DNA from: Lysobacteraceae bacterium
GTDB lineage: Bacteria > Pseudomonadota > Gammaproteobacteria > Xanthomonadales > Ahniellaceae
Assembly: GCA_021299185.1 (NCBI GenBank)
Contig: JAJTHZ010000114.1
Coordinates: 1 to 64,000, forward strand
Direction: 5' to 3'
DNA: 64,000 nucleotides
Both the position numbers and the translations under genes were made by a program. Shown here in pieces: positions 1 through 64,000 of the stretch (within the stretch, counting starts at the first letter, position 1; each line of letters opens with the position of its first letter). The notes beneath the pieces are model-generated. The model was not told the origin of the DNA. It was given only the letters and a program-made list of their open reading frames with translations, and ran no database searches.

Positions 1-42
1 CAGGTGCGGCAATGCGGGTGCAGCGGTGGTAGCGTTGCGCAT
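1..42 (-). CDS. Possible start of a further gene, cut by the left edge
   Basis: An ATG at 42-40 on the minus strand is preceded by GAGGAG (56-51) with 8 nt between, an excellent ribosome site. Only 14 codons (MRNATTAAPALPHL) are in the window, so no function can be given. It lies in a different frame from res, which shows no stop before the edge; the two cannot both be normal unless they overlap by more than 40 nt. Confidence 0.3.
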   Translation of the reverse strand, partial: MRNATTAAPALPHL

Positions 43-2420
43 GGCGTGCTCTCCTCGGCGCTTGCTGGCGCCGCGTCTTGGTTGGTCCCAAGCTGGAGAC
101 TACGCCTCTTCCGAATTTCCACCACCTGCGCTACACCACCCTGCGGGAAGAAGTGCTTCGGAAGCGTCACGAATCCGTTGTACTGCCAATCCCACGCGTA
201 GCGGCCGGCAGCGAAGACGCACGCTACCCGCTCGTCTACGCTCATGCGCGGCTCATCGCCGAGCAATGCCCGGAAACGGCGGCGCTGCTGCTCCGAGCGC
301 GCCTCGTCGATCCGAGCGATTAGCGCATTGGTGAGGAGCGACCGCCGATACACCAGCTCACCGAGGGTGAGACCACGATCCTCCAGCAGGTACCGCACCG
401 CCCCGGAAAGCCAAGCGCCAAGTTGATCAGGATCGATGTCAGGCGACGAAAGCCGCCGCTCCAGCCCCCACAGCAGCTCTTCGACCGTCGGGGTCTGGCG
501 GAGATTGAACAGCCCCAACTGACCCTCCAGCCGAGATACGGCATCGAGACGCAGTTTTCCGACCTCGCTCAACCGCAGACTCGCCCGCTGCAGCACCTCC
601 ACCTCCCGCGGAAACACCTTCTCGTCGAGGCGGGCGTCGACGTCGGCCAGCGATACCGTTCCTTCGAGTGGCGGCGCCTCACCCAGCTCGCAAACCCAGT
701 CGTCCTGCGCCCACGCCAGCAGCGGAACGGTGAACCGCTCACCCCGCTCCGAGGGGGTCAGAACAGTCGCTTCTGGCGGCGCTGCCAGCCGCGCGAACGC
801 ATGTTCCAGTGCGGTCACCGTGTCCGCGTCCGAGACTGCTTCCTTGAGGACCTTCTGGTCTCGGGCACTCCATTCGCCCCGCAACGTCAGGCTGCCCGTC
901 TCCGGCGAGATCTCCAGGCGACTATCGATGCGTTGGCGCGTTGAATCCGGAAGCGCCGTCAGGTCCGGGACGACCACCCGTCCGTTCTGAACGGGCAACG
1001 GAGCGGTCACGCTGGCTTGACCACGGAACAGGTCTGCACCCTCCGGGTCGGCGGGTGCGCTGCGGATCAGCTCCTCGGCATCCTGCCGCTCGAATCCCGC
1101 GCGAACCAGGCCGTCCTTCAAGGCGGCAGCCACGTCACCAATTCTCTCGGAAACGGCGAACGCGTAAGCACGGTTGAGGGTTTCGTGCTGCTTGCGGGTG
1201 ACGCGCGGCATCCGCAGCACGCGGCCGAGAATCTGCTCCAGGGCCACTTCGGTGCTGCTGCCTCGAAAGCTCATCAACACATAGGCCGCCGGCCAATCCC
1301 AACCCTCCCGCAGCTTGTCCGCCGTGATGACGAAACGCAGCGTCGCAGCGTCCGCGTCCGACAGCTCATCGACCCCCGTGGCGGACCGCGCAATCTGCTC
1401 CGCCGGAACACCGAACTGCTCGATGAGGGCGGCCCGCACGCGATCGACGACCATGGCGTCGGGGTTGTCGCGCTGCTGGCGCTCCGCCTGCAAAAGCATG
1501 ATCGGGCGCAGCACTTCTCCCTTGGCGACACGCTCTGCATCCGCGTCCCGCTGCAGCCGGTCCAGTTGGCCGATCGCCTCGCGCAGACAGATTCGCCAGT
1601 CCGGGTGGACGGCCATCTCCACCGGCAGCTTGATCATGTCTTCGCTCTGCAGCGTCGACGCGGAGATCGACACCAGCACATTGGACGGCTGGTGCATACG
1701 ATCCGGCGTGGCGGTCATCTCGAGCACCACACTCGGCATGAGCCGCGCCAGTGTGTCGAAAGCGAGTGCGGTACCCTGGTTGTGTGCTTCATCCACGACG
1801 ATGAACGGCCGACGCAGCGCCAGCGCGTCCACCAGCGACCAGCTTGGCTGCTCCACGCCCTTGAAGTGCTCCATCAGGGAACCGTTGGGTCGGTAGACCG
1901 CCAGTCGCTCGGTCTCTGCTTGCTTGAAGGCCTGCATGGTGGCCACGATGATCGTGTCGTGGCTGTCGAGCACGGCCGGTGAGACGCTGAGCGCTTCGTC
2001 GATATCGAGGACCGCAATGTCGCCGAACAGTGTGCGCAGTTCATCATGCAGGAGTTCGCCGGGCGTCCGCAGCACGCGCAGCGTCTGGCTGCGGATGGCC
2101 TCCGTCGGCACCAGCCAGACGGTCAGGCTGTGCTCGACGGCCAGCGCGGCGCGCTTCACTCGCGCAATCGCATGACCGCCGATGACTGTCTTACCGCCAC
2201 CGGTCGGTACGCGTACACAGACCACGGGGACATCATCCTCGGCGAAGGCCACTGGCGCGCGGTAGGGAATCCGGAAACCAAACGTCGCGTATGTGCACGA
2301 CTCGAAGGCTCGGGCACTGGCATCCCGGCGCTCGGGCGCCGCTTCGGCCTCCGCACGCCACGCGCGCAGGAACTCTTCGAAGTGTTTGAGAACCGATATC
2401 TGGTAGTCCTTGAGGCTCAC
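1..2420 (-). CDS. res: Type III restriction enzyme Res subunit (helicase), 3' end open or disrupted
   Basis: This is the ATP-dependent helicase/translocase half of a type III restriction system. The GTG start overlaps the stop of the RhuM gene (GTGA, 2417-2420), so the two are translationally coupled. The frame is open from 2420 to the window edge, at least 805 residues. Visible superfamily 2 motifs are PTGGGKT (about residues 72-78), VDEAH (about 209-213), TATPD (about 235), REGWDW (about 370) and QILGRVLRMP (about 395). The last two are characteristic of the Res family. The usual C-terminal PD-(D/E)xK nuclease domain is not seen. After the motif TLPKHFFPQ (near 141-170) the sequence stops resembling what I recall of the family, and a second ribosome site and ATG appear at 56-40. 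The gene may therefore be truncated by a rearrangement, or may simply continue left of the window. Confidence 0.85.
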   Translation of the reverse strand, partial: MSLKDYQISVLKHFEEFLRAWRAEAEAAPERRDASARAFESCTYATFGFRIPYRAPVAFAEDDVPVVCVRVPTGGGKTVIGGHAIARVKRAALAVEHSLTVWLVPTEAIRSQTLRVLRTPGELLHDELRTLFGDIAVLDIDEALSVSPAVLDSHDTIIVATMQAFKQAETERLAVYRPNGSLMEHFKGVEQPSWSLVDALALRRPFIVVDEAHNQGTALAFDTLARLMPSVVLEMTATPDRMHQPSNVLVSISASTLQSEDMIKLPVEMAVHPDWRICLREAIGQLDRLQRDADAERVAKGEVLRPIMLLQAERQQRDNPDAMVVDRVRAALIEQFGVPAEQIARSATGVDELSDADAATLRFVITADKLREGWDWPAAYVLMSFRGSSTEVALEQILGRVLRMPRVTRKQHETLNRAYAFAVSERIGDVAAALKDGLVRAGFERQDAEELIRSAPADPEGADLFRGQASVTAPLPVQNGRVVVPDLTALPDSTRQRIDSRLEISPETGSLTLRGEWSARDQKVLKEAVSDADTVTALEHAFARLAAPPEATVLTPSERGERFTVPLLAWAQDDWVCELGEAPPLEGTVSLADVDARLDEKVFPREVEVLQRASLRLSEVGKLRLDAVSRLEGQLGLFNLRQTPTVEELLWGLERRLSSPDIDPDQLGAWLSGAVRYLLEDRGLTLGELVYRRSLLTNALIARIDEARSEQQRRRFRALLGDEPRMSVDERVACVFAAGRYAWDWQYNGFVTLPKHFFPQGGVAQVVEIRKRRSLQLGTNQDAAPASAEESTPCATLPPLHPHCRT

Positions 2421-3481
2421 GGCTTCCGCTCCTTGCCGCCCGGCTCGCTTCGCTTCCCACGCGCCTTTCCCGACGCCGGCAAGGCTCGGGTTGCCGCTTC
2501 GAACGCCTCGTCTACCGGCCGGCGCAGAGCCGCCTGTTGGCGCCGGTGCTCCTCATACTGCTGTTCGGCATGGCGGACCGCGTCCTCGTGAGTGACCTTC
2601 CCCGCGTGGGTCAGCACCTCGCGTCCGCCGAGCCTGAGGAAGTCGTCGAGCTTGGCGATCCAGTCGGCCATGGTCATGGGGCGACGGTTCAAGGCCTGCA
2701 ACTCGGCGAACTCCAGGTAGGCCGTAACGATCCGGTTCAGTGCTTCCAGTTCGTCAGCTTCGAGGTAGTTCTTCGCAACGGCCACGTCCTGCTTGCGCGG
2801 CGTGCTGCCGCTCCAACTCGTGAGTCCGGCATTGGCCTTGGTCGCATCGGCCCAGGCGCGCACGACCTCTGCCGCAGTATGCCCGTGCGCCGCCCAGTGC
2901 ATCTTGTTCTGCACGGTCTGGAAGAAGCGCTGGCTCGCCTCCGCACTGGGGTCGTAATCGATGCTGGTGGCGTAGATGTCCAGCACCTTGCGCCAGAACA
3001 GGCGTTCGGACGACCGGATGTCGCGAATGCGCGCCAGCAGCTCGTCGAAGTAGCCATCGCTGGGGCCGCGCTTGAGCCGCTCGTCGTCCATGGCGAAGCC
3101 CTTGACCAGGTACTCGGCCAGGCGCTCGGTCGCCCACTGCCGAAACTGAGCGCCGCGCGGCGATCGAACCCGGTAGCCGACGGCCAGAACCGCATCGAGG
3201 CTGTAGTGCTCGACGATCCGTCGAACTTCTCGGCCGCCCTCCGATTGAACTATCCGGAATTTCCGGACAGTTCGTTCAGGTTCCAGCTCAGCGTCTTCGT
3301 AGATCCCCAAGAGGTGCTCGCTAATGGTCTTTACCGACACGTCGTAGAGCGCCGCAAGCTGCCTTTGGGACAGCCAGACCGAATCGCCCGAAAGCCGCAC
3401 TTCGACCCGGGTGCGGTCATCCTGCCCGCGATACAGCAGCAGTTCGGCGGTCGGCGGCGGGCTTTCGTCCTCAGCGCTCAT
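2417..3481 (-). CDS. RhuM family protein within the type III R-M operon
   Basis: A 354-residue soluble protein of the virulence RhuM family. The N-terminal part carries a helix-turn-helix-like segment (VWLSQRQLAALYDVSVKTI, residues 32-50), followed by the family hallmarks FRIVQSEGGREVRR, YSLDAVLAVGYRVRS and FRQWATERLAEYLVKGFAMDD. The C-terminal tail is rich in Lys, Arg and Glu. RhuM was named from a Salmonella pathogenicity island; its biochemical role is not established. Family members are often found inside restriction-modification loci. Here the ATG overlaps the mod stop (ATGA, 3478-3481) and its own stop overlaps the res GTG. It is therefore the middle gene of a coupled mod-rhuM-res operon, which suggests a role in or regulation of the restriction system (inference). 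Confidence 0.85.
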   Translation of the reverse strand: MSAEDESPPPTAELLLYRGQDDRTRVEVRLSGDSVWLSQRQLAALYDVSVKTISEHLLGIYEDAELEPERTVRKFRIVQSEGGREVRRIVEHYSLDAVLAVGYRVRSPRGAQFRQWATERLAEYLVKGFAMDDERLKRGPSDGYFDELLARIRDIRSSERLFWRKVLDIYATSIDYDPSAEASQRFFQTVQNKMHWAAHGHTAAEVVRAWADATKANAGLTSWSGSTPRKQDVAVAKNYLEADELEALNRIVTAYLEFAELQALNRRPMTMADWIAKLDDFLRLGGREVLTHAGKVTHEDAVRHAEQQYEEHRRQQAALRRPVDEAFEAATRALPASGKARGKRSEPGGKERKP

Positions 3482-5052
3482 GGAGCCACCCGCAGGTGGT
3501 ACGGCAGCTGCTTGAACACGACCCCTAGTTTCCGCAGGCGATCGGCCCCGATCGCGCAGCGTGCGCCATAGACCACCTTCGGGCCCGCGTGGATGGGAAG
3601 GTGTTCGAGCAACGGCGTGGTCAGGACGTTTCCGCCATCGATCGATCGATCCTTGAGGATGCCGTTGTAAAGCAAATAGACCGCGCGCCCGTCGTGCACC
3701 CCTAGCAGCGGGCTCGCGGTGTCCGCCGCCCGGCGTTTGGCACGGCCGGCCGCAAGGCCCATTCCTGTCTCGATGAACCAGACGAAGCGCGCCAACTCGG
3801 CGAAGCGGACTTCGCCACCGATGTGGCCACGGGAATCAAACAGGGGATTGCCGAGAGTGCAGTACTGGAATCCGCCGCCTAGGCCAGGAACATGCTCACC
3901 CTTCGTGTTCGTGTAGCCTTGCACAACGCGCCTGACGCGCTCGGCGGCGATGTTTCTCGCGATGCCGTCGTCCATCTCGACCAGGATGAAGCGACGATTG
4001 CCGCCGTCCTCAGCGTTCTGCTTCAGCACGGCGTGGGCGGTGGTGCCAGACCCGGCGAAGCTGTCTAGTATCAGCGAATCCTTGTCACTAGCGATCTGCA
4101 GAATCCTCTTGATCAGGCGGGTTGGCTTGGGAGTATCGAACTCTCCCGTTGCGCCGAGAACGTCCGCAACTTCTGCAGTCGCCTCTCGCGTCGTTCCCGC
4201 GTCTGCCGAGAACCAAATTGATTCGGGGACGCGCCCTTCTTGGTCAGCCAAGTAGATTTTGCGGATGATCCTCCCAAAATCTTGTGAGAAAACAATCTTC
4301 CCTTCGCCAAGCTCACGCTCGAAAGTCTCGCGACTGAACCTCCAACCCTTCTGAGGGTGCGTTATGACATGACCGTTAGGCGCAGTGATGTCGTACATTA
4401 AATTGGGGCGCACCAGTGCATTTCGAACATCGCCTGCACGCCAAGGTCCGCGCGGGTCGTTATCTGGATTCGAATAGTTAATGTTGTGCTCTTCGGTGCG
4501 TGCCAAATCACCAAGCTGGAAAGACCGCCGTCGATACACAAGCGTGTGGTTGTGATGAATCGACAGCTTGCCGCTGTATCCCTTCGCTTGAACACTGTGC
4601 TGCCAAACGACATCGCCAACGAACGTGCAAGCCCCGAAGACTTCGTCCATCAGAAGCCGTAGATTCGCAACTTCGTTGTCGTCGATAGACACGAAGATCG
4701 CACCGTCTTCGCGCAGAAACTGCTTCAGCAGCATCAGTCGCGGATACATCATGCAAAGCCACCGATCGTGGCGATCCAGGGTCTCGCCCTCCTTACCCAC
4801 AACTTCGCCCAGCCAGCGCCGGATTTCCGGACTGTTGACGTTGTCATTGTAGGCCCAGCCCTCGTTTCCGGTGCTATACGGCGGGTCGATGTAGATGCAC
4901 TTCACCTGCCCGGCGTAGCGCGGTAGCAGCGCCTTGAGTGCCAGCAGGTTGTCGCCCTGCACGATCAGGTTGCCGCTGTCCGCGTCGCCGCAGGACAGCG
5001 CCGGCACCGGCTCCAAGAGTCGGAACGCCACCTCGGTGTGATGCCGGACCAC
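3478..5052 (-). CDS. mod: Type III DNA methyltransferase Mod subunit (N6-adenine, beta class)
   Basis: A 524-residue site-specific DNA adenine methyltransferase. The catalytic motif DPPY is at residues 56-59 and the S-adenosylmethionine motif FAGSGTT at 332-338. This DPPY-before-FxGxG order is the beta class typical of type III Mod subunits. The region between (about 150-300) would carry the target-recognition part. The start is GTG at 5052 with AAAGGA a few bases upstream. The middle of the gene (about 3950-4700) is visibly less GC-rich than its surroundings, a sign of horizontal acquisition. It should give both recognition and self-protection to the Mod-Res complex. The ParE gene ends 61 bp upstream, so it may share the parDE transcript. 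Confidence 0.92.
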   Translation of the reverse strand: MVRHHTEVAFRLLEPVPALSCGDADSGNLIVQGDNLLALKALLPRYAGQVKCIYIDPPYSTGNEGWAYNDNVNSPEIRRWLGEVVGKEGETLDRHDRWLCMMYPRLMLLKQFLREDGAIFVSIDDNEVANLRLLMDEVFGACTFVGDVVWQHSVQAKGYSGKLSIHHNHTLVYRRRSFQLGDLARTEEHNINYSNPDNDPRGPWRAGDVRNALVRPNLMYDITAPNGHVITHPQKGWRFSRETFERELGEGKIVFSQDFGRIIRKIYLADQEGRVPESIWFSADAGTTREATAEVADVLGATGEFDTPKPTRLIKRILQIASDKDSLILDSFAGSGTTAHAVLKQNAEDGGNRRFILVEMDDGIARNIAAERVRRVVQGYTNTKGEHVPGLGGGFQYCTLGNPLFDSRGHIGGEVRFAELARFVWFIETGMGLAAGRAKRRAADTASPLLGVHDGRAVYLLYNGILKDRSIDGGNVLTTPLLEHLPIHAGPKVVYGARCAIGADRLRKLGVVFKQLPYHLRVAP

Positions 5053-5113
5053 GGCGTCCTTTCAGATCCAGTTCAAGCTCGGCATGCGGTCGAGTCCATT
5101 GGGCTACGGCAGT

Positions 5114-5452
5114 TCATGGGGCGGATTCGGTATCGATGGCATTCAATGCGTCGAGGCCGCGGGCAGCGTTCCAGATGCGCACGACAAGCATGTGGTTGGG
5201 AAGAGGGACGTAGTAGATGAAGTGGCGCTCGAATCCGTCCACGATCACGAAGCGGAGCGGCGCGGGAAGGTCCTGCGCGACTTGAGCATGCCCCGTGGAC
5301 CTGCTCGCCGGATTCGTGGCCAGCCGCGCGAGCGAGTAATCGATCGCGTCAAGGAAACGGAGGCCAAGGTCGAGGCCACCCTCGCCTGCGTACGCCCATG
5401 CAGCCTCGGCGGCGTCGGCGCGAGCCTGCGGACGCCACTCAACCGGCTTCAC
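5114..5452 (-). CDS. parE: ParE/RelE-family toxin of a type II toxin-antitoxin pair
   Basis: A 112-residue protein with the ParE/RelE fold signature: an N-terminal helix pair (WRPQARADAAEAAWAYAGEGG), then LGLRFLDAIDYSLARLATNP and the C-terminal strand FIYYVPLPNHMLVVRIWNAARG. Family members poison DNA gyrase (ParE) or the ribosome (RelE); which applies cannot be told from sequence alone. The start is GTG at 5452, inside the last codons of the antitoxin gene (14-bp overlap), the usual antitoxin-first arrangement. Placed beside a restriction operon, it could stabilise the whole block against loss (inference). Confidence 0.85.
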   Translation of the reverse strand: MKPVEWRPQARADAAEAAWAYAGEGGLDLGLRFLDAIDYSLARLATNPASRSTGHAQVAQDLPAPLRFVIVDGFERHFIYYVPLPNHMLVVRIWNAARGLDALNAIDTESAP

Positions 5453-5696
5453 GTGACCAGCGCTCGCGCAGGTCCCTGCGCATCTGTTCCCACGTTTCTG
5501 GCGTGACTGGCTCCGCTGGGCCTGACGCCATGCCTTCCGCGATCAGTCGTCGCAGCAGTTCTTCCGCCTTCGCACGCTGGCGCTGGCGGATCAAGTCGCG
5601 CATGTAGTCCGAGGTGCTGGCGAAGCCGCCCTCGCGCACCTCTTCGTCGACGAACTGCTTCAGCGGATCGGGCAGCGACACGTTCATCGTGGCCAC
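5439..5696 (-). CDS. parD: ParD-family antitoxin
   Basis: A ribbon-helix-helix antitoxin of about 85 residues. The core MNVSLPDPLKQFVDEEV followed by GGFASTSDYMRDLIRQRQ is the CopG/ParD DNA-binding fold; the acidic, Arg-rich C-terminus would wrap the toxin. Three in-frame starts are possible: TTG at 5714, GTG at 5696 and ATG at 5687. I prefer GTG 5696 because AAGGAG (5709-5704) lies 7 nt upstream, whereas it is 16 nt from the ATG. A perfect 17-bp palindrome overlaps the ribosome site just upstream, as expected for autoregulation by a ParD dimer. Confidence 0.85.
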   Translation of the reverse strand: MATMNVSLPDPLKQFVDEEVREGGFASTSDYMRDLIRQRQRAKAEELLRRLIAEGMASGPAEPVTPETWEQMRRDLRERWSREAG

Positions 5697-5707
5697 GGGC
5701 AGACTCC

Positions 5708-5724
5708 TTGGCAAACTTTGCCAA
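5708..5724. promoter_or_regulatory. Palindromic operator candidate of parDE
   Basis: TTGGCAAACTTTGCCAA is a perfect inverted repeat (8-bp arms, 1-bp centre) immediately upstream of, and overlapping by two bases, the parD ribosome site. ParD antitoxins are ribbon-helix-helix repressors that bind such palindromes at their own promoters. Its role as operator is inferred from position and symmetry. Confidence 0.6.
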
Positions 5725-5788
5725 GCCAGCTTACGCCGCCCCGACCGGCCACTGCAAGGCGGCGCGCAACCTCAATCCGATCAGCCGG

Positions 5789-8401
5789 TTACGCCGCCCG
5801 GTTCGCCTCCAGGAAATCCTGCGCGAAGCGCTGCAGCACGCCGCCGGCCTCGTAGATCGCGACTTCCTCGGCGGTGTCGAGGCGGCAGCGCACCGGCGCT
5901 TCGACCCGCGAACCGTCGCGGCGATGGACCACCAGCGTGAGGGTCGCGCCCGGCGTGCGCGCGCCCACCACGTCGTAGGTCTCGGTGCCATCGAGTCCCA
6001 GCGTCAGGCGCGTGGTGCCGGGCAGGAATTCGCAGGGCAGCACGCCCATGCCGATCAGGTTGGTGCGGTGGATGCGCTCGAAGCCCTCGGCGACGATGGC
6101 CTCCACGCCGGCGAGCCGCACGCCCTTCGCCGCCCCGTCGCGCGAACTGCCCTGGCCGTAGTCGGCGCCGGCGATGATGATCAACGGCTGGCCGCGATCC
6201 ATGTAGGTCTCGATCGCCTCCCACATGCGCATCACCTGGCCCTCCGGCTCGATGCGGGCCAGCGAGCCCTTGCGCACCTTGCCGGCGTCATCGCGCACCA
6301 TCTCGTTCTGCAGCGTGGGATTGGCGAAGGTCGCGCGCTGCGCCGTGAGGTGGTCGCCGCGATGCGTGGCGTAGGAATTGAAGTCCTCCTCCGGCAGGCC
6401 CATCTTCGCGAGGTACTCGCCCGCGGCGCTGTCCGGCAGGATGGCGTTCGACGGCGACAGGTGGTCCGTCGTGATGTTGTCGCCGAGGATCGCCAGCGGC
6501 CGCAGGCCGGCGAGCGTTCGCGGCTTGGCCAGCGCGCCCTCCCAGTACGGCGGACGACGGATGTAGGTGCTGGCCGCGCGCCAGTCGTAGAGCGGCGCGA
6601 CGCGCTCGCCCGAATCGACCGCGATGCGGAACATCGGCTCGTAGACCTGGCGGAACTGTTCCGGCTTGACGGCCTTCGCCACCAGCGCGTCGATCTCGGC
6701 GTCGCTGGGCCAGAGGTCCTTGAGCCGGATCGGCGCGCCGTCCGCGCGATGCCCGAGCGCGTCACGCTCGATGTCGAAACGGATCGTGCCGGCGATCGCG
6801 TAGGCCACCACCAGCGGCGGCGAAGCCAGGAAAGCCTGCTTCGCGTACGGATGGATGCGACCGTCGAAGTTGCGGTTGCCGCTGAGTACCGCCGTCGCGT
6901 ACAGGTCGCGGGCGATGATCTCCTGCTGGATCTTCGGGTCCAGTGCGCCGCTCATGCCGTTGCAGGTCGTGCAGGCGAAGGCGACGATGCCGAAGCCGAG
7001 CCGCTCCAGTTCGGACTTCAGCCCGGCTTCCTCGAGGTACAGCGCCACCGCCTTCGAGCCCGGCGCCAGCGACGACTTCACCCACGGCTTGCGCGCGAGG
7101 CCCAGCGCATTGGCCTTCTTCGCCAGCAGGCCGGCGGCGATCACGTTGCGCGGGTTGGACGTGTTGGTGCAGGACGTGATCGCGGCGATGATCACCGCGC
7201 CGTCCGGCATCAGGCCCTGGGCCTCCGGTGCACGGGCGGCGTCGAGGTTCCCGGCGATGCCCTTGCTCGCGAGGTCGGCGGTCGCCACCCGCGCGTGCGG
7301 GTTCGACGGCCCCGCCATCGTGCGCACCACGGTGGACAGGTCGAAGTGCAGCGTGCGCTCGTACTGCGCGGTGGCCAGGTCATCGGCCCACAGGCCGGCG
7401 GCCTTGGCATAGGTTTCGACCAGCCGCACCTGCTCGTCGCTGCGGCCGGTCAGGCGGAGATAATCGAGCGTGTTGCCGTCGATGAAGAACATCGCCGCCG
7501 TCGCGCCGTATTCGGGCGCCATGTTGGAGATCGTGGCGCGATCGCCGAGCGTGAGCGCCGCAGCACCCGGCCCGCGGAACTCGAGGTAGGCGCCCACGAC
7601 CTTCTGCTTGCGCAGGAACTCGGTCAGCGAGAGCACGATGTCCGTGGCGGTGATGCCCTCGCCCGGTTTTCCCGCGAGTTCGACCGCGATGATGTCCGGC
7701 AGGCGCATCCACGAGGCGCGGCCGAGCATCACGTTCTCGGCCTCCAGCCCGCCGACGCCGACTGCGATCACGCCCAGCGCGTCGACGTGCGGCGTGTGCG
7801 AGTCGGTGCCGACGCAGGTGTCGGGATAGGCCACGCCGTCGGTCACCGCGATCACCGGGCTCATCCGCTCCAGGTTGATCTGGTGCATGATCCCGTTGCC
7901 CGGCGGGATCACGTCGACGTTGCGGAACGCCTTCTTCGTCCAGTCGATGAAGTGGAAGCGGTCCTCGTTGCGCCGATCCTCGATCGCGCGGTTCTTCTCG
8001 AAGGCCTGCGGGTCGAATCCGCCGCACTCCACTGCCAGTGAGTGGTCGACGATCAGTTGCACCGGCACCACCGGGTTCACCTGCGCCGGATCGCCGCCCT
8101 GCCCGGCGATCGCATCGCGCAGCCCGGCGAGGTCGACCAGCGCGGTCTGGCCGAGGATGTCGTGGCAGACCACGCGCGCCGGGAACCACGGGAAGTCGAG
8201 GTCGCGCCGACGCTCGACGAGTTGCCGAAGGTAGTCCGGGATGCGCGCCGGATCGGCGCGGCGCACGATGTTCTCGGCATGCACGCGCGCGGTGTAGGGC
8301 AGCGTGGCGAAGGCACCGGGCCGGATCGCGTCGACCGCCTCGCGGGCGTCGAACCAGTCGAGCGTCGTGCCGGGGAGCGGCTTGCGGTGTGCGGTGTTCA
8401 T
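5789..8401 (-). CDS. acnD: Fe/S-dependent 2-methylisocitrate dehydratase / aconitase AcnD
   Basis: An 870-residue aconitase-superfamily enzyme. The N-terminus MNTAHRKPLPGTTLDWFDAR and the length are those of AcnD, the 2-methylcitrate dehydratase of the methylcitrate cycle of propionate breakdown, rather than housekeeping AcnA. The [4Fe-4S] ligands are Cys411 (ITSCTNTSNP), Cys477 and Cys480 (FACTTCNGMSG). The swivelling C-terminal domain is present (ILGDNITTDHLSPS, then GADYGQGSSRDGAAKG). The longer in-frame extension to 8497 was rejected because the family starts at ATG 8401. AcnD normally works with the isomerase PrpF and with PrpB and PrpC; none of these is in the window. It may act as a stand-alone aconitase or with partners elsewhere. 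Confidence 0.9.
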   Translation of the reverse strand: MNTAHRKPLPGTTLDWFDAREAVDAIRPGAFATLPYTARVHAENIVRRADPARIPDYLRQLVERRRDLDFPWFPARVVCHDILGQTALVDLAGLRDAIAGQGGDPAQVNPVVPVQLIVDHSLAVECGGFDPQAFEKNRAIEDRRNEDRFHFIDWTKKAFRNVDVIPPGNGIMHQINLERMSPVIAVTDGVAYPDTCVGTDSHTPHVDALGVIAVGVGGLEAENVMLGRASWMRLPDIIAVELAGKPGEGITATDIVLSLTEFLRKQKVVGAYLEFRGPGAAALTLGDRATISNMAPEYGATAAMFFIDGNTLDYLRLTGRSDEQVRLVETYAKAAGLWADDLATAQYERTLHFDLSTVVRTMAGPSNPHARVATADLASKGIAGNLDAARAPEAQGLMPDGAVIIAAITSCTNTSNPRNVIAAGLLAKKANALGLARKPWVKSSLAPGSKAVALYLEEAGLKSELERLGFGIVAFACTTCNGMSGALDPKIQQEIIARDLYATAVLSGNRNFDGRIHPYAKQAFLASPPLVVAYAIAGTIRFDIERDALGHRADGAPIRLKDLWPSDAEIDALVAKAVKPEQFRQVYEPMFRIAVDSGERVAPLYDWRAASTYIRRPPYWEGALAKPRTLAGLRPLAILGDNITTDHLSPSNAILPDSAAGEYLAKMGLPEEDFNSYATHRGDHLTAQRATFANPTLQNEMVRDDAGKVRKGSLARIEPEGQVMRMWEAIETYMDRGQPLIIIAGADYGQGSSRDGAAKGVRLAGVEAIVAEGFERIHRTNLIGMGVLPCEFLPGTTRLTLGLDGTETYDVVGARTPGATLTLVVHRRDGSRVEAPVRCRLDTAEEVAIYEAGGVLQRFAQDFLEANRAA

Positions 8402-8608
8402 CGGCGATCGGGGCCTGTGCAGGATGACGGCAATAGCCGAGTATCCGGGAGCGCTGCGCGACATGCCACGTCCTCGCGGCCGGCGACCCGCCGCCACGCC
8501 CGTGGCGGTCGGGCGCGGAGCGGGCGCCGCGTGATGGTGTCAAGCGTTGGCGTCGGTCCACGTTGGGTCTTCGCTGCCGGCAGGCTCCACCGGGACAGGA
8601 CGCACAGC

Positions 8609-8983
8609 ATGGCTTCGCCTGCCGTTTCCGGACCGCAACGAAACCCGCGCACGCCATCCGCGCGCCGACGGCCGTCCTGGCACGGTCGGCTCGCCGGGCT
8701 CTGGCTGCTCGCGCTCTCCATGCCCGCCCTCCAGGCCAAGGACTGCCCTAACGTGGTCGAGCCCGACCTCGTCTCCGGCCGCGGCCTGCCCTATGCCGAA
8801 TCCGACAAGATCCTGCAGCAGGCTCGGCGTGTCGGCGTGCCGGCGACGCGCATCCCCCTGGAAGACGCGGGGCATACCGCCTTCGCCGCGCTGTTCAGCA
8901 GCCCCCCCGACGGCGAAACGCCCGTGTGGGACGCGGTGGTCGCCTTCTTCGACCGCGAACTCGGGGTGCAGCGCGCCCCCTGA
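8609..8983 (+). pseudogene. Probable remnant: signal peptide joined to an alpha/beta-hydrolase C-terminal part
   Basis: The ATG at 8609 opens a 124-residue frame with a twin-Arg-rich start and a hydrophobic stretch LAGLWLLALSMPALQA that looks like a signal peptide. The rest (PYAESDKILQQARRVGVPAT, then LEDAGHTAF and WDAVVAFFDRELG) matches the last 60-70 residues of alpha/beta hydrolases of the dipeptidyl-peptidase type, including the catalytic-His-like GHT. No nucleophile-elbow domain exists upstream, where acnD occupies the opposite strand. It is either a decayed hydrolase or a short secreted protein; the former seems likelier. No clear ribosome site is seen. Confidence 0.4.
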
Positions 8984-9011
8984 GCCCGCGCGAGGGGTTC
9001 GCGCAGGGGCG

Positions 9012-9040
9012 TGACAGGTTTTGGCGCGATCTTGCGCGTA
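9012..9040 (+). promoter_or_regulatory. Candidate ECF-sigma promoter, copy A (TGACAGGTTT-N14-GCGTA)
   Basis: TGACAGGTTT at 9012-9021 and GCGTA at 9036-9040 are separated by 14 nt. The same two blocks with the same spacing occur upstream of the secreted-protein gene at 13250, on the other side of the sigma factor/kinase pair. The start codon it would serve (9191) lies about 150 nt downstream. Its use by the neighbouring sigma factor is an inference from conservation and position. Confidence 0.5.
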
Positions 9041-9190
9041 GTGATCCAGGACCCGACGACGGTGCTGCCCTCCGGGTGGCGCCAAGGAGCGGTCCTGCGT
9101 CCTGGACGCGCACGGAAGCGGGCCATGGATGGCCCCCAACCACCTCACGCCGGCGACAGGAAACGTCGCCATCACCCACAAGGAGTTGCC

Positions 9191-9346
9191 ATGAAGAAGC
9201 CGAACACGCGCCGCCTCGCCCTCGCCTCGGGCGTGGCGCTGGCCCTGATCTCGCTCGCCGCCTGGGCCGGCGGCCCGTCCGAGTCGGGCGTCTGCCCGAA
9301 CGATCCCTGGTGGCTGTGGGAACATATCGTCTGCCTGTTCACCTGA
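9191..9346 (+). CDS. Short secreted peptide, 51 residues
   Basis: An ATG with a strong ribosome site (AAGGAG at 9180-9185, 5 nt from the ATG) encodes 51 residues. A signal peptide (KKPNTRRLALASGVALALISLAAWA) is followed by a mature part of about 25 residues containing two cysteines (VCPNDPWWLWEHIVCLF) and four tryptophans. The larger in-frame frame from 9011 has no ribosome site and no family match, so it was rejected. The gene has its own hairpin 11 bp after the stop and the candidate ECF promoter upstream. Function unknown; a small disulphide-bonded periplasmic or exported peptide is plausible. Confidence 0.65.
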   Translation: MKKPNTRRLALASGVALALISLAAWAGGPSESGVCPNDPWWLWEHIVCLFT

Positions 9347-9356
9347 GCACCGGTCG

Positions 9357-9378
9357 CCGGGGGACATCCGTCCCCCGG
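9357..9378 (+). terminator. GC-rich hairpin after the small peptide gene
   Basis: CCGGGGGAC (9357-9365), a 4-nt loop, then GTCCCCCGG (9370-9378) form a perfect 9-bp stem starting 11 bp after the stop. There is no run of T afterwards, so intrinsic termination is likely but unproven. Confidence 0.5.
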
Positions 9379-9438
9379 CCCCGGCCATCGGTCCGCCACA
9401 AATCCGATAACGTCGCGGTCCTCCAGCCTTCCCCAGCG

Positions 9439-9882
9439 ATGACGCCCATGGTCACTTCCACCCTCGCGGTTTCCGTACTTTCCGCTTCCATACTGGCGTC
9501 GGGCCCCAACCCGGAGCCGCCTCCACTGTGCGACATCGCGAAGAGTTGCACGGGCGGTCATTACTTCACGATCGGAAAGAACTCGCTGTGCAAAAGTCTC
9601 AGCTGCAGCGACGAACCGCCTCCGGATGTGGACATCGACTGTTACGGGGGACCCTATGCCTTCACCTGCGAGGCCTGGCCGCGTGGCGACGGTCTGACCT
9701 ATGGCTGGTCGGCGTGGCCGGGCAGCGTCGCCGGCCCCGGCTGGAGCGGGCTGCCCTATGCCAGCGCGAGCTGCGCCAGCAACGGCCCGTTCAATGTGTT
9801 GGTCAGCGTGACCTCACCCTTCGGCCTGTCGTCCCATGCCTCGATCACGGTGGAGTGCGGCGTCGAACGCGTGCCCGAGTGA
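9439..9882 (+). CDS. Secreted Ig/PKD-like protein, 147 residues
   Basis: ATG 9439 gives 147 residues with a signal peptide (MVTSTLAVSVLSASILASG) and a mature domain with ten cysteines. The second half (FTCEAWPRGDGLTYGWSAWPG, then CASNGPFNVLVSVTSPFGLSS and ASITVEC) has the Y-x-W and paired-Cys pattern of PKD/Ig-like beta-sandwich domains. Such domains occur in exported adhesins and enzymes. Here the domain stands alone, with no catalytic or anchoring part. The frame continues upstream to 8926 but without signal peptide or family features, so the start at the signal peptide was chosen. It is convergent with the kinase gene. Function unknown. Confidence 0.65.
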   Translation: MTPMVTSTLAVSVLSASILASGPNPEPPPLCDIAKSCTGGHYFTIGKNSLCKSLSCSDEPPPDVDIDCYGGPYAFTCEAWPRGDGLTYGWSAWPGSVAGPGWSGLPYASASCASNGPFNVLVSVTSPFGLSSHASITVECGVERVPE

Positions 9883-9915
9883 CGCGACGACGGGCCCCCG
9901 ACCGCCCCCACGCGC

Positions 9916-12504
9916 TCATTGCTGTGCCAGCACGTCGATCCGCGCCTGCAGGCGATCGACCGACGCCGCAAGTGAGGGGCAGGCGCACCCCGGCGCGGCG
10001 CGTGCCGCGTCCTTGTCGTTGCAGGCAGCCTCCGGTGGTGTGATCGCACTGCCGCAGCGCCGCTGCAGCACGTCGCGCCCCAGGCTCGCGAGCCCCTGCA
10101 GGTTGCCCAATTCGTCGTCGATGTCGCTCGCGAGCGCATGCGGCGTGGTCAGCAGCCGCAGCAACTCGTCCCAGCGGCCGTCGCGCGCCAGCCACGTCCC
10201 CAGCGTATGGCGGAAGTAGTTGGCGGCACTGCGCCCGGGTGCCAGGCTGCGCTCGGCGTCGCGCACCACGCTCTGCAACAGTTCGACGGCCTCCTCCGAG
10301 CGCGCCGGCTCCCGCGCGGTCAGCACGGCGAGATTGAACCCCAGCCGCAGGGTCCGGATGTGGCCGGCGCCGAGGGTGCGCTGCCAGTTGGCGTGCGCGC
10401 GAGCGAAAGCCTCGCGCGCCGCCTCGATCTGGCCCACGCGATGCAGCATGAATGCGCGGGTTGACTCGAGGTAGCCGGTCATCGGGCTATCGACGCCGTG
10501 CGCCTCGATCAGGCGCGATTCGATCCGCGCGTATTCATCCAGCAGTCGGTCGATCGGGGTCGCCGGATCGGCGCGGCGCAGCAGTTCGACCTGGGTCGAC
10601 AGCACGCTCGGATGGGAATCGCCCAACCGCGCCTGCTGCCGCGCCAGCAGTTCGCGCAGCGCGGCGTGCGCGGGCCCACCGCGATCCTGGCCGGCCAGCG
10701 CCGCGGCGAGTTCCTCGCGCGCGAGGGTCTCGGCCGTGCCCAGTTCGCCGGTTGCGAGCAGGGCCACCGCCTCCGTGGCCAGCGCCTCGGCGCGCGGGAA
10801 ATCGCGCCGCAGGTTCGCCAGCCGCGCCTGCGCCGCCAGCAGTTCGCCGCGGCCCGCGTCGGTGGCGGGACGCGCGGCGGCGAGCAGGCGCTCGGCACCC
10901 GCATCGTCCCCCGCCGACATCAGCGCGCGCGCCGCCAGCACGCGAAGGTCCGCGATGCCCGCCTCGGGCAGGCCTTCGTCTTCGGCCACCGCGATCGCCT
11001 GCAGCGCGATCTCGGCCGCCCGGGTCTCCGACAGGCCGTTCAGTTCGACCCGCGCCAAGGTCCGGCTCAGGCGCAGGAACACCGCCGGCTGGCTCGCCTG
11101 CAGGGTGGCGATGCGCTCGCGCGCAGTCTGCAGCACCTCGCGCACCGACAGGGCTTCGCCGCGCAGGCCGGTGGGGTCGGCGCCGAGCAAGGCCTCCTCG
11201 AGCAGCAGCACCGCCTGTTCGGCCTGCACGCGCTGCTCGCGCAGCGCGATGTTCTGCCGCGTGACGAGCACGATGCCGACGAGCAGCGACAGCCCCAGCG
11301 CGGCGGCCAGCGGCACCGTCACCCGATGGCGCAGCAGGAACAGCCGGGCGCGGTACCAGCGCCCGGTCCCGCGCGCGCGGACGGCGCGGTGGTTCATCCA
11401 GGCCTCGAGGTCGGCGCACAGTTCCGACACCTCGCGATAGCGCTCCTCCGGGCGCTTGCGCAGGCAGCGGGCGATGATCGCGTCGAGGTCGCCGCGCAGT
11501 CGCGTCGCCCACGGCACGCCAGCGACCGCGGCCGCCGCGCTGGCCGGCTCGGGCGCACGGCCCAGCACCGGGCGTTCGACCTCGGCGGCGCGCAGGCCGT
11601 CGACCACGAACACCGGGCGACCGGCGACCAGCGCGTACAGCAGCGTCCCCAGGCCGTAGACGTCGCAGCCGACGCCGGTCGGCTCGCCGAGCAGTTGTTC
11701 CGGCGCCGCGGTGGCCGGCGAGAACCAGCGCTCGCCGGTGCGCGTGACGCCCGGATGGCCGGGCTCGATCCACTTGCCGATCCCGAAGTCGAGCAGCTTC
11801 GGATCGCCCTCGTCGGTCACCAGCACGTTGGCCGGCTTGATGTCGCGGTGCACGACCAGTCGCTGGTGCGCATGGCCGACCGCGCGCGCCACCCGCAGCA
11901 CCAGCGCCACGCGCTGTTCCAGCGACAGTCCGCGCGCCGCGCAGTGGGCGTCGATGGGCATGCCGTCGACGTACTCCATCACCACGTAGGGCAGCCCGCT
12001 GTCGAGCCGGCCGGCATCGAGGAAGGCACAGATCCCCGGGTGCTGCAGGCTGGCGAGGATCCGGTGCTCGGCCGAGAAGCGCGACAGCAGGCCATCGTTC
12101 GACTGCAGCGGATGGAGCACCTTGATCGCCACCGTGCGCGGCGTCGCCGGATCGGCGAACCGCGCGCGGTAGACGCGCCCCATGCCCCCGGCGCCGACGA
12201 GTTGTTCGATCACATAGCGATCGACGCGCGAGCCCGGTGCGAGCGCGCGCTCGAAGGCCTCGAGCGCCGCACCGAGCCCTGCGCGGCCGTCCAGCGACTC
12301 CAGCCGCGACGGGCGCGCGTCCTCGGCCAGCAGACCGGCGACCGCATCGGCCAGCGCCGGGTCGTCCGCGCGCAGGCGCGCGAGGTGGTCGGCGACCTCG
12401 GCCAGCGGCAGGTCGAGGCAGGCCATGAAATGCGCCTGCAGGGCGGCGAAACGCGCGGCCTCGCCGGCGTCGGCGCCGCCCGTGGCGGGATCCGGTTCCG
12501 TCAT
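9916..12504 (-). CDS. Membrane Ser/Thr protein kinase with TPR-like sensor domain
   Basis: An 862-residue Hanks-type kinase. The kinase domain spans about residues 97-370: Gly-loop GAGGMGRVY (104-112), catalytic Lys128, HRDIKPANV (219-227) and DFG (239-241). One membrane segment follows (VTVPLAAALGLSLLVGIVLV, about 395-415). The remaining 450 residues are helical TPR-like repeats, ending in a Cys-containing tail, on the far side of the membrane. The ATG overlaps the stop of the ECF sigma gene (ATGA, 12501-12504). Sigma/kinase pairs of this kind (for example EcfK-PknS of Xanthomonas) control the sigma factor by phosphorylation. This kinase most likely senses an envelope signal and activates its partner (inference). 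In-frame sequence upstream of 12504 lies inside the sigma gene. Confidence 0.9.
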   Translation of the reverse strand: MTEPDPATGGADAGEAARFAALQAHFMACLDLPLAEVADHLARLRADDPALADAVAGLLAEDARPSRLESLDGRAGLGAALEAFERALAPGSRVDRYVIEQLVGAGGMGRVYRARFADPATPRTVAIKVLHPLQSNDGLLSRFSAEHRILASLQHPGICAFLDAGRLDSGLPYVVMEYVDGMPIDAHCAARGLSLEQRVALVLRVARAVGHAHQRLVVHRDIKPANVLVTDEGDPKLLDFGIGKWIEPGHPGVTRTGERWFSPATAAPEQLLGEPTGVGCDVYGLGTLLYALVAGRPVFVVDGLRAAEVERPVLGRAPEPASAAAAVAGVPWATRLRGDLDAIIARCLRKRPEERYREVSELCADLEAWMNHRAVRARGTGRWYRARLFLLRHRVTVPLAAALGLSLLVGIVLVTRQNIALREQRVQAEQAVLLLEEALLGADPTGLRGEALSVREVLQTARERIATLQASQPAVFLRLSRTLARVELNGLSETRAAEIALQAIAVAEDEGLPEAGIADLRVLAARALMSAGDDAGAERLLAAARPATDAGRGELLAAQARLANLRRDFPRAEALATEAVALLATGELGTAETLAREELAAALAGQDRGGPAHAALRELLARQQARLGDSHPSVLSTQVELLRRADPATPIDRLLDEYARIESRLIEAHGVDSPMTGYLESTRAFMLHRVGQIEAAREAFARAHANWQRTLGAGHIRTLRLGFNLAVLTAREPARSEEAVELLQSVVRDAERSLAPGRSAANYFRHTLGTWLARDGRWDELLRLLTTPHALASDIDDELGNLQGLASLGRDVLQRRCGSAITPPEAACNDKDAARAAPGCACPSLAASVDRLQARIDVLAQQ

Positions 12505-13061
12505 GGCCCCAGTCGACTGCCCAGCCACGAGCGCGCGAAACGCCACTGGCGGTTCACGGTCGACTCGGAGGTTTCGAGCACCTGCGCGACCTCCTCGACG
12601 GTGAGCCCGCCGAACACGCGCATTTCCACCACCCGCGCGCAGCCGGCGTCGAGGCGGCCGAGTTCCGACAAGGCGCGGTCGATCTCCAGCCAGTCCGACG
12701 ACGCGGCGGCGGCGGCGGCCTCGCCCGGCAGCAGGTCGTCGAGCGCGACGTGGACCACGTCCTCGCCGCGCTTCTGGCTGCCCTTGCGGCGCAGGTGGTC
12801 GACCAGGAAGCGCCGGATCACGGTCGCCGCGATGGCGAAGAAGTGCACGCGGTCGTTGACGTCCGCGAAGTCCTGCTCGCGCAGCCGTTCGAAGGCCTCG
12901 TGCACGACCTCCGTCGACTGCAGGGTCTGCACGCCCGGGAAGCGCCGCAGCTGGCGCTCGGCCACCGCGTGGATCTCCGGGTAGAGCCGCTCGACCAGCA
13001 GGGCCTCGACCCCGGCGTCGGCCCCCTTCCAGCGGCGAAGCATCTGCGTCAGTTCGGACAC
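12501..13061 (-). CDS. ECF-type sigma factor (TIGR02999-like) paired with the kinase
   Basis: A 186-residue RNA polymerase sigma factor of the ECF subfamily. Region 2 is STEVVHEAFERLREQDFADVN and HFFAIAATVIRRFLVDHLRR; region 4 is VVEMRVFGGLTVEEVAQVLETSESTVNRQW. The start chosen is GTG 13061, with GAGGA about 7 nt upstream. The frame extends to 13178 with a low-complexity Arg-rich stretch unlike the family. No anti-sigma gene is present; the coupled kinase downstream takes that place. Two nearby genes share a promoter-like element that could be its target. Confidence 0.9.
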   Translation of the reverse strand: MSELTQMLRRWKGADAGVEALLVERLYPEIHAVAERQLRRFPGVQTLQSTEVVHEAFERLREQDFADVNDRVHFFAIAATVIRRFLVDHLRRKGSQKRGEDVVHVALDDLLPGEAAAAAASSDWLEIDRALSELGRLDAGCARVVEMRVFGGLTVEEVAQVLETSESTVNRQWRFARSWLGSRLGP

Positions 13062-13177
13062 CACGGCGTCCTCGGTTCTCGACGGGCCGCGATCATACCG
13101 GCGCCGGCGCGCACGCCGGGCAAGCCGGGGACGAGGTGTCGTGATGGCGCTGGCCCGCGGCGGCCGGGTCCGGGGCA

Positions 13178-13206
13178 TGACAGGTTTCCGGGTCGTCGTG
13201 CGCGTA
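13178..13206 (+). promoter_or_regulatory. Candidate ECF-sigma promoter, copy B (TGACAGGTTT-N14-GCGTA)
   Basis: TGACAGGTTT at 13178-13187 and GCGTA at 13202-13206 repeat copy A exactly in both blocks and in the 14-nt spacing. It lies 43 nt upstream of the ATG at 13250 and points away from the divergent sigma gene. A small hairpin (GCGGGG...CCCCGC, about 13217-13234) lies between it and the start. Confidence 0.55.
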
Positions 13207-13249
13207 AGCCCATGCCGCGGGGAATCGTCCCCGCCCTGGAGAAACCGCC

Positions 13250-13897
13250 ATGCCCCGCCCCGATCGCTCCATCGCGCTCCTGCTCACCCTCCTGCTGGCC
13301 GGCCCTGCCTTCGCAACGGACGCGGACAGCAACCGGGCGGCGGCGCTTGCCGACCTCGCCGACACCGATGGCGATGGCGTGGCGGACGTGGTCGAACTCG
13401 CCAGCCCCGATGGCCCGGACGCCGATGCCGACGGCTGGCAGGACCACCTGCAGCCCGACCGCGTGGCGCTGCCGATCCCGGAGGGTGGCCTGCGGGGGCG
13501 ATCCAACTACGTGACGATGGACGGCGGGGCCACGCGCGGAGCGCCCGCAGCGGGCTGCGGCGGCTTCGACGACGTGCGGTTCGTCGACTTCAGCGAGATC
13601 CCGGTGTCACCACCGGCGCGGCTGTTGCCGGCCCTCGACGGCGTGCTGTCGATCCGCATCGCGGACTGCCCGTGGTTCCCGCTCCGGCTGACGCTGCCGT
13701 CCCTGGGCGTGCCGGTGGAGAAGCTGGTTTTCTTCGCCTACGGCGCGGGACCCGACGATTCCCTGCCGGCCTGGCACCGGCTGCCGGCAGCCGCGGACCA
13801 CGACCGCGCCACGCTGCTGCTGCAGGACGGCGGCGTGGGTGACCTCGGTGCGGCCGGCGACCTGCACTACCGGATCGCCGTCATGCGCGAGCGCTGA
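13250..13897 (+). CDS. Secreted protein with Ca-binding DxDxDG repeats and a choice-of-anchor-like domain
   Basis: A 215-residue exported protein. The signal peptide is MPRPDRSIALLLTLLLAGPAFA. Two calcium-loop repeats follow (DTDGDGVADVVEL and DADADGWQDH), of the thrombospondin type 3 kind. The C-terminal 130 residues (from NYVTMDGG to DLHYRIAVMRER) resemble the choice-of-anchor U domain found beside sorting tails in gammaproteobacterial surface proteins. No tail follows here. GGAGAAA lies 5 nt before the ATG. The candidate ECF promoter upstream suggests it is part of the output of the neighbouring sigma/kinase pair (inference). Confidence 0.7.
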   Translation: MPRPDRSIALLLTLLLAGPAFATDADSNRAAALADLADTDGDGVADVVELASPDGPDADADGWQDHLQPDRVALPIPEGGLRGRSNYVTMDGGATRGAPAAGCGGFDDVRFVDFSEIPVSPPARLLPALDGVLSIRIADCPWFPLRLTLPSLGVPVEKLVFFAYGAGPDDSLPAWHRLPAAADHDRATLLLQDGGVGDLGAAGDLHYRIAVMRER

Positions 13898-13914
13898 ACG
13901 GAGGCCATGCATCG

Positions 13915-13933
13915 CGCGGGCGTGCCGCCCGCG
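13915..13933. terminator. Hairpin between convergent genes
   Basis: CGCGGGCG, loop TGC, CGCCCGCG is a perfect 8-bp stem in the 58-bp gap between the secreted protein gene and the RND gene, which converge here. It may end transcription from both sides; no T-run is present. Confidence 0.45.
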
Positions 13934-13955
13934 TGCGACGGGCCGCCAGCGCGCC

Positions 13956-16900
13956 TCAGGCAGCCCCGGTGCCGTCGGCCTCCCGCGGCGTGGCCTGCGC
14001 GCGCGGGCGCCGCGTGATCCGCGCCACCAGTCGCTCCGCAGCGGGCACCACGATCAGGTACAGGCACGGCACCAGCAACAGGGTCAGCAGCATCGACGAC
14101 AGCAGGCCGCCCACCACCGCGACCGCCAGCGGCTGCATCAGCATGCCGCCCGAGTCCAGGCCCATCGCCAGCGGCAGCATGCCGACCACGGTGGTCAGGG
14201 TGGTCATCAGGATCGGGCGCAGGCGCACCGCGCCCGCCTCGACCAGCGCGTCCACCAGGTCGAAGCCGGCGCGACGCCGGCGCTCGATGTACTCGACCAG
14301 CAGGATCGCGTTGTTGACCACGATGCCGACCAGCAGCACAGCGCCGAGGAACACCGGCGCCGACAGCGGCGTCGAGGACAGCCACAGCGCGGCCACCGCG
14401 CCGCACAGCGCCAGCGGCGCGGCAGCCATGATCACCAGCGAGTCGGCCAGCCGCTCGTACTGCACCACCAGCACCACGAAGACCAGGAACACCGCCAGCA
14501 GGATCACGGTGTTCATCTCGCGCTCGGTCTCGACCAGGGTCTCGTACTGGCCACCGAGCGCCACACCGTACTGGTCGGGCATCTCGACGCCGGCGAGGCG
14601 CCGCTGCACCTCGGCCATGATGCTGCCGACGTCGCTGTCGGCGGTGTTGAAGCCACCGACGATGCGCTGGATGCGCAACTGGTTCTCGCGGCCGATCTCC
14701 GCCGGCCCCTCGCCGAGGGTGAAAGTCGCCACCTGCCGCGCCTGGATCGGCCCGTTGGCCCCGTTGGCGACGATCACCTCGCCGAGCCGGTCGAGGTCCT
14801 CGACCTCCTCGCGTGGCAGGCGCACGCGCACGTCGTACTCGTCGACGCCGGTGCTGTAGCGCGTCGGCACCACGCCGGTGACGGCCTGGCGCAGGGCCTG
14901 GGCGACCACGCGCACGTCGAGTCCCAGCGCGGCGGCGCGTTCGCGGTCGACCACCACCTGCAGCGCCGGCGTGCGGTCCTCGTCGTCCATCTCCACGCCT
15001 TCCAGCCCCGGCACGCCCTCGAGCGCGCGGATGATCTCGCGGGCGAGGCGCTGCAGCGTAGCGAGGTCCTCGCCCAGCACCTTGATCTCAATGTCGTTGC
15101 CGGACAGCGCGAAGTTGAGTCCGCGGGTGCCGCTGGTGCGCACCGCGATGTCCGCGCCCGCGATGTCGAGCGCCGAGACGCGCTGCTGCGCCTCGCGTGC
15201 CCAACGCCCGACCGGCCAGTCCGGTCGCTGCGCGGCATCGTCGAGCTGCACCGACAGCCAGCCGCGCGCGGCGCGCTCCGACAGACTGCCGCCCCACAGG
15301 AAGCCGCCGGACACGGCGAACACGCTGCGCACGTGCGGCATGCCGCGCAGGGTCTGTTCCACCGCGCGCGTCGCCGCATCGGTCTCGGCCGGCGTAGTGC
15401 CGGCCGGCAGCGCGATGCGCACGTTGAGGCTGCCGTCGTCCAGTTGCGGCATGAACTCGCTGCCGAGCCGGCCGGCAACCGGGATCGCGACCAACACGCT
15501 GACCAGGCCCGCGCCGACCACGGCCCAGCGCCACGGCAGCAGGCGTCGCAGCAGCCGCTGGTAGCCGCGACCGACTGCGTCCACCCCGGCGTCGAAGGCG
15601 CGGAACACGCGGCTGCGCGAAAAGCCCGAACTGAAGCCGATCCGCGCCGACTGCGCGGCCAGCATCGGCACCAGGGTCAGCGCCACGGCCAGCGACGCGA
15701 CCACGGCGAACGAGATGGTGACCAGCAGTTCGCGGAACACCAGGGTGGCGAGCCCGGTGATCAACAGGAACGGCAGCACGGCCGCCAGGTTGGTCACGGT
15801 GCCGGCGACCACCGCCGAGATCACCTCGTCGGATCCGGCGTGCGCCGCCTGCTGCGCATCCTCGCGCAGTTTCGTGCGGTGGCGCTCGATGTTCTCCAGC
15901 ATCACGATCGCATTGTCGAGCAGCAGGCCGACGCCGAGCGCGAGGCCGCCGAGGCTCATCACGTTGAGGCTCAGGCCCGCCCCACCCATCAGGGCGAAGG
16001 TGGCCATGATGGCCAGCGGGATCGACAGCCCGATCACCACGCTGCCACGCACGCTGCCGAGGAAGAACAGCACCACCAGCATCGCCAGAACCGCGCCGAG
16101 AACCGCCGCCGAGGCGACCGACGACACCGAACCACGCACGAAGTAGGCGCCGTCGCGGGTGGTGCTGAACACGATGTCCGGCGGGATGAAGCCCGAGGCG
16201 CGCAGCGAATCGAGCCGCGCCTGCACCTCGTCGACCACCTGCACGGTGTTGGCATCGGGCTGCTTGAACACCGACAACTGGGTGGCCGGCTCGCCGTTCA
16301 GGCGCACGAACACGCGCTGCTCGCGGAAGCCGTCGCGCACCTCGGCCACCTGGTCGAGCCGGATGCGCTGCTCGCTGCCGGGGATGCGCAGCAGCACCTG
16401 GGCCACGTCGTCGGCGCTGCGGAAGCGGCCTTCGGTGCGCGCGCGCACGTCGAGGCTGGTCGAGGTGATGTTGCCGGCCGAGACGTTCTGGTTCTCCGCC
16501 GCGAGCTGCGCGGCCACGTCGGCCAGGGAGAGTCCGTAGGCGCGCAGTCGCTGCTGGTCGACCACCACTTCCAGTTCGCGCTCCTGGCCGCCGACGCTGA
16601 GCACGCCGGACACGCCGGGGATCGACTGCAACTGCGGGGCGAGGCGGTTGTCGAGCCAGTCGCGCACCTCGCGGGCGCTGCGCTCGCGCGAGGAGAACCC
16701 GGCCTCGAACACGGCCGCCGCGCCGGGATCGACCTTGCTCAGCCGCGGCGGCTCGATGTCGTCCGGCAGTTGGCCGCGGGCACGTTCCAGCAGGCGCGAT
16801 GCGTCCTGCAGTGCGAGGTCGAGGTCGGTGCCGTAGCGGAACAACAGGCTGACGTCGGTGCTGCCCTCCTCCGCCTCGCTGGCCATCAGCACCAGGCCTT

Positions 16901-17186
16901 CGGTGGACGACAGTTCACGCTCCAGCGGGCGGGTGACCTGCTCTTCGATCACCTCCGGCGCCACGCCGGGATAGGACACGTCGACCCGAACCAGCGGATA
17001 GACCACTTCCGGCAGCAGGTCGACCGGCAGGCGACCGATGAAGAACAGCCCCAGCACCAGCACGATGCTGGTGATCGCCGCGGTGCCGAGCGGCCGGCGG
17101 ATCGCGGCGTGGGTCAGGCCTCGGTAGTAGCGCGTGGCGCGGACCGGCTCGGTGGCCTCGACCGGATCGGGCCCCGGCGCGCTCAT
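13956..17186 (-). CDS. RND-family efflux pump inner-membrane subunit
   Basis: A 1076-residue hydrophobe/amphiphile-efflux transporter of the AcrB/MexB superfamily, at the usual length. It has the N-terminal helix (PLGTAAITSIVLVLGLFFIG), a large periplasmic porter loop, and helices TM2-6 with SIPLAIMATFALMGGAGLSLNVMSLGGLALGVGLLLDNAIVMLEN. This last part includes the D-N pair of TM4 used for proton relay. A second periplasmic loop and TM8-12 follow. The ATG at 17186 overlaps the stop of the adaptor gene (ATGA). It would export lipophilic compounds with the adaptor and an outer-membrane channel encoded elsewhere. The adaptor is interrupted, so the pump may be silent in this strain. Longer in-frame sequence upstream of 17186 is antisense-type noise. 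Confidence 0.92.
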   Translation of the reverse strand: MSAPGPDPVEATEPVRATRYYRGLTHAAIRRPLGTAAITSIVLVLGLFFIGRLPVDLLPEVVYPLVRVDVSYPGVAPEVIEEQVTRPLERELSSTEGLVLMASEAEEGSTDVSLLFRYGTDLDLALQDASRLLERARGQLPDDIEPPRLSKVDPGAAAVFEAGFSSRERSAREVRDWLDNRLAPQLQSIPGVSGVLSVGGQERELEVVVDQQRLRAYGLSLADVAAQLAAENQNVSAGNITSTSLDVRARTEGRFRSADDVAQVLLRIPGSEQRIRLDQVAEVRDGFREQRVFVRLNGEPATQLSVFKQPDANTVQVVDEVQARLDSLRASGFIPPDIVFSTTRDGAYFVRGSVSSVASAAVLGAVLAMLVVLFFLGSVRGSVVIGLSIPLAIMATFALMGGAGLSLNVMSLGGLALGVGLLLDNAIVMLENIERHRTKLREDAQQAAHAGSDEVISAVVAGTVTNLAAVLPFLLITGLATLVFRELLVTISFAVVASLAVALTLVPMLAAQSARIGFSSGFSRSRVFRAFDAGVDAVGRGYQRLLRRLLPWRWAVVGAGLVSVLVAIPVAGRLGSEFMPQLDDGSLNVRIALPAGTTPAETDAATRAVEQTLRGMPHVRSVFAVSGGFLWGGSLSERAARGWLSVQLDDAAQRPDWPVGRWAREAQQRVSALDIAGADIAVRTSGTRGLNFALSGNDIEIKVLGEDLATLQRLAREIIRALEGVPGLEGVEMDDEDRTPALQVVVDRERAAALGLDVRVVAQALRQAVTGVVPTRYSTGVDEYDVRVRLPREEVEDLDRLGEVIVANGANGPIQARQVATFTLGEGPAEIGRENQLRIQRIVGGFNTADSDVGSIMAEVQRRLAGVEMPDQYGVALGGQYETLVETEREMNTVILLAVFLVFVVLVVQYERLADSLVIMAAAPLALCGAVAALWLSSTPLSAPVFLGAVLLVGIVVNNAILLVEYIERRRRAGFDLVDALVEAGAVRLRPILMTTLTTVVGMLPLAMGLDSGGMLMQPLAVAVVGGLLSSMLLTLLLVPCLYLIVVPAAERLVARITRRPRAQATPREADGTGAA

Positions 17187-18265
17187 GCGTCGGCCCCGAT
17201 CGTCTCCACCACGCGCACGCTGGTGCCCTCGGCGAGGTCGAGCGGGCTGGTGGCGACCACGCGGTCGCCGGCTTCGAGCCCACCCACCACCTCGCGCCAG
17301 TTGCCGCGCACCACGCCGGTCGCCACCTCGCGCTTGACCAGGCGGTCCTCGGCGTCGATCGCCATCACGTACGGCCGCGCGCCGAGCACCACTGCCGCGG
17401 CGGGAACCGCCAGCACCTCGCGCCTGGTGTCGACCGCGAAGCGCGCCCGCGCGAGGTAGCCGGGCCGGACGCCATCCCGTTCGTGCGCCTGCGGCAAGTC
17501 GAGCTCCACCGTGACCAGGCGCGTGGTCGGATCGGCGGCCGGGAACACGCGGCGCACGCGCGCCTCGATGCGGCGGTCGCCGAGCGCATCGACGGCGATC
17601 GGCACCGGGCTGCCCGGCACGATGCCGGCCGCATCCAGTTCCGAGACGCCAACACGCAAAACCAGCTGATCGAGGTCGGCCAGCTCGAAGGCCGGCGCGA
17701 GGCGGCCGACCGCCGCGCCCGGCTCGATCATGCGCCCGATCACCCAGGCGTCGACGCTGGCCTCGATGCGGCCGAAGCCGCCCCGGGTGCGCCAGAGCTC
17801 GACCTCGGACTGCGCGACCTCGAGCGCGGCGCGCGCGGTGGCGAGGCTCGCCGCGTCGACGAAATCGCGCGCCTTGAGCGCATCGAGGCGCTCGAAACTG
17901 GCCTGCGCCTCGCGCAGCGAGGCCTGCGCGCGCGCGAGTTCCGCCGCCTATTCGCTGACGTCGATCCGGGCCAGCAACTGGCCCGCGCTGACGCGGTCGC
18001 CGGCTTCCACCAGCACCTCGGCCACCACGCCGTCGGTGCGTGCGGCGAGCTGGATCGCGCGCAGCGGCTCCACGCTGCCGGCCACCAGCACCTCGCGCTC
18101 CAGCGTGCGGCGCGCAACGACGTAGGCGCGCACCGGCAGGCTGCGCTCGTCGGCGGCGGGCGACGGCGCCGCCGCGGGTGGCGACGCACGTTCCCCGGCG
18201 CAGGCCGCCAGCAGCAATGCGGCGGCCGCGAGGGCGGACCCTGCGACGAGACGGGAGGTGGGCAC
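17183..18265 (-). pseudogene. RND periplasmic adaptor (membrane fusion protein) with in-frame amber codon
   Basis: Read through one stop, this is a 360-residue membrane fusion protein. The lipoprotein signal is SALAAAALLLAACAGE; the barrel-sandwich half is AARTDGVVAEVLVEAGDRVSAGQLLARID. A coiled hairpin (LARAQASL to ALEVAQSEVELWRTRGGFG), the second lipoyl half and a beta-barrel (DPTTRLVTVELDLPQ) follow. A TAG at 17948-17950 interrupts it after residue 105, at SE*AAELARAQ, where Gln or Glu would be expected (CAG or GAG to TAG). The frame is otherwise intact on both sides, so this is a single point change. It may be real inactivation, a strain variant or a consensus error. The start is GTG 18265. 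The gene is coupled to the RND gene by ATGA. Confidence 0.85.
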
Positions 18266-18281
18266 CCGGACATTGTCCGGG
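18265..18281. promoter_or_regulatory. Perfect palindrome at the adaptor start, operator candidate
   Basis: CCCGGACATTGTCCGGG is a perfect inverted repeat (8-bp arms, 1-bp centre) ending on the first base of the GTG start of the efflux adaptor. Palindromes of this size are typical TetR- or MarR-family operators of efflux operons, but no such regulator gene is in the window. Confidence 0.45.
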
Positions 18282-18431
18282 CCGGCCGTGGACCTTTTGC
18301 GAAACCCGCCCGATCGGCGCCATCGGGACGCTGCCGCGGCGAGCGGCTGCCGTAGCCGCGACGCCGCAGCCGTGCAGAGCGATCCGGGCCGGGGCGCGGG
18401 TGGACCTCCGCGCCGCGGCCGCCCGATGACT

Positions 18432-21400
18432 TCAGCGTTCGGCGGCCCGCATCATCTCCGGGGCGCGACCGTCATCGGCCTGCGCCGCGCCGGCCGGCAG
18501 ATCGATCTCGAAGCGGGAGCCGTGGCCCGGTTCGCCGCGTGCGATCACCGTGCCGCCATGCCGTTCGACGATCCGCCGCACGACCGCCAGCCCGATCCCG
18601 GTCCCGCCGTAGGCGTCGGCCGTATGCAGGCGCTGGAACGGCACGAAGATGCGTTCGGCATGCACCGGGTCGAAGCCGATGCCGTTGTCGGCGACCACCA
18701 CGCGGACCCGGCCCGGCGCCGCGGCCGGTGCCGCATCGATGTGGATCCGTGGCGTGCGCGCGCGGTCGCGGAACTTGAGCGCGTTCGCCAGCAGGTTCTG
18801 CATCAACTGGCGCAGTTGCGTGCGGTCGCCATGGACCCGCGGCAGGCTGCCGACCTCGACCTGCGCGCCGCTCTCTTCGATGCGCAGCTCCAGGTCGGCC
18901 AGCACGTCGCGCACCACCTCGCCGAGGTCGACATCACCGAAGTCGGCGCCGGTGGTCGCGACCCGCGAATAGGCCAGCAGGTCGTCGATCAGCACCTGCA
19001 TGCGGTGCGCCGAGGCATCGATGCGCCGCAGGTAGTCCGGCCCGGGCTCCGGGATCAGCGGGGCGAAACGCTGCAGCACGCGGTCGCTGAAGGCCTGGAT
19101 CTTGCGCAGCGGCTCCTGCAGGTCGTGGGTGGCGACGAAGGCGAAGTCCTGCAGTTCGCGGTTGCGCTGCCGCAGGTCGACCAGCGCCTGCTGCAGTTCG
19201 CGCTGCACCCGGTTGCGCTCGGTGACGTCGGCGGCGATCACGAACACGCCGACGATGCTGCCGCCGACCGCGATCGGCACCAGGGTGGCCTGGGTGTCGC
19301 GCACGCCCTGCGGCAGGCGCGCCGCGGTCTCGAAACTCTGCGCCTCGCCCGCGCACGCGAGCGCGAACCGGCGGCGCACCTCGTCGCGCTGCTCGGGCCC
19401 GACGACGGCTTCGATCGGCATGTTCATCAGGGCTTCGCGCCGCAGCCCGGACCGCACCACGGTGCGCTCGTTGCAGTCCACGATCCGGCCGTCGAGCCCG
19501 ACCGCCATCACCGCGTTCGGCGAGCGCTCGAACAGGGACTTGAACCACTGGCGCGAGACCTCGACCCGCGCCCGCGCGGTCTCGCGGTCGAACACCACGC
19601 CGGCCAGCGCCGCCACCGACTGCAGCGCTTCGCGCTCCTCGGCGTCCGGCGCCCGAACGTCGGCGCGGCAGACCTCGAAGGCGCCCAGCGTGCAGCCCTG
19701 CGCATCGCGGATCGGCGCGGCCCAGGCGCTGCGCACGCCGGCCGCGCGCGCCGCGCCGCGGTGGCCTTCCCACAGCTCGTCGAACTCGACGTCGCCGGTG
19801 ACCACCACCCCGTTGCGATGCAGGCAGGTGCCGCCGCCGCCCGCCTGGGCCGACGGCATGCGATCGCGCCAGTACCGCGCCCACTCGGGAGGCAGCGACG
19901 GCGCGACCACGGTGCTGATCGGGCCGCCCGGCTGTGCGATGCCGAGCACGCAGCAGCGCGCACCCGGGAAACGCGCCTCGAACGTGCGGGCCACCAGCGC
20001 GAGCACGTCGTCGATCGGCCGCTCGGTGGCCAGCGCCACCAGGGCCTCGCGCTGCGCACGCTCCCACGACGCGCCGCGCTGCAGCGCGGTGTTCGCCGAT
20101 TCCGCGGCGTGCGCGCGACGCCGGCCGATCAAGGCCAGGCGCAGGGTCAGCGACAGCAAGGCGGCGATCAGCACGCCCGACCACAGCACCAGTGGCGGCA
20201 GCGCGGATCCGGTCGCCGCCGGCCCCGAGGGACTCAGGCGCAGCGACCACGGCATGCCGTCGAGCGGCAGCTGCGTCGGCGCGACCAGCGCCCAGTCCAC
20301 GCGCCCGGCGGTCTCGCCCTGGCTGAACGGCGGCACGTCCGGCGCGTCGAAAGAAATCTGGATGTCGAAGTCCCGCGCGGCGCCCTGCAGCGCGTCCTGC
20401 AGCCAGATCTCGGCATCGAACGACAGCACGAGAAACTCCACCACGCCGCGGGTGGCCGGCGAGGCACGGACCAGCGACAGACGCGAGGTGCCGGCGACGG
20501 GACCGGGATAGGGCCCGATCCAGCGCACGGCGTCCCCGCGCTCGCCCATCTCGCGCACGGCGAGCGCGATCGGCACATCGGCGCCGTCGGCCGCGGACGA
20601 CCACCCGCGGCCGCTGCGATCCGCGGCCGCGCGCAGGCGCCCTTCGGCGTCGACCCAGCGCACCTCCGCCAGACCGGCGTCGTCGGCGAACACCGGTGCG
20701 GCAAGCGCGGCCAGCGCGCGCACCGGGGGCTCGCCGGCACCCATCGCCACCGCGCGCGCCATCGGCTGGGCGACCTTCTTGAAGCGCTCGCGCGCCGATC
20801 GCAGGGCGTCCGCGATGTCGTTCTGCGCCACCGCCTCGGCACGCACTCGCTCGGCGAGGTCTTTCTGATATTGCGCGTTGGCCAGCCACGCCGCGCCGGT
20901 ACAGACCACCGCGCCGACCCACAGCGGCAGCCAACGCTCGCGCGTCGTCGGATCGACCATCCGCACCGGGCGGCTGGACATCATGCCCACGCCCAGGATG
21001 CCCATCGCCAGCACGGTTGGAATCGACCCGCTGTGCGCGGCCGCCGCCGCTTCGCGCGGCACGCCGCTGAGCACCGCGACGAGGGCGATGGTCGCCACCA
21101 GTGCGGCCAGCAGGCCGCCCATCCAGAGCAGGGTCGCGCCGCTGCGATAGCGGCGCAGCATGGTGCCGAGCCCGAGCGCGAGGGCGCAGGTCAACAGCGT
21201 CATCGCGGCGGGCGGCGTGATCCCTGCGCGCAGCCAGTACTGCAGCGGCTCGATCCCCGCCAGATCGCCGAACGCCGGCATCGCATCGCGCGCGGCGAGC
21301 GCGTACAGCGACACGACCACCGGCACGCCGGCCAGCGCCAGCGCGAGCCGCCGGTGGTTGAACTCCAGCGCCAGCAACGCAGACGCCAGCGCCGTAGTGC

Positions 21401-22085
21401 ATGCGCTGCCGAGCCCCGCCATCTGCACGTGGTCGGGGCGGTAGCCGGCGACGAACGGCGCCCCGAACCACAGGCCCAGGGTCGCCGCTGCGACGATGCC
21501 GATCGACGCCGCCGCCGCGAGCACACCCTGCGCGGGCGGCCGCGACCAGTCCATGCGGTGGATCATCAGGCAGGCCGTGCCGAACGGCAGCGTGACCGCG
21601 AGTGTCCCGGCGCCGCCATCGAGCCGCGCCTCGGGCCACAGGATGCCGACGAAGGCGAGATAGGCGCTGGCCGCCGCGGCCAGCATCAAGGTGACCTGGC
21701 AGGTGCCCGTGGTCGCATGCCGCGAGCGCGCCCATGCCGCGGCGGCGGCGGCGGCGCAGGCGCTGGCGAGCAGGCCCGCGAGCGGTGCATCCGCGGTGCC
21801 GAATGCCCGCGCCGCATGCAGCAGCACGACGCCCAGGCACAGCAGCATCGCGAAGCGCAGCACGGCGGGGCGGTCGTCGAGCATCGACCACGCCCAGGCG
21901 GCGAGCGCCAGCAGCAGCGGCGCGGTCAGGGAGCCCGGCCCGTCCTGCGCCAGGGCGATCCCGCCGAGCGCCAGCGCGACCAGGATCGTCGGCAACGCGA
22001 ACGCGACCGCGGCCCCGGAGCGCGACTTCCGCGGCGCGTTGTCTCGTGTCGTCGATTGCACGCCCATCGCGGGTGACCCGGGCAT
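18432..22085 (-). CDS. Large membrane sensor histidine kinase (multi-TM, CHASE-like, GAF, PAS, HisKA, HATPase)
   Basis: A 1217-residue sensor kinase starting at ATG 22085, with GGAG 7 nt upstream. About ten hydrophobic segments fill the first 390 residues (MASE-like). A periplasmic CHASE-like domain follows (from DIADALRSARERFKKVAQP to the next membrane segment PPLVLWSGVLIAALLSLTL). Then come a GAF domain (CCVLGIAQPGGPISTVV...), a PAS domain (FERSPNAVMAVGLDGRIVDCN) and the HisKA box FVATHDLQEPLRKIQ with the phospho-acceptor His near residue 983. The ATPase domain shows NLLANALKF, DNGIGFDP and GTGIGLAV. HATPase kinases with DLQEPLR boxes are typical of phytochrome-like kinases. No response regulator is adjacent, so its partner is unknown. 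In-frame sequence to 22358 was not included. Confidence 0.9.
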   Translation of the reverse strand: MPGSPAMGVQSTTRDNAPRKSRSGAAVAFALPTILVALALGGIALAQDGPGSLTAPLLLALAAWAWSMLDDRPAVLRFAMLLCLGVVLLHAARAFGTADAPLAGLLASACAAAAAAAWARSRHATTGTCQVTLMLAAAASAYLAFVGILWPEARLDGGAGTLAVTLPFGTACLMIHRMDWSRPPAQGVLAAAASIGIVAAATLGLWFGAPFVAGYRPDHVQMAGLGSACTTALASALLALEFNHRRLALALAGVPVVVSLYALAARDAMPAFGDLAGIEPLQYWLRAGITPPAAMTLLTCALALGLGTMLRRYRSGATLLWMGGLLAALVATIALVAVLSGVPREAAAAAHSGSIPTVLAMGILGVGMMSSRPVRMVDPTTRERWLPLWVGAVVCTGAAWLANAQYQKDLAERVRAEAVAQNDIADALRSARERFKKVAQPMARAVAMGAGEPPVRALAALAAPVFADDAGLAEVRWVDAEGRLRAAADRSGRGWSSAADGADVPIALAVREMGERGDAVRWIGPYPGPVAGTSRLSLVRASPATRGVVEFLVLSFDAEIWLQDALQGAARDFDIQISFDAPDVPPFSQGETAGRVDWALVAPTQLPLDGMPWSLRLSPSGPAATGSALPPLVLWSGVLIAALLSLTLRLALIGRRRAHAAESANTALQRGASWERAQREALVALATERPIDDVLALVARTFEARFPGARCCVLGIAQPGGPISTVVAPSLPPEWARYWRDRMPSAQAGGGGTCLHRNGVVVTGDVEFDELWEGHRGAARAAGVRSAWAAPIRDAQGCTLGAFEVCRADVRAPDAEEREALQSVAALAGVVFDRETARARVEVSRQWFKSLFERSPNAVMAVGLDGRIVDCNERTVVRSGLRREALMNMPIEAVVGPEQRDEVRRRFALACAGEAQSFETAARLPQGVRDTQATLVPIAVGGSIVGVFVIAADVTERNRVQRELQQALVDLRQRNRELQDFAFVATHDLQEPLRKIQAFSDRVLQRFAPLIPEPGPDYLRRIDASAHRMQVLIDDLLAYSRVATTGADFGDVDLGEVVRDVLADLELRIEESGAQVEVGSLPRVHGDRTQLRQLMQNLLANALKFRDRARTPRIHIDAAPAAAPGRVRVVVADNGIGFDPVHAERIFVPFQRLHTADAYGGTGIGLAVVRRIVERHGGTVIARGEPGHGSRFEIDLPAGAAQADDGRAPEMMRAAER

Positions 22086-22302
22086 CGCGGAACTCCAGTT
22101 CGAACAGCGGGAGTCCCGTCCCCGGGCAGCGCGCTCCTGCCCGCCCGGGCAGCCAGCCGACACCACGAGTGCGTAATGTAGCGCATCCGGCCGGAACGGC
22201 GCGGAGGCTCCACCCGCTCCAGTGTCGGGTCCGTGACGGTTCTCCCGCCGTGCGGCATCCGGCCCCGCTATGCTCGCGCTTTCGCTGCCTGGGGCGTGGA
22301 CG

Positions 22303-23712
22303 ATGATTCGCAGGACGACCGCCCTCCTGGCCCTGCTGCTCGCCAGTCCGCTCGTCACCGCCGGCGAACGCCTGCCCGCGGTGAGCTACGACACGCGCGG
22401 CGCCAGCGCCGCGTCGCTGGAGGCGCTCAAGCGGCAGGTCGACGCGGGCTTCTGGCTGGAGACCGGCGACGCGCTGGTGGTGGTGGCGCCCCCCGCGGTG
22501 CACGCGCGCATCGGGCGCCGCGCCAAGGTCGACCGCGAGCACGGCCTGCTGTCGGGCGACGAGCTGTTCCTGCTGCCGATGGGCTGCGAGGTCGAGCGCC
22601 ACACCATCCCCAATCCGATCGCCGTGGTCGGCCGCCACGCGCTCGTGCGCATGCCGCCGATGCTGGCCCGCCAGATCGCCGACGCGCGGGCCGTGCAGCC
22701 CGACAGCGTGCTCGCACGCGAGCACCGGCCGGCACCCGGCGCGAAGCGCGCGCCCGATCCGGTGATCCAGTCGGTGGTGGATCGGGTCGATCCGGCACGC
22801 TGGTTCGCGGACCTCGAGACGCTGGCCGGCTGGAACCGGTCCAGCTACGGCAGCGGCACGGGCGGCGGCGGCATCGACCTCGCGCGCGACTGGCTGGTGG
22901 CGCAGTTCGAGGCGCTCGGCATGTCGACCACCACGCCGCAGGTGGCGGTCGGGGCGAGCCGCCCCAACAACGTCATCGCCGTGCGCCCGGGCACCGACCT
23001 CGCCGGTGAATGGGTACTGGTCGGAGCACACTACGACTCACGCAACCCGACCAATTCCTCCGCCGGCGTGGCCAACACGCCGGGCGCGGAGGACAACGCC
23101 AGCGGCTGCGCCGGCGTGGTGGAGATGGCGACCGTGTTCGCCGCCGTGCCGACCCGCCGGACGCTGGTGTTCGCCTGCTACGCCGGCGAGGAGCAGGGCC
23201 TGCTCGGTTCGATCGCGCAGGCGCAGGCGCAGGCGCTGGCGGCCTCCGGCGACCTGTCGCGGATCAAGCTGGCGGTGATCATGGACATGATCGGCTACTC
23301 GGGCGACCAGGACTTCGACGTGCTGCTCGAGAGCAGCGGCACGCCGACCCAGCTGGCCGTGCTCGAGCAGTTCGCGGCGCTCGCCACCGACTACGCGCCC
23401 GGCACCCGCGCGGTGATCGACACCAACCCCTGCTGCTCCGACCACATGCCATGGATCAACGGCGGCATCCCGGCGCTGCTCACCATCGAGAACGACTGGT
23501 CGCAGTACGTGCACTACCACCAGACCAGCGACCTGCCGCAGAACATCACCAACGCGCAGGCGATGGGCGGGCGGATCCTGCGCCTGAACGCCGCCGGCAT
23601 CGCCGTGCGCGCCGAGGTGCTCGCCGCCGCGCAGTTCAGCGACGGCTTCGAGCCGCAGGGCGCCGCAGGGGACGCGACCACGGCAGCGGCGCAGGCGGCA
23701 GGCGACCGCTGA
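22303..23712 (+). CDS. Secreted M28-family zinc aminopeptidase
   Basis: A 469-residue exported metallopeptidase. The signal peptide is MIRRTTALLALLLASPLVTA. The di-zinc site residues of family M28 are visible in order: His in VGAHYDS, Asp in GAEDNASG, the catalytic Glu pair in YAGEEQGLLGS, Asp in VIMDMIGYSG and the last His in YVHYHQTSD. A pro-region of about 160 residues precedes the catalytic domain. The C-terminus carries AAQFSDGFEPQG, a variant of the LF-x3-FE tail seen on other secreted proteins here. It should release N-terminal amino acids from peptides outside the cytoplasm. The frame can start at 22270, but the signal peptide fits ATG 22303. Confidence 0.9.
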   Translation: MIRRTTALLALLLASPLVTAGERLPAVSYDTRGASAASLEALKRQVDAGFWLETGDALVVVAPPAVHARIGRRAKVDREHGLLSGDELFLLPMGCEVERHTIPNPIAVVGRHALVRMPPMLARQIADARAVQPDSVLAREHRPAPGAKRAPDPVIQSVVDRVDPARWFADLETLAGWNRSSYGSGTGGGGIDLARDWLVAQFEALGMSTTTPQVAVGASRPNNVIAVRPGTDLAGEWVLVGAHYDSRNPTNSSAGVANTPGAEDNASGCAGVVEMATVFAAVPTRRTLVFACYAGEEQGLLGSIAQAQAQALAASGDLSRIKLAVIMDMIGYSGDQDFDVLLESSGTPTQLAVLEQFAALATDYAPGTRAVIDTNPCCSDHMPWINGGIPALLTIENDWSQYVHYHQTSDLPQNITNAQAMGGRILRLNAAGIAVRAEVLAAAQFSDGFEPQGAAGDATTAAAQAAGDR

Positions 23713-23761
23713 TGCCGCGCACCCGTCGACCTGGCCGCGCACCCACCCGCATGCCGCAACC

Positions 23762-24052
23762 ATGAGCGCCGCGCCGCCGCCCGGATCGTTGTGGCTGCGC
23801 AGCCTCGCCGGGGTCGTCGCGGCGGCCTGGCTCGCGGCCGGCGTCGTCCTGCTGGTGTTGGCATGGCGCGAGCGCTCGCGCTGGGGCTTCGCCGCGCTCG
23901 CACCGCTGTTGCTCGGTTATGGCGTGGTCTGGATCCTGGTCGCGCTGCACGGGCGACCGCGACGGACCGGCGAAACCATCGCCGGGCTGAAGGCGCTCGT
24001 CCGCCTCGACTTCGCGCACCTCCGCCCGCCGTCGCCGGCGCGCACGGACTGA
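23762..24052 (+). CDS. Small inner-membrane protein, two TM segments
   Basis: A 96-residue frame 49 bp after the peptidase stop. Two hydrophobic segments (SLAGVVAAAWLAAGVVLLVLAW and WGFAALAPLLLGYGVVWILVAL) are followed by a basic C-terminal tail. There is no recognisable family and no clear ribosome site. The topology and its position behind the peptidase support a real gene. Function unknown. Confidence 0.5.
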   Translation: MSAAPPPGSLWLRSLAGVVAAAWLAAGVVLLVLAWRERSRWGFAALAPLLLGYGVVWILVALHGRPRRTGETIAGLKALVRLDFAHLRPPSPARTD

Positions 24053-24079
24053 TCGCGCAGCGGACGCGCGCCGGCGCGC

Positions 24080-26029
24080 CTACTCGAACCAGTTCTCGAA
24101 CAGGCGTCCGCTGTCCAGCGACGCCGCCGCCAGCCGCGCGACCAGCGCGCTCTCGCCGGACGGCACGGACGAGCCCCAGCCCGGGACACCGGTCGTGGGC
24201 ACGGCGTTCGGGCGCGCGAGCGCGGCGCCGAGCCCGGCACAGGTGCCGCTGGTGCTGCCGTCGCAACTGCGGTGCATGCCCACGGCGATGATCGCGCCCG
24301 GCGCCGCCGCGAGCCCGAACACCTGCGTGTTGTCGCCGCCCGCACCGGTCGCCGTGTTCCAGGCGCCGGTCAGCAGCGACGAATACAGCACGCTGCCGAG
24401 GCGCGCGTCGTAGGCGCGCACGAAATGGTTCCAGGTGCCGGTCAGCCCGCTGGACGGCGTCGGCATCTGCTGGTGCGCGTTGCTGGTGGTGATCGAGCGC
24501 CGCCCCTGGCAGGCGAGCAGCACCACGCCGTCGCTGCGTACCACCAGTTCGCCGCAGTTGCGCGTGGTATTGACGTTCGGCCAGCCGGCGTTCGGGTTCG
24601 GCCAGCCGGCCAGCAGCGGGTCGGTGAACGCGGCACCGAAGTTGGTGTTGCCCTCGACGTACTCCGCCACCCAGGTCGCGGCCTCGACGCGCAGGGTGTC
24701 CAGCGCGTACTTGCCCAGCCAGGAGATGTGGATGTTGCCGTTGGTGCCGGTGAAACGGTTCTGGAAGCCGTTGCGCCCGGGCGCGGCGGCGAGCGTGTTG
24801 CCGCTCCAGAAGTTGTCGACGTTGTTGCCATGGGCGCGCGCCAGTACCACCAGCTGGTTGCCGGCGTAGTCGATCGCCAGCCCATCGACGTACTGGTCGG
24901 GGGTCGAGTTCTGCGCCGTCTCGCGGTACAGGCGCGCCCACCACTTGAGCGAGCCGTCGGCGCGCATCGCGACCACCGCCGGCTCGAAGTCCGGATTGCC
25001 GTCGGGCAGGCGGCTCTTGGTCGAGTAGCCGAAGTAGATGTGGTTCGAGCGCCGATCGATGGCGATCCCGCCGAGGCGCTGGGTCTCCGGGCCGGGAATG
25101 CGGTAGCCGGTGTAGCCCGGCCCGCCCGGGCAGGTCGTGCCGCTGGCCAGCGGGCAATGGCCGCTGAAGTAGTAGTCGTCGGGGAAGCGTCCCTTGCGGC
25201 CGGGGTTGCCGTTCTCGTCGGACTGCAGCAAGTCGAAGTCGGTCGCCGTGGGCGAGCGCAGGCTGCCCTTGCGCGAGGCCTTGAGCACCACGCCCGAATG
25301 GCGCAGCGGCAGCGTACCGGTGTAGCTCGAGGCGGGCGTGCCGTTCCACTCGCCGGCATCGCCCCAGTGCGCATGCCAGTGCTCCACGACCTCCTGCGCG
25401 CCCGCCGCGTCGAGGCGATGGATCGCCGCCCAGTCGGGGTCGTAGGGCGCGCCCATGCCGTAGACCACCTTGCCGTCGCCGCCGACGTCCCACGGCTGCA
25501 GGCTGCGATGGTCGCCTTCGGCGGTGACGTTGAACACCCAGGTGAACGCAGTCGGCACGCCGGTGACGAAGTTGGCGTCGAGGCGACCGATGAAGTAGCC
25601 GCCGGTGGCCGCGCTGCCGGTCTCGCGCTCGCCGGACACTTAGAGCACGCCGGTCGGCGCGCCGGGCACCTCGGTGCTGCGGATGCGCGCGAGGTTGACC
25701 ACGGTGCCGGTCGGCAGGCGCACCACGCGCAGCACGCTGCCGAGGTCGGCCGACAGGTGCAGCAGCAGCCCGACCTGCCCGGCGGCGCTGGAGTTGATCC
25801 CGGCCGCGCCGATCTGCGTCACCGGGGTGCCGGACGGCAGCCACGCGAGGTCCTGCGCACTGCCGGCCACCAGCCAGGTGCCGTCGGAGAGCGCGTGCAC
25901 GTCGTGGAAGCGCTCCTTGCCGGACCCGCCGGCATAGAACACGCGCGACTGCGCCACTGCACCGGCCGAGGCGAGCAGCAGCATCGCCCACGCGCCCCAC
26001 CACCACGCCTTCCAGGTCCTTTGCCGCAC
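24080..26029 (-). pseudogene. Secreted propeller-like protein interrupted by an in-frame ochre codon
   Basis: Read through one stop, this is a 649-residue exported protein: signal peptide (WWWGAWAMLLLASAGAVAQ), then repeated stretches such as HALSDGTWLVAGSAQDLAWL, GGIAIDRRSNHIYFGYST and GLAIDYAGNQLVVLARA. These recall the beta-propeller (SBBP/delta-60-like) proteins of this group. It ends in GRLFENWFE, an LF-x3-FE tail. A TAA at 25640-25642 interrupts it (TGVL*VSGERE), where a Tyr (TAC or TAT) would fit. The frame is intact for 130 codons before and 519 after. The start is GTG 26029. This is the second gene in the window with a lone nonsense codon. Downstream reinitiation at GTG 25639 would lack a signal peptide. 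Confidence 0.7.
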
Positions 26030-26207
26030 GCCTGTCCCGCTCCGACGACCGATCAACCCGTAGTATCCCAAAGGCGCGCGACGCGGGCATGCGCGAGGTG
26101 ACGCAGGGCGCGTCCGCCCGTGCCCCGGATCGCGGCCGGTCATCGGAACGCAGGCGACGTGCGACCAGCGCCCACGGCACACGGATCGCGCAGTTAACGA
26201 CAACCGC

Positions 26208-27938
26208 TCAGCGCGGCGCCGGATCGAGCGCCGCGGCGCGGCCCTCCAGCCGCGGGTCCGCGCCACCGCGCAGGCCGCCCGGCGTGACGTGGATGACGTG
26301 GGTGCCGCTGTGGAGATCGCCCTCGACGATGTGCCAGCCGCGCTCCCGCAGCGCGGCGCTGGTGGCCGCGGGCATCCGCCCGCGCTCGACCACGATCTCC
26401 GGCGTGCGGGCGAACATCGCCGGCGTGGACACGGCCTCCTGCGGCGTGAGGCCCCAGTCCAGCACGCCGATGATGCTGCGCGAGACCGAGGCGATGATGG
26501 TGCTGCCGCCCATCGAGCCGGTGACCAGCACCAGTTTCCCGTCGGCATCGGTGACGATCGCCGGCGACATCGAGGATCGCGGCGCCTTGCGCGGCGCCAC
26601 CGCATTGGCGACCGGCTTGCCGTCGATCACCGGCTCGAACGAGAAGTCGGTCAACTGGTTGTTGAGCCAGAACCCGCCGGCCATGCGCTGCGCGCCGTAC
26701 TCCGATTCGATGGTGGCGGTCAGCGCGACGGCGTTGCCCGCGGCGTCGACCACCGACAGGTGGGTGGTGCCGCGCTCCTGCATCGCGGCGCTGCCCCAGC
26801 GCGCGCGCAGGGCTTCGCCGGCCGGCGTGCCGACGGGGATCGCCGCGCGACTCGTGTCGAGGTCGATCAACGCGGCGCGCGCGTCCAGATACGCGGGGGC
26901 AACGAGGGCCGCGGTCGGCGCCTCGACGAAACGATCGTCGGCCATGTAGTGGTCGCGATCGACATAGGACAGCCGGCTCGCCCACAGGTAGGCCGCCCAG
27001 TCGTCGACGTCGTCTGGGCCGTTCGGCTGCGGACGCGCGCGGGCGTAGAGGCCGAGGATCGACAGCATCGCGTTGGCCGAACTCGGCGACGGCATGCTGC
27101 ACACGCGGTACGCGCGGAACGGCGCGCACAGCGGCGCGAGCCGACGCGGTGCATACGCCGCGAGATCGTCCAGCGACAAGGTCCCGGCCCGCGGCGCGCG
27201 GCGCGCTGCTTCGACGATCGCCTCGGCGATCGGGCCGCGGGTGAGCGCACGCGGGCCCGCGTGCGCGATCGCGCGCAGCGTGTCCGCATAGGCCGGATTG
27301 CGCAGCCGGTGCCCCTGCGGCCAGGGCCGTGCCTGCGCATCGAGGTAGATCGCGCGCGCCTGCGGGTCGGCGGCGAGCGCGTCGCGCCAGGTCGCGAGGC
27401 TGCGCGCGAGCCGCGGGCCGACGACGAAGCCGTCTTCCGCCAGCCGGATCGCGGGCGCCGCCAGCCGCGCCCATGGCAGGCGGCCATGCGCATCGTGCGC
27501 GAGCGCCAGCATCGGCACCAGCGCCGGCGTGCCGATCGACAGGCCGCTGGCCTGCGCGAGTTCGAACGGCAGCGGCCGACCGTCGGCATCGAGGAACTGG
27601 TCCGGTCGCGCGCCGGCTGGCGCCCACTCGCGGCCGTCGAAGGCGTCGATCGCGGCATCCGCGGCCCGGTAGTGCAGCAGGAATCCGCCACCGCCCACGC
27701 CGGAGGACTCGGGCTCGACCAGGCCGAGCACCAGCACGGTCGCGATCGCGGCATCCAGCGCGGTGCCGCCCTCGCGCAGGATCTCCAGGCCGGCGTCGAC
27801 GGCCAGCGGGTCGGCGGCGGCGACCATCGCCGACCCGGCGGCGTGCTCGCGGGGCGGCTTGCCCGCCGCGCAGGCAGCCAGCATCGCCGCCAGAAGGACC
27901 ACGAGCACCCGCGCGGTGCGGACTGTCAGGGCGTTCAT
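26208..27938 (-). CDS. ggt: Gamma-glutamyltransferase (lipoprotein)
   Basis: A 576-residue Ntn-hydrolase proenzyme that cleaves glutathione and transfers gamma-glutamyl groups in the periplasm. The ATG at 27938 has GGGAGGAG 7 nt upstream. The signal peptide ends in a lipobox (VLLAAMLAAC, Cys23). The large subunit contains AADPLAVDAGLEILREGG and SGVGGGGFLLHY. Autocleavage is expected before Thr391 (ERGTTHLSVVD), the catalytic nucleophile. The small subunit has NNQLTDFSF and the GSMGGSTII oxyanion loop. It stands alone, divergent from the thioredoxin-like gene. Confidence 0.92.
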   Translation of the reverse strand: MNALTVRTARVLVVLLAAMLAACAAGKPPREHAAGSAMVAAADPLAVDAGLEILREGGTALDAAIATVLVLGLVEPESSGVGGGGFLLHYRAADAAIDAFDGREWAPAGARPDQFLDADGRPLPFELAQASGLSIGTPALVPMLALAHDAHGRLPWARLAAPAIRLAEDGFVVGPRLARSLATWRDALAADPQARAIYLDAQARPWPQGHRLRNPAYADTLRAIAHAGPRALTRGPIAEAIVEAARRAPRAGTLSLDDLAAYAPRRLAPLCAPFRAYRVCSMPSPSSANAMLSILGLYARARPQPNGPDDVDDWAAYLWASRLSYVDRDHYMADDRFVEAPTAALVAPAYLDARAALIDLDTSRAAIPVGTPAGEALRARWGSAAMQERGTTHLSVVDAAGNAVALTATIESEYGAQRMAGGFWLNNQLTDFSFEPVIDGKPVANAVAPRKAPRSSMSPAIVTDADGKLVLVTGSMGGSTIIASVSRSIIGVLDWGLTPQEAVSTPAMFARTPEIVVERGRMPAATSAALRERGWHIVEGDLHSGTHVIHVTPGGLRGGADPRLEGRAAALDPAPR

Positions 27939-28077
27939 CGGCGGGCTCCTCCCGATCTCGGCCGGAGCATCGCACGCCGCGGCGCTGCGGGCGACGGCCG
28001 GCGCCACCGCCTGCACCGATTCACCGCAGATTCAATCCATGCAGCGCAAGGTTGTGGCGAGGCCATGAGGGCAAGAC

Positions 28078-28584
28078 ATGATCGATCGCAGGGGATTCCT
28101 CGGCAGCCTGCTCGCCGGGTTCGTCATCGCACCGCCCGCCGCTGCCGGCGTCACCGACTGGTTCAACGGCGTGAAGCTGGGCGCGACAATGCCCGACCAC
28201 GACGCCACCTTCGTGCAGGGTGCCTGGAACGGATCCGCATCCCTGGTGCTCGTCGACTTCTGGGCCACCTGGTGTGCGCCCTGCATCACGGCGATCCCAC
28301 ACCTCAACGCCATCCACGACCGGTTCACCGCCGAAGGCCTGCATGTGGTGGGTGTCAGCGACGAAACGGTCGAGGTCGTGGCCCTGTTCGTGACCCGCAA
28401 GGGCATGCGCTATGCGGTCGCGGCGGGCGGCGAACGGCCGCTGCGCAAGACGCTCAAGGTGCGCGCCCTGCCCTACGCCATGCTGGTCGACGCACGACGC
28501 CGCATCGTCTGGCGCGGCCAGCCGGAGCAGCTTGACGACGCCACCCTGCGCGCGCAACTGGACGCGGTGCGCGCAGCGGGCTGA
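28078..28584 (+). CDS. Exported TlpA/thioredoxin-like protein
   Basis: A 168-residue thioredoxin-fold protein. The N-terminus MIDRRGFLGSLLAGFVIAPPAAA is a signal peptide with a twin-Arg-like RRGFLG. The redox motif is WCAPC (residues 65-69) in VDFWATWCAPCITAIPHL, and the cis-Pro loop is VRALPYAMLVDA. This places it with the TlpA/AhpC-TSA family of periplasmic thiol:disulphide proteins that serve cytochrome maturation or reduce periplasmic disulphides. GAGGGC precedes the ATG. The region upstream (27939-28077) is the divergent promoter with ggt. Confidence 0.88.
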   Translation: MIDRRGFLGSLLAGFVIAPPAAAGVTDWFNGVKLGATMPDHDATFVQGAWNGSASLVLVDFWATWCAPCITAIPHLNAIHDRFTAEGLHVVGVSDETVEVVALFVTRKGMRYAVAAGGERPLRKTLKVRALPYAMLVDARRRIVWRGQPEQLDDATLRAQLDAVRAAG

Positions 28585-28748
28585 CAGCGCAGCCGCCGAC
28601 GGCGACGCATGTTCAACAAGATGTGTCGGCGCGCGCGTCGGGAGGCTCCCGACACGCCGACACCGCACCCACGCGGTAATGTCGCGCTTCCCGACGCCGC
28701 CCACGGTCCATCCGCGTGGCTCCTGTCCCGCAACGCCCCTCCACCTCG

Positions 28749-29564
28749 ATGGCCGCTGGCGATCTGCTGGCGGACGACAGCCTGCCGGGCTGGCGCGGCC
28801 ACCTGCTGCGCATGGGCGCACGGCGCTCGGTCGCGCTCATCACCGTGGTGTCGCTGCTGCTGTCGGTGGGCACGGTCTTGGTCAACCGATGGCTCGGCGA
28901 TCCATCGCGATGGGCCACCGACCTGCTGGTGGCCATCCTGGTACCGTTGATCGTGGCACCGCTGGCCAGTTCCGCCGGCATGCGCCTGCTGGCCGAGGTC
29001 GAGGCCGCCCGGCGCGCGCTGCGCGAAGTCGCTATCCGCGACGGCCTGACCGGGCTCTTCACCCGGGGCTATTTCCTGACCCGACTGGACGCCGAGGTGC
29101 GCCGCGCGCAGCGCGATGCATCGCCCCTTTCCGTGCTGCTGCTCGATATCGACCGCTTCAAGGCGATCAACGACACCTGCGGGCACGCGATCGGTGATGC
29201 GGTGCTGCAGCGGGAGGCGGTGGCGCTGGCCGGCCAGCTCCGGCCGCAGGATCTCGCGGCACACTTCGGCGGCGAGGAATTCGTCGCCCTGCTGCCCGGC
29301 GTCGCCGGCCCCGATGCAACCGCCATCGCCGACGCGATCCGCCGCGCACTCGACACGCCGGACCCCATGCTGGACGCCCTGGCGAGCGGGCTGCACGTCA
29401 CGGCGAGCATCGGCATCGCCAGCCTCGGGCCGGCGCCGGACGCTGCCGAACCGCTGCTGCGGCGCGCCGACCTCGCGATGTACGACGCCAAGCGCAACGG
29501 TCGCAACCGCTGCGTCACCGCGAGCACGGTCGGCAACGTCACGCCGCTGCGCCGCGGGGTCTGA
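28749..29564 (+). CDS. Membrane-bound diguanylate cyclase
   Basis: A 271-residue protein (281 if GTG 28716 is used; neither start has a clear ribosome site). Two membrane segments (SVALITVVSLLLSVGTVLV and LLVAILVPLIVAPLASSAG) precede a coiled linker and a full GGDEF domain. The active site is GGEEF at residues 174-178, with the DxD metal residues in LLLDIDRF. The product-inhibition I-site RPQD (165-168) lies exactly five residues before it. It should make cyclic di-GMP and be feedback-inhibited. The membrane part is too short to hold a known sensor domain. Confidence 0.9.
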   Translation: MAAGDLLADDSLPGWRGHLLRMGARRSVALITVVSLLLSVGTVLVNRWLGDPSRWATDLLVAILVPLIVAPLASSAGMRLLAEVEAARRALREVAIRDGLTGLFTRGYFLTRLDAEVRRAQRDASPLSVLLLDIDRFKAINDTCGHAIGDAVLQREAVALAGQLRPQDLAAHFGGEEFVALLPGVAGPDATAIADAIRRALDTPDPMLDALASGLHVTASIGIASLGPAPDAAEPLLRRADLAMYDAKRNGRNRCVTASTVGNVTPLRRGV

Positions 29565-29580
29565 TCGGCCGAGCACCGCC

Positions 29581-29820
29581 CTGTTCGGCGCCGTACCGGG
29601 CAACAGCGCGGGCAAGCTGACCGCCAGCGTGCCCGCCGCGCAAGCACCCAACACCCCGTTCAACCTCGCCGTGCAGTGGACGCTGCCAGGTCTCCAGACC
29701 ACCCCGCACCTTGCCGCCATCGACCTCGGCACGGTGCAGGCACCCACGACGCTGGGCAGCGCGGTGCTGATCCTGACCGCCGACCCGGTTGGCCGACTGT
29801 TCGCGGATGGGTTCGAGTAG
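29581..29820 (+). pseudogene. Remnant of a tailed secreted protein, copy 1
   Basis: An open stretch with no usable start encodes LFGAVPGNSAGKLTAS... and ends GSAVLILTADPVGRLFADGFE*. It is closely related at DNA level to 36516-36707. It begins 17 bp after the diguanylate cyclase stop. It contains a 45-bp segment absent from the other copy, flanked by CACCCCG-like direct repeats. It looks like the 3' end of a larger gene moved here by recombination. It keeps the LF-x3-FE tail intact. Confidence 0.55.
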
Positions 29821-29919
29821 CGGCGCACGCCACACCCGATGCACCGGAACATCCCGGCGGCGCTTTCCGCGCCGCGTCGCTGCGCGCGCGGCTGGCTCGA
29901 CGCCGGTCCTCGCGCACCG

Positions 29920-30231
29920 TCAGCGCAGACGGACGAAACGCGAGGTGCCGGCCATGACGGCACCGAGCCCGAGCAGCAGCCAGAGCGCGAGCGCGACACC
30001 GAGCACGGTTGCATGCGCGGGTACGTACACGGCCAGCACGCCGAGCACGGCGACCCCGACTGCAACGATCAACAACCGCGCACCGGCCCAACGATGCAGC
30101 GCTTGCGGATCGTCGACACGCGCATAGTCCACACCATTGAGCACCCGCGACGAGCCCGCGGTGAGCACCGCGAGGCCCAGCACGGTGAGCAGCGGGGCGA
30201 GCAGCACAGCGACGACCACGATCAAGCCCAT
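29920..30231 (-). CDS. DUF3784-like small membrane protein
   Basis: A 103-residue protein with three hydrophobic segments (GLIVVVAVLLAPLLTVLGLAVL, LLIVAVGVAVLGVLAVYV, ALALWLLLGLGAVMA). Between the first two lies VLNGVDYARVDDPQALHRWAGARL, the pattern I associate with DUF3784 proteins. AGAGGG lies about 9 nt before the ATG. The family has no established function. It is convergent with the remnant copy 1. Confidence 0.65.
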   Translation of the reverse strand: MGLIVVVAVLLAPLLTVLGLAVLTAGSSRVLNGVDYARVDDPQALHRWAGARLLIVAVGVAVLGVLAVYVPAHATVLGVALALWLLLGLGAVMAGTSRFVRLR

Positions 30232-30249
30232 CAGATACAGCCCTCTGGT

Positions 30250-30595
30250 GGATGCGTCGGCCGCTCCGCCGCCGCAGGGGTCAACCGGGTCATTGGCGTC
30301 CGTCGAAGTGAGTCGGTGTCACGGAGGCCGCAAATGTACAGTGGCCACCGTCCCACCGCTCAGGCTGGCGCACGAGTCCCGCACCAGCGTCCGGGTCACG
30401 CTCAGTTCGAGACCCGCCGTGGCCCGCACGCCGCCACCGGAGTCCACGCGCGCGAGCCCGCGCGCCGCCGCGATTCCCAGGGCAAGCGAGGGCACGCAAT
30501 CGGTCTGCCCCGCGCACCCAAAAGTTCGGTATCCGGACCTTGATCTGACGCAGGACGCCCCCCAGATCAGCGACGGCCTCGCGCAAGGATCCGGC
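30250..30595. other. Stretch without a confident gene
   Basis: About 345 bp between the small membrane protein and the ChaN-like gene. A minus-strand open stretch (30319-30460) reads RVDSGGGVRATAGLELSVTR and then LVRDSCASLSGGTVATVHL, which has protein-like composition but no start or family match. It may be decayed coding sequence. The promoter of the ChaN-like gene should lie near 30500-30580. Confidence 0.35.
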
Positions 30596-31831
30596 ATGCA
30601 GCCCAGATTTCGACTGCGGCACCTCGCCCCCCTGCTGCTGTGGTCGGCCACAGCGTCTGCGGCAGAACCCGACTGGGATCGCCTCGACGCCGCGCCGACG
30701 CCGCTGGCCGCGCTGACCGAAGCGGCCACCTGGACCTCCAACGACCCGGGCATCGCCATTCGCCTCGCGCTGGAAATCGCGGTGCTGCACGCCGAAGCCG
30801 GAGAGCCGGCTCGGGCGCTGTCGACGTATCCGTTCGGCCCCGGCGGCGACATCCCCAGACCGCCGGCCGCGGGGCCTCGAGCCTTCCCACCCGACCTGCG
30901 CTGCGAGCCCGCCGTTCCTGCACTGGCCGCGCAGTCGCGCGACGCGCAGTTCGTCTTCATCAACGAAGCCCACCACGTGCCGCAGACGCGGCTGCTGACG
31001 CTCGCCGTGCTGCGCGAACTGCGCGCGGCGGGATTCACCCACCTCGCGGTCGAGTCGCTGCGCGAACCCGGCACGGTGCTGCAGGCCCGCGGCTATCCGG
31101 TCGCCGCCACCGGCAAGTACACCCGCGAGCCGGTCTTCGCCGAACTGTTGCGTGAGGCGCTGCGGCTCGGCTGGCGCGTCGTGGACTACGAGCCCCGCCA
31201 GCACGACGGCATGGAAGCGCGCGAGGCCGGCCAGGCGGAGAACCTGTGGAATCGCACGCTCGGCACCGATCCCGACGCACGCGTGCTGGTGCATGCCGGC
31301 TATGCCCACGTCGACCTCGTCCGCGGTCGTCTCTTCGACATCCTGCCACTGGCCGGTCGCATCGCGGAGCGCGCACCGGGCGCGGTGCTCAGCATCGACC
31401 AGGTCGACCTGCGCCCCGATCCCTCGCGCCGCGAGCACCCGCGCTATCGCCCGCTGCTGGCGCGGTTCCACTCGACCGGACCTCAGGTCTGTCGACTCGG
31501 CGACGACCTCTGGGCGCTCGACCCGACCCGCAATACCGTCAGCGTGCTGCTGCCGGACGGCGGTACCGCCGAGCGACCGGAATGGCTTGCCCTCGACGGC
31601 GCACGGCGTCCGATCGCCGCCCCGTCGCTGTGCGGCGACACCCTACCTTGCCTCATCGAGGCACGGCGGCTGGGTGATCCACCTGACGAAGTGGCGGTCG
31701 ACCGCTGCGTGCAGAGGGATGCTGACCGTTGCGTGCTGTTCTTGCGGGGCGGCAGCTACCAACTGCGCGGCAGCGACTCGCTCGGGGCGCCCATGGGCCA
31801 GACCACGGCCCGACTGTCCGGACCGGACTGA
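30596..31831 (+). CDS. Secreted ChaN/EreA-like superfamily protein
   Basis: A 411-residue exported protein starting at ATG 30596, with AAGGA 7 nt upstream. The signal peptide is FRLRHLAPLLLWSATASA. The core (about residues 115-290) has FVFINEAHHVPQTRLLTLAVLRELRAAGFTHLAVESL and VLVHAGYAHVDLV. These are the E-x-H and GxAH-type histidine motifs shared by the ChaN haem-binding lipoprotein, TraB/Tiki and erythromycin-esterase superfamily. The C-terminal 120 residues hold six cysteines. It could be a haem-binding or hydrolytic periplasmic protein; sequence does not decide. The frame extends to 30137, but only this start has a signal peptide. Confidence 0.65.
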   Translation: MQPRFRLRHLAPLLLWSATASAAEPDWDRLDAAPTPLAALTEAATWTSNDPGIAIRLALEIAVLHAEAGEPARALSTYPFGPGGDIPRPPAAGPRAFPPDLRCEPAVPALAAQSRDAQFVFINEAHHVPQTRLLTLAVLRELRAAGFTHLAVESLREPGTVLQARGYPVAATGKYTREPVFAELLREALRLGWRVVDYEPRQHDGMEAREAGQAENLWNRTLGTDPDARVLVHAGYAHVDLVRGRLFDILPLAGRIAERAPGAVLSIDQVDLRPDPSRREHPRYRPLLARFHSTGPQVCRLGDDLWALDPTRNTVSVLLPDGGTAERPEWLALDGARRPIAAPSLCGDTLPCLIEARRLGDPPDEVAVDRCVQRDADRCVLFLRGGSYQLRGSDSLGAPMGQTTARLSGPD

Positions 31832-31943
31832 TCCGACGCGACCGTGCTGCGGCATCCCCCTGTGAGCGGCGTTGCGGCGCCACCGACCAACGTCAGCTTG
31901 CTACGTTCCCGGGCGCTCGCAACCGGGAGCATTGAAGTCAGCC

Positions 31944-32174
31944 ATGGCAACGGTCACCGTGGACCACGGCGGACGCGGCAGCAATCTGATCTGGCATGAG
32001 GGCAACAAGTCCCTCACGTTCCGCTGGGTGGATGCCAGCGTCGGCTTCGAGGTGAGTGTCCCGACCCGTGGTGCGCGGACGCGACTCGGGGTGCTCTATC
32101 AGTTGCATAACGACCGATGCGTTCCGGGGGCAGCATCTCCCGCAGTTGGACACGCGATCGCGACCTGCCCGTGA
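31944..32174 (+). pseudogene. Truncated copy of the small gene at 38764
   Basis: From ATG 31944 the first 40 codons (MATVTVDHGGRGSNLIWHEG..., SVGFEVSVPTR) match the protein at 38764-39045 closely in both protein and DNA. After PTR the similarity ends and the frame runs into unrelated sequence with a stop at 32174. It is best read as a 3'-truncated paralogue, though a 76-residue product is possible. It lies 6,820 bp from its intact relative. Confidence 0.5.
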
Positions 32175-32209
32175 ACTGCTCTGCGGGGCCCTCGCGCGGC
32201 CCGACACTG

Positions 32210-34750
32210 CTACAGGCGGGGATCGACCGGCTCGCTCTCCAGCGCCAGCACCCCGAACACGCATTCGTGCACGCGGTACAGCGGTTCGCGTTCGACGAAA
32301 CGGTGCAGTGCCTCGTGGCCCAGGATGTACTCGCGCACGGCAAGGCTGCGCTTCGGACCCAGCGCACGCTGACGCAGGCGCTCGAGGTTCTCGGGCTCGG
32401 TGTAGGTCGGACCGTAGATGATGCGCAGGTACTCAGGCCCGCGGCACTTGAGCGCCGGCTGCACCAGCCCCTTGCGCCCCTGCCGCAGGCCATCGACGGG
32501 TTTGACGACCATGCCCTCGCTCCCTGCCGCCGTGACGTCCCGCCACCAAGTCGTCGCCGACGCCACGCTCGCGGCATCTGCCAGATCGACGTAATGCCGC
32601 TGGGTCGCACGAAAGGTCGTCGAATCCGCCGCACACAGACGATCGATCAGCGCCAGGTGCCAGCGGTGGTCGTTGTGCAGCGTGGCCGAGCCTTCGAAGG
32701 CCAGCACGTGGAACGGCGCAAGCCGCAGATCCTCGACGCCACGCACGGGCCAGCAATACCTGCGGTACTCCGCGACATAGCGTTCGATCGCCGCACCGCG
32801 CCGCTGCAGGAGCTGCTTCAGCGGCTCCAGAGCCACGCCCCGAGTCGCGGCGCGATCGGCCCAGGCGCTGGAGGCGGCGAGCGCATGGCCGGCCGCGGTG
32901 CCGGTGGGCGCGTACTGGCTGCGCAGCAAGTCGCCTGCCTTCGCGGACCAGGGCAGGAGTTCGGTATCCAGCGCGATCCAGTCCGTGCCCAGTTCGTCCC
33001 ACAGTCCGGCCGCCGCCATCGCGGCGTCGACGCGCGCAAGGAGCGCCTCCTCGCTGGCCCCGTCGGAGAAGAATCGACGACCGGTGCGCGTGTGGATCAC
33101 GCCACGACCGTCGCCGCGGATGCCGAACCGCCGCGCCGCGGCCGACTCGTCACGGCACAGCACGACCACGGCGCGCGATCCCATGTGCTTTTCCTCGCAC
33201 ACTAGCGACGTTGCGCCTTCCTCGCGGAAGTAGTCGAACACCTCGGCCGGACGCTCCAGCAGGTCCCCGTCGCGCGCCGCGGCCGGCGGCGACATGGTCG
33301 GCGGCAGGTAGATGAGCCAGCGCGGATCGACGGCAAAGCGGCTCATCACCTCCAGCGCGGCGCGCGCGTTTTCCTCTCGGATTGTGACCGTGCGCCCCAG
33401 TCGTGGCGTGATGACGCGCTTGCCGAGCACGTCGTCGATATCCAGCACCCCGGCATCGCGCTCCGGTGGCGGCGGAACAACCAACGGACGCACCGGCTCG
33501 TAGTGGACGCGCGCCGCTGGAACGCTGACAAGCTCCCGCTCGGGATAGCGCAGCGCGGTCAGTCGCCCACCGAACACACAGCCGGTGTCGATGCAGATCG
33601 TCCGGTTCACCCACTGCGGCTCCGGCACCGGCGTGTGGCCGTAGACCACTATGGCGGAACCGCGATACTCGGCCGCCCAGTCATAACGCTCCGGCAGGCC
33701 GTACTCGTCGGTCTCGCCGGTGGTTTCGCCATAGAGCGCGAAGTCGCGGACCGCGGACGACGCCCGGCCCTGCAGTGCTTCTTTCATGCCGGCATGCGCG
33801 ACGACCAGCTTGCCGTCGTCGAACACCGGGTGGCTGACCAGCGAATACACCCAGTCCGCCACCTCGCGCCGGAACGCATCGGGCTCCCCTTCGAGCTGCG
33901 CCAGGGTCTCGGCGAGGCCGTGGCTGACCTTGACGTCGCGGCCACGCAGCTTCTTCATCAACTTGACGTCGTGGTTTCCCGGCACGCAGAGCGCCGTGCC
34001 CTCCGCCACCATGGCCATGACCAAGCGCAGGACGCCGGGCGAATCCGGCCCGCGATCCACAAGGTCGCCGACGAACACCGCACGTCGTCCTTCCGGCGCC
34101 GTGACCCTGGGAGCCTCCCGCGTACCCTCGACCGCATAGCCGAGCTGGCGCAGCAGCTGCACGCACTCGTCGAGGCAGCCGTGGACGTCGCCGATGATGT
34201 CGAACGGTCCGTGCTGGTCGCGATGGTCGTTCCAAGCCTTCTCGCGGAGGATCTCCGCCTGCGCAACCTCGTCCGCGCTGCGCAGGATCGCCGCGAGCTT
34301 GAAGCCCTCCTTCTCGAGACCGCGGAGCGCACGGTGCAGGCTTTGCACGTGCGACCGGATCACGTGCGGCCCGAAGTTGCGGTCCGGGCGCGCCGCATTG
34401 CGCTCGTGCAGGATGCGCTCCGGCAGGTCGAACACGATGGCCGTCGCGAGCACGTGGTGTTCGCGCGCCAGCGCAACGAGTCGCTTGCGATCCTCTGGTC
34501 GGACGTTGGTCGCGTCCACCACGGTCAGCTTTCCCGCTGCGAGCCGCTTGCCGGCGATGTAGTACAGGATGTCGAAGGCGTCCCTGGTCGCAGCCTGGTC
34601 GTTCTCGTCGTCGGAAACCAGCGCGCGACAGGCGTCGGAGGAAAGCACCTCGGTCGTCCTGAAGTGGGTCCGTGCGAACGTCGACTTGCCCGATCCGGAC
34701 GCACCGACCAGGGCGACCAGCGACAGTTCGGGAATGCGCAGGGTGCTCAT
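32210..34750 (-). CDS. pnkp: Polynucleotide kinase-phosphatase-ligase, RNA repair enzyme
   Basis: An 846-residue bacterial Pnkp, the end-healing and sealing subunit of the Pnkp/Hen1 RNA-repair complex. Three catalytic modules are in the canonical order. The 5'-kinase has a P-loop GASGSGKST (16-24) and SSDACR. The binuclear metallophosphatase has GDVHG (187-191), GDLVDRG (228-234), GNHD (258-261) and VVYGHTP. The ligase-type adenylyltransferase has the nucleotide-accepting Lys521 in EEKHMGSR and a downstream EGMVVKP. It removes a 2',3'-cyclic phosphate and phosphorylates the 5'-OH of cleaved RNA such as ribotoxin-cut tRNA; sealing needs Hen1 as partner. The ATG overlaps the hen1 stop (ATGA, 34747-34750), so the two are co-translated. 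Confidence 0.96.
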   Translation of the reverse strand: MSTLRIPELSLVALVGASGSGKSTFARTHFRTTEVLSSDACRALVSDDENDQAATRDAFDILYYIAGKRLAAGKLTVVDATNVRPEDRKRLVALAREHHVLATAIVFDLPERILHERNAARPDRNFGPHVIRSHVQSLHRALRGLEKEGFKLAAILRSADEVAQAEILREKAWNDHRDQHGPFDIIGDVHGCLDECVQLLRQLGYAVEGTREAPRVTAPEGRRAVFVGDLVDRGPDSPGVLRLVMAMVAEGTALCVPGNHDVKLMKKLRGRDVKVSHGLAETLAQLEGEPDAFRREVADWVYSLVSHPVFDDGKLVVAHAGMKEALQGRASSAVRDFALYGETTGETDEYGLPERYDWAAEYRGSAIVVYGHTPVPEPQWVNRTICIDTGCVFGGRLTALRYPERELVSVPAARVHYEPVRPLVVPPPPERDAGVLDIDDVLGKRVITPRLGRTVTIREENARAALEVMSRFAVDPRWLIYLPPTMSPPAAARDGDLLERPAEVFDYFREEGATSLVCEEKHMGSRAVVVLCRDESAAARRFGIRGDGRGVIHTRTGRRFFSDGASEEALLARVDAAMAAAGLWDELGTDWIALDTELLPWSAKAGDLLRSQYAPTGTAAGHALAASSAWADRAATRGVALEPLKQLLQRRGAAIERYVAEYRRYCWPVRGVEDLRLAPFHVLAFEGSATLHNDHRWHLALIDRLCAADSTTFRATQRHYVDLADAASVASATTWWRDVTAAGSEGMVVKPVDGLRQGRKGLVQPALKCRGPEYLRIIYGPTYTEPENLERLRQRALGPKRSLAVREYILGHEALHRFVEREPLYRVHECVFGVLALESEPVDPRL

Positions 34751-36138
34751 CGGCGGAACACCCCCATCTGCGTCGGCGGCCCGTGCTGCGGGTCCACGTC
34801 GCCGATCGGAAAGAACTGCACGCCGTAGCCGAATCGCTCGCAGACCGCCCGTGCCCACTGCGCGAACTCGGCCCGGGTCCATTCGAAACGATGGTCCCGA
34901 TGGCGCATCCTTCCGGCCGGCAGGTTCGGGAACAGCGCGTTGTACTCCGCGTTGGGCGTGGTCACGACCACGCAATCGGGGCGCGCGAACTCGAACAGCG
35001 TGCGCTCGAAGGCCCCGAGGCGCGAGGGATCGATGTGTTCGACCACCTCGATCGCGCAGGCCACGTCGAATCCGGACATCCGCGCATCGCGGCACGTCAG
35101 GCTGGCCTGCAGCAGCTCGATGCGGCTGCGCTGCAACGGCGGCAGGCGATCGAGCCGCAGGCGTTCGGCCGCGCGTTCGAGCGTGACCGGCGACACGTCC
35201 ATGCCGACCAAGTTGCGGAACTGGCGATGCTCCAGCAGCCGGCCGAGCAGCCGCCCCTCGCCGCAGCCGACGTCCAGCACGCGCGAAGCGCCGCTGCGCA
35301 GCAGCACGTCCTCCACGGCTTCGAGCCGGCGCTCGTTAAGGCTGAGCGGACGTTCGAGCTGCTGCTCGCCGGCCTCGCGCTCGCGATCCGCCTCGCCGAC
35401 GTCGTCCTCCGGCTGGGTCAGCAGCTTGCCCAAGGCCTCGCGTACGAGTGACCGCTGCCGCTTGAGGTAGCTGGAGAGGATCCAGTCGCGCTCCGGGTGC
35501 GTCGCCAGCCAGTCGGCGCCCTTGTCGAGCAGCTTCTGCACTTCGTCGCTGCCGACGTAGTAGTGCTTGTCGCCGTCCAGGGCGGGCAGCAGCAGGTACA
35601 GGTGCTGCAGCACCTGCGACAGGCGCAGGGTTGCCCGCAGCGTCAACCGCACATAGGTGCTCGGCCCCCAGTCGGGGAACGAGGTGTCGAGCGGCAGGGC
35701 CTCCACGTCCACCCCGTAGCCCAGCGGCTCGAAGCAGGCGCGCAGCTTCCCGAGCCCGGCGCGACACCGCACCACAGGGACCTCGACCTCCAACGGAATG
35801 GGCGATGCCGCAAGTTCCGCCCGCGCCTTGCTGTTGCCCGACAAGCCGCTCGAGAGCACCTGCGCGATCGCCACCGCCAGGAAGGACGACGCGGTGAATG
35901 GCCGATCGTTGACGTACTGGGTCAGCGGACCGTCGGCATCGCCGCGCCCCCGCACCAGTCCGACTGGATCGACGTCCACGACCAGCGCGACGGTGCAGCG
36001 CTCGGGGGTCGCTTCAGGATAGAAGACATGCGCGATGCCGAATGCGAGTTCGAAGGTCTGATGGCGCTCGGGATTCTTCGAAAGCAGGTAGCCGAGGTCC
36101 GTCGCAGGCCGGTGCGTGGTGGTGATCGTGAGTTGCAT
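34747..36138 (-). CDS. hen1: 3'-terminal RNA ribose 2'-O-methyltransferase Hen1
   Basis: A 463-residue Hen1. The N-terminal half (1-240; MQLTITTTHRPATDLGYLL and HVFYPEA) is the domain that contacts and activates the Pnkp ligase. The C-terminal half is an AdoMet methyltransferase: VLDVGCGEGRLLGRLL and the metal-binding set Glu364, Glu367 and His368 (IEVVEHI) with His416 (HRDHRFEW). It marks the 3'-ribose at the break with a 2'-O-methyl group before sealing, so that repaired RNA resists recutting at the same site. Only a weak AGGG precedes the ATG. It is the first gene of the hen1-pnkp operon, and 36139-36461 should hold the promoter. Confidence 0.96.
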   Translation of the reverse strand: MQLTITTTHRPATDLGYLLSKNPERHQTFELAFGIAHVFYPEATPERCTVALVVDVDPVGLVRGRGDADGPLTQYVNDRPFTASSFLAVAIAQVLSSGLSGNSKARAELAASPIPLEVEVPVVRCRAGLGKLRACFEPLGYGVDVEALPLDTSFPDWGPSTYVRLTLRATLRLSQVLQHLYLLLPALDGDKHYYVGSDEVQKLLDKGADWLATHPERDWILSSYLKRQRSLVREALGKLLTQPEDDVGEADREREAGEQQLERPLSLNERRLEAVEDVLLRSGASRVLDVGCGEGRLLGRLLEHRQFRNLVGMDVSPVTLERAAERLRLDRLPPLQRSRIELLQASLTCRDARMSGFDVACAIEVVEHIDPSRLGAFERTLFEFARPDCVVVTTPNAEYNALFPNLPAGRMRHRDHRFEWTRAEFAQWARAVCERFGYGVQFFPIGDVDPQHGPPTQMGVFRR

Positions 36139-36461
36139 ATCCCTGTCGCAGAGTCGTCAGTCAAGGGAGCATAGTCGACGCCGCGGACGAGTCCAAACGC
36201 CTTGGGATCGACCTGTTGCCCGGTAGGGAAGCAGGAACCAGGACGCGCGTGGGATGCGAGGCCCGTGCTATCCGCGATGCCCGGCGCGCCGCGCGCGCGG
36301 GTCCGTGCGGTGCCCAGCCCGGCCGCCCCGCGCCCGTCAACACTCGCTCGAACCGGTCGGCAAACAGTACCCTGGCTCCACGACCGACCGCTCGACCGCA
36401 GCCACGTCAAACAGAACGCAGCCGTCCTGATCGACGTTCAACGGCCGGTCGGAGCTGGGTC
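36139..36461. other. Upstream region of hen1-pnkp, no gene seen
   Basis: About 320 bp separate hen1 from the plus-strand remnant. No convincing coding frame, repeat or palindrome is visible. The plus-strand open frame that crosses it (from 36216) is low-complexity Arg/Pro/Ala. The hen1 promoter must be here; I see no clear sigma-54 (GG-N10-GC) or sigma-70 element that I would defend. Confidence 0.4.
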
Positions 36462-36707
36462 GTGGTGCAGAACTTCACCGCCTCGGCGGCCGACGCGGCG
36501 GATGTCGTCCCGATCCTGTTCGGCGCCGTACCGGGCAACAGCGCGGGCAACCTGACCGCCAGCGTGCCCGCCGCGCAAGCGCCGAACACCCCGCACCTCG
36601 CCGCCATCGACCTCGGCACCGCGCAGCCGCCCACGGCGCTGGGCAGCGCGGTGCTGATCCTGACCGCCGATCCGGAGGGGCGGTTGTTCGCGAACAGCTT
36701 CGAGTAG
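36462..36707 (+). pseudogene. Remnant of a tailed secreted protein, copy 2
   Basis: From GTG 36462 (GGAG at 36451-36454, 7 nt upstream) an 81-residue frame reads VVQNFTASAADAADVV, then PILFGAVPGNSAGNLTAS..., and ends ILTADPEGRLFANSFE*. The last 190 bp are near-identical to the remnant at 29581-29820, minus its 45-bp internal segment. No signal peptide is present, so it is probably the detached 3' end of a secreted-protein gene rather than a working gene. The ribosome site keeps open a short real product. Confidence 0.5.
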
Positions 36708-36773
36708 GCATGGCCCGCGCACCCTGCACGGCGCGAACCGGGCCACCAGCGGTCCCTTGTGCCCGCGGCACTC

Positions 36774-38423
36774 TCAGCGCACCTCGTCCCGCGCGAGCAG
36801 CGATGCCACCGGCAGCGCACAGATCCCATCGTCCCGCGGCGGCGCCGCGCACTGCAGGTTCAACACGGCACGGATCGTCGTGCCACCCTGTCCGTCGCTG
36901 CCGGTGGTGCGCATCGAGGCGCGCAGCATCCCGTTGTCGCGACCGAAGCTCGCGTAGCCGGCGTCGAATTCCGCCGCGTTGCCGGCCGTGCCTTCGAAGC
37001 GAATCGTGCGGCCATCGACCTCGAAACGACGGAACACGAACGACGGGCCGAGGGCGCGCGCCACGAGGTCCCGCAGTTGCGCGGTGGTGCAGCGGTCGGG
37101 CGACGCGGGATCCGCCGCGAGGCAGGCGCTGGGCTGCCCGGGAGCCTCGCAGTGGAAGTGCGCCATCACGGTGAACGGGACTGTACCTGCGCGGCGCGCG
37201 AAGGACACCTGGGCATGGCCGAACTCTCGCGACGCTTCGAGCACGGCGCGCACCCGGTCCGCGGTGGCGAGGTCCGGCGCCGTGCCTTCGATGCGTCCGC
37301 CTTGCTTCCACAGGGCAACGGCACCGATTCGGACGCCCAGCGGGAGGTCGCGCGCCACGACGTCGGCGACGCGCTGGGGGCCACTGGGCGGGAGCGCGCG
37401 CGCGGCGGCGGCGGCCGAGGGCAAGCCCGGGGTGTCGTCACCGGGCAGCGCGGCACGTGGGCCCGAGCGACCGAGCAACGCGGCACGCAGCGCGACCGAC
37501 GCATCGCGCGTCGCCTGCGCGATCAGCCGCGGAGACACGCGGCCCGCCGGCACGTCCAACAGCGCCAGGGGCCCGTCAACCTCGATCGGATACAGGTCCG
37601 CGAGATCACCGGGCGCCGCCGCCGGCTGGTAGTAGCCGGCCCAGGTGCCGCTGCCCGTTCGCACTGACCACTGGGTCCGCGAGGTGGTGGCCGACACACC
37701 GGTGCGCTGCGCGCGAAAGCCATGCAGGTAAACCACGCTGGCACCGTTCGAACTGTCGGCATTGAGCCGGTCGACTGACCCGGTGCCACCGATCCTCACC
37801 GGCGCATTGATGCGGATCGACAGCAATCCGAGCTCGACGTCCTCGAACCAAACGCGCTGGCCAACATTGCCGCCGATGCTGATCCGAAGGGCCGGCTGGC
37901 GCACGGCATCGACCAGCAGGTCAACGCCGTCGCCGCTCACGTTGATGTCGTGCGCCGTCGCGAGCTGCACCGTATAGCAAAGCGTGTCAGCCCCCACGCG
38001 CGGTGCGGCCACCACCTCGGTCACCGATACCCCGCACTGGCCGACGCCCGGACAAGCAGCGGTGCCGGCGGCGGCCAGCGTCACATCGCGTGGCGCAGGT
38101 TGCTCGTGCGGGGCGCGATCCAGGATGCGCGATTCCTCGACCACCACCACGTTGCTGGCACCCGGGAACACGCGGTTCTCGCCGCCCGACACGATGCGCA
38201 CCGCGCAGTCCTTCGCCACCAGGTTGAGCCGCCGAAGATTGCCGAGGCGACCGGACGCCGGCGCCCACGGACGGTCAACCGACTGCCGCACGCGGTTCGC
38301 CTGGTCGAGGTAGGCGTCGGGATTCGTCGGCAGCGGGGTCGACGGCATGGCGGGCGGGCTCGCGAAACCCAGCAGTGCCCCGAGGAACAGTGACCTGCTG
38401 ATGCCGGAGCGAAACGGAGGCAT
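36774..38423 (-). CDS. Secreted protein of unknown function, 549 residues
   Basis: ATG 38423 with GGAAAGG about 5 nt upstream; the signal peptide is SGISRSLFLGALLGFASPPAMP. Residues 45-270 contain repeated beta-strand units (LNLVAKDCAVRIVSGGENRVF, INVSGDGVDLLVDAVRQPALRISIGG, VWFEDVELGLLSIRINAPVRIGGTGSVDRLNADSSNG). These resemble the GIN/DUF2807 type of putative auto-transporter adhesin domain. The C-terminal 200 residues (VADVVARDLPLGVRIGAVALW..., ADRVRAVLEASREFGHAQVSF) resemble PilN-like fimbrial assembly domains. Both comparisons are from pattern only. The product probably sits in the envelope. No LF-x3-FE tail is present. Confidence 0.65.
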   Translation of the reverse strand: MPPFRSGISRSLFLGALLGFASPPAMPSTPLPTNPDAYLDQANRVRQSVDRPWAPASGRLGNLRRLNLVAKDCAVRIVSGGENRVFPGASNVVVVEESRILDRAPHEQPAPRDVTLAAAGTAACPGVGQCGVSVTEVVAAPRVGADTLCYTVQLATAHDINVSGDGVDLLVDAVRQPALRISIGGNVGQRVWFEDVELGLLSIRINAPVRIGGTGSVDRLNADSSNGASVVYLHGFRAQRTGVSATTSRTQWSVRTGSGTWAGYYQPAAAPGDLADLYPIEVDGPLALLDVPAGRVSPRLIAQATRDASVALRAALLGRSGPRAALPGDDTPGLPSAAAAARALPPSGPQRVADVVARDLPLGVRIGAVALWKQGGRIEGTAPDLATADRVRAVLEASREFGHAQVSFARRAGTVPFTVMAHFHCEAPGQPSACLAADPASPDRCTTAQLRDLVARALGPSFVFRRFEVDGRTIRFEGTAGNAAEFDAGYASFGRDNGMLRASMRTTGSDGQGGTTIRAVLNLQCAAPPRDDGICALPVASLLARDEVR

Positions 38424-38763
38424 CTCGACCTTTCCTGGACCCGGGGCCCACGCCCCTTCGTCGCTAACATAGCGCGCCGCGCCAGCGCCCGATATCCGCG
38501 GACCGCATCGCCCAGATCTTTCTGCATCGCGGGTCACGACGATCGCGTGCGCAATCGTTCCTCGCAATGGGTGCGCCTGCAACGGGCCGCCCGGCAGGGA
38601 TCACGACGTGCCCATGGGTCCGATGGAATCGTCGCAGCGCGTGTATCTTGCCTCCAACCCTGCACCCCCGCCGGGCGCGCGCCTTTCTCACTGCGGACGG
38701 CAAGTCTGGATCGCCGCGCTGCTACGATGCGCCGGCTCCGGGGCCACAACACCGAGGTGGCGA
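38424..38763. other. Intergenic stretch, nothing recognised
   Basis: A 340-bp divergent region between the unknown secreted gene and the small gene at 38764. No supported frame, RNA or repeat is seen. It should hold promoters for both sides. Confidence 0.35.
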
Positions 38764-39045
38764 TTGGCGACGGTCACCGTGGATCACGGCGGGCGCGGCG
38801 GCGACGTGATCTGGCAGGAAGGCGGCACGTCCCTCAGGTTCTGCTGGGAGGGAGCCAGCTTCGGCTTCGAGGTCGGCATCCCGACCCGCGCCGACTGGAC
38901 CGAGCACACGGGTCTCCCGGAGTCCCGCCGCGCCGAGGTGGTGCGCGCGCTGGGCGACGCATTCATCCAACAACGGACGCGGGGTGGACACTGGGTGCTG
39001 ATGGAGCACGATCACGGGTGCTGGCTTCAGATCCACCCAGGCTGA
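38764..39045 (+). CDS. Small protein of unknown family, intact member of a duplicated pair
   Basis: A 93-residue frame from TTG 38764, preceded by GAGG with 6-nt spacing. The paralogue at 31944 uses ATG at the same codon, which supports this start. It reads ATVTVDHGGRGGDVIWQEGG, TSLRFCWEGASFGFEVGIPTR and ends WVLMEHDHGCWLQIHPG. It is soluble, acidic and without signal peptide, with four Trp, two Cys and several His. I do not recognise the family. A second, truncated copy 6.8 kb away shows that the gene is prone to duplication, as seen for orphan immunity or toxin-associated genes, but nothing here proves that. Confidence 0.6.
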   Translation: MATVTVDHGGRGGDVIWQEGGTSLRFCWEGASFGFEVGIPTRADWTEHTGLPESRRAEVVRALGDAFIQQRTRGGHWVLMEHDHGCWLQIHPG

Positions 39046-39186
39046 ATCCCGCCGCCCAAGCTTCGTATCCACCACCGAACCGGCAACCGGCAGGCGCAGG
39101 ATCTTCGCCGCACCTGCGACAACCCGCCGCGGCGCTGTTCGACACGCGGTCGAGGGCACCGCCCGCGGGCCAATCGGCGCGACGAA

Positions 39187-42100
39187 TCACATGTTGCGCC
39201 GATACTCCCCACCCACCTCGTACAGCGCGTGGCTGACCTGCCCCAGTGAGTTGTACTTCACGGCTTCGACCAGGGCCTCGAACAGGTTGCCGCGGGTGCG
39301 GGCGGTGTGCTGGAGGTGGGGTAGCGAGCCGGGACCCTGCGGCGTGCCGGCGTCCGGCGCGGCCATGCCGCGAGCCGCGCCCGCCGCCTTGTTGCGCGCG
39401 GCGCGGAAGGCCTCGACGTTGCGGATCTGCTGCTGCTTCTCGGCTTCCGTGGAGCGGATCAGCTCGATGGTGGTGGCGGTCTCGCCCGCGTGCTCCTTCG
39501 GCAGGTAGGTGTTGACGCCGATCAGGGGCAGCGAGCCGTCGTGCTTGAGCTGTTCGTAGTAGAGGCTCTCTTCCTGGATCTTGCCGCGCTGGTACATGGT
39601 GTCCATGGCGCCGAGCACGCCGCCGCGCTCGCTGATCGCCTCGAACTCCTTGTAGACGGCTTCCTCGACCAGATCGGTGAGCGTGTCGACCACGAAACTG
39701 CCCTGCCAGGGGTTCTCGCAGAAGTTGAGTCCCAGTTCGCGGTTGATGATCAACTGGATCGCCACCGCGCGGCGCACGCTTTCCTCGGTCGGGGTGGTGA
39801 TCGCCTCGTCGTAGGCGTTGGTGTGCAGGCTGTTGCAGTTGTCGAACAGGGCGTACAGGGCCTGCAGCGTGGTGCGGATGTCGTTGAACTGGATCTCCTG
39901 CGCGTGCAGCGACCGGCCGGATGTCTGCACGTGGTACTTCAGCATCTGGCTGCGCGGGCCGGCGCCGTAGCGCTCCTTCATCGCGCGCGCCCAGATGCGC
40001 CGCGCCACGCGGCCGATCACCGTGTACTCCGGGTCCATGCCGTTGGAGAAGAAGAAGCAAAGGTTCGGGGCGAAGTCGTCGACCTTCATCCCGCGCGCGA
40101 GGTAGTACTCGACGATGGTGAAGCCGTTCGACAGGGTGAACGCCAACTGGCTGATCGGGTTCGCGCCGGCTTCGGCGATGTGGTAGCCGGAGATGCTGAC
40201 CGAGTAGAAGTTGCGCACCCCGTTCGACACGAAGTACTGCTGGATGTCGCCCATCATGCGCAGGGCGAACTCGGTGCTGAAGATGCAGGTGTTCTGCGCC
40301 TGGTCTTCCTTCAGGATGTCGGCCTGCACCGTGCCGCGCACGGATTCCAGCGTGCGCGCCTTGATGCGCGCGTAGGTCTCCGCGTCGACCACCTCGTCGC
40401 CGCTGACTCCCAGCAGCGCCAGGCCCAGGCCCTCGTTGCCCTGCGGCAGCGGGCCCGCGTAGCGCGGCCGCGGGCGGTCCGCGTAGCGCTGCTCGATGAT
40501 CTTCTCGGCCTTGGCCCAACGCTCGGAATCTTCGAGCAGGTACTTCTCGACCTGCTGGTCGATCGCGGTGTTCATGAACGTCGCGAGGATGATCGGCGCG
40601 GGGCCGTTGATGGTCATCGACACCGAGGTCTTGGGATCGCACAGGTCGAAGCCCGAGTAGAGCTTCTTCATGTCGTCCAGCGTGGGGATGTTGACGCCGG
40701 AGTTGCCGATCTTGCCGTAGATGTCGGGGCGCGCGTGCGGGTCCTCGCCGTACAGCGTGACGCTGTCGAAGGCGGTCGACAGGCGCACCGCGGGCTGGCC
40801 GAGGCTCAGGTAATGGAAGCGGCGATTGGTGCGCTCCGGCGTGCCCTCGCCGGCGAACATGCGGATCGGGTCCTCGCCCTCGCGACGATAGGGATAGACG
40901 CCACCGGTGTAGGGATAGTGGCCCGGCAGGTTCTCCTTGCCGAGGAACTTCAGCAGATCACCCCAGTCGCGGTGGCGCGGCGGGGCGATCTTCGGGATCT
41001 TCTGCTGGCTGAGCGAGGTGCGGTAGTTGTCGACCCGGATGGTCTTGTCGCGCACCTGGTACTCGTTGACCTCGTCGGTGACCGACTTGAAGCGCGCGGG
41101 CCAGTCGCGCAGCAGCCTCAGGGATTCGGGCGTGAGGTCGTCGAGGGCCGCGTTGTAGCGCTGGCGCAGGGTAAGGAGCGTGCGATCCACCTCGGCGGAA
41201 GCGAGTGCGCCATCGCGACCGCGGGTCGGTGTGGGAGCGAGCGCATGCTCGCGACCGGCACCTTCATCCGGCGTCGAACGCCCGGACTGCGGCAGTCGCG
41301 AGCGTTCGCTCGCTCCCACAGGGGTGACGCCCGTTGCCGGATACGGGGCGAGCGGGGCCGGAAGTTCCGGATCGCCCAGGTCACGCAGGGTCTCGTAGTA
41401 GCTGTGCAGGCGGCTCGCGATCTCGGCCTGCGAATCGCAGCGGGCGTTGATCGCCCGGCCCTGTTCGGCGATCTCGGCGAGATAGCGCACGCGGGCGCCG
41501 GGGATCAGCACGGTGGCGCGGGGTTCCCTGAGCGCGGTGTCGACCTGCGGCTGCCAGTCGCAGCGCTCCGTGCCGTCGAGCTTGAGTTTGGTGCGCAGCA
41601 GACGGCACAGGTTCACGAACATCCAGGTCACGCCCGGATCGTTGAACTGGCTGGCGATGGTCGGGTAGACCGGCACGTCCTCGTCGGCCAGCTTGAACGC
41701 CGTGCGGTTGCGCTTCCACTGCTTGCGCACGTCGCGCAGCGCGTCCTCGGCGCCGCGCTTGTCGAACTTGTTCAGCACGACGAGTTCGGCGAAGTCGAGC
41801 ATGTCGATCTTCTCGAGCTGGCTCGGCGCGCCGTAGTCGGAGGTCATCACGTAGACCGGGAAGTCGACCAGGTCGACGATCTCGGAGTCGCTCTGGCCGA
41901 TGCCTGCGGTCTCCACCATCACCAGGTCGAAGCCCTGTGCGCGCAGGAAGGCCACGCAGTCCTTGAGCACGATATTGGTCGCCACGTGCTGGCGGCGGGT
42001 GGCCATGGAGCGCATGAAGACGCGGTGGCTGCGCAGGGCGTTCATGCGGATGCGGTCGCCGAGCAGCGCGCCACCGGTGCGCCGGCGCGTGGGATCGACC

Positions 42101-42870
42101 GAGATCACCGCGATGCGCATCGCGGGGAAGGCGGCGAGGAAGCGGTTCATTAGCTCGTCGGTGACCGACGACTTGCCCGCGCCGCCGGTGCCGGTCAGCC
42201 CGATCACCGGCGTGCGCCCGCCCGCGAGTTGCCACTGCTTGCGCAGCGTGGCGAGTTCGGCCTCCGCCAGCCGGCCGTTCTCGATCGCCGACAAGGTGCT
42301 CGCCAACGCGATCTCGGACGCAAGACCGGGATCAGCGTGCGTTTTCCCCGCGGTGACGTGGACATCGCCGGAAGTGGCGCCGGAAAACGCACCCTGACCC
42401 CGGTGCTCGCGCGCGGTTTCGGTGCGGCGCACGAGGTCCTCGATCATCGCCACCAGCCCCATCGCCATGCCGTCGTTGGGGTGGTAGACGCGCTCCACGC
42501 CGTAGGCATGCAGTTCGGCGATCTCCTCCGGCGTGATGGTGCCGCCGCCGCCGCCGAACACGCGGATGTGCGGTGCGCCGCGCTCGCGCAGCATGTCCAC
42601 CATGTACTTGAAGTACTCCATGTGCCCGCCCTGGTAGGAACTCAGGGCGATGCCGTCGGCGTCCTCCTGCAGGGCGGCGCGCACGACGTCTTCCACCGAC
42701 CGGTTGTGCCCGAGGTGGATCACCTCCGCGCCCTGCGCCTGGATCAGCCGGCGCATGATGTTGATCGCGGCGTCGTGGCCGTCGAACAGGCTGGCGGCGG
42801 TGACGAAGCGCAGCGGCGAGCGCTCCGGCGCGGCGCCGGCGGCGGGAACGCGATTGGCGGGGGCGCTCAT
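39187..42870 (-). CDS. icmF: Fused coenzyme-B12 acyl-CoA mutase with G-protein chaperone (IcmF type)
   Basis: A 1227-residue three-part enzyme. Residues 20-150 are the B12-binding domain ([13 protein letters not shown], lower ligand His32; then SSYQGGH and [10 protein letters not shown]). Residues 220-430 are the MeaB-like GTPase (Walker [51 protein letters not shown]). Residues 560-1130 are the TIM-barrel mutase domain ([45 protein letters not shown]). This is the IcmF architecture, which interconverts isobutyryl- and butyryl-CoA or isovaleryl- and pivalyl-CoA. It is not the separate methylmalonyl-CoA mutase. The linker at about residues 518-547 is encoded by a REP palindrome, a feature the family lacks. 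It follows the PAS-GGDEF gene by 73 bp. Confidence 0.92.
41231..41319. repeat. REP-type palindrome inside the icmF coding sequence
   Basis: Arms at 41231-41255 and 41295-41319 are 25 bp each and match at 23 of 25 positions when one is reverse-complemented. They begin GTGGGAGCGAGC and end with its complement, flanking a 39-bp loop. The type is the same as the GTAGGAGC elements at 57.5 kb. It adds about 30 in-frame codons (rich in Ser, Arg, Gly and Ala) to the linker between the GTPase and mutase domains. Confidence 0.8.
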
Positions 42871-42943
42871 GGCGGCTCCGGGGCATTGCGGAAAGGCCGC
42901 GATTGTAGCGCAGACCCCTCCGCCGCCCGGGCGCCGCCGCGCC

Positions 42944-43912
42944 CTACTCGATGCCCAGCGGGACCTCGTTGCCGCCGGTCGCGCCGGCGCGGCGCCGCGG
43001 GCGGAACGGGATGACCTTGCCGTAGACGCGATCGACGGTCACGCGGTTGCGACCGGCGCGCCGCGATTCCTCGCAGGCGCGCTCGGCGCGCGCCAGCAGG
43101 ACCGCCAGCGAGTCCGTGCCGTGCTCGGCGCAGGCCACGCCCATGCTGCTGGTCACACCCAGCCACGGCAGCCCCGGCAGGCGCATGCGACGGATCGCCG
43201 CACGCACGTGCAGCGCGATGGCGTGCGCCTGGTCCGGCTCGATCGCCGGCATCGCCACCGCGAACTCGTCGCCCGCGACCCGCCCGGCGAAGTCCAGCGG
43301 CCGGATCGCGCCGCGCAGCGCGGTCGCGACCTGCACCAGCAGTTCGTCGCCGATCTCGTGCCCGTGGGTGGCATTGATGCTGCGGAAGTGGTCCACGTCG
43401 AGCAGCAGCAGGCCGAAGTCGCGCCCGTCGGCCAGCGCCTGCGCACGGGCGGTTTCGGCGCGCTCGAAGAACTCGCGCCGCGCCAGCAGGCCGGTCAAGC
43501 CGTCATGGCCGCTCGCCGAATGCAGGCGCCGCTCGATCGCCTTGTGCGCGCTGACGTCGCGCTCGACCGCCAGCAGGTGCGACACCCGCCCGTCGCGGTC
43601 GCGCATCGGCGTGATCGCGAGGTCGACCCAGAACGGCTGCCCCTCGCGCGTGTAGTGGAGCAGCACCTCGCGCGCCGCCTCGCCGCGGGCGAGCGTGGCA
43701 CGCAGGCGCGCCAGCATCGCTGCGTCCGTGCCGGGGCCGCGCAGCATGCAGATGCTGCGGCCGACAATGTCGGCCGCGCCGTAGCCGGTCAGGCGGGTGA
43801 ACGCGGGATTGACGTAGACCACCCGCGGGCCCTCGCCATCCAGCGGCATCGCCTCGGTGACCACGACCACGTCCCGCAGGAGGCGGACGACCTGCTCGAA
43901 ATCCGGTTCCAT
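42944..43912 (-). CDS. PAS(LOV-like)-GGDEF protein with AGDEF active site
   Basis: A 322-residue soluble protein. ATG 43912 has GGAGGGG about 9 nt upstream. Residues 15-125 form a PAS domain very like LOV photosensors ([19 protein letters not shown], then MLRGPGTD and [12 protein letters not shown]). In the segment equivalent to GRNCRFLQG it reads GRSICMLRG, so the cysteine is one position later than the photoactive one. The GGDEF domain (135-300) has AGDEF at 213-217 with DVDHF metal residues, and an I-site RPLD (204-207) five residues before. AGDEF variants can be active diguanylate cyclases. It lies 73 bp upstream of icmF in the same direction. Confidence 0.85.
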
Positions 43913-44096
43913 TCAGGCACACCCCTCCGGCGCACGGCCCGGGCGGGACGCCCCGCCGACGAAGGGCTCATCGGCCGGCGGGGCGCCGGTCTTGAGGTGG
44001 CTTCCGCACGACCCGACCGTGGCGTCGGGGGCACCCCGACCGATCGCGCCACCGCCCCTCTGATGCGCGCCGTCGCGGAAGCTTGGCAGTCCGTGC

Positions 44097-44870
44097 TCAG
44101 GCCACGAAACCGGTCTCGCGCAGGGCCCGCGCGAGGCGTCGCCCCCAGGTGGCCTGCGCGTCGCCGTCGGCGACCACATCGTTGCGCAACTCGAACATCA
44201 CGTGCGGCAGGCCGCGGCGGACGGCGTGGTACTCCAGCGTCCAGCCCATCGCCGTGCGTCCGTCATAGGGCTGGTTGTCGCCGACGTGCCAGCCATCGCC
44301 GGCCAGCCAGTCGATCAGGGGCGCAACCGGTGCGCGGTCGAGCTTCCACAGCACGCCGATCTCCCACGGCCGCGCGACGCCACCGAGCACCGGGTTGAAC
44401 GAGTGCACGGCCACCACGGTCGGTCGCACGCCATGCGCGTGCAGCCCGTCGAGGTGGGCGTCGATGCGTGCGTGGTATGGCGCGTGGAAGCGCGCGACCC
44501 GCGCGGCGCGCTCGTCGTCGCTGATCGTGAGGTTGCCGGGCACGAAGGTGTTGTCGCTCTCGGCGAGGATCAGCGTGGCATCGTCGTGCGCGCGGTTGAG
44601 GTCGACCAGCAGGCGCGAATGGATGCCGTGCACCAGCGGGCAGTCCAGCGCCGACGCCAGCGCCACCGCCGCGCCGTGGGCGCCAGGATCCCAGGCGATG
44701 TGGCGGTCCAGTTCGTCCGGCGGCAGGCCGAGGTCGGCGTACTCGGCGGGCACGTGGTTCGACGCGTGGTCGCACAGCACGACCACGTCGCGCCGGGCGC
44801 CGGGCACGAAGCGGAACGGCAGGTCGGTCACGCCCGGAGTGTGCCGCAAGGCCAGGGTGCCGGCCAGCAT
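44097..44870 (-). CDS. N-formylglutamate amidohydrolase family enzyme
   Basis: About 257 residues from ATG 44870; GTG 44831 is an alternative and neither has a strong ribosome site. Family signatures are VVVLCDHASNHVPAEY, DLGLPPDELDRHIAWDPGA, HSRLLVDLNRAHDDATLI, VVAVHSFNPV and HVMFELRNDVV. These zinc-dependent enzymes hydrolyse N-formylglutamate in one histidine-degradation route, but many family members act on other N-acyl amino acids. No hut genes are near. The divergent neighbour, 74 bp away, is a PGM1-like peptide ligase, so its substrate may be a small amide or peptide made by that enzyme (inference). Confidence 0.85.
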   Translation of the reverse strand: MLAGTLALRHTPGVTDLPFRFVPGARRDVVVLCDHASNHVPAEYADLGLPPDELDRHIAWDPGAHGAAVALASALDCPLVHGIHSRLLVDLNRAHDDATLILAESDNTFVPGNLTISDDERAARVARFHAPYHARIDAHLDGLHAHGVRPTVVAVHSFNPVLGGVARPWEIGVLWKLDRAPVAPLIDWLAGDGWHVGDNQPYDGRTAMGWTLEYHAVRRGLPHVMFELRNDVVADGDAQATWGRRLARALRETGFVA

Positions 44871-44944
44871 GCGGCGATTGACCTGGGTCAGGATCGGCCG
44901 GCCAGCGCCCCGCCAGCCTGTGGGGGTCGGACCGGGAGGCGACG

Positions 44945-46480
44945 ATGGACCCCATGGCGCGCGACCATCCGCCGGGATCGGCGGCGGAGATTGCCCGGTT
45001 CGCGCAGCTGCAGCGCGGGCTGGCGCCGCTGTTCCGCCGCATCGCCGACGATCCGGCGGCACCGCGCACCGTGGTGGTGGTGCCGGGACTGAGCATGGAC
45101 CCCGCCGCGCTGGCGAAGGTCGCGGGCGTCCGCCACTACGAAGAGCGGCACCTCGCGATGCTGATGTGGCTGCGGCTGCCGGCGACGCGCGTGGTCTACG
45201 TCACCAGCGAGCCGCTCGACCCGGTGGTGGTGGACTACTACCTCAACCTGCTCAGCGGCGTGCCGGCCTGCCACGCACGCGCGCGCCTGGTCCTGCTGTC
45301 GGCCTACGACGCCTCGACCGATTCCCTGACCCGCAAGCTGCTGGCCCGGCCGCGCCTGCTGGCGCGGCTGCGGGCGGCGATCGGCGACCCGGCGCAAGCC
45401 CATCTGTCCTGCTTCGCGGCCACGCCGCTGGAGCGCACGCTGGCCGTGCGGCTCGGCATTCCGCTGTACGCCTGCGACCCCGCGCTGGCCGACCTCGGCA
45501 GCAAGAGCGGCAGCCGCGAAGTGTTCCGCGAAGCCGGCATCGCCCTGCCCGACGGCGCCGAGCGCCTGCGCGACGCGACCGACCTCGCGCACGCCATCGC
45601 CGCCCTCAAGGCGCGTCAGCCGGCGCTGCGCCGGGTGGTGACCAAGCACGAGCACGGCTTCTCCAGCGAAGGCAACGCGGTGCTGGACCTGCCGCCGGGC
45701 GAGGTCGACGCGGCCTGGGTCGCCGACGCGCTGCGCCGCGACCTGCGCTGCGAAGCGCCGGGCGAGACGATCGCAGGCTATCTCGCCGCCTTCACCGCCA
45801 GCGGCGGCATCGCCGAGGCCTGGGTCGATGGCGTGGACAAGCGCTCGCCGTCGGTGCAGATGCGGATCAACCCGCTGGGCGGGCTGGAACTCATCTCGAC
45901 CCACGACCAGGTGCTCGGCGGGCCGAGCGGGCAGATCTTCATCGGCAGTTCCTTCCCCGCCGACCCCGCGTATCGTGCCTCGCTGCAGCAGGCCGGACTG
46001 CGGGTCGGCGAGGTGCTGCGCCGGCGCGGGGTGCTGGGCCGCTTCGCGGTCGACTTGGTCAGCGTGCGCGACGGGCCGGCATGGCGCCACGTCGCGATCG
46101 AGATCAACCTGCGCAAGGGCGGCACCACCCTGCCTTTCCAGATGCTGCAGTTCCTCACCGGCGGCACCTGCGCGGACGACGGTTCCTTCCGTACGCCGGT
46201 CGGCACGGTGCGCTGCTACCACGCCACCGACAACCTCGTGCGCCTGGCCTACCGCCGCCTGATCCCCGAGGACCTGGTCGACATCGTGGTGCGCCACCGG
46301 CTGCACTTCGACCCGACCACCCAGCAGGGCGTGGTGTTCAACCTGATCGGCGCGCTGTCGGAATTCGGCAAGCTCGGCCTGGTCTGCATCGCCGACACCC
46401 CGGCCGCGGCGCACGCGCTGTTCGACCGCACGGTGGCGGTGCTGGACGCCGAGGCCGGCGTCGATGGCGCGCCGGCCTGA
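44945..46480 (+). CDS. PGM1-related ATP-grasp peptide ligase-like protein
   Basis: A 511-residue protein of the family named after the pheganomycin peptide ligase PGM1. The pre-ATP-grasp part (residues 40-180) has VVVVPGLSMDP, HYEERHLAMLMWLRLPATRVVYVTS, LSCFAATPLERTLAVRLGIPLYACDP and GSKSGSREVFREAG. The ATP-grasp part has VVTKHEHGFSSEGNAVL, a metal/nucleotide segment GQIFIGSSFP, and FAVDLVSVRD followed by HVAIEINLRKGGTT. A PGM1-like C-terminal segment ends it. Such enzymes join an amino group to a carboxylate using ATP. Family members outside natural-product clusters have no assigned substrate. It shares a short divergent promoter region with the amidohydrolase. Confidence 0.75.
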   Translation: MDPMARDHPPGSAAEIARFAQLQRGLAPLFRRIADDPAAPRTVVVVPGLSMDPAALAKVAGVRHYEERHLAMLMWLRLPATRVVYVTSEPLDPVVVDYYLNLLSGVPACHARARLVLLSAYDASTDSLTRKLLARPRLLARLRAAIGDPAQAHLSCFAATPLERTLAVRLGIPLYACDPALADLGSKSGSREVFREAGIALPDGAERLRDATDLAHAIAALKARQPALRRVVTKHEHGFSSEGNAVLDLPPGEVDAAWVADALRRDLRCEAPGETIAGYLAAFTASGGIAEAWVDGVDKRSPSVQMRINPLGGLELISTHDQVLGGPSGQIFIGSSFPADPAYRASLQQAGLRVGEVLRRRGVLGRFAVDLVSVRDGPAWRHVAIEINLRKGGTTLPFQMLQFLTGGTCADDGSFRTPVGTVRCYHATDNLVRLAYRRLIPEDLVDIVVRHRLHFDPTTQQGVVFNLIGALSEFGKLGLVCIADTPAAAHALFDRTVAVLDAEAGVDGAPA

Positions 46481-46531
46481 GACGAACCGAACACAACGTG
46501 ACCGGCGCAGCGGCGGAAGCGCCCGACGCGC

Positions 46532-48178
46532 TCAGGGATTCGCGCCCGGGCACCGGGGCAGCGGTTCGAAGTCATCGCAGTGCTGCTGCGGGTAGCGCGC
46601 GCGGAGAACGAGATAGCCGAGACCCGCGGCATTGAAGCCCGGCGCGTTGGCACGGAACGCCCCGACCAGCAGATCGCCGCGACCGTCAGCGTTGAAGTCG
46701 CCGCGCTGTCCGATCGCGAAGCCGGCGAAGCCGCTGGCGGTATCGCCGCGGTACTCCGCGCCGCGGCCGTTCTCGAGCGCTGCGAGGTCGGTGATGGACG
46801 GCAACGGACTCGCCAGCGGACGGCCGTAGACCAGGTGCAACCGTCCGGCCGCAGCGAGCGCGCCGTTGGCCGCGTTGTGCGCGCCGATCAGCAGGTCGTC
46901 GATGCCGTCGCCGTCGGTGTCGCCCGGCGTGCCGAGCGCGGCGCCGGTGTAGTTCACCGCCCCCGCACGGTTGAACGCGATCGCGAGCCCGGGCGCGATC
47001 AGGTCGGCGACCGCCCGGTTGAAGCTCGGTGCGTTGCCACCGGTCCCCCACACCACCAGCACCGCACCGGCCTGGTTGCGACCCGCGGCGTCGGCCAGCG
47101 GCGAGCCCATCGCGAGATCGGGCCGGCCGTCGGCATTGAAGTCTCCGGTCGCCAGCGCGCTGCCCAGTCGTCCGCCGGCCAGCGCGGTCGAGCCATTGCC
47201 ATTGAACTGCATGCCCTGGGCGGTGGTGAAGCCGGTGATCGGCTCGCTGGCGGCGAAAGCCAGGCCCCCCGCGGTGTCGGCACGCCCGAACACCACGTAG
47301 GTGGCACCCGATTCGGCGTCGTGCAGCGGCGCGCCCACCGCGAGGTCGCCGATCCCGTCGCCGTTGGTGTCGGGCATCCCGCGCACGGCCCAGCCGAAGC
47401 GCGATCCATTCGACGGCCCGGTGAGCGCCACCGCGCGCGGCGAACCGGTGAGGCCGAGCCCGGTGATCGTCTGCACCGGGAATGCCGGCGGCCCCGCCTG
47501 CCCGAACACGATCCACGCGCGACCATTGGCGATGCCGCTGTACTCGCCGATCACCAGGTCGCTGAAGCCGTCGTTGTTGAAACGGCCGGACGAGACCGAC
47601 AGCCCGAAGTTGGCGCCGGCGTTGAGCGCGGTCAGCCGGAAGCCGAAGCCGTCGAGGCTCGAGAGGTCGATAGTGGCGGGGAACTGCGCGCGGCCGTAGA
47701 TCAGGTAGATCGATCCGGCACCGGATGCCTGCCCGCCGACGTGCGGGGCACCGACCACGAGGTCGTCGATCCCGTCCCCGTTGAAGTCACCCGCCCGCGC
47801 CACCGACCAGCCGGTCAGGTTCTGCAGCGAATCGCCGATCAGGCGGAAGCCGTTGCTGCCATCGAGCAGGCCCGGATCGAGATCGCGCTGGTTGAACGCC
47901 GCCGCGCGCCCGAACACGACGTAGACCACGCCCGAGTTGGGCACGGACCGCGCCACGGCCGGCGCGCCGACCGCGAGATCGTCGAAGCCATCGTCATTCA
48001 GGTCGCCGACGAAGTCGATGGCACGGGCATGGTCGGCGCCCGCAGCGTCGGCGACCACGCGCAGCGTGGCGGGCGCCGCGACGTCACCCAGCGGAACGAT
48101 CGCGGCGGCATGGACCCCGCCGGCGCCGAGGCAAAGCGCGGCGGCAGCGAGGCGGCCTGCACGACAGACGAAGGACAT
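46532..48178 (-). CDS. Secreted FG-GAP (integrin-alpha-like) repeat protein
   Basis: A 548-residue exported protein. The ATG has GGAG 9 nt upstream; the signal peptide is CRAGRLAAAALCLGAGGVHA. Seven FG-GAP blades are visible by their Ca-binding cores: DLNDDGFDDLAVGAP, DFNGDGIDDLVVGAP, RFNNDGFSDLVIGE, DTNGDGIGDLAVGAP, DFNADGRPDLAMGSP, DTDGDGIDDLLIGA and DFNADGRGDLLVGA. Each is followed by a VVFGR- or YGR-type strand. This gives a seven-bladed beta-propeller with calcium sites, usually adhesive. The C-terminus HCDDFEPLPRCPG contains a variant of the FE tail between two cysteines. It follows the LolA-like gene on the same strand. Confidence 0.85.
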   Translation of the reverse strand: MSFVCRAGRLAAAALCLGAGGVHAAAIVPLGDVAAPATLRVVADAAGADHARAIDFVGDLNDDGFDDLAVGAPAVARSVPNSGVVYVVFGRAAAFNQRDLDPGLLDGSNGFRLIGDSLQNLTGWSVARAGDFNGDGIDDLVVGAPHVGGQASGAGSIYLIYGRAQFPATIDLSSLDGFGFRLTALNAGANFGLSVSSGRFNNDGFSDLVIGEYSGIANGRAWIVFGQAGPPAFPVQTITGLGLTGSPRAVALTGPSNGSRFGWAVRGMPDTNGDGIGDLAVGAPLHDAESGATYVVFGRADTAGGLAFAASEPITGFTTAQGMQFNGNGSTALAGGRLGSALATGDFNADGRPDLAMGSPLADAAGRNQAGAVLVVWGTGGNAPSFNRAVADLIAPGLAIAFNRAGAVNYTGAALGTPGDTDGDGIDDLLIGAHNAANGALAAAGRLHLVYGRPLASPLPSITDLAALENGRGAEYRGDTASGFAGFAIGQRGDFNADGRGDLLVGAFRANAPGFNAAGLGYLVLRARYPQQHCDDFEPLPRCPGANP

Positions 48179-48326
48179 TCGGGACGGCTCCGGATCGAGG
48201 ATCGACCCGGAAAGTCTCGGCGGCGACGGTGGGCACCGAATCCCACGGACATGGGAGCCACCGCACGCGTTGCAATGCGTTGCACGATCGCGCGCGGCAC
48301 GCCGTCGGCGCGGCGCGCGGCGGCGC

Positions 48327-48935
48327 TCACTCCGGCGCGCGGATCTCGAAGTCCGCGTCGAAGTCGTAGGTCTGCTCGGTGGTGGACTTCGTGCCCATCG
48401 CCTCGCCGACGATCTCCTGCTTCAGCGGCAGGCCGCTGTCGGCGTCGATCCAGATCTTCACCGCGCTGCGCGAGGTGACGCCCATCATGGTCACCGTGGA
48501 ATCGTAGGCGTACACGCGCGCCTCGGCGCCGTCGACGCGCTCGCCGTCGAGCTCGCGCACGTTGCTCATGCCGTCGTAGGTCTTTTTCATCGCCTCGGGG
48601 GTCAACGAGGCCACCATGCGGCTCATGTCCATCGGCAGCTTCATCCAAGTGCCACCCTGCTTCATCCAGCTGGCGCCGGGCAGGATGATGTACTCCATCC
48701 GGGTGCCACCGGTCTCCATGCGCATGTGGTAGCGATCGGGCCAGATCGCCTTGTTCTCCATTCGCGTCACGTCGCCGTTCGAAGTGGTGGTGCCGCGCAT
48801 GGTGAAGCGGCCCTTCTCCATCATCGCCTGGTGCGCGGCCATGATGTCCTCCTTCGGGCCGGCCTGCGCGGGCGTGGCGAAGGCCAGCGCGAACAGCGCG
48901 GCGGAGACGAAGCGGACGATGCGTGCAGTGGCCAT
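48327..48935 (-). CDS. Periplasmic LolA/LppX-like fold protein
   Basis: A 202-residue exported protein. ATG 48935 has GGAG 6 nt upstream; the signal peptide is [21 protein letters not shown]. The mature part ([74 protein letters not shown]) has the alternating strands and the WIDxxSGLPLK hairpin of the LolA-like outer-membrane lipoprotein-sorting family. The likely role is lipid or lipoprotein handling in the periplasm. It is divergent from the leucine dehydrogenase gene. Confidence 0.7.
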
Positions 48936-49140
48936 GCGGGGCTCCGGATCGGGGCGCGACGCCCCGGGCGGCGCGCAGCATACAACCGCCGGCACCGCCC
49001 ACGCCTCTGACCGCCTGCCGGTCGCCACGCTACAATCGGCGGCTCACGGCACGCGACCCGCGCGCCGGCGACGGGAGGATGGCGGCGGCGCAGCGCGCGG
49101 CCGGGTCGCCCTTCGCGCCCCTGGATCGCACGGAGCCGCC

Positions 49141-51408
49141 ATGATCTTCGAATCCCTCGGCCGCAACGGCCACGAGCAAGTCGTCTTCTGCCACGCCCGC
49201 GAGGCCGGCCTGAAGGCGATCATCGCCATCCACAACACCTGGCTGGGCCCCGCGCTCGGCGGCCTGCGCATGTGGAACTACCGCAGCGAACAGGAGGCGC
49301 TCGACGACGTGCTGCGCCTGTCGCGCGGCATGACCTTCAAGGCCGCCGTGGCCGGGCTCAACCTGGGTGGCGGCAAGGCGGTGATCTGGGGCGACCCGGC
49401 GAAGGACAAGAGCGAGGCGCTGTTCCGCGCCTTCGGCCGCTTCGTGCAGTCGCTCAACGGCCGCTACATCACCGCCGAGGACGTCGGCATCGACGTCAAC
49501 GACATGGAGTACGTGCTCAAGGAAACCGAGTACGTCACCGGCGTGCATCAGGTGCACGGCGGCTCGGGCGACCCGTCGCCGTTCACCGCCTACGGCACCC
49601 TGCAGGGCCTGCGCGCGGCGCTGCAGGTGGCGTTCGGCGACGAGGAAGTGGGCAAGCGCAGCTTCGCCGTGCAGGGCGCGGGCCACGTCGGCATGGAATT
49701 CATCAAGCTGCTGCGCGAGCAGGGCGCGAAGGTGTTCGTGACCGACATCCACCCCGACCTGGTGCGCACCGCGGTCGACGAGCACGGCTGCACCGCGGTC
49801 GGCCTGGACGAGATCTACGATGTCGACGCCGACGTCTATTCGCCCTGCGCGCTGGGCGGCACGGTCAACGCGACCACCCTGCCGCGCCTGAAGTGCAAGG
49901 TGATCTGCGGCGCGGCCAACAACCAGCTGGCCAGCGACGCAATCGGCGAGGAGGTCGAGAAGCGCGGGATCCTGTACGCGCCCGACTACGCGGTGAATGC
50001 CGGCGGCCTGACGAACGTGTCGCTGGAAATCGACGGCTACAACCGCGAGCGCGCGATGCGCATGACCCGCACGATCTACTACAACCTCGGCAAGATCTTC
50101 CGCATCGCCCGCGACGAAGGCATCCCCACCTTCCGCGCCGCCGACCGGATGGCGGAGGAGCGCATCGGCTCGATCAGCCAGGTGCGCAAGACGGCCGCAT
50201 GCGCGGCGCCGCCTGACCCCGCCGCCGCACCGACGCAACCGGAGCCCGCCATGCGCCCCTTCCAGTTGACCGAAGAACTCGACCTGCTGCGCGAAAGCGT
50301 GCGCGCCTTCGCCGACAAGGAGATCGCGCCGCGCGCCGACCGCATCGACCGCGACAACGCGTTCCCGATGGACCTCTGGCGCAAGCTGGGCGACCTCGGG
50401 CTGCTGGGGATCACGGTCTCGCCCGACCACGGCGGCTCCGGCATGGGCTACCTCGCCCACGTGGTGGCGCTGGAGGAGATCTCGCGCGCCTCCGGCTCGG
50501 TGGGCCTGTCCTACGGCGCGCATTCCAACCTGTGCGTGCAGAACATCGCCAACAACGCCAATGACGCGCAGAAGGCGAAGTACCTGCCGAAACTCTGCGC
50601 CGGCGAGTGGGTCGGCGCGCTGGCGATGAGCGAGCCGGGCGCGGGCTCCGACGTGGTGGGTTCGATGGCCTGCCGCGCCGAGTTGAAGGGCGACCGCTGG
50701 ATCGCCAACGGCTCCAAGATGTGGATCACCAACGGCCCGGACGCCGACGTGCTGCTGGTCTACCTGCGCACCGCGCCGCGTCCGGCCGGCAGCCGCTGCA
50801 TGACCGCCTTCATCGTCGAGAAGGGCATGAAGGGCTTCTCGACCGCGCAGAAGCTCGACAAGCTCGGCATGCGCGGCTCCAACACCTGCGAACTGGTGTT
50901 CGAGGACTGCGAGATCCCCGACGAGAACCGCATCGGCGAGGTCAACGAGGGCGTGCGGGTGCTGATGAGCGGCCTCGACACCGAACGTCTGGTGCTCTCC
51001 GGCGGCCCGATCGGCCTGATGCAGGCCGCGCTGGACCTGACCCTGCCCTACGTGCGCGAGCGCAAGCAGTTCAACGCCCCGATCGGCACCTTCGGGATCA
51101 TGCAGGCGAAAGTGGCCGACATGTACACCGCGCTGCAGTCCTCGCGCGGCTTCGCCTACATGGTGGCGCAGGACTTCGACCGCGGCATCAAGAGCCGCAT
51201 CGACCCCGCGGCCTGCCTGATGAACGCCTCGCAGAACGCGGTCAAGGTGACGCTGGAAGCGATCCAGGCCCTCGGCGGCAACGGCTACATCAATGACTAC
51301 CCCGCCGGCCGTCTGCTGCGCGACGCCAAGCTGTACGAGATCGGCGCCGGCACCAACGAGATCCGCCGGATGCTCATTGGGCGTGAGTTGTTTCACGGGA
51401 AGAGCTGA
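49141..51408 (+). CDS. Leucine dehydrogenase joined in frame to isovaleryl-CoA dehydrogenase
   Basis: One uninterrupted 755-codon frame. Residues 1-350 are leucine dehydrogenase (GGLRMWNY, catalytic Lys in [12 protein letters not shown], Rossmann [21 protein letters not shown]). After [13 protein letters not shown] and a Pro/Ala linker, residues 371-755 are isovaleryl-CoA dehydrogenase ([36 protein letters not shown]). The two catalyse steps 1 and 3 of leucine breakdown. GGAG lies 5 nt before ATG 49141. At the junction a TGA (50214-50216) exists one frame over, and the second part keeps its own GGAG and ATG at 50251. So this may be a true fusion, or two genes joined by a one-base change or assembly error. 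Confidence 0.85.
50251..51408 (+). CDS. ivd: Isovaleryl-CoA dehydrogenase, internal start of the joined frame
   Basis: ATG 50251 is preceded by GGAG with 6-nt spacing and begins [20 protein letters not shown], a normal acyl-CoA dehydrogenase N-terminus. The 385-residue product has the full family length. It oxidises isovaleryl-CoA to 3-methylcrotonyl-CoA with FAD, passing electrons to ETF. The ending [12 protein letters not shown] is typical of isovaleryl-CoA dehydrogenases; short-chain relatives have a catalytic Glu there. It can be made separately from this start whether or not the upstream fusion is real. Confidence 0.85.
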
Positions 51409-51417
51409 GCGTGTTGC

Positions 51418-51831
51418 GAGGGCCCAGGGCCCAGGGCTCAGGGCACAGTCGAGGAACGTAGGGTGCAATGAGCGCAGCGAATTGCACCGGCTTCGATGCG
51501 GGAGCAGGGCCCAGGGTATAGGGCCCAGGCCATAGTGGCCGCTCGACATGCGCAGTCCGCAGCGCGCGGCGTCATCGGCGCGAAATCAGGGTACAGGGCC
51601 CAGGGTATAGCCGACGGTAGGGCGGGCTGCTGGCGTGCCGCACCTGAAGGGAACCACTGTCGTTCACTGTCCGTGTCGGCCCTCAGTCATCGCACCTCGC
51701 CTGTACCCTGGGCCCTATACCCTGCTCTCGGCGAACCGTGCGCCGCAATTCGCCGCGCGCCTCGCACACGACAGCCGGAACTCTGGGCCCTGGGCCCTGG
51801 GCCCTGGGCCCTGAGCCCTGGGCCCTCTGCC
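51418..51831. repeat. Inverted arrays of CCCTNNN heptamers
   Basis: The 546-bp gap between the isovaleryl-CoA dehydrogenase and thiolase genes holds five arrays built of heptamers of the form CCCTNNN (CCCTGGG, CCCTATA, CCCTGAG, CCCTGTA, CCCTCTG). Three read on the minus strand (51418-51448, 51504-51529, 51587-51610) and two on the plus strand (51701-51724, 51781-51831). The arms 51587-51610 and 51701-51724 are complementary at 22 of 24 positions. No gene is seen in the gap. Confidence 0.8.
51462..51488. repeat. Short palindrome GGTGCAAT-N11-ATTGCACC
   Basis: Perfect 8-bp arms (51462-51469 and 51481-51488) around GAGCGCAGCGA. It lies between two heptamer arrays and has the look of a small dispersed intergenic repeat. 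The sequence CTTCGATGC just after it recurs beside the second heptamer locus at 59.2 kb. Confidence 0.55.
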
Positions 51832-51954
51832 CCCTCGCAGCGCCACACCGCGCCCCACCCAAAGATCCGGTAGCGCGAGTGCCCCCGCCGCACGTCGCAT
51901 TGTGCCCCCGATGCCGCAGCGCAATAATCAGCGCCCCCAACGCGGAGCCTCGCC

Positions 51955-53133
51955 ATGTCGGATTCGATCGTCATCGTCGGTGCCAAGCGCACCGCCATCG
52001 GCGCCCTGCTGGGCCAGTTCACCGGCGTACCCTCGCCCGTCCTGGGCGCGACCGCGATCAAGGCGGCGGTCGAGCAGGCCGGCATCGCCCCGGCCGACGT
52101 GTCGGAAGTGATCATGGGCTGCGTGCTGCCGGCCAACCTCGGCCAGGCGCCGGCGCGGCAGGCGATGCGCCAGGCCGGCATCCCGGATGCGGCGGGCGCG
52201 ACCACCATCAACAAGGTCTGCGGCTCCGGGATGAAGGCGATCATGCTGGCCCACGACCTGATCCGGGCCGGCAGTGCGGACGTGGTGGTGGCCGGCGGCA
52301 TGGAGTCGATGACCAACGCGCCGCACCTGATCCCCAACTCGCGCGTGGGCGTGAAGTACGGCGACTTCCAGGCGATCGACCACATGGCCTGGGACGGGCT
52401 CACCAATCCGTCCGACAAGAAGGCAATGGGCGTGTTCGCCGACGCCACCGCGGCCAAGTACGGCTTCACCCGCGAACAGCAGGACGCCTATGCCGCCGAA
52501 TCGGTGCGCCGCGCGCAGGCCGCGGTCGCCACCGGCGCGTTCAAGGCCGAGATCGCGCCGGTGACCATCGCCGGGCGCAAGGGCGACGTGGTGGTCGACA
52601 CCGACGAATCCCCAGGCAAGCTCGACGCCAGCAAGATCCCCAGCCTCAAGCCGGCGTTCAGCAAGGACGGCACGGTGACCGCCGCCAGTTCGTCCAGCAT
52701 CAGCGACGGCGCGGCCGCGACCATCGTGATGCGCGAGTCGGAGGCGACCCGCCGCGGCCTGAAGCCGCTGGTGCGCATCGTCGGCCATTCGACGAACTCG
52801 CACGAGCCGGAGTGGTTCACCACCGCCCCGGTCGGGGCGATGCAGAAGCTGCTGGCCAAGGTCGGCTGGAAGGTGTCGGAGGTGGACCTGTTCGAGGTCA
52901 ACGAAGCCTTCGCCGTGGTCGCGATGGCGCCGATGAAGGACCTCGGCGTGCCGCACGAGCGGCTCAACGTCAATGGCGGCGCCTGCGCGCTTGGGCATCC
53001 GATCGGCTGCACCGGCGCGCGCCTGGTGGTCACCCTGGTGCACGCCCTGCACGCCCGCGGCGGCAAGCGCGGCGTCGCGGCGCTGTGCATCGGCGGCGGC
53101 GAAGCCACCGCGATCGCCGTGGAAGTTCCCTGA
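51955..53133 (+). CDS. atoB: Acetyl-CoA C-acetyltransferase (thiolase)
   Basis: A 392-residue thiolase of biosynthetic/degradative AtoB length. Catalytic residues are Cys89 (INKVCGSGMKA), His in GGACALGHPIG and the second Cys in AALCIGGGEA; NEAFAVVAM is the family Asn-Glu loop. It condenses or cleaves acetoacetyl-CoA, the end of the leucine route after HMG-CoA lyase and of fatty-acid and isoleucine breakdown. It lies between the dehydrogenases and methylcrotonyl-CoA carboxylase beta on the same strand. The heptamer arrays separate it from the upstream gene, so it probably has its own promoter. Confidence 0.93.
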   Translation: MSDSIVIVGAKRTAIGALLGQFTGVPSPVLGATAIKAAVEQAGIAPADVSEVIMGCVLPANLGQAPARQAMRQAGIPDAAGATTINKVCGSGMKAIMLAHDLIRAGSADVVVAGGMESMTNAPHLIPNSRVGVKYGDFQAIDHMAWDGLTNPSDKKAMGVFADATAAKYGFTREQQDAYAAESVRRAQAAVATGAFKAEIAPVTIAGRKGDVVVDTDESPGKLDASKIPSLKPAFSKDGTVTAASSSSISDGAAATIVMRESEATRRGLKPLVRIVGHSTNSHEPEWFTTAPVGAMQKLLAKVGWKVSEVDLFEVNEAFAVVAMAPMKDLGVPHERLNVNGGACALGHPIGCTGARLVVTLVHALHARGGKRGVAALCIGGGEATAIAVEVP

Positions 53134-53215
53134 GGCTTGCTGTAAAACGTCGGTCCCGGCCCGGGTTCATGCGGCCGGACACACTCGAAAAATCAGGAAT
53201 CCGAGGAGAGCGTTC

Positions 53216-53626
53216 ATGAAGATGACCAAGATCGCGCTGGCTGCCGCCATCGCGCTGGGCCTCGCGGCCTGCTCGCAGCAGTCCGCCGACCAGGCCAAGG
53301 AAGCCGCCGACAAGGCCGCCGCCGCCGCCCAGCAGGCTGCCGACGCGACCAAGCAGGCTGCCGATCAGGCCGCCCAGGCCGCACAGCAGGCCGGCCAGGC
53401 CGCGACCGAAGCCGCGCAGGCGGTGGGTGACGCCGCGCAGCAGGCCGGCCAGGCCGCGGGCCAGGCGGTCGATGCCGCCCAGCAGGCCGCGGGCGACGCC
53501 GCGAAGGCCGCCGGCCAGGCGGTCGATGCCGCCGCCGACGCCGCCAAGGCGGAAGCCGACAAGGCCGCCGCCGCGGTGGAAGAGAAGGTCGAGGAAGTGA
53601 AGGAAGAGGCCAAGAAGGACGGCTGA
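53216..53626 (+). CDS. Ala/Gln-rich coiled-coil lipoprotein
   Basis: A 136-residue lipoprotein. GAGGAG lies 7 nt before ATG 53216. The signal ends at LGLAAC (Cys19 lipidated). The mature chain is almost entirely Ala, Gln, Asp and Lys in repeats such as AAQQAGQAA and [14 protein letters not shown], a long amphipathic helix like Lpp or LEA-type proteins. The C-terminus is Glu/Lys-rich ([16 protein letters not shown]). It probably spans part of the periplasm. A strong terminator follows. Confidence 0.75.
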
Positions 53627-53652
53627 TCGCCGACCTTTTCCTCGCAGCACCC

Positions 53653-53683
53653 GAAGCCCCCGCCCTGCGGGGGTTTCGCTTTT
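53653..53683 (+). terminator. Rho-independent terminator
   Basis: GAAGCCCCCGC (53653-53663), loop CCT, GCGGGGGTTTC (53667-53677), with one G-T pair, then GCTTTT. An 11-bp stem with a T-rich end, 26 bp after the lipoprotein stop. It separates that gene from the carboxylase gene. Confidence 0.85.
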
Positions 53684-53751
53684 CTGGCCGCCCGATTGGC
53701 CACCGATGGCGCGCCGACCTACACTGCGCGCTTTCCGCCATCGCAGCCACC

Positions 53752-55359
53752 ATGCCCCTCCTGCGCAGCCACATCGATCCTCGCAGCGCCGACTTCCAGG
53801 CCAATGCCGCGCACCTCGAGGGGCTGGTCGCCGACCTCAAGGCGCGGCTCGCGCGCAGCGCGCTCGGCGGCGGCGAGAAGGCGCGCGCCAAGCACACCGA
53901 GCGCGGCAAGCTGCTGCCGCGCGAGCGGGTGCGCGCCCTGCTCGACCCCGGCTCGCCGTTCCTCGAACTCTCGCCGCTGGCGGCCGACGGCATGTACGAC
54001 GACGCCGCGCCCGGCGCCGGCCTGGTGACCGGCATCGGGCGGGTCAACGGGCTGGAGGTGATGGTGGTGGCCAACGACGCCACCGTGAAGGGCGGCACCT
54101 ACTTCCCGATGACGGTCAAGAAGCACCTGCGCGCGCAGGAGGTGGCCGGCGAGAACCGCCTGCCCTGCGTCTACCTCGTCGACTCCGGCGGCGCCTTCCT
54201 GCCGCTGCAGGACGAGGTGTTCCCGGACCGCGACCACTTCGGCCGCATCTTCTACAACCAGGCGCGGTTGAGCGCGCGCAACATCCCGCAGGTCGCGGTG
54301 GTGATGGGGTCCTGCACCGCCGGCGGCGCCTACGTGCCGGCGATGAGCGACGAGACCATCATCGTGCGCGAGCAGGGCACGATCTTCCTCGGTGGCCCGC
54401 CGCTGGTGAAGGCCGCCACCGGCGAGGTGGTGGATGCGGAAACCCTCGGTGGCGCCGACGTGCACACCGCGCACTCCGGGGTGGCCGACCACTTCGCCGA
54501 GAACGACGAGCACGCGCTGCAGATGGCGCGCGAGGTGCTCGCCCACCTCAACCGGCCGAAGTCCGTGCCGCTGGCGGTGCGCGCGCCGGTGGAGCCGAAG
54601 TACGACGCGCGCGAGCTATACGGCATCGTGCCGCGCGACACGCGCATCCCGTTCGACATCCGCGAAGTGATCGCGCGCCTGGTCGACGGCTCGGAGTTCC
54701 ACGAGTTCAAGGCGCGCTACGGCAAGACCCTGGTGTGCGGCTTCGCACACCTGTACGGCTACCCGGTGGGCATCGTCGCCAACAACGGCATCCTGTTCGC
54801 CGAAAGCGCGCTCAAGGGCGCGCACTTCATCGAACTGTGCAACCAGCGCGACATCCCGCTGGTGTTCCTGCAGAACATCACCGGCTTCATGGTCGGCCGC
54901 AAGTACGAGAACGCCGGCATCGCCAAGGACGGGGCGAAGATGGTGACCGCGGTCGCCTGCAGCCACGTGCCGAAGTTCACCGTGATCATCGGCGGCTCGT
55001 TCGGCGCCGGCAACTACGCGATGTGCGGGCGCGGCTATTCGCCGCGCTTCCTGTGGACCTGGCCCAACGCGCGGATCAGCGTGATGGGCGGCGAGCAGGC
55101 CGCCAGCGTGCTCGCCACCGTGCGCCGCGACGGCTTCGAGGCCGCCGGCAAGGACTGGTCGAAGGACGACGAGGAATCGTTCAAGGCGCCGATCCGCGAG
55201 CAGTACGAGCGCCAGGGCAATCCCTACTACGCCAGCGCGCGGCTGTGGGACGACGGCGTGATCGACCCGGTCGACACGCGCCGCGTGCTGGGGCTCGCGA
55301 TCTCGGCCGCGCTGAACGCGCCGATCGAGAAGAACCGCTTCGGCGTGTTCCGGATGTGA
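53752..55359 (+). CDS. mccB: Methylcrotonyl-CoA carboxylase beta (carboxyltransferase) subunit
   Basis: A 535-residue biotin-dependent carboxyltransferase. The acyl-CoA-binding half has [45 protein letters not shown] and [17 protein letters not shown]. The carboxybiotin half has [18 protein letters not shown] and [18 protein letters not shown]. These are characteristic of MccB/LiuB, which carboxylates 3-methylcrotonyl-CoA in leucine breakdown. Its partner, the biotin carboxylase/carrier subunit, is not in the window, nor are the hydratase and HMG-CoA lyase. It should act on the product of the isovaleryl-CoA dehydrogenase encoded upstream. Confidence 0.93.
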
Positions 55360-55371
55360 GCCGGCGCGCGT

Positions 55372-56181
55372 TCAGCCGAGGCTGAACGTGTCGGCGTCGA
55401 GGTGGAAGGGGAACCGCGTGCGGTGCGCGCGCAGCGCGTCCGCCGACAGGGTCGTGGTCACCACCTGCACCTGCGCCCCGCACTCGACCAGCGGCTGGCC
55501 GAGCGGATCGAGCGCCACGCTGCCGCCGAGGTAGTTCAGGTTGTTGCCGTCGGTGCCGGTGCGGTTGACGCCGATGCCGAAGCACAGGTTCTCGATCGCA
55601 CGCGCGCGCAGCAGTGTCTGCCAGGCGTAGTGCCGCGGCGAGGGCCAGTTGGCGACGTGGATCAGCAGGTCGTAGTCGAAGTCCCCGGCCACCGTGTGGT
55701 CGAAGCGATTGCGCGAGAACACCGGGAAGCGCAGGTCGTAGCAGACCAGCGGGCAGACCCGCCAGCCGGCCAGGTCGACCACCAGGCGCTGCGCGCCGGG
55801 CGTGTAGCGCTGGTGCTCGTTGGCGTAGCGGAACAGGTGCCGCTTGTCGTAGCTGGCATGCGAGCCATCCGGCCGCATCCACAGCAGGCGGTTGAAGTAA
55901 CGCTCGCACTCGCGCACCACGACCGATCCGGTGACCACCGCGCCGACCTCGGCCGCCAGCGCGCGCAGCCAGTGCACGGTCTCGCCGTCCATCGCCTCGG
56001 CGTTGCCCAGCGTCTCGTTGGTGAAGCCGGAGGTGAAGGTCTCCGGCAGCACCACCAGGTCGCTGCGTCCGGCGACGGAGCGCACCAGCTCGCCGTACAG
56101 CGCGCGGTTGCCGGCGGGGTCGTGCCAGCGGGTGTCGGCCTGCACCAGGGACACGCGCAGGTCGGCGGCATGGGCTTGCAT
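55372..56181 (-). CDS. Omega-amidase of the nitrilase superfamily
   Basis: A 269-residue nitrilase-fold amidase with the Glu-Lys-Cys triad: Glu in VVLPETFTSGF, Lys in SYDKRHLFRY and Cys in PLVCYDLRFPVFSR. These motifs fit the YafV/Nit2 type, which hydrolyses alpha-ketoglutaramate and alpha-ketosuccinamate. ATG 56181 has AGGAG 7 nt upstream and lies 10 bp after the aminotransferase stop, so the two form an operon. Glutamine-type transaminases make the amide of alpha-keto acids; the omega-amidase removes it, pulling the transamination forward. Convergent with mccB. Confidence 0.85.
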   Translation of the reverse strand: MQAHAADLRVSLVQADTRWHDPAGNRALYGELVRSVAGRSDLVVLPETFTSGFTNETLGNAEAMDGETVHWLRALAAEVGAVVTGSVVVRECERYFNRLLWMRPDGSHASYDKRHLFRYANEHQRYTPGAQRLVVDLAGWRVCPLVCYDLRFPVFSRNRFDHTVAGDFDYDLLIHVANWPSPRHYAWQTLLRARAIENLCFGIGVNRTGTDGNNLNYLGGSVALDPLGQPLVECGAQVQVVTTTLSADALRAHRTRFPFHLDADTFSLG

Positions 56182-56191
56182 GTGCGGTCTC

Positions 56192-57337
56192 CTACAGGCC
56201 GGCCAGCCGCTGCGCGGCGGCTTCCAGCGTGGCGTCGGTCTTGGCGAAGCAGAAGCGCACCAGGCGCGCGTCCGGCGCGGTTTCGTAGAACGCGCTGACC
56301 GGGATCGCGGCCACGCCGCGTTCGCGGACCAGCCACTCGCAGAACGTGCGGTCGTCGTCGGCACTGATCGCCGAGTAGTCGACGATCTGGAAGTAGGCGC
56401 CGGCGACCGGCAGGCGCTGGAAGCGCGTGTCGGCGATCAGGCCCGCGAAGCGGTCGCGCTTGGCCTGGTAGAACGCCGGCAGCGCGACGTCGTGGCCCGG
56501 GTCTTTCTCCAGAACCTCGGCCAGCGCCCACTGCGCCGGCGTGAAGGTGCTGAAGGTGACGTACTGGTGCACCTTGCGGAACTCCGCGCTCAGCGCCGGC
56601 GGGGCGACGGCATAACCGACCTTCCAGCCCGTGCAGTGGTAGGTCTTGCCGAACGAACTGACAACGATGCTGCGCGCAGCGAGCTCGTCGTGGCGCAGCA
56701 CGCTCTGGTGCTCGCGGCCGTCGAAGATGATGTGTTCGTAGACCTCGTCGCTGAGCACCACGATGCCGGTGTCGCGCACCAGTTCGGCGAGCCGGTCCAG
56801 TTCCGCGCGCTCGAGCACCGCGCCGCTCGGGTTGTGCGGCGAGTTGATCAGGATCATCCGCGTGCGCGGCGAGATCGCCGCGCGCAGCCGGTCCCAGTCG
56901 ATGGCAAAAGCGGGCAGGGTCAGCGGCACATGCACGGCGCGCGCGCCGGCCAGTTCCACCGCTGGCTCGTAGGAGTCGTAGCAGGGGTCGAGCAGCACGA
57001 CCTCGTCGCCCGGCCGCACCAGCGCCGCGATCGCGCAGAACAGGGCCTCGGTGGCGCCGCTGGTGACGGTGACCTCGGCGTCCGGGTCGACGTGCCGGCC
57101 GTAGCAGCGCGCGATCTTGGCGCTGATCTGCTGGCGCAGCTTCGGGATGCCGGTCATCGGCGCGTACTGGTTCTTGCCTTCGGCCATCGCGCGCGCGAGC
57201 GCCTCGCGCAGCAGCGGCGGACCGTCGAAATCCGGGAACCCCTGGCCCAGGTTGACCGCCTGGTGCTGCACCGCCAGTTGCGACATCACGGTGAAGATCG
57301 TGGTGCCGACGCGCGGCAGTTTGGACGTGATCTGCAT
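56192..57337 (-). CDS. Methionine/glutamine-type class I aminotransferase (YbdL-like)
   Basis: A 381-residue PLP enzyme. Features are NLGQGFPDFDGP, the substrate loop NQYAPMTGIPKLRQ, SPHNPSGAV, DEVYEHI and the PLP-binding Lys in SSFGKTYHCTGWK; FCFAK closes the fold. The pattern is that of the YbdL/kynurenine-oxoglutarate transaminase group, which re-aminates 4-methylthio-2-oxobutyrate to methionine with glutamine or aromatic donors. Together with the omega-amidase it fits a methionine-salvage transamination pair. The start chosen is ATG 57337; the frame runs on to 57376 without support. Confidence 0.87.
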   Translation of the reverse strand: MQITSKLPRVGTTIFTVMSQLAVQHQAVNLGQGFPDFDGPPLLREALARAMAEGKNQYAPMTGIPKLRQQISAKIARCYGRHVDPDAEVTVTSGATEALFCAIAALVRPGDEVVLLDPCYDSYEPAVELAGARAVHVPLTLPAFAIDWDRLRAAISPRTRMILINSPHNPSGAVLERAELDRLAELVRDTGIVVLSDEVYEHIIFDGREHQSVLRHDELAARSIVVSSFGKTYHCTGWKVGYAVAPPALSAEFRKVHQYVTFSTFTPAQWALAEVLEKDPGHDVALPAFYQAKRDRFAGLIADTRFQRLPVAGAYFQIVDYSAISADDDRTFCEWLVRERGVAAIPVSAFYETAPDARLVRFCFAKTDATLEAAAQRLAGL

Positions 57338-57460
57338 GGGGCGGGACCGGGGCGGGACGGCGGCGCAGAATATCATTCAGCCGTGGCACGCCGCAGGCGC
57401 GGGCGGCGCGTCCGCGGCGTCGATCGCGAACCGTTATGAGCTTATGCGCTTGCGCCGTCG

Positions 57461-57717
57461 ACACCACCCTCGCCGCGGTGCGTGAGGTGCCGGCCGCGCG
57501 CAAGCGCGGTCTTGCATCCCGCCTTTCGTAGGAGCCCGCTTGCGGGCGACCGCCACCCCCATCCTCGCCGCGACGTGCGAGGTGCCGGTCGCCCGCAAGC
57601 GCGCTCCTACGTGCGACCGTCCGTAGGAGCCCGCTCGCGGGCGACCGCCACCCCCATCCTCGCCGCGACGCGCGAGGTGCCGGTCGCGCGCAAGCGCGCT
57701 CCTACGTGCGACCGCCC
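57461..57717. repeat. Tandem 95-bp REP/BIME elements
   Basis: Two near-identical 95-bp copies (57528-57622 and 57623-57717) follow a partial third (57461-57518). Each has outward-reading arms beginning GTAGGAGCCCGC and ending GCGCTCCTAC; in copy 1 they are 57528-57551 and 57587-57610, complementary at 23 of 24 positions, around a CG-rich loop. This is the REP type of Xanthomonad genomes, normally spread by a RAYT transposase encoded elsewhere. It fills the space between the aminotransferase start and the next gene. Confidence 0.85.
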
Positions 57718-57736
57718 TCCCCGCCGCAAGGCAGGG

Positions 57737-58282
57737 TCAGCCGCCGGCGACCTGGCGCGCGGCGTCGTCGAGTGCGGCGGCGATCGCCTTTTCGAGGTTG
57801 GCGCGGGTTTCCTGCCGCATGAAGGCCTGCACGCCCTGCGCGCGGATCGTGCGGCCGCCGACTTCGGCTTCGATATTGACCCGGTACTCGCGCCGCCCGG
57901 TGCTGCCCGATTCGCGCAGCTCGGTGACCTCGTCCGGCCACTGACGGTTGGCCACGTCGCGCACGTAGCCCGAATTCGACACCTGGCCCGGCACGGCGAA
58001 CGCCCCCTCCACGAACAGCACGACCTCGGCCTTGGTCACCCGCACCACGGCATCGCCCGACGCCGGGGCCGGCAGTTCCGCAAGCCGCTTGCCGAGGCGA
58101 TCGACCAGCCGTGGGCTAACGCGCCGCTCGGACAGGATCAATTCAGCCCCCGCGCCGGTGTTTCGCGACTCCGCGCGCACCGGACCCTCGCGGGCGTCCT
58201 GCACCGTGTACCCGGCAGCCTGCGCCATGCCGGCGAGACCGACGAGACTGACCGCCATCAACCAACCAGCGAGCGTGTTGCG
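57737..58282 (-). CDS. Periplasmic protein of unknown function, 181 residues
   Basis: ATG 58282 with GGGAGA about 7 nt upstream; the signal peptide is LAGWLMAVSLVGLAGMAQA. The mature part has AELILSERRVSPRLVDRLGKRLAEL, VVRVTKAEVVLFVEGAFAVPG and a C-terminal helix TRANLEKAIAAALDDAARQV. The strand-helix pattern recalls YajG-like or other small envelope proteins with a two-layer fold, but I cannot assign it. It is divergent from the dehydrogenase gene. Confidence 0.7.
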   Translation of the reverse strand, partial: RNTLAGWLMAVSLVGLAGMAQAAGYTVQDAREGPVRAESRNTGAGAELILSERRVSPRLVDRLGKRLAELPAPASGDAVVRVTKAEVVLFVEGAFAVPGQVSNSGYVRDVANRQWPDEVTELRESGSTGRREYRVNIEAEVGGRTIRAQGVQAFMRQETRANLEKAIAAALDDAARQVAGG

Positions 58283-58420
58283 CATGTGAATTCTCCCGCG
58301 GGATCGCCAGGGCCCCGCATCCACCCGGAGGACGCACCGGCGCGGCGCCGCGTCGCACCGGGCAGGGCGGGCGCGCCATGGGCTAAAATGCCGGGCTTCC
58401 GTCCTCTCGCCAGCATCCCG

Positions 58421-59188
58421 ATGGAACTCAACCAGGTCAAGGCCATCGTCACCGGCGGCGCCAGCGGGCTCGGCCTCGCGGTCGCCCGCCACCTCGTCGA
58501 CGCCGGCGCCCGCGTGGTCCTGCTCGACCTCGCCGACGAAAAGGGCGCGGCCGCCGCCGCCGCGCTCGGTCCGCAGGCCGCCTACCGGCACTGCGACGTC
58601 ACCGCCGAATCGAGCGTCCAGCAGGCGCTGGTGCAGGCCGCCGAGCACCTCGGCGGCCTGAACGCCGCGATCAACTGCGCGGGCATCCTCGGCGCCGGCC
58701 GCGTGCTGGGCAAGGACGGCCCGATGCCGCTGTCGCTGTTCGAGACCACGGTGCGGGTGAACCTGGTGGGCTCGTTCAACGTGGCCCGCCTCGCCGCGGC
58801 CGCGATGCAGCACAACCCGCCCGGCGAGGACGGCGAGCGCGGCGTGATCGTGAACACGGCCTCGGTCGCGGCCTTCGAGGGCCAGATCGGGCAGGCGGCC
58901 TACGCCGCGTCGAAAGGCGGCGTGGTCGGCATGACCCTGCCGATGGCGCGCGAGTTCGCCCGCATCGGCGTGCGCGTGATGACCATCGCGCCCGGCGTCT
59001 TCCACACCCCGATGGTTGACGGCATGCCGCCGGCGGTCTACGAGTCGCTGTGCGCGCAGGTGCCCTACCCGTCCCGCCTCGGCAAGCCGGAGGAGTTCGC
59101 CTCCGCCGTCGCCTTCGTGCTCACCAATCGATACGTGAATGGCGGGGTTATCCGGGTGGATGGCGCCGTGCGTTTGCAGCCCAAGTGA
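58421..59188 (+). CDS. Short-chain dehydrogenase, HSD10/3-hydroxy-2-methylbutyryl-CoA dehydrogenase type
   Basis: A 255-residue SDR. The NAD-binding motif is TGGASGLGLAV; NCAGI, Ser in NTASVAAFEGQIGQAAYAASKGG (Ser-Tyr-Lys catalytic set) and IAPGVFHTPMV are all present. The segment AFEGQIGQAAYAASKGG with VNLVGSFNVARLAA is that of human HSD17B10-like 3-hydroxyacyl-CoA dehydrogenases. These act in isoleucine and fatty-acid breakdown. This fits the neighbouring leucine and thiolase genes. A heptamer array follows directly. Confidence 0.85.
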   Translation: MELNQVKAIVTGGASGLGLAVARHLVDAGARVVLLDLADEKGAAAAAALGPQAAYRHCDVTAESSVQQALVQAAEHLGGLNAAINCAGILGAGRVLGKDGPMPLSLFETTVRVNLVGSFNVARLAAAAMQHNPPGEDGERGVIVNTASVAAFEGQIGQAAYAASKGGVVGMTLPMAREFARIGVRVMTIAPGVFHTPMVDGMPPAVYESLCAQVPYPSRLGKPEEFASAVAFVLTNRYVNGGVIRVDGAVRLQPK

Positions 59189-59198
59189 AGCAGGAATG

Positions 59199-59337
59199 CA
59201 GGGTATAGAGCCCAGGGCCCAGGACTTCGATGCAAGCCTTCCTCAGCTTCAAGCGCTCGGGTCCACCAACGTCAGCGAGACACCCACATCCTGCGAAGAA
59301 CCCTGGGCCCTGGGCCCTATACCCTGGGCCCTGAGCC
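59199..59337. repeat. Second CCCTNNN heptamer locus, inverted arms
   Basis: The left arm (59199-59223) and right arm (59302-59326) are complementary at 24 of 25 positions around a 78-bp loop. The right side continues to 59337 as CCCTGGG, CCCTGGG, CCCTATA, CCCTGGG, CCCTGAG. It sits between the dehydrogenase stop and the efpL start, 45 bp from the latter. It is the same family as at 51.4-51.8 kb. Confidence 0.8.
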
Positions 59338-59382
59338 CCATCGAAGCCACAAGCCAACACCACACTGCGCCCGCAAGACCCC

Positions 59383-59946
59383 ATGAAAGCCTACGACATC
59401 AAACGCGGCAACGTCGTCGAACACAACGGCACCACCTACCAGGTGCGCGCGGTGGAACGCAGCGCGCCGACCGGTCGCGGCGGCAACACCACGTATCGCT
59501 TCCAGCTCTACAGCGTGCCGGGCGGCGTGAAGCTCGACCTGAGCCTGCGCGCCGACGACGAACTGCCGGAGGTGGACCTCACCCGGCGCACGGCGACCTT
59601 CTCCTACCGCGAAGGCGACAACTTCGTGTTCATGGACGCCGAGGACTACACCCAGTACCTGCTCGGCCCGGAGATCGTCGGCGAACTCGCCGGCTACATC
59701 ACCGAGGGCATGGAGGACTGCCAGGTCATGCTCAAGGACGACGCGCCGATCAGCCTGCAACTGCCCCAGCACGTGACGCTGGCGGTGGTCGAAACCGCGC
59801 CGGAACTGAAGGGCGCGACCGCCACCAAGCGGCCCAAGCCCGCCAAGCTGGAGACCGGCATCGAGATCCAGGTGCCGGAGTACATCGTCAACGGCGAGAA
59901 GATCCGCATCAGCACCGAGACCGGCGAGTTCGCCGGCCGCGCCTGA
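59383..59946 (+). CDS. efpL: Elongation factor P-like protein EfpL (YeiP)
   Basis: A 187-residue EF-P paralogue. The tip of domain I reads [14 protein letters not shown] with Arg32 where EF-P has its modified Lys; this is the YeiP/EfpL signature. Domains II and III follow ([18 protein letters not shown]-like [14 protein letters not shown] and [13 protein letters not shown]). EfpL helps ribosomes through proline-containing stalls alongside EF-P. No modification enzymes are expected to be needed. The heptamer hairpin lies just upstream and could affect its expression. Confidence 0.93.
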
Positions 59947-59965
59947 GGGCGTCGCGGTCCCCGGC

Positions 59966-60901
59966 GTGACGCCCACCACGCCCGCCCAAGACCCCGCCGC
60001 GCAGCTCACGCGCGGCGTGCTCTACATGGTGGCGAGTGCGGTGCTGTTCGGCTCGATGGCGATCTTCATCCGCCTCGCCTCGGCCGAACTGCACGCGTTC
60101 CAGATCGCGTTCTTCCGCAACTTCTTCGGCCTGGTCGCCGCGCTGCCGATCCTGTACCAGCACGGCTTCGCGATCCTGCGCACCAACAAGCTGCCGCTGT
60201 ACTTCGTGCGCTGCCTGATCGGCATCGTGTCGATGCTCGCGGGTTTCTGGGCGCTGGTCCATCTGCCGCTTGCGCAGGCCGTGGCGATCTCGTACGCCAC
60301 CCCGCTGTTCATCACCATCGGCGCCGTGCTGGTGCTCGGCGAGGTGGTGCGCGTACGGCGCTGGACGGCCGTCGCGATCGGCTTCATCGGCGTGCTGATC
60401 GTGGTCCAGCCGGGCACGGCGCACTTCAGCCTCGGCACCCTGGTCGCGCTGCTGGCGGCGCTGCTGAGCGGGATCGTCGCGATCAGCATCAAGTTCCTTT
60501 CGCGCACCGAAGCACCCGACGCCATCGTGCTCTACACCACGCTGATCTGGGTGCCGATGTCGCTGATCCCCGCCCTGCCCTACTGGGTCTGGCCCTCGCC
60601 GTGGGTCTGGCTGTGGGTCGCGCTGGCGGGCTTCCTCGGCACCGGCGGCCACATGCTGTGGACCCGCGCCAACCGCCTCGCCGATGCGTCCGTCATCGCG
60701 CCGATCGGTTTCGTCCAGTTGCCGGTGGTCGCGATCCTCGCCTGGCTGGTGTTCGACGAGGTGGTCGGCACCGCGGTGCTGGTCGGCTCGGCCATCATCT
60801 TCGCCAGCAACTTCTACATCGCGCGCCGCGAGGCCCAGCTCGCGCGGCGCGCGGTCACCGATCCGGACATCGGATCGGAGCCGCCGGCGGCGCCGCGCTG
60901 A
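59966..60901 (+). CDS. EamA/DMT-family transporter
   Basis: A 311-residue inner-membrane protein with ten hydrophobic segments in two EamA repeats (VLYMVASAVLFGSMAIFIRL ... and LVALLAALLSGIVAISIKFL ...). The repeat end signatures ATPLFITIGAVLVLGEVV and IGFVQLPVVAILAWLVFDEVV are typical of the drug/metabolite transporter superfamily of the RhtA/S-adenosylmethionine type. Substrate unknown. The start is GTG 59966, 19 bp after efpL; no strong ribosome site, so it may be coupled to efpL. Confidence 0.88.
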   Translation: MTPTTPAQDPAAQLTRGVLYMVASAVLFGSMAIFIRLASAELHAFQIAFFRNFFGLVAALPILYQHGFAILRTNKLPLYFVRCLIGIVSMLAGFWALVHLPLAQAVAISYATPLFITIGAVLVLGEVVRVRRWTAVAIGFIGVLIVVQPGTAHFSLGTLVALLAALLSGIVAISIKFLSRTEAPDAIVLYTTLIWVPMSLIPALPYWVWPSPWVWLWVALAGFLGTGGHMLWTRANRLADASVIAPIGFVQLPVVAILAWLVFDEVVGTAVLVGSAIIFASNFYIARREAQLARRAVTDPDIGSEPPAAPR

Positions 60902-60924
60902 GGCGCGACCGCCGCCGCGCGCGA

Positions 60925-62904
60925 TCAGCCGCCGTCGGCGGTGAAGCCCGCGCCGACGTGCGAGCCGTCACACCAGGGTTTGGTCTTCGACTGCCCGCAG
61001 CGGCACAGCCGGACCGTGGTCGTGCGGTCGAATACGCGGCCGGTTCCGGCGCACAGCTCCAGCGCGCCCTCGAGTTCCAGGGGCCCGTTGCGTCGCGGGC
61101 GCACGGCGAGCGGCCCGTCGCGCAGCCGCAGGGCCTCCAGGCTGCGCGGCGGCGGCTCGCCGCTGGCGACGAATCCGGCCTGCGCGTGGCTGCCGTCGCA
61201 AAACGGCTTGCGCCGCGACGCGCCGCAGCGGCACAACGTGGCGCGGAATCCGGCAGGTGCGCCGCCCATCACCAGGGTCGCGGCCAGCGCATAGGGCCCG
61301 TTTTCGCGCACCTTCAGCACGTTCACCGGCGGCGCGGCCTCATCCGCGCCGCCGTCGCGCCGCCAATAGGTGATCGCGCCGCTGGGGCAGTTGCGCGCGA
61401 CCGCCGCGAGCGCATCCGCATCCATCGCATCCGGGAAGATCCACGTGCCGGGCGTGTTGGCCTTGAACACACCCGGCGCCTCGAGCACGCAGTGCCGCGA
61501 GTGGATGCAGCGCGCGGCGTCGAAGCCGATGCCGATCCGCTGGCCCTCGACGCGCTCCACCGCGCCCGGCGCCGCGACGAGTTCCACCGTCGCCGACGGC
61601 TCCGGCGCGACCGGGGACGGTGACTGCGGCGCCACCGGCGCCTGGCCGGCGAGCGCATCGAGGTCGGCCGCGATCGCCTGCAGGTCATCGACCGATTCGC
61701 GCCAGGCCGCCGGGTCCTCGCCCGCGACCAGTTTCAGCGGCAGGGCTTCGGCGCGCGCCAGCAGTTCGCGCGTGCGCTCGGCGACGAAGCGCGCGGCGTG
61801 CTTTTCCGGCAGCACGGCGAGGGTGCGCAGCGCGGTGAAGGTCAGGCCGGCGTTCGGCGCATCCGGTGCCAGCCGCGCAGGCCGCGCGGCCAGCCCCTGC
61901 CCGACCGGCACCACCGCGCGCATCAGGCGATAGCTCGCCGCGAGCCAGGTGCGCTTGGCCGGCACGCTGCGCACGTTGAAGCCCTGCAGCAGGCAGCGCA
62001 GCGCGGAGGTGTAGAGCGCGTTGCCGATGTCGAGCCAAGGCGCGATGTCGGGGTGGTCGATGTGCACCCGCGCGGTGGCGAGCGGGGCGATCATCACCGG
62101 GTTGGTGGCCACCGGCCAGGCCGGCTCGAACGCGGGGTTGGCCAGCGTGGCGGCGGCCAGTTCGACCGAGATCCGCAAATAGCGCGCGAAATGCGAATCC
62201 TCGCGGTGGCGCGCCGCACCCTCGCCCTGCGTGACGATGGTGCGCAGCGCATCCAGCGCGTCCTCCAGGCCGACGATCGCGCGCACGCCCGGCAGCGGCG
62301 CCAGCGCGGCCGTCACCTGCTGGCCGGGATCGCCGATGAACAACGCCGCTTCGCCGTGCGCCTCGCTGAACGCGCGCAACGCGGCGGCCAGCGTGTTGTA
62401 CAGCGTGCCCACCGTGTCGTAGTCGAAGGCACCGGGACTCAGCCGCCCGGCCGGCAACTCGCGACGGTAGTCGCCGGCCGGCTGGAACCCGGGGCCATCT
62501 GGCACCGCGATGTCCTCGGGACGCTCCAGGAACAGGAAATGCTCGATCGTCGCCGCCGAGAAACCCTGCAGGCGGATCGCGAAGCCGGCCGGATACGGCC
62601 CCGCTTCGACCGGGAAGTTCGGCCGCCCGAAGTGCGCGTTGGCGCCGAGCGCGAGCATCACGTTGCCGACCAGGCACAGATGGCCCATCTCCTCCAGCGC
62701 GACCGTGAGCAGCGCCTCGCGCCAGCGCGCCACCGCCGCCGCCTCGTCCGCGCTCCAGCGCGGGTCGACGCGCTTGAGGCTGAACGCCGCATACAGGTAG
62801 CAGCACATGAGGTTGTGCTCGATCTCCGCCGCCTCGTGCAGCCAGTAGAGGATCTGCTCGCGACTCGGCGGCGTGGCGGTGGACGGCTGCAGTGCTGCGG
62901 ACAT
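60925..62904 (-). CDS. Ferritin-like / Fer4_19 / double-CDGSH multidomain iron protein
   Basis: A 659-residue soluble protein; AGGA lies about 8 nt before ATG 62904. Residues 12-230 are a ferritin-like domain of the VioB/PF12902 type, with candidate di-iron ligands in EAAEIEHNLMCCYLYAAF and LEEMGHLCLVGNVM. Around residues 465-515 is a one-cluster ferredoxin domain (DAARCIHSRHCVLEAPGVF, RNCPSGAITYW). Two CDGSH [2Fe-2S] domains follow (CRCGASRRKPFCDGSH; CRCGQSKTKPWCDGSH, ligands Cys634, Cys636, Cys645 and His649). The set suggests a self-contained oxidase or electron-transfer enzyme. VioB-like domains couple imines in violacein-type pathways; no other pathway genes are here. Confidence 0.85.
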   Translation of the reverse strand: MSAALQPSTATPPSREQILYWLHEAAEIEHNLMCCYLYAAFSLKRVDPRWSADEAAAVARWREALLTVALEEMGHLCLVGNVMLALGANAHFGRPNFPVEAGPYPAGFAIRLQGFSAATIEHFLFLERPEDIAVPDGPGFQPAGDYRRELPAGRLSPGAFDYDTVGTLYNTLAAALRAFSEAHGEAALFIGDPGQQVTAALAPLPGVRAIVGLEDALDALRTIVTQGEGAARHREDSHFARYLRISVELAAATLANPAFEPAWPVATNPVMIAPLATARVHIDHPDIAPWLDIGNALYTSALRCLLQGFNVRSVPAKRTWLAASYRLMRAVVPVGQGLAARPARLAPDAPNAGLTFTALRTLAVLPEKHAARFVAERTRELLARAEALPLKLVAGEDPAAWRESVDDLQAIAADLDALAGQAPVAPQSPSPVAPEPSATVELVAAPGAVERVEGQRIGIGFDAARCIHSRHCVLEAPGVFKANTPGTWIFPDAMDADALAAVARNCPSGAITYWRRDGGADEAAPPVNVLKVRENGPYALAATLVMGGAPAGFRATLCRCGASRRKPFCDGSHAQAGFVASGEPPPRSLEALRLRDGPLAVRPRRNGPLELEGALELCAGTGRVFDRTTTVRLCRCGQSKTKPWCDGSHVGAGFTADGG

Positions 62905-62972
62905 CGGGGCTTCCTGCGGGACGACCGCCCGATCCTAGCCCGATGACCTTATCTTTCGCATGCGCGATGCGA

Positions 62973-63770
62973 TCAGGGTGCCGGCGGCCCGGCTTCGAAC
63001 CCGCTGGCGAACAGCGCCGGCTCGGCGCCGATCGCCCACTGCAGCCCACCCAGCACGTGCAGGCGGAAGCGCGGGTCGGCGAACGTCTCTCTGCGATGGC
63101 CCATCCCGGTGTACCAGGCGCGGCCGCTGCCGACGCTGCGCTTCCAGGAGATCGGATGGTCGGCGCCCATCGCGCCACTGCCCGGTGCGTAGCTCGTCTC
63201 GTCGAGGCGCAGCAGCACGGTCGCCCCGGCGCGCGGATTGGCGCGGAAGTTGTACCACTCGTCGTTGAACGGAAACGATGCCGGCAGGTGCGCAGTGGAC
63301 GGATCGTCCGCCACCCCGCGCAGCACCGTCGCGGTCTGGATCGCGGGATGACTCAGGAACCACGCCCCGTTGCCCAGCACCTGCGCGCCGTACCACGGCC
63401 AGCCGTACTCGCAGTCGGCCGCGGCATGGATGCCGACCCAGCCGCGCCCGGACTCCAGCCAGGCCTGGAACGCGGCCTGCTGCGCGTCGTCGAGCACGTT
63501 GCCGGTCGTGCTCAGGAACACCACGGCGTCATAGGCTGCAAGGGCCGCGGCGCTGAAGCGCGCCGGATCCTCGGTCGCCTCGACGGTGAAGCCGTGCTCG
63601 GCGCCGAGTTGCTGCAACATCGTGACGCCATCGGCGATCGATGCGTGGCGGAAGCCGAGCGTGCGGCTGAACACCAGTACCGTGTCCTGGGCCGCCAGCG
63701 GCGTCGGCAGGGCGCACCAGAGCGATGCACCGGCCATGGCCAGCAGGACGGCGGGGCGACTGGCGTTCAT
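62973..63770 (-). CDS. Secreted ThuA-domain protein with FE tail
   Basis: A 265-residue exported protein. The signal peptide is MAGASLWCALPTPLAAQ. The ThuA-like domain (class I amidotransferase-like fold) spans residues 30-240: LVFSRTLGFRHASIADG, DAVVFLSTTGNVLDDAQQAAFQAWLESGRGWVGIHAAADCEY, and WYTGMGHRRETFADPRFRLHVLGGLQWA. ThuA proteins are linked to trehalose or other sugar use, often in glycan catabolism; the enzyme activity is unclear. The end LFASGFEAGPPAP carries the LF-x3-FE motif six residues before the C-terminus. Confidence 0.85.
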   Translation of the reverse strand: MNASRPAVLLAMAGASLWCALPTPLAAQDTVLVFSRTLGFRHASIADGVTMLQQLGAEHGFTVEATEDPARFSAAALAAYDAVVFLSTTGNVLDDAQQAAFQAWLESGRGWVGIHAAADCEYGWPWYGAQVLGNGAWFLSHPAIQTATVLRGVADDPSTAHLPASFPFNDEWYNFRANPRAGATVLLRLDETSYAPGSGAMGADHPISWKRSVGSGRAWYTGMGHRRETFADPRFRLHVLGGLQWAIGAEPALFASGFEAGPPAP

Positions 63771-63892
63771 GCGCTGAATCTAGCGCGACCTTCCCGATCG
63801 AACTGCGAAGCCGATCCGGATCAAGGTCGCCTGAGCCGGAGGGTGTATACGGGAAGGGGGCTCGCTTGCGCCCCAGCCAAGGGAGCGATCGC

Positions 63893-64000
63893 ATGCAACG
63901 ACGCACGCTGCTGCTCGCGGGAACCGGCGCGGTGGTCGCCGCCGCGTCGGGATGGACCGCCTGGCGCGTGGCCCTGGGTTCCAGCACTGACTACGCCCAT
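63893..64000 (+). CDS. Start of a Tat-signal protein, cut by the right edge
   Basis: ATG 63893 with AAGGGAG 7 nt upstream. The 36 codons present read MQRRTLLLAGTGAVVAAASG, then WTAWRVALGSSTDYAH: a twin-Arg signal with an N-terminal hydrophobic core. The continuation W...GSSTDYAH resembles Acg-type FMN-binding nitroreductase-like proteins as I recall them, but too little is present to assign it. Confidence 0.6.
   Translation, partial: MQRRTLLLAGTGAVVAAASGWTAWRVALGSSTDYAH

What the first reader, a model, noticed from the sequence alone, without database searches (positions are those of the whole stretch)
9012..13206. Identical promoter-like element on both sides of an ECF sigma/kinase pair
TGACAGGTTT-N14-GCGTA occurs at 9012-9040 and 13178-13206 with the same spacing, both upstream of genes for small signal-peptide proteins, and I found no other copy in 64 kb. 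The elements flank a sigma factor fused by overlap to a membrane Ser/Thr kinase that lacks an anti-sigma. This looks like a local regulon in which the kinase licenses the sigma factor to express exported Cys-rich and calcium-binding proteins.
Basis: partly seen in the sequence, partly recalled or inferred. Interest (0 to 1): 0.75.

Follow-up and report, generated by a model that had tools for sequence, protein, structure and literature searches.

The report
Kinase-coupled sigma factor's local promoters
Two matching stretches of DNA on either side of a sigma-factor/kinase gene pair are very probably promoters that this pair uses to switch on neighbouring genes for exported proteins; the same genome carries about twenty such pairs, several with their own slightly different promoter, so the parts are of a known kind but I found no earlier description of the promoters or their locus-by-locus variation.

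Summary
TGACAGGTTT-N14-GCGTA occurs at 9012-9040 and 13178-13206 and nowhere else in the 4.84 Mb draft genome. It extends to GGGGC[GA]TGACAGGTTT-N12-TGCGCGTA. The identity alone would not convince, because many bipartite pairs arise by chance in this GC-rich window. Independent evidence makes it real. The generalised element TGWYAGG-N16-18-CGTA has nine genomic matches: seven at three loci of the same sigma family and two elsewhere. All nine stand 29-150 bp upstream of, and co-oriented with, an exported-protein gene (eight) or a sigma gene (one). Twelve off-spacings give only five matches. The related module of Aquimonas voraii keeps GGGGCGTGA-N18-TGCGCGTAA upstream of a small Cys-rich exported peptide. 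The sigma factor (TIGR02999/PF07638) shows the ECF43 features I could test, including the phospho-acceptor Thr. The kinase has the PknS layout, and its best PDB match is PknS (9EED). Absence of an anti-sigma is that group's norm. The Cys-rich protein at 9439-9882 is conserved beside the kinase in at least five relatives. Best model: envelope signal, kinase phosphorylates sigma, sigma transcribes adjacent exported-protein genes. Phosphorylation, start sites and sigma-promoter pairing are inferred.

The parts
9006..9040 (+). Element 1: GGGGCGTGACAGGTTT-N12-TGCGCGTA-containing ECF-type promoter (predicted), 150 nt before ATG 9191
13172..13206 (+). Element 2: same element, 43 nt before ATG 13250
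9191..9346 (+). 51-aa signal-peptide ORF, two Cys in the short mature part; predicted target of element 1
   Evidence: no Pfam or NCBIfam match
9356..9379 (+). Strong GC hairpin (GCCGGGGGACATCCGTCCCCCGGC) without T-run between the 51-aa gene and the Cys-rich gene
   Evidence: not reported by the terminator scan
9439..9882 (+). 147-aa Cys-rich exported protein ('CEAWP' protein), conserved beside the kinase in related modules
9916..12504 (-). Membrane Ser/Thr kinase: kinase domain, one TM segment, C-terminal TPR region (PknS-like)
12501..13064 (-). ECF sigma factor of the TIGR02999/PF07638 family (ECF43 type), with QSTE in region 2.2; 4-nt overlap with the kinase gene
13250..13897 (+). 215-aa exported protein with acidic DxDGD-like repeats; predicted target of element 2
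   Evidence: weak sub-threshold match to choice-of-anchor U

Best explanation
The two elements are promoters of an alternative RNA polymerase holoenzyme containing the adjacent ECF43-type sigma factor. TGACAGGTTT (with GGGGC in front) is the -35 region and TGCGCGTA the -10 region. The membrane kinase, translationally coupled to the sigma gene and carrying an extracytoplasmic TPR region, senses an envelope or extracellular condition. It phosphorylates the sigma factor, most likely at the Thr of QSTE in region 2.2, and so lets it bind core polymerase. The holoenzyme then transcribes the neighbouring exported-protein genes: the 51-aa Cys peptide, possibly with the Cys-rich 147-aa protein behind it, and the 215-aa acidic-repeat protein. 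Shown here: the elements, their genome-wide rarity, their position, the motif class at paralogous sigma loci, and the family membership of sigma and kinase. Inferred: that this sigma reads these elements, that phosphorylation licenses it, and what the exported proteins do.
For: Only two exact copies in the genome, both flanking this pair. The wider class TGWYAGG-N16-18-CGTA has nine genomic matches, all 29-150 nt upstream of and co-oriented with an exported-protein gene (8) or a sigma gene (1), seven of them at three loci of this sigma family. Off-spacings N19-30 give five matches in 12 spacings, none before a signal-peptide gene; Poisson P about 7e-6. Aquimonas voraii keeps GGGGCGTGA-N18-TGCGCGTAA in its related module. 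CGTA at this distance resembles ECF -10 elements (general knowledge); no sigma-70-like promoter is found in 8900-14000. Sigma is TIGR02999 over cut-off with the Thr that kinases phosphorylate in ECF43. The kinase's best solved relative is PknS, 9EED, with the same kinase-TM-TPR order.
Against: The motif is absent at other-genus orthologues with up to 56% sigma identity. The spacer here is 18, while the other class members in this genome use 16. No element precedes the window sigma gene itself, so autoregulation is not seen. Part of the consensus was built from the loci it describes; the backwards pattern has eight matches. One class member (C186) has the same TGACAGGTTT but lies far from any found sigma of this family.
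Confidence: 0.66

Rival explanations
1. The elements are real ECF-type promoters, but they are read by one or more other sigma factors of the genome (another ECF43 paralogue or a general envelope ECF), and the neighbouring pair is only linked by location.
For: About 20 paralogues share the -10 block CGTA in their candidate elements, and the C186 and C53 sites lie on contigs without a detected sigma of this family.
Against: The exact element occurs only on both sides of this pair; variants partition by locus; A. voraii keeps the element beside the related pair.
Confidence: 0.2
2. The elements bind a transcription factor (activator or repressor) and are not the promoter itself.
For: GGGGC in front of the -35 block extends the conserved part beyond a minimal promoter. 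No transcript data exist.
Against: Two short blocks at fixed spacing, ending in CGTA 29-150 nt before start codons and in one orientation only, are what an ECF promoter looks like; no regulator gene other than the sigma/kinase pair lies between them.
Confidence: 0.07
3. Chance similarity: two coincidentally alike stretches in a GC-rich window.
For: Bipartite 15-letter pairs are common by chance in this window. The C215 copies partly reflect gene duplication.
Against: Nine of nine genome-wide class members are correctly placed, the spacing is non-random, and A. voraii keeps the element.
Confidence: 0.07

Closest known systems
EcfK/PknS of Xanthomonas citri (ECF43; PMC13147305)
   Same: Sigma gene next to a membrane Hanks-type kinase; kinase with N-terminal extension, kinase domain, TM and periplasmic TPR; Thr at the T51 position with a neighbouring Glu (QATE there, QSTE here); no anti-sigma. 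The window kinase's best PDB match is PknS, 9EED.
   Different: EcfK controls a type VI secretion cluster; here the predicted targets are small exported-protein genes on both sides of the pair. No EcfK promoter element was found in the paper for comparison.
EcfP/PknT of Vibrio parahaemolyticus (ECF43; PMC8999054)
   Same: Kinase-licensed sigma, region 2.2 lacking the acidic DAED motif.
   Different: EcfP has STTA without a charge and serves polymyxin resistance; the primary paper was not held.
Aquimonas voraii module (L080, NZ_FNAG01000006.1)
   Same: Small Cys-rich exported peptide, sigma, overlapping kinase, CEAWP exported protein, and the GGGGCGTGA-N18-TGCGCGTAA element upstream of the peptide.
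   Different: There the CEAWP gene follows the kinase with a 4-nt overlap, and only one copy of the element was seen. In the window CEAWP is inverted relative to the kinase and two element copies flank the pair.

Membership tests
ECF43 (kinase-coupled ECF sigma factors) | Sigma of the ECF type with regions 2 and 4 | tested here: met
   PF07638 150 bits, TIGR02999 174 bits against a cut-off of 126
ECF43 (kinase-coupled ECF sigma factors) | Adjacent gene for a Hanks-type Ser/Thr kinase, no anti-sigma | tested here: met
   Pkinase 1.7e-36, 4-nt overlap with sigma; no anti-sigma evident among the neighbours, not searched for by family
ECF43 (kinase-coupled ECF sigma factors) | Acidic region 2.2 motif replaced, with a conserved phospho-acceptor Thr (QTTA; QATE in EcfK) | tested here: met
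   QSTE at residues 49-52; Thr at this place in all properly translated paralogues
ECF43 (kinase-coupled ECF sigma factors) | Placement in the ECF43 clade of the published classification | not tested
   The classification's models are not on hand and its paper is not held
ECF43 (kinase-coupled ECF sigma factors) | Phosphorylation of sigma by the kinase and dependence of activity on it | not testable with these tools
   Needs biochemistry or genetics
ECF-type promoter | Two blocks at near-fixed spacing with a CGT-containing -10, upstream of and co-oriented with target genes | tested here: met
   Nine of nine genomic class members; off-spacing control
ECF-type promoter | Conservation at orthologous targets | tested here: inconclusive
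   Partly kept in A. voraii; absent at the other-genus orthologues examined
ECF-type promoter | Transcription starts a few nt downstream of the -10 and depends on the sigma | not testable with these tools
   No transcript data on hand

The most novel reading that the evidence does not exclude
The genome runs a set of about 20 parallel kinase-sigma channels. Each has its own promoter dialect (TGACAGGTTT, TGATAGGC, TGTCAGGT, TGTCAGG[GC]T, TGTCGC at five loci) and each serves only its adjacent exported-protein genes. Paralogous channels would thus be insulated at the promoter level, and one clade would have co-evolved with the CEAWP Cys-rich secreted protein.
Probability: 0.35. Interest if true: 0.7.

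Novelty: new member of a known kind. Interest (0 to 1): 0.5.

Why it matters
Kinase-coupled sigma factors of this family are expanded in this lineage (up to about 36 matches per genome). For the few that have been studied, the searchable literature gave no promoter element and no general output. This work gives concrete promoter sequences, a genome-wide list of nine candidate sites, and a conserved exported partner protein. It makes testable how many similar kinase-sigma pairs avoid cross-talk. If right, the exported proteins are the physiological output and could also feed back on the kinase's extracytoplasmic sensor.

Tried and rejected
Two exact motif hits elsewhere in the order (L048, L049) lie in or beside unrelated coding frames and not before exported-protein genes; treated as chance. 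Off-spacing matches N19-30 were treated as chance. Looking for TGWYAGG at other-genus orthologues gave none in 98 relevant upstream regions, and de novo repeated pairs were not enriched in the relatives or in G003. Family-wide matches of the class in G002 and G003 are mostly in coding sequence or far from a gene start; plausible ones are few (G005:C192 before a kinase next to its sigma, G008:C26 before an exported gene). A search for TGTCGC-N14-16-CGTCGT used the wrong spacing and is uninformative. No Rfam match in the window. No solved relative of the sigma. The idea that the copies come from one duplicated intergenic region was rejected because the flanks are unrelated.

Full report
OBSERVATION. 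TGACAGGTTT-N14-GCGTA is present at 9012-9040 and 13178-13206 on the + strand and nowhere else in the window. It is also the only pair in the 4.84 Mb draft genome in which the window lies, even when the spacer is allowed to be 12-16. The two copies share more than was reported.GGGGC.TGACAGGTTT..G.G...TC.TGCGCGTA., 27 of 37 columns. Outside that the flanks are unrelated, so this does not look like a duplicated intergenic region. The identity alone is weak evidence: in this GC-rich window thousands of 10-mer/gap/5-mer pairs coincide, and about 1600 do so even in shuffled sequence. The argument has to come from elsewhere.

SURROUNDINGS. Element 1 stands 150 nt before a 51-aa signal-peptide ORF (9191-9346). 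Element 2 stands 43 nt before a 215-aa exported protein (13250-13897). Between them, on the - strand, lie a sigma factor (12501-13064) and a kinase (9916-12504) that overlap by 4 nt (ATGA). A further + strand gene, 9439-9882, encodes a Cys-rich exported protein; a strong GC hairpin without a T-run separates it from the 51-aa gene. The sigma factor is PF07638/TIGR02999. The kinase has GAGGMG, HRDIKPAN, DFG and APEQ motifs, one strongly hydrophobic TM segment and a TPR match. Its best match among solved structures is 9EED, the PknS kinase domain of Xanthomonas citri.

INDEPENDENT TEST 1: PARALOGUES IN THE SAME GENOME. The genome has 20 matches to TIGR02999 at E below 1e-30. Most have a kinase nearby, and most have an exported-protein gene as a close neighbour (read by eye). 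Several of these loci carry their own repeated two-block elements upstream of exported, sigma or kinase genes. C215 has four TGATAGG copies; C244 has a divergent TGTCAGGT pair facing the sigma and an exported gene; C248 has TGTCAGG[GC]T copies before an exported gene and before the kinase; C133 has TGTCGC copies. The common form TGWYAGG-N16-18-CGTA was then searched genome-wide. There are nine matches: the two window copies, three at C215, two at C244, and one each at C53 and C186. All nine lie 29-150 nt upstream of, and co-oriented with, an exported-protein gene (eight) or the C244 sigma gene (one). The same blocks at spacings 19-30 give five matches, none before a signal-peptide gene. That is 1.25 expected against nine observed (Poisson P about 7e-6); the two sites that played no part in building the pattern are both correctly placed (P about 4e-4). 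Limits: the backwards pattern has eight matches, so the raw count is not the argument; part of the consensus comes from the loci it describes; two C215 copies share their spacer and are duplications; gene calls come from a simple codon-usage caller and the signal-peptide test is crude and lenient.

INDEPENDENT TEST 2: ORTHOLOGUES. At the nearest relatives of other genera (up to 56% identity in sigma) the motif is absent, so these promoters seem to turn over fast. One relative keeps it. In Aquimonas voraii (L080; sigma 47% identical) the module reads small Cys-rich exported peptide, thiol-disulfide-like exported protein, sigma, overlapping kinase, CEAWP protein. Upstream of the peptide lies GGGGCGTGATCAGATCGACCGCTGCGCTGCGCGTAA, with GGGGC-N-TGA and TGCGCGTA at exactly the window spacing. 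In 3.5 million strand-positions of fetched sequence, GGGGCNTGA-gap-TGCGCGTA with gaps 8-39 occurs only at gap 18: the two window copies and this one. The rest of the -35 block (CAGGTTT) is not conserved there, so this is a partial footprint, with its pattern chosen after the fact.

CONSERVED PARTNER. The protein at 9439-9882 has homologues beside the kinase in L140, L141, L142, L145 and L080, a weaker one in L143, and others near sigma genes in L149 and L151. The clearest of them share a CEAWP stretch and further Cys. In A. voraii the gene overlaps the end of the kinase gene. It is therefore probably a member of the module, though in the window it is inverted relative to the kinase.

MECHANISM. 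ECF43 sigma factors are licensed by the neighbouring Hanks-type kinase, which phosphorylates a Thr in region 2.2 (EcfP/PknT) and, in EcfK, also the linker. The window sigma has that Thr (QSTE) and one Glu, like EcfK's QATE. The simplest reading: an envelope or extracellular signal activates the kinase, the kinase phosphorylates sigma, and the holoenzyme transcribes from elements 1 and 2. Sequence, position, rarity, class membership and partner conservation are shown here; phosphorylation, start sites and which sigma reads which element are inferred.

NOVELTY. The kinase-sigma pair is a new member of a known kind. Within the held literature no ECF43 promoter element was found, but the main ECF classification paper and the EcfP paper were not available, so the novelty of the promoter class is provisional. 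The more novel reading, many parallel channels with private promoter dialects, is consistent with five loci but not tested.

Noticed in passing
G000 C215:7414, 9908, 15821, 18424 (L031): Four paralogous exported-protein genes at a locus with two sigma genes of this family each carry a TGATAGG element; two of the elements share their spacer, so promoters appear to have been copied with the genes.
   Followed up: partly
G000 C248 (L037:2915- and 5996-); G005:C192:871-897: TGTCAGG elements stand directly before the kinase gene of the pair, which would give the kinase its own feedback promoter.
   Followed up: partly
G000 C133 (L044:10866, 15351) and C244 (L029:4805): A second element class, TGTCGC-N13-CGTCG, near sigma loci; the genome-wide search for it used the wrong spacing.
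   Followed up: partly
L192:7101 (+), genome G003: TGACAGGTTT with CGTC at spacing 16, 30 nt before an exported-protein gene in a sigma-family locus of another genus.
   Followed up: no
G000 C186:9569-9595 (-): A third TGACAGGTTT copy in the genome (spacer 16), 67 nt before a 127-aa exported-protein gene on a contig without a detected sigma of this family.
   Followed up: partly
window 51783-51826: Array of the heptamer CTGGGCC (6.3 copies) upstream of the gene called at 51955; similar CTGGGCCCTG sequence also upstream of the gene at 59383.
   Followed up: no
window 57464-57714: 95-bp unit repeated 2.6 times, containing an inverted GCGGGC-rich stretch reminiscent of REP-type elements.
   Followed up: no
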